A DNA stretch of 11,376 nt, from positions 1 through 11,376 of the forward strand of contig UQOC01000065.1 of NCBI GenBank assembly GCA_900542565.1, in the 5' to 3' direction. The position numbers and the translations under genes are program-made. Shown here piece by piece: positions 1 to 11,376 of the stretch. Position 1 is the first letter of the stretch, and each line of letters begins with the position of its first letter. The notes below the pieces were generated by a model that was not told the DNA's origin, ran no database searches, and saw only the letters and a list, made by a program, of their open reading frames with translations. The stretch is from an uncultured Eubacteriales bacterium (GTDB lineage: Bacteria > Bacillota > Clostridia > Peptostreptococcales > Anaerovoracaceae).

Positions 1-93
1 GGGCCTCCGCCAGCGAAAAGAGGGTCCTGCCAGTAGCCGGGGCCTCCGCCAGCGAAAAGAGGGTCCTGCCAGTAGCCGGGGCCTCCGCCAGCG
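1..93. repeat. 39-bp tandem repeat running off the left edge
   Basis: The run GGGCCTCCGCCAGCGA begins at 1, 40 and 79, so the period is exactly 39 bases, with about 2.4 near-perfect copies visible. The third copy stops matching at about 94-95, directly before the first GTTCTC box of the adjoining element. Each unit contains TCCGCCAGCGAAAAG, which closely resembles the end sequence of the 203-base elements described separately. Because 39 is divisible by 3, several frames are open: the minus strand reads a repeated GYWQDPLFAGGGP, and the plus strand reads repeated ASASEKRVLPVAG ending in a TAG at 96-98. Neither reading has a recognisable start or family, so a coding role is undecided. The repeat may be the edge of a longer array. 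Confidence 0.9.
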
Positions 94-97
94 ATTA

Positions 98-300
98 GTT
101 CTCTTTTTCGTTCCTTTAGCCCTCTCTGAGAACCTGAGCAGCCCATTGGAAGCCGCTTTGGTTCTCTATTCTTTTCATTCCCTCTTGAATGAGAACCATC
201 TATGCTTTTTCGGTTCTCTAAAGATGGTCCTTCTATGCCTTTGAGAACCTTTCTCCTTAAATAGGTTCTCGGCACACCCCTCTTCCCCTGATGTGAGAAC
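98..300 (-). repeat. Phased inverted-box element, copy A
   Basis: GTTCTC occurs at 98, 161, 213 and 265, and GAGAAC at 128, 191, 243 and 295. Every GTTCTC is followed 30 bases later (start to start) by GAGAAC. Units are separated by steps of 33, 22 and 22. Read on the minus strand the order becomes 22, 22, 33, the same as copy B on the plus strand, so the minus orientation is assigned. Outer arms are CTCCGCCAGCGATTA (83-97) and CTTTTACTGG (301-310). Neighbouring boxes extend to GAGAACC...GGTTCTC, which could form 7-8 bp hairpins with 14- or 25-base loops. No known family is recognised. The element lies just past the tuf terminator. An open minus-strand frame crosses it from about 388 to the left edge, but the 52-base unit period is not a multiple of three, so coding is unlikely to explain the pattern. 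Confidence 0.85.
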
Positions 301-356
301 CTTTTACTGGTCAAGCTGCTCCGGCTGCATTCTTCCCTCACTCCCCCACACTCACT

Positions 357-383
357 ACAAAAGGGACCGCTTTCTGCGGTCCC
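357..383 (-). terminator. Rho-independent terminator of tuf
   Basis: GGGACCGC (363-370) pairs perfectly with GCGGTCCC (376-383) around a 5-base loop. On the minus strand the stem is followed by TTTTGTAG. It begins 18 bases past the tuf stop codon, as expected for a strongly expressed single gene. Confidence 0.85.
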
Positions 384-400
384 CCTCGTCTTATCTCATA

Positions 401-1594
401 TTACTCGATGATCTCCGTTACTACTCCGGATCCTACTGTCCTTCCGCCTTCTCTGATGGCGAATCTCAGTCCTTCCTCTATAGCTATCGGTGTGATCAGG
501 TCGATCTCCATTGTGATGTTGTCTCCTGGCATGCACATCTCTACTCCCTCAGGCAGCTTCAGGTCTCCTGTTACATCGGTCGTCCTGAAGTAGAACTGCG
601 GTCTGTATCCGTTGAAGAACGGTGTGTGTCTTCCGCCTTCTTCTTTCTTCAGTACATATACCTCACCCTTGAACTTTGTGTGTGGGTGGATAGTTCCCGG
701 CTGGCACAGTACCTGTCCTCTCTCGATCTCGTTCCTCTGTACACCTCTGAGAAGTGCTCCGATGTTGTCTCCGGTCTCTGCTTTGTCCAGGAGCTTTCTG
801 AACATCTCTACTCCGGTTACTACTACCTTTCTCTTCTCGTCTGTAAGTCCTACGATCTCTACTTCGTTTCCGACTTCAAGTGTTCCTCTCTCTACTCTTC
901 CGGTCGCTACTGTTCCTCTTCCGGTGATGGAGAATACATCCTCTACCGGCATCAGGAACGGCTTGTCGTTATCTCTTTCCGGTTCCGGAATGTAGCTGTC
1001 TACTGCCTCGAACAGCTCTACTATCTTGTCTCCCCATGGGCCTGCAGGATCTTCAAGGGCCATGAGTGCGGATCCTCTGATGATCGGTGTGTCGTCTCCC
1101 GGGAATCCATATTCGTCAAGAAGTTCTCTTACTTCCATCTCTACCAGGTCCAGAAGCTCTTCGTCGTCTACCATGTCACACTTGTTCAGGAATACGATGA
1201 TATATGGTACTCCTACCTGTCTTGAAAGCAGGATGTGTTCTCTGGTCTGCGGCATAGGACCGTCTGTTGCTGCTACTACCAGGATTGCTCCGTCCATCTG
1301 GGCTGCTCCGGTGATCATGTTCTTTACATAGTCTGCGTGCCCCGGGCAGTCTACATGGGCATAGTGTCTGTTTGGTGTCTCATATTCTACATGGGCTGTA
1401 GATATGGTGATTCCTCTTTCTTTTTCTTCCGGTGCCTTGTCGATCTGGTCAAAGGCCACATCCTGGCCCAGTCCGTATCTCTGGTGCAGCACTGTTGTGA
1501 TGGCCGCTGTCAATGTGGTCTTGCCGTGGTCTACATGGCCTATGGTACCGATATTGATATGCGGTTTGGTTCTTTCAAACTTCTGTTTTGCCAT
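401..1594 (-). CDS. tuf: Elongation factor Tu
   Basis: EF-Tu is the GTPase that delivers aminoacyl-tRNA to the ribosomal A site in the cytoplasm. The 397-residue product is full length for the bacterial family. The GTPase domain shows the P-loop GHVDHGKT (19-26), switch I RGITI (60-64), DCPGH (82-86) and NKCD (137-140), followed by the usual domain 2 and 3 sequence ending VVTEIIE. The ATG is preceded by AGGAGG (1605-1610) ten bases upstream. The gene stands alone here: no fusA or rpsG precedes it, and it has its own promoter and terminator. It is therefore either a second tuf copy or a tuf that has left the str operon. There is no sign of damage or unusual composition. Confidence 0.98.
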
Positions 1595-1689
1595 TTCGTT
1601 TTTTCCTCCTGATTATATAACGTTATTTTTTGGAAGTATGGATTCGGGCGTCCCCAAATCCACTTGGGTTTTGCTCAAACCTATTGATT

Positions 1690-1719
1690 ATTGTAACATA
1701 GCTTGCCCTGTTTTGACAA
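1690..1719 (-). promoter_or_regulatory. tuf promoter, extended -10 type
   Basis: On the minus strand TTGTCA (1719-1714) is followed after 18 bases by TACAAT (1695-1690). A TG sits one base before the -10 hexamer, giving an extended -10. This predicts a transcript start near 1683 and an 89-base leader before the tuf ATG. The match to the vegetative consensus suits a highly expressed gene. Confidence 0.75.
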
Positions 1720-1870
1720 GGCATGTCTTGAGAAAAATGGCAATATTGTAGCATTTATATGATATCCTTACACTCCGCAGCCATCCCCTGTTTTGCAGCC
1801 GCCGGTCATGCATAGTATGGTAATGATCGGTCCTCCCGTAAAGTGGAATGCACCGGGCAACAGGGCACAC

Positions 1871-1943
1871 AATAAAACTGCCTCGTCCGCCAGAGGCTCA
1901 GCCCCATTATTGGGCGCGTAGGCCTTTGTCAGACGAGACAGTT
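1871..1943 (-). terminator. Long-stem terminator of the lipoprotein gene
   Basis: On the minus strand AACTGTCTCGTC (1943-1932) pairs with GACGAGGCAGTT (1887-1876) in 12 pairs, one of them a U-G wobble. It is followed directly by TTTATTGTG (1875-1867). The wobble is an A-C mismatch on the other strand, so minus-strand RNA is favoured. The 44 bases enclosed contain a smaller GCCC-AATAAT-GGGGC hairpin, so the structure is more branched than a simple terminator. Confidence 0.7.
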
Positions 1944-1948
1944 GGTTG

Positions 1949-1977
1949 CCGGACCAGACTGACTTTCATCTGGCCGG
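1949..1977. other. Intergenic hairpin after the lipoprotein gene
   Basis: CCGG (1949-1952) and CCAGA (1954-1958) pair with TCTGG (1969-1973) and CCGG (1974-1977), with one bulged A and a 10-base loop. There is no T-run on either side. It could stabilise the 3' end of the lipoprotein mRNA ahead of the terminator. Confidence 0.45.
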
Positions 1978-2025
1978 TGTGCTTTCATCAGGCAGGTGGC
2001 TCATTGCATGTGCAAAAACCATCTC

Positions 2026-2445
2026 TTATTTGAACTTAAGTTCTTTAAATTTGGCAGCCAGGTCCTCATCGTCGGTTATTATGACCATACCGTCGTTTAC
2101 TGCTGCGGCTTTGATCGTGCCGCTGCCCTCTTCGATGGCCTTGTATTCATCGGAATCTGCATCAAAACGGTAGATTTCTACAGTCCCATCATTGAACTGT
2201 TTTCCTTCAGCTGCGCCTATGGTGTCATACATGGTCTCAGTGCCGCCGGTGAGGCCGAGCTTTTCTGCTACAGAATCCACGGACATTTCAATCTTGTCCA
2301 TGTCATCCTTGACATCATCTTCCATTTCCTGTACGCCGTCTTCTATGTCGTCAGCAGCGTTTCCACCTGCATTGTCATCTGAGCCGCAGCCTGCAAGCCC
2401 AAGACACAACAGCAGAGACAAAATTATCATCAGTATCTTTTTCAT
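2026..2445 (-). CDS. Small acidic lipoprotein of unknown function
   Basis: The 139-residue product begins with a lipoprotein signal peptide: MKK, a hydrophobic stretch, then the lipobox LAGC with the lipidated Cys at 20. It should be anchored on the outer face of the cytoplasmic membrane. Residues 21 to about 65 are a low-complexity, strongly acidic linker (many D, E, N and G), probably flexible. The C-terminal part (about 70-139) looks like a compact domain, with YDTIGAAEGKQF followed by DGTVEIYRFDADSDEY and ending in IITDDEDLAAKFKELKFK. Small Clostridia lipoproteins of similar plan exist, but I cannot assign a function. The ATG follows an AGGAGG (2449-2454). The gene is monocistronic, with its own terminator, and nothing links it to the radical enzyme genes. 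Confidence 0.85.
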   Translation of the reverse strand: MKKILMIILSLLLCLGLAGCGSDDNAGGNAADDIEDGVQEMEDDVKDDMDKIEMSVDSVAEKLGLTGGTETMYDTIGAAEGKQFNDGTVEIYRFDADSDEYKAIEEGSGTIKAAAVNDGMVIITDDEDLAAKFKELKFK

Positions 2446-2473
2446 GTCATCCTCCTGATAAATGATCTTTTAT

Positions 2474-2501
2474 ATCTTATCATTTCCTGTTTTGGTGATA
2501 A
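2474..2501 (-). promoter_or_regulatory. Possible lipoprotein gene promoter
   Basis: TTATCA (2501-2496) and TAAGAT (2479-2474) are separated by 16 bases on the minus strand. The surrounding A/T-rich stretch fits a vegetative promoter, but the match is only fair and the alternative -10 TATAAA a few bases downstream has no good partner. Confidence 0.35.
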
Positions 2502-2656
2502 CATACATGGCGGCTGCGGCCTGACGGTGATCCGGCGCCGGCTGAACGCAAGACCCATCCAGGCTCATGCCTTTGATCTTTTAAGAGAATCCGTAACACA
2601 AGGTTTCTCCCATGAGTTTCAGCTCTGACGAAGGGAAAATTGACTAAATGTGCAGG

Positions 2657-2680
2657 GGCAGTGCTCACTGCCGAGGCAGT
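2657..2680. other. Alternating GGCAGT/ACTGCC switch-like repeat
   Basis: GGCAGT (2657-2662), ACTGCC (2667-2672) and GGCAGT (2675-2680) follow each other with 4- and 2-base gaps. The middle copy can pair with either neighbour but not both, with the first pairing having the more workable loop. It may be a weak terminator or processing hairpin upstream of the lipoprotein gene; no T-run supports termination. Confidence 0.5.
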
Positions 2681-2734
2681 TTCCAAAGAATATAGGGAAT
2701 TTTATCGTGCGGCATGGCTTTCCGCCAGCAAAAG

Positions 2735-2937
2735 GTTCTCTTTTTGCGTAAATATCAGGCTGAGGAGAAACTTTTGTTGCAGAACGGTTCTCAAAGCCAT
2801 GGAAAATCCGTCTGGTAAGAACCTGATGAACGAGGTCGGTTCTCCCCCGTGCGGATATTAAAAAACATGAGAACCCAAATGCCTTTTGACAGGCCATTTA
2901 GGTTCTCAAAAACGACTTCAGCATTAGAAACGAGAAC
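2735..2937 (+). repeat. Phased inverted-box element, copy B
   Basis: GTTCTC occurs at 2735, 2787, 2839 and 2902. GAGAAC or a one-base variant occurs at 2765 (GAGAAA), 2817 (AAGAAC), 2869 and 2932. Each pair is exactly 30 bases apart and units are separated by 22, 22 and 33, so total length equals copy A at 203 bases. The arms TCCGCCAGCAAAAG (2721-2734) and TTTTCACTGGCGGAG (2938-2952) form an imperfect terminal inverted repeat. Compared with copy A on the minus strand, the left arm matches as CCAG(T/C)AAAAG, and the right end GAGAACTTTTCACTGGCGGAG differs at 3 of 21 bases. The inner 24-mer of the second unit also aligns (14 of 24). The 39-base segment 2869-2907 can form a long hairpin. Function unknown. 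Confidence 0.85.
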
Positions 2938-2940
2938 TTT

Positions 2941-3015
2941 TCACTGGCGGAGCATATGATCCTCCAAAGTTGATCCTATATTGCGGCACAGTCCTGCTGG
3001 CGTGATTTTTTTCAT
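2941..3015 (-). CDS. Possible 24-residue small protein
   Basis: A short minus-strand ORF encodes MKKITPAGLCRNIGSTLEDH followed by MLRQ and a stop. Its ATG (3015-3013) is preceded at good spacing by GGAGGAG, as strong a ribosome binding site as the real genes here, which is the main reason to list it. It lies 113 bases past the end of GRE1, beyond a GC hairpin, so it might be read as the last cistron of the activase-GRE1 transcript. Its stop codon lies inside the right arm of repeat element B, so the element appears to supply the end of the frame. It has no membrane segment and no recognisable family. It could be a remnant of a longer gene cut by the element, or a chance frame. Confidence 0.35.
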   Translation of the reverse strand: MKKITPAGLCRNIGSTLEDHMLRQ

Positions 3016-3067
3016 TTGATCTCCTCCGGGGCATGCCATCAGGAAGGTTGGGCTGCATGACAGTTAA

Positions 3068-3090
3068 GGCCCGGCTGTCAAAGCCGGGCC
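3068..3090 (-). terminator. GC-rich hairpin after GRE1, possible terminator
   Basis: GGCCCGGC (3068-3075) pairs perfectly with GCCGGGCC (3083-3090) around a 7-base loop, 38 bases past the GRE1 stop. On the minus strand the stem is followed only by TTAACTGT, a poor T-run. It may terminate partially or protect the mRNA end. Confidence 0.5.
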
Positions 3091-3128
3091 AAGTGGAGCC
3101 GACCCTCAGACTGGGCAGCAGTTTCCCG

Positions 3129-5486
3129 TCAAAGGCCTTTCTGTATGGTCCTCTGGATGATGTTGTCCTGTATCTCTTTGCCCAGTTCCACAAAGTAAGC
3201 AGAATACCCGGCCACACGGACGATGATGTTCTTGTATTTGTCCGGTTCTTTCTGAGCAGCCAGCAGGGTCTCGTCATCCAGCACATTGATCTGGATGTGA
3301 TAGCCTCCCTGGGCAAAGTGGGCCCGAAAGACAGTCTCGATTATATCTATACCCTTTTCACCGGCGGCAATGGTCGGGTCAAACCTCTGGTTGAGCAGCA
3401 TGCCGCTCTGAGGCACCAGCTCGTCGCAGGCAGCAAGGGAATTGACAACAGCCGTCGGGCCGTTGACATCCATGCCGATCATCGGTGAAGCATTGTCAGC
3501 AAGGGCTGTAAACGCCAATCTTCCGTCAGGCATGGCGCCGACGGTCTTGCCCATGGCTACATTATATACTACTGTGGCATGGAGGCTGGTCCAAGGGCCG
3601 CCGTAAGCGTCCTTAAACCGCTTCATTGACCTGTCGATGGACTCGGTGAACCACTCTCCGTACTTGTCGGCCTGCTCGATGTTGTTGCCAAACTTAGGGG
3701 CCTTATTGATGAGGAGCTGTCTCATTTCTTCCTTGCCCTCAAAGTTGGTATCCATCAGGTCCAGCAGCTCACCCATGGTCAGATAGTGCTTGTTGAAAAC
3801 ACACTCTTCCATGGCGGCAAAAGAGTCGATTATGTTGGCTATGCTGGCGATGGAGATCGTCGTGTAATGGTGATCGGATCCTTTCTGCTGGAGCATCTTG
3901 CCTTTTTCTATGCAGCCGGCGGAAAAACACGAAGCCGTGATGGTCGGGAAAGTAAAGGCGTGGCCGGCGAAAGTGGTGTTGGCCATGTTGATGAATTTTT
4001 CCATAAAGAAGTCCTGCTGGGCTTCATAGGCTTTCATCACATCTTCGATGGACTTGAAGTCGCGCGGATCGCCGGTCTTGATACCCAGCTGCTTCTTGGT
4101 CACCGGGTCATAGCCGTTGTGGAGGGTGATCTCCAGTATCTTGTTCACATTGAAGTTGCCCGAATTGGTCTGAAAATCGGTGATACCGCATACCACCGGC
4201 TCGATACATCCGCAGATACCCCAGTTGCGGGCTTCTTTGAGGGTGAATCCAAGACTGAGCAGATATGTGATCGCCGACGAATCGTTGAAGAAAGCCGGAT
4301 GGCCTCCCGTATCTCTGGCAGCCCTGATGGCCAGCCTGAAAGTTTCCTCGTTCACATTGGGATGGAAACGGAAGGATATACACGGCTCGTCAGTCTGCAG
4401 GTCCAAAAGGCAACGGAGAAAGACATTGGTCAGCTCGTTGCATGCGTCTTTGCCGTTTTCTTTAACGCCGCCCAGCATTATGTGCATCCACAGCGGACAT
4501 CCGGGAACTGCGATGGATTCCTTGTACTGGCGGATGTTCCAAAGTTCGGCGACTTTGAGCTTGAACTCATGGATTATCTCAGCAAAATACTCTTCTGTCC
4601 TGCCTGCGGCGGTCTCTTTCTCAAAGAAAGGATACATATACTGGTCAAAGCGTCCCAGACAGTGGTCGCCGCCAACCGCCTCCAGTACGATGGCAAGATG
4701 GGTGAACCAAACCAGCTGAACAGCCTGCAGGAAAGTCTCAGGAGCGAATTCAGGCACCCTGCGGCAGTTTTCCGCCATGGTCAGAAGTTCCTCTTTCCTC
4801 TTTGGGTCGGTACATTCGGCCGCCTGTTTTTCTGCCAGGTCGGCGTAGCGGTGTGCAAAGCTGATTATGGCCTCCATGGCGATTATCATGGCCTCCCAGT
4901 TTATCCTCTGCTCCATATCGTAAACATCTTTACACACATGGTTGGCCAGCTTTTCCTTGCACTGATCGATATACCAACGGTAGCCCCGCTTTACCATGTT
5001 GTCGTAGTCCGGCGTATGGTTCATGGTGGACTGGTTGGATACGCCATGGGTGAACACCAGGGCGTCCAGCATATCTTTCACATCCGGGTCCTCAAGGTCG
5101 GCGGCAAAATCGCCGAAGGTGTGGCCGTGCCACTTTTCCACTATCTGACGGAGTTCTTCTTTTTCTTCCTCGTTGCGGAAATGGAGGTGATCGGAAACCC
5201 GCTTGTCTAGGGTGTCAAAATCGTCGTACAGCCACTTGGTCACATCCGGATGGAGAGGGACGGCCTGGATACGGTCTCCTGCGTGGCCGGCGATCTGAGA
5301 GTCCGGGTCAATGAAGATTTTCTTATTTTCGAGAAAATATTTAAAAGCTTTGGCCCTCCTCAGCACATAGTTTTCCATTGACGGCTGGCTGTAAAATTCC
5401 GTGATCAGCCGGGCCCGGTCCAGGTCTATGGTAGGCTCAGTGTTGCGGACTTTATCATTGAGCCTTATGATTCTTTCTGTAAGCAT
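3129..5486 (-). CDS. Glycyl radical enzyme GRE1 (pyruvate formate-lyase-like eliminase class)
   Basis: Glycyl radical enzymes use a stored backbone radical to make a cysteine thiyl radical that attacks the substrate; the eliminase branch breaks C-O, C-N or C-S bonds. The 785-residue length is normal for this branch. An N-terminal PFL-like barrel domain leads to NWGICGCIEPVVCG, which supplies the thiyl Cys427 and the Glu429 typical of diol dehydratases, choline lyase and hydroxyproline dehydratase. The C-terminal loop RVAGYSAYFVEL carries the radical Gly760, 25 residues from the end. The region where many relatives have a GH..PDY motif reads QSTMNHTPDY (about 154-163), so specificity probably differs. 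The ATG has GGAGG upstream, and the gene overlaps the activase by 22 bases, indicating translational coupling. The substrate is unknown: I cannot match it to PflB, CutC, HypD, IslA or glycerol dehydratase with confidence. Confidence 0.93.
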   Translation of the reverse strand: MLTERIIRLNDKVRNTEPTIDLDRARLITEFYSQPSMENYVLRRAKAFKYFLENKKIFIDPDSQIAGHAGDRIQAVPLHPDVTKWLYDDFDTLDKRVSDHLHFRNEEEKEELRQIVEKWHGHTFGDFAADLEDPDVKDMLDALVFTHGVSNQSTMNHTPDYDNMVKRGYRWYIDQCKEKLANHVCKDVYDMEQRINWEAMIIAMEAIISFAHRYADLAEKQAAECTDPKRKEELLTMAENCRRVPEFAPETFLQAVQLVWFTHLAIVLEAVGGDHCLGRFDQYMYPFFEKETAAGRTEEYFAEIIHEFKLKVAELWNIRQYKESIAVPGCPLWMHIMLGGVKENGKDACNELTNVFLRCLLDLQTDEPCISFRFHPNVNEETFRLAIRAARDTGGHPAFFNDSSAITYLLSLGFTLKEARNWGICGCIEPVVCGITDFQTNSGNFNVNKILEITLHNGYDPVTKKQLGIKTGDPRDFKSIEDVMKAYEAQQDFFMEKFINMANTTFAGHAFTFPTITASCFSAGCIEKGKMLQQKGSDHHYTTISIASIANIIDSFAAMEECVFNKHYLTMGELLDLMDTNFEGKEEMRQLLINKAPKFGNNIEQADKYGEWFTESIDRSMKRFKDAYGGPWTSLHATVVYNVAMGKTVGAMPDGRLAFTALADNASPMIGMDVNGPTAVVNSLAACDELVPQSGMLLNQRFDPTIAAGEKGIDIIETVFRAHFAQGGYHIQINVLDDETLLAAQKEPDKYKNIIVRVAGYSAYFVELGKEIQDNIIQRTIQKGL

Positions 5487-6406
5487 TTTATACCCTCCTT
5501 CTTGTTATCTTTCATATAGAAACTGTATTTTCCGTACTTATTTAAAATATCGTTGGCTATGCCAGTGAGTTCTTCCATCTGCTGGTCGGACGGCGGTTCT
5601 ACTCCCTGCAGCCCGTATGGCAGGCCCAGGGCGCCGTATTTGGACTGTCCGAAGTTATGATACCGGAGCAGTTCATATTCTTTTACCGTCGGCAGACCGG
5701 AGACGAAGCAGGCTATCCCCCTTATGTTTTCCGAGTCGTCCGTATATCCCGGCACCACCGGAGTCCTGATGGTCAGCGGCATGCCCAGATCCGATATTTT
5801 CTTTATGTTATCCAGTATCAGCTCATTGCCAGCCCCTGTGACCTGCTTATGCCTTTGGGGGTCGATGATCTTGATGTCCATGAACATGGAGTCTATATAT
5901 TCCAGCGCATCTTTGAAACTGTCGAAAGGTGCATAGCCGCAGCTTTCAACACAGACATTTATGCGGTTTTCCCTGCACTTTCTGGCTATCTCTTTAAGAT
6001 ATGCCCCATGGGTCAGAGGTTCTCCTCCGGAAAAAGTCACCCCTCCGCCTTTGATGTCGTAAAATATCTTGTCTTTGTTTATCTCTTTGAACAGCTCATC
6101 TATGGTGTAATCCCTGCCCACGGTTTTTTTGGCCTCGGCGTAGCATGTCTGGCTGCACCTCTGACACTCCCTGGGGCAAAGTGACCTGTCTATACGGCCA
6201 TCCGGCCCTATGGCTCCGTATGGGCAGCACCTGGCGCACAATCCGCAGCCAATACACTTGGACGGGTATTCCATTATCTGAATGCCGTAATCCTGAGATT
6301 CAGGATTGGCGCACCAGGGACATCTGAGCGGACAGCCTTTAAAGAAAACCAGCGTCCTGAGCCCGTGACCGTCATGTATTGAGCATTTCTGGATATTAAA
6401 GATCAT
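5465..6406 (-). CDS. Glycyl radical enzyme activase (radical SAM)
   Basis: This 313-residue protein should abstract the glycine hydrogen of the partner GRE using a 5'-deoxyadenosyl radical made from SAM. The radical SAM cluster motif is CPLRCPWC, with Cys25, Cys29 and Cys32, in the activase signature GCPLRCPWCANPES. A two-cluster ferredoxin-like insert follows: Cys51, 54, 57 and 61, then Cys77, 81, 84 and 88. This insert is typical of activases of non-PFL glycyl radical enzymes and absent from PflA itself. The SAM-binding GGE motif is at 127-129 within FSGGEPL. The ATG follows AAGGAGG at ideal spacing and lies about 20 bases past the predicted start from a sigma-54 promoter. It overlaps GRE1 by 22 bases, so GRE1 is its certain partner. 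It is the only activase in the window and may also activate GRE2. Confidence 0.95.
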   Translation of the reverse strand: MIFNIQKCSIHDGHGLRTLVFFKGCPLRCPWCANPESQDYGIQIMEYPSKCIGCGLCARCCPYGAIGPDGRIDRSLCPRECQRCSQTCYAEAKKTVGRDYTIDELFKEINKDKIFYDIKGGGVTFSGGEPLTHGAYLKEIARKCRENRINVCVESCGYAPFDSFKDALEYIDSMFMDIKIIDPQRHKQVTGAGNELILDNIKKISDLGMPLTIRTPVVPGYTDDSENIRGIACFVSGLPTVKEYELLRYHNFGQSKYGALGLPYGLQGVEPPSDQQMEELTGIANDILNKYGKYSFYMKDNKKEGIKCLQKES

Positions 6407-6434
6407 AGCTGCCTCCTTGTTTTTGCTTTTATAT

Positions 6435-6453
6435 AAAGCAATAACTGTGCCAG
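6435..6453 (-). promoter_or_regulatory. Sigma-54 promoter of the activase-GRE1 operon
   Basis: The minus strand reads CTGGCACAGTTATTGCTTT. This matches the -24/-12 consensus (TGGCACg-N4-TTGCw), including the obligatory GG-N10-GC spacing. It predicts transcription starting near 6426, leaving a leader of about 20 bases that just fits the AAGGAGG site before the activase ATG. Transcription would therefore need RpoN and an ATP-dependent enhancer-binding activator, neither encoded in this window. Confidence 0.75.
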
Positions 6454-6462
6454 TTTTTTATT

Positions 6463-6477
6463 CCGGCGGGCCGCCGG
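6463..6477. promoter_or_regulatory. GC palindrome next to the sigma-54 promoter
   Basis: CCGGCGG-G-CCGCCGG is a perfect 7+7 inverted repeat ten bases upstream of the -24 element. It is too tight for a normal RNA loop and lacks a T-run. It may be a protein-binding site, though activator sites usually lie further upstream. Confidence 0.4.
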
Positions 6478-6528
6478 TCCTTTCTGCTCCCGTCCGTTGG
6501 CATTGCTGGCTTTTGCGCGCCTTTTAAA

Positions 6529-6563
6529 CAGGGGCACAGCTTGCATATGCGGCCGTCCCCCTG
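6529..6563 (-). terminator. Hairpin after the dehydrogenase gene: terminator or activator site
   Basis: On the minus strand CAGGGG-G-ACGGC pairs with GCTGT-G-CCCCTG, with one G-G mismatch and one G-U pair, followed by TTTAAAA. This fits a terminator about 57 bases past the dehydrogenase stop. The same inverted repeat, with GCATATGC at its centre (6543-6550), lies about 120 bases upstream of the sigma-54 start, the usual distance for an enhancer-binding activator. The two readings are not exclusive. Confidence 0.45.
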
Positions 6564-6620
6564 AAAGTGTGTATTTTTTTATATGGCATTATCTTTTGAC
6601 GGGTAATTATTTATACAGTC

Positions 6621-7361
6621 TCACCCAAGATACATTCCGCCGTTGACATGCAGCACCTGGCCGGTGATATAACTGGCCTTTTGGGAAGCCAGGAATACTA
6701 TGGCGGCGGCTATTTCCTCCGGCTGGCCTATGTGGCCTACGGGCAGCTTTTCCAGATAACCTTCTCTGCCTGCGGCTATCCTTTCCATTGTCATCTCAGT
6801 CTGGGTAATGCCGGGGGCCACACAGTTGAGCCGCACGCCCTGCGGCCCCAGCTCTCTTGCCAGAGTACGGGTCAGCCCCACCACAGCCGCCTTGCATGCG
6901 CTGTAGTGGCTGTAACCGGGACAGCCATAAAAGGCGTCCTGGGATACCACATTAACTACGCTTCCCCCTGCATCGATGATGAACGGCATGGCGGCATGGA
7001 GAACATTATATACACCGTCAAGATCTATGGATACGGTCCTTCGCCACTGCTGCGGCGTCATTTCAGTAAAAAGCGCTTCTTCAAATATGGCTGCGCAGTT
7101 TACGGCTATATCTATGCCGCCGGCTGCTTCCGCCAGACTGCAGACTGCTTCATCGGTCTGCTCATAACTTGCTATATCGGCAGTCCGGATATATGCTTTG
7201 CCTCCGGCTGCTCCACCGGCCCCGGCCATTTCTTCCAGCGGCCCGGCAGTACGGCCCAGTCCGAGAATGACTGCGCCTTCTTTTGCCATCTCTATGGCTG
7301 TCTGCCGGCCTATGCCGCGGCCGGCCCCTGTTATCAGGACTTTTTTGTTTTCAAACAGCAT
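6621..7361 (-). CDS. Short-chain dehydrogenase/reductase (SDR family)
   Basis: This 246-residue protein is a classical SDR of the FabG-like type, expected to interconvert an alcohol and a carbonyl using a nicotinamide cofactor in the cytoplasm. The cofactor fold shows TGAGRGIG (11-18). Arg37 after the second strand suggests NADP(H) rather than NAD. The catalytic Ser140, Tyr153 and Lys157 are present, the last two in YSACK. NCAA (88-91) replaces the usual NNAG, and the tetrad Asn position (IDLDGVY) is Asp113. The C-terminus YITGQVLHVNGG is typical. The ATG follows AAAGGAGAG. It lies 144 bases behind GRE2 on the same strand with no terminator seen between, so it probably shares the transporter-GRE2 transcript and acts on the substrate or product of that pathway. 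The substrate is not predictable. Confidence 0.9.
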   Translation of the reverse strand: MLFENKKVLITGAGRGIGRQTAIEMAKEGAVILGLGRTAGPLEEMAGAGGAAGGKAYIRTADIASYEQTDEAVCSLAEAAGGIDIAVNCAAIFEEALFTEMTPQQWRRTVSIDLDGVYNVLHAAMPFIIDAGGSVVNVVSQDAFYGCPGYSHYSACKAAVVGLTRTLARELGPQGVRLNCVAPGITQTEMTMERIAAGREGYLEKLPVGHIGQPEEIAAAIVFLASQKASYITGQVLHVNGGMYLG

Positions 7362-7505
7362 TTTTCTCTCCTTTTCTCCGGTCCTGTCCGGATGTTCTTT
7401 CCCCGGCAGAGCGGCCGGCCGTTCCCCTCCGGTGCTGCTGTCCTGGTGCCTGTCTCTCCCGCATCCGCCGCTTCCGGCAGGGGCATGCTGCCGATGGCTG
7501 CGGGT

Positions 7506-9869
7506 TCAGACGCCCTTCTGTATGGTCCGCTCTATGATATTTTCCTGTATGCTTTCCTCCAGATCCACAAAGAAAGCCGAATATCCGGCCACCCGTACCA
7601 GCAGGTTCCTGTAGTTCTCCGGATGCTCCTGCGCATCACGGAGAGTCTCATTGTCAACAACATTTAGCTGTATATGCTCGCCCTCACTGCCGAAGTGCGC
7701 TCTCAGGACCGCTTCAAGTATGTCCACGCCCTTTTCACCTCTAACTATATGAGGATCGAACCTCTGGTTCAGCAGATAGCCGCCCTGAGCGTTGCGCCGT
7801 CCTCCGGAATTTACCGACTTGACCACAGCGGTCGGGCCGTTGACATCCATGCCTATCATAGGAGAAGCGTTATCCGCCACCGGAGTAAAAGCTTTACGGC
7901 CGTCAGGCAAGGCTCCTATCATCCGGCCCAGCACCACATTGTAAGACTGGGTGGCGAACACGATGTCAAACTCTCCGCCCCTGGCGTCTGTGTACTTCTT
8001 GGCTTCCCTGTTGATGGAAGAGGCCACAAATTCCGTATATTTATCAACCTGCTCTATGTCGTTGCCGTATTTTGGCGCCCGGTTTATCAGGAGCTGCCTC
8101 ATTTCTTCCCGGCCCTCAAAGTTTGTGGCCAGCAGATCCATAAGCTGGGCCATGGTCAGGTATTTCTTATTAAATACGCATTCTTCTATGGCTGCCAGGG
8201 AATCCACCAGATTGGCCAGTCCCGTCACGCCGAAAGCTCCCCACCGGTGCGGGCAGCCTGCCTGCTGCATTACCCTGCCGTTTTCGATACAGCCCTCCAC
8301 AAAGCATGAGCCGGTGATGGTCGGGCAGGCGTAGGCATGGCATGAAACGACCTTGTCGAACATCTTGACGAACATCCTGACGAAATATTCCTGCTGGATG
8401 AGATAGGCTTCCTTGATCTGCTCAAGGGAAGCAAAATCTCTGCCTTCCCCCGTATGAGGCCCTATCTGCTTGCCTGTCACCGGATCCCGGCCATCGTTGA
8501 GCGCCAGTTCGAAAACTTTTAATGTATTGAAAAATCCTGTATTGGACTGATAGTCCGACTTGCCTGCCACGATGGCTTCAGTGCATCCTACAAGGCTGTA
8601 ATCCCTTGCCTCTTCCAGAGAGAATCCCAGCTCCTGGAGGCTGAGGATGTTGGCGCCGTCGTTGAAGAACGCCGGATGGCTGTCGCCGTTGAGGGCAACC
8701 TTCATGGCAAGGCGGAAAGTCTCCTCGTCTACATTTTCGTGGTAGCGGAAAGATATGCAGGGCTCCTTGGTCTGGAGTTCCTCCATTCCCTTTAGGATAA
8801 ACCTTGTCAGTTCATTACATGCGTCTGTTCCGTCAGGCTTTACTCCTCCCAGCACTATGTGCATGTACAGAGCGCAGCCGGGATAGGCCTCCGCTTCTCC
8901 TGCGCTTCTGAGATACCACATTTCCTCGAACCTGATCTTGAACTCGTGTAGCAGATCCATGAGATATTCTTCTGACTGTCCCTCTTCCATGGCTTTTTTG
9001 TAGAAAGGATACAGGTACTGGTCGAGCCTGCCTATGGGGTGATGATAACCGTTGTTTTCTATCATTATGGCGCAGTGGGTGATGAGCACCATCTGCAATA
9101 CCTGCTGGAATGTTTCCGGAGGGTTTTCCGGTACCAGCCGGCAGTTTTCTGCCATGGTCAGCAGCTGTCTCCTGCGCTTTTCATCCTTGCACTCTGACGC
9201 CATTTTTTCCGCCAGATCCGCATACCTGTGGGAAAAGTCTATGATGGCTTCCATGACTGTTATCATGGCCTGCCATGTGTACTTCTGGTTCATCTTTTCG
9301 ATGGTCATTTCTTCTTTTTCCAGCTCATCCAGATTTTGTCGGCACTGATCGATGTAATGGCGATAGCCGACTTTGACCATCTCAGGATAGTCTGGGTTCA
9401 TGCACATGGTGGACTGTTTAGCCACTCCTTTGGTCATGACTCCCACTTCTATGGCCTCCAGCTCTTCCTCCGTGTACTGTACGGCTGTCAGGTCCTCAAA
9501 GGTACGGCCTTCCCACTCCTTTAAGATTGCCGCCAGTTCTTCCTTTTCTTCCGGAGATACGAACTGGAAGGTATCGAACTTGCGAGTGTCCAGAATGTCG
9601 TATTCATCTCTGAGCCAGCCGGACATTTCCGGAAAGATGTTGACCGCCCGCAGCCTGGACGCGGTATGCCCTGCCAGCAGCCAGTCATCGTCTATGAAGA
9701 TCTTCTTGTTTTCCAGCACATATTTAAAAAGGTTTGCCCTGCTTATCAGGAGAGGCTCCATGGACGGTTTCCTGCAATATTCCGTCACCAGCCGCGCCCG
9801 GTCAAGGCAGACCGTTGGAGTCGTATCTCTGGCCTTGTCGACCAGCCTTGCGATTCTTTCCGATAACAT
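7506..9869 (-). CDS. Glycyl radical enzyme GRE2 (pyruvate formate-lyase-like eliminase class)
   Basis: This 787-residue enzyme is a diverged relative of GRE1: 46 of the first 76 residues agree by hand count without gaps, and both end IQKG(L/V). Its active-site loop is YSLVGCTEAIVAG, giving thiyl Cys429 and Glu431, with Thr between them and Ala after, where GRE1 has Ile and Pro. The radical loop RVAGYSAFFVDL has Gly762, again 25 residues from the end. The start is placed at the ATG of MLSERIARLVDK, aligned with GRE1's MLTERI and preceded by AAGGAGG. An in-frame GTG 18 codons upstream lies in a hairpin and is rejected. It follows the transporter and its small partner by 78 bases, linking it to the imported solute. 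No activase lies beside it in the visible operon. Function as a lyase or dehydratase is inferred; the substrate is unknown. Confidence 0.93.
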   Translation of the reverse strand: MLSERIARLVDKARDTTPTVCLDRARLVTEYCRKPSMEPLLISRANLFKYVLENKKIFIDDDWLLAGHTASRLRAVNIFPEMSGWLRDEYDILDTRKFDTFQFVSPEEKEELAAILKEWEGRTFEDLTAVQYTEEELEAIEVGVMTKGVAKQSTMCMNPDYPEMVKVGYRHYIDQCRQNLDELEKEEMTIEKMNQKYTWQAMITVMEAIIDFSHRYADLAEKMASECKDEKRRRQLLTMAENCRLVPENPPETFQQVLQMVLITHCAIMIENNGYHHPIGRLDQYLYPFYKKAMEEGQSEEYLMDLLHEFKIRFEEMWYLRSAGEAEAYPGCALYMHIVLGGVKPDGTDACNELTRFILKGMEELQTKEPCISFRYHENVDEETFRLAMKVALNGDSHPAFFNDGANILSLQELGFSLEEARDYSLVGCTEAIVAGKSDYQSNTGFFNTLKVFELALNDGRDPVTGKQIGPHTGEGRDFASLEQIKEAYLIQQEYFVRMFVKMFDKVVSCHAYACPTITGSCFVEGCIENGRVMQQAGCPHRWGAFGVTGLANLVDSLAAIEECVFNKKYLTMAQLMDLLATNFEGREEMRQLLINRAPKYGNDIEQVDKYTEFVASSINREAKKYTDARGGEFDIVFATQSYNVVLGRMIGALPDGRKAFTPVADNASPMIGMDVNGPTAVVKSVNSGGRRNAQGGYLLNQRFDPHIVRGEKGVDILEAVLRAHFGSEGEHIQLNVVDNETLRDAQEHPENYRNLLVRVAGYSAFFVDLEESIQENIIERTIQKGV

Positions 9870-9897
9870 TCTCTGGTCCTCCTTTCTTGCACAATGA

Positions 9898-9930
9898 GAC
9901 TGCCTGAAACTCCATGGTTTCACGGCAGTC
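9898..9930 (-). other. Strong hairpin between transporter subunit gene and GRE2
   Basis: On the minus strand GACTGCC-G-TGAAAC pairs with GTTTCA-GGCAGTC: 13 pairs, one bulged G and a 6-base loop CATGGA. It sits just upstream of the GRE2 ribosome binding site and has no T-run. It could be an mRNA processing or stabilising element that sets different levels of transporter and enzyme, or an attenuator. Confidence 0.6.
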
Positions 9931-9947
9931 CCGTCAATCTTGCCACG

Positions 9948-10064
9948 CTAGGCGGTGTTCTTGTCTTTTTTCTCAGACTTCAATATTTTGATGAAGCCCC
10001 ATGCAAAGCCTCCGAGATAGAAGCCGTAGTTTAAAATAGCCATGATGATCGCATCAGTAGTCAT
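9948..10064 (-). CDS. MetS-like small subunit of the NSS transporter
   Basis: This 38-residue peptide starts MTTDAIIMAILNYGFYLGGF, continues AWGFIKILKS and ends in a charged tail EKKDKNTA. It has a single membrane segment (about 5-28) with aromatic and glycine residues and a basic, presumably cytoplasmic C-terminus. This matches the plan of the MetS-type small subunits that accompany some bacterial sodium:solute symporters; in Corynebacterium, MetS is needed with MetP for methionine and alanine uptake. Position supports this: its ATG lies 11 bases after the transporter stop, with AAGGAGG (10069-10075) in the gap, so the two should be made together in the membrane. The family call rests on size, topology and position rather than a clear sequence signature. 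Confidence 0.75.
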   Translation of the reverse strand: MTTDAIIMAILNYGFYLGGFAWGFIKILKSEKKDKNTA

Positions 10065-10075
10065 AATCTGCCTCC

Positions 10076-11376
10076 TTACTGTGCATTATCCCAATGTTCA
10101 GGCGGGATCTCAGGGAAGGTTTCACCATTGAAATACTTATTTTTGACTCTTGCAGCAACTTTATCGTTGAACAGTACCGTAACTATGACGATCAGAGCAC
10201 CCTGAAGCAGGAGAGTCCCCACAGAGCTGATGCCGAACGGGTCCAGGGCAGATGCAGGATCTGCTGATATAGACTGATATACCCATGCTCCAAGTACGAA
10301 AATGCTCAGCAGCGGCGCTATGATGGTGATCGTAAGATCAAACCAGCGTCCCAGATGGAACTCGTCATATCTGTCCAGGAATTTTTCCCTGAATTTCTTT
10401 GCACCGAACTTCTTTACTGCATAGCATACGAACAATGCACCGAAGATTAGTAATGTGCCTGATACCCAGTCCTCTCTGCTCATAATATCCATATTCCAGG
10501 TGGCAGGCACGCCTATTATACAGGTCACTATACCTGTGTACCATATGGCTTTCTTTCTGGATATGCCCAGTTCCTGAAGGGCAAGGGAGACTACCGCCAC
10601 ATGGCCGAAGTTTGATGTAAGTACCGCCATGAAAAGTGCCAGGAAGAAACATATGCCGAAGAACTGTCCTCCCGGCATGGTGGCAAACAGATTCGGCAAA
10701 GCTATGAAGCAGAGTCCATTGCTGCCTGACTGCATTACTTCGTAGGAAGCTTCGGTGCCAAGAGTGGCAAACAAGGTGCAGCATATGGCGGTTGATGCCA
10801 GGATAGCTGCGGTGGTATCTGACAGTCCCGATGTAAGAGTGGTGAGGGTTATGTCTGTCTTTGGCTGAGTGTAAACAGCATAAGAAAGAATAAGTCCGAA
10901 TCCCGGTCCCATGGTCCATGCGATCTGTCCCAGAGCTTCCAGCCATGTATTGGCCCTGAACAGATAGTCAGTATCTATGTGGAAAAGGTATTGTAAGCCT
11001 TCGGAAGCACCGGAAAGGGTCAGGGACCTGACCACGATTATGACCAAACTGATGGCCAGGATAGGTATCATGACTTTCATGCTCTTTTCGATACCGCCGC
11101 TTATGCCTTTTGAAACCACAAAACAGCAGAAGGCCAGGATCACGATGAATATGACCATGGTTACCGGGTCGCGCTCAGATGTGGTGCTGAATAATTCCAC
11201 AGTGTCAACATGGGCAAATTTGTTGGTGACTGCAAACCACAGATACCTCAGTACCCATGCACATACGGTGGTAAATGTAGACATTACCATTATGACTATG
11301 GCTACCATGAACATTCCCATCCATGTACACTTTTTGCCGACAAAGTCCTTGAACGCTCCCGGCAGTCCGTGTCTGG
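10076..11376 (-). CDS. Sodium:neurotransmitter symporter family (NSS/SNF) transporter, 5' end missing
   Basis: Members of this LeuT-fold family import amino acids, amines or related solutes with sodium. About 432 residues are visible. The frame stays open to the right edge, reading HGLPGAFKDFVGKKCTWMGM before TM3, so TM1-TM2 and their sodium and substrate residues lie outside the window. An internal Met near 11320 is not the real start. Typical family segments include the TM6 region TMGPGFGLILSYAVYTQPK (family form G-x-G-x-x-x-x-Y) and a TM8 region NFGHVAVVSLALQELGISRKKA, which matches the usual helix followed by an SRKKA loop. Several further hydrophobic helices follow, ending in a hydrophilic tail at HWDNAQ. 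It heads the visible operon with the small subunit and GRE2, so it probably imports the GRE2 substrate. Specificity cannot be told without TM1. Confidence 0.93.
   Translation of the reverse strand, partial: RHGLPGAFKDFVGKKCTWMGMFMVAIVIMVMSTFTTVCAWVLRYLWFAVTNKFAHVDTVELFSTTSERDPVTMVIFIVILAFCCFVVSKGISGGIEKSMKVMIPILAISLVIIVVRSLTLSGASEGLQYLFHIDTDYLFRANTWLEALGQIAWTMGPGFGLILSYAVYTQPKTDITLTTLTSGLSDTTAAILASTAICCTLFATLGTEASYEVMQSGSNGLCFIALPNLFATMPGGQFFGICFFLALFMAVLTSNFGHVAVVSLALQELGISRKKAIWYTGIVTCIIGVPATWNMDIMSREDWVSGTLLIFGALFVCYAVKKFGAKKFREKFLDRYDEFHLGRWFDLTITIIAPLLSIFVLGAWVYQSISADPASALDPFGISSVGTLLLQGALIVIVTVLFNDKVAARVKNKYFNGETFPEIPPEHWDNAQ

Follow-up and report, generated by a model that had tools for sequence, protein, structure and literature searches.

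Intergenic repeats of bacteria, as far as they are covered in the reviews drawn on here, are mostly single stem-loops, and an array of eight boxes departs from that. MITEs and other intergenic repeats (Correia/NEMIS, RUP, ERIC, RPE, QMITE2), as outlined in parts of two papers (PMC10969869, PMC2229807), are short, non-coding and intergenic, have terminal inverted repeats, and could form stem-loops if transcribed. These features are shared by the element present in two copies in the window (the whole stretch of 11,376 nt analysed). In the same outlines (PMC10969869, PMC2229807) the known families mostly consist of one stem-loop closed by the ends, are AT-rich, and often feature TA ends and target duplications.

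Two copies of an eight-box array

Each array is made by four GTTCTC-N24-GAGAAC units, corresponding to eight six-base boxes, and the geometry is identical in copies A and B. Both arrays are intergenic. The features of the region are as follows.

1-94, no strand: 39-bp tandem repeat at the edge of the window, present in 2.4 perfect copies, with CTTTTCGCTGGCGGAG (minus strand) in each full unit
84-103, no strand: terminal repeat of array A by the outermost box, TCCGCCAGCGATTA plus the box, pairing imperfectly with 295-310
98-300, minus strand (the tuf strand): array A, units 98-133, 161-196, 213-248 and 265-300, inter-unit order 22, 22, 33 on the minus strand
295-310, no strand: other terminal repeat of array A, GAGAACCTTTTACTGG, 94% complementary to 2725-2740 of copy B
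401-1594, minus strand: tuf, elongation factor Tu, array A lying downstream of its 3' end
2026-2445, minus strand: small ORF resembling a lipoprotein gene, situated between the arrays, with five relatives found, all of them unnamed
2721-2744, no strand: left terminal inverted repeat of array B, 83% complementary to 2928-2951
2735-2937, plus strand: array B, units 2735-2770, 2787-2822, 2839-2874 and 2902-2937, order 22, 22, 33 on the plus strand
2928-2951, no strand: right terminal inverted repeat of array B, pairing with 2721-2744

The initial annotation had placed a 203-base array of four units at each site. Positions and geometry are exact, with the reservation that the first two units of copy B carry one box mismatch each (GAGAAA at 2765-2770, AAGAAC at 2817-2822). 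When these two boxes are allowed for, the repeat is the 7-mer GGTTCTC/GAGAACC in 14 of the 16 boxes. The figure of exactly 203 bases holds for the span of the array; the element goes further, as imperfect terminal inverted repeats (CCGCCAG...CTGGCGG) add about 13 bases per side, to a total of about 230 bp. The arms of copy B measure 24 nt each, lie 183 nt apart and are 83% complementary, while those of copy A are degraded. The short non-coding format with terminal inverted repeats, typical of MITEs, is clear in copy B and degenerate in copy A. The motif CTTTTCGCTGGCGGAG found in each full 39-bp unit resembles the end motif of the element. No target-site duplication is visible by eye in the flanks of either copy, and the tandem repeat occupies one end of A; direct repeats fade over time, according to a review (PMC10969869).

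The paired eight-box array is real and, by the Rfam and literature searches described below, belongs to no described class. The pattern GTTCTC-N24-GAGAAC, with at most 2 mismatches, is matched 9 times in the window, and 8 of these matches fall inside the two arrays; in dinucleotide shuffles the same pattern has a mean of 0.41 and a largest value of 3, and none of 200 shuffles reaches 9. Exact units number 6 in the window; 300 Markov shuffles average 0.003 of them and never contain more than 1. Both counts lie far above chance. N24 is constant in 8 of 8 units, and units are separated by gaps of either 16 or 27. The pitch of the units is 52/52/63, and the cumulative distances of 52/104/167 bp correspond, for a helix of 10.5 bp per turn, to 4.95/9.90/15.90 turns.

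Boxes are identical between A and B at 46 of 48 positions. In the gap-free alignment obtained in the 22, 22, 33 order, 76 of 155 non-box positions are also identical (mean of the null 40.6; 0 of 5000 permutations reach 76). Because both sets of bases match without a gap, A and B are recognisable homologues, to judge from the alignment copies of one diverged element rather than unrelated sequences. Conservation in geometry but not in sequence, as claimed at first, was too strong a description. The probability of finding 46 of 48 box identities at the non-box rate is about 2e-12. With 79 of 155 non-box positions changed and the copies free of indels relative to each other, selection seems to have preserved the spacing, in line with the earlier proposal, and the box sequence with it. 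That eight boxes and every spacing were kept while about half of the rest changed suggests a demanding reader, either a protein or a fold.

Copy A in relatives and searches for further copies

The array can also be followed in other assemblies. The frame 3-395 (minus strand), open through array A, served purely as a query, and 64 ORFs from public assemblies cover copy A wholly or in part, with 30 spanning all eight boxes; these sequences show that relatives have kept the array. A coding reading of array A was rejected. The 64 ORFs are taken as mispredicted non-coding DNA, since all three minus frames of the window are open across the 39-bp tandem, and the ORFs of other assemblies cross it in differing frames. 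The length of the tandem varies among these ORFs, mostly by whole 39-bp units. Spacing, held to be unchanged to the base, is so between A and B; it is not absolutely fixed, as 2 of the 64 ORFs appear to be one base off at an A-run beside the last box (by eye; sequencing error is possible). About 19 missense-variable sites were counted in the ORFs through copy A, in a list compiled by hand in which synonymous changes are invisible, and 1 falls inside a box (P about 0.04). Among the ORFs box 6 most often reads GAGGAC instead of GAGAAC (47 of 62 readable).

The exact three-box pattern has 3 matches in GTDB representative genomes (Spirochaetaceae, Microcoleus, Acidobacteriaceae), and no second unit (at most 1 mismatch) lies near any of them. 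These are taken as chance, because about 7 are expected in 257 Gb by a rough reckoning at uniform composition; the pattern is strict, and diverged relatives would escape it. In viral contigs, 0, 3, 26, 0 and 4 matches came from five patterns of boxes or end motifs and 6 from one tandem-repeat pattern, with no further array. The viral contigs held 32 loci with tuf relatives and no glycyl radical enzyme. A search of 74 loci for pairs of units at distances of up to 130 bp, with no more than 1 mismatch per unit, found one, at locus L009 (pitch 54, no more units), which was taken as chance. A generic scan of 64 loci and the window, for a 6-mer inverted pair with one gap length occurring at least 3 times within 300 bp, returned copy A alone. 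Copy B is missed because just two exact units are present there, and arrays with changed boxes are missed as well. Similarity searches against plasmids and phages gave short matches at E 3 or worse, nothing better. Literature searches for the boxes returned one unrelated wheat paper, those for repeats in gut Clostridiales and for the tandem sequence none, and those for tuf and tandem repeats nothing relevant among the 10 of 31 matches listed.

Possible readings: protein-binding array or structured RNA

Both functions first suggested for the arrays, protein binding and a structured RNA, survive, and neither is preferred decisively. The best reading, adopted tentatively, would be a multi-site protein-binding DNA array carried by a MITE-like element. 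The element would be old and non-coding, about 230 bp long with imperfect terminal inverted repeats, and present here as two diverged copies. We infer a protein, its binding and any mobility: the palindromic unit GGTTCTC-N24-GAGAACC would most likely be the site of a dimeric DNA-binding protein, and the pitch of 52, 52 and 63 bp, close to 5, 5 and 6 turns, would set the four sites near one helix face. A multimer spanning the four sites would assemble a tight nucleoprotein structure. Examples would be the synapse of a transposase or recombinase on a MITE-like element, and a domesticated site with a regulatory or nucleoid role. A fixed palindrome of 36–38 bp is the natural unit, because N24 is the same in 8 units and the gaps measure 16 or 27. 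The letters of the boxes seem to matter, and not pairing alone, because stems P1, P2 and P3 of the fold described below, which are mostly boxes, show no compensatory change. The single missense-variable site inside a box, the intergenic location of both arrays and their terminal inverted repeats also speak for this reading. Boxes are conserved beyond background at fixed spacing, as expected of binding sites, yet box 6 reads GAGGAC in most of the ORFs.

Other observations stand against the binding array. A strict protein site should not tolerate a predominant GAGGAC at box 6. The difference between steps of 22 and 33, interpreted from the start as one helical turn, does give a pitch near whole turns, but the phasing rests on two spacing values, and may be due to chance (about 1 in 25, a rough reckoning). 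A binding array leaves unaccounted for the self-complementarity of the 27-nt gap, seen in both copies and accompanied by compensatory changes (5 of 100000 shuffles). No transposase or recombinase was found among the seven ORFs scanned, no target-site duplication by eye, and no further array in the searches above.

A close rival, possible though held with some doubt, is a structured element of RNA or single-stranded DNA, read A-minus/B-plus, which would act as a 3'-UTR or as a stand-alone RNA, perhaps bound by a protein recognising the box helix. In the fold a closing stem P1 (boxes 1 and 8 with the terminal repeats, 16 positions) would enclose hairpins P2 (boxes 2-3), P3 (boxes 4-5) and P4 (boxes 6-7), with four 24-nt linkers.

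128-166, minus strand: hairpin P4 of copy A, formed by boxes 6 and 7 with the self-complementary 27-nt gap
2869-2907, plus strand: hairpin P4 of copy B, in the register of copy A, with other bases and two compensatory pair changes

P4 is paired beyond the boxes in both copies, in a common register, with two double compensatory changes. Joint Watson-Crick and G-U pairs are 7 of 10, a value reached by 5 of 100000 shuffles; on the other strand they are 5 of 10, reached by 1197 of 100000. Watson-Crick pairs alone reveal no strand difference. G-U pairs outnumber A-C pairs 12 to 6 in the A-minus/B-plus reading, a weak bias. The box-6 variant GAGGAC keeps a G-U pair in P4, as does a C-to-T change found at a single P4 position in 2 of 46 ORFs (in the smallest-change reading). 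Folding z-scores favour A-minus/B-plus as well (A -4.46 vs -3.64, B -5.63 vs -5.17), though they are inflated by the inverted boxes themselves. In the fold 91% of cells pair, against 30–52% with partners slid, a control which a structure derived from these sequences wins for that reason alone. The energies of P4 do not point to one strand. Copy A favours the A-minus strand (-21.1 vs -17.0), whereas copy B is more stable on the strand opposite to that required (-22.5 vs -16.8), and a consistent RNA strand was dropped as a conclusion from these values. Compensatory double changes in the tested structure are 2, both in P4, in a comparison of two sequences only, and in the covariation control 238 of 500 shuffles reach the observed values; a third change, outside P4, is found in the structure proposed by RNAalifold itself. 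Boxes are near-identical across all helices, which pairing does not require. Promoter-like sites are near chance (5 found vs 3.7 expected in 1-3300), and copy B read on the plus strand is antisense to the neighbouring genes. No Rfam 15 family matches at gathering score, one weak match to array B having E 0.22 (24.8 bits vs 48.5).

In a new kind of cis-element, the eight boxes could also act as protein sites and exchangeable stems at once, the four palindromic units with their constant 24-base interiors lying near one helix face and being able to close into a four-stem fold. The conserved array and the end-motif minisatellite would then be one system behind tuf, fast-changing from strain to strain; we regard this as rather unlikely.

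Mobile elements and other known systems

An inert MITE-like relic, its boxes old sub-terminal transposase sites and the 39-bp minisatellite produced by slippage at its end, is distinctly improbable. Terminal inverted repeats and intergenic position agree with it, as does a size close to that of bacterial MITEs in the partial descriptions considered (PMC10969869, PMC2229807). The tandem unit includes the end motif, and its length shifts occur mostly in 39-bp steps. A relic, however, ought to lose its spacing, and boxes were kept with no indel between the copies. That the arrays are the recombination or transposition ends of a mobile or invertible segment of about 2.87 kb including tuf is very hard to credit: the copies are inverted and the 33-bp step lies outward on both sides, but two copies have a 1-in-2 chance of this relative orientation, divergence between the ends is strong, the seven scanned ORFs include no recombinase, and tuf with a lipoprotein gene makes improbable cargo.

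Should binding or a definite RNA be demonstrated, the protein-binding array preferred above, or its RNA rival, would count as a new kind of multi-site element, and might account for a spot behind an essential gene that varies among strains. Set against the MITE families introduced at the outset, the locus differs in its eight boxes, four phased palindromic units, GC-rich ends, the strong divergence of its two copies and the lack of a visible duplication, the comparison of sequences being that with Rfam only. One repeat, as described in PMC2229807, has multiple arms, a linker and a conserved sequence motif, as found here; it features two arms and a GANTC methylation motif, against four units and GTTCTC/GAGAAC boxes, the two being compared by description. 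The initial verdict of no known element family agrees with the Rfam and literature searches, and needs amending in that the terminal inverted repeats place the element near MITE-type repeats. CRISPR arrays also have 36 bp units at regular distances. Here only the 6–7 bp unit ends repeat, interiors vary and the pitch is 52/63; with cas genes absent from the seven ORFs scanned, the early statement that this is not a CRISPR was correct. No recombinase or transposase end array is known to have four inverted-pair units of equal N24, as compared by description. Tn7 ends and the res sites of the Tn3 family carry several protein sites at fixed spacing on one DNA stretch, as does the array described here.

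Geometry and homology of the two arrays

The pattern GTTCTC-N24-GAGAAC, allowing up to two mismatches, has nine matches in the window against 0.41 expected, and the observation of the initial annotation holds. Eight matches fall inside two arrays, A (98-300, minus strand) and B (2735-2937, plus strand). Of the four units claimed for each, all are exact in copy A, two in copy B, where the other two carry one mismatch. Box starts are the same in both copies when A is read on the minus and B on the plus strand (0, 30, 52, 82, 104, 134, 167 and 197). In an ungapped comparison 46/48 box bases are identical, as are 76/155 other bases (40.6 expected; 0/5000 permutations), and MAFFT opens no gap either in 232-base stretches of A and B. 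Counts and alignment together show A and B to be homologous: about half of the interior has diverged, without any indel. The notion of a geometry conserved without its sequence thus holds for the geometry, but understates the matches between boxes. GGTTCTCAAAGSCATRGAA, in the second unit, is the longest well-kept stretch outside boxes. The arrays measure the 203 bases previously proposed, but the ends common to both copies extend the element to ~230 bp; its terminal inverted repeats are imperfect, being clear in B and degraded in A.

Setting and relatives

Genes of the window
401-1594, minus strand: tuf
2026-2445, minus strand: small acidic lipoprotein-like ORF
3129-5486, minus strand: glycyl radical enzyme 1, in a cluster beyond the lipoprotein ORF
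5465-6406, minus strand: activase, the only one of the glycyl radical cluster
7506-9923, minus strand: glycyl radical enzyme 2, paralogue of enzyme 1, same cluster
within the same minus-strand cluster: SDR protein
10076-11320, minus strand: sodium-dependent transporter family protein (NF037979), adjoining the cluster

Array A is located downstream of tuf, past a terminator-like hairpin near 360-384, spotted by eye and absent from the computed site list; array B resides in the 683-bp gap that separates glycyl radical enzyme 1 from the lipoprotein ORF. Several small ORFs that run across the arrays are taken as chance. The host may be a clostridial Bacillota, judging by EF-Tu and the ribosome-binding site. 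The lipoprotein-like ORF has five relatives at E <= 0.001, none named. Neither glycyl radical enzyme meets the NCBIfam equivalog cut-off, and the activase meets the subfamily cut-off only; the NF037979 transporter is possibly the substrate importer of the cluster. The tuf-lipoprotein gap also hosts a short direct repeat, CTTTCATCNGGCNGGTG, in two copies 19 bp apart (1963-1998).

Since gene finders might have picked up the stop-free minus frame 3-395, its translation served as a protein query, with no claim that it codes. This query matched 50/79 candidates at E <= 10 (weakest E 0.98) from public assemblies (ENA or Logan); a second query, from the tandem described below, listed 30, 14 of them new. 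These relatives, strains by inference, are limited to what gene finders called, and therefore are not a random sample. The array end is present in the translation of 64/64; 30/64 ORFs traverse all eight boxes, the remainder cover part. In an ungapped placement on the copy A frames, each differs from that copy by 1 to 9 residues. Box 6 reads GAGGAC in 47 ORFs and GAGAAC in 15; in the remaining 2 it could not be read. In a smallest-change reading, ~18 sites vary outside boxes, and no missense change falls within them, except for box 6 and for frame changes, read by eye, in the A-run before box 8 of two ORFs (P0047 and P0054).

A 39-bp tandem adjoins box 8 of array A, covering 1-94 and running off the edge, as the window starts inside it. 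On the minus strand, every full unit within the window contains CTTTTCGCTGGCGGAG, which resembles the element end. Among the 64 ORFs, the array-to-downstream stretch changes in steps mostly of 13 residues (39 bp). Two different tail sequences lie beyond the tandem in ORFs from other assemblies, preceded by stretches of 17 to 76 (29 ORFs) and 38 to 103 residues (30 ORFs). Five ORFs have neither tail, including P0041, which by eye lacks any tandem unit.

A possible DNA-binding array or structured RNA

Box letters themselves are kept, beyond pairing alone; no compensatory changes distinguish A from B in the stem of boxes 1 and 8 with the terminal repeats (P1), or in the hairpins of boxes 2-3 (P2) and 4-5 (P3); the N24 interior has a single length across all eight units, and unit pitch is near whole helical turns. 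These features favour, tentatively, a predicted box-reading protein acting on DNA, slightly more likely than a structured RNA, though a single element could combine the two.

Function as a structured RNA, or single strand, is a slightly less likely reading, for which a candidate fold exists. In each copy, and in one shared register, boxes 6 and 7 close a 27-nt gap that is self-complementary. With A read on the minus and B on the plus strand, 7/10 inner positions pair in both (5/100000 shuffles, with a factor of 14 to allow for seven gaps and two strands), and 5/10 on the opposite strand (1197/100000); Watson-Crick pairs alone give only 4/10 (373 and 380/100000 on the two strands). The other six gaps feature no joint pairing above chance. 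The hairpin of boxes 6-7 (P4) has double changes at two pairs between copies, but a shuffle control on pair changes gave no excess (238/500), as expected from two sequences only. Folding is better than in shuffles for all four strands, two per copy (z from -3.6 to -5.6), though much of this must come from the inverted boxes by themselves. G-U outnumber A-C oppositions 12 to 6 on the A-minus/B-plus strand, a weak lean; hairpin energy splits the copies, A favouring that sense and B the opposite strand.

Further copies and known repeats

Rfam returned one weak match only, far under the gathering score. Further arrays were found neither in IMG/VR (six patterns), nor in PLSDB and phage records, nor in GTDB representatives searched with one strict exact pattern, which a single change in its three boxes would escape. 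A check of the 74 collected loci turned up a single pair of units, in L009 at pitch 54, which is taken as chance. The array element is real, selected and unclassified, with two diverged copies and a variable minisatellite adjoining one.

PMC10969869 and PMC2229807 portray bacterial MITEs as short and intergenic, bounded by terminal inverted repeats and giving transcripts that fold, some carrying DNA-binding sites such as IHF; PMC2267715 reports 92 stem-loop repeat families, 67 previously undescribed, in 40 genomes. The element is not filed as a MITE: no target-site duplication shows by eye beside either copy, the window has two copies, and the seven ORFs scanned include no transposase. It resembles MITEs and stem-loop repeats in its ends and intergenic place, but its array differs from their usual single stem-loop plan.
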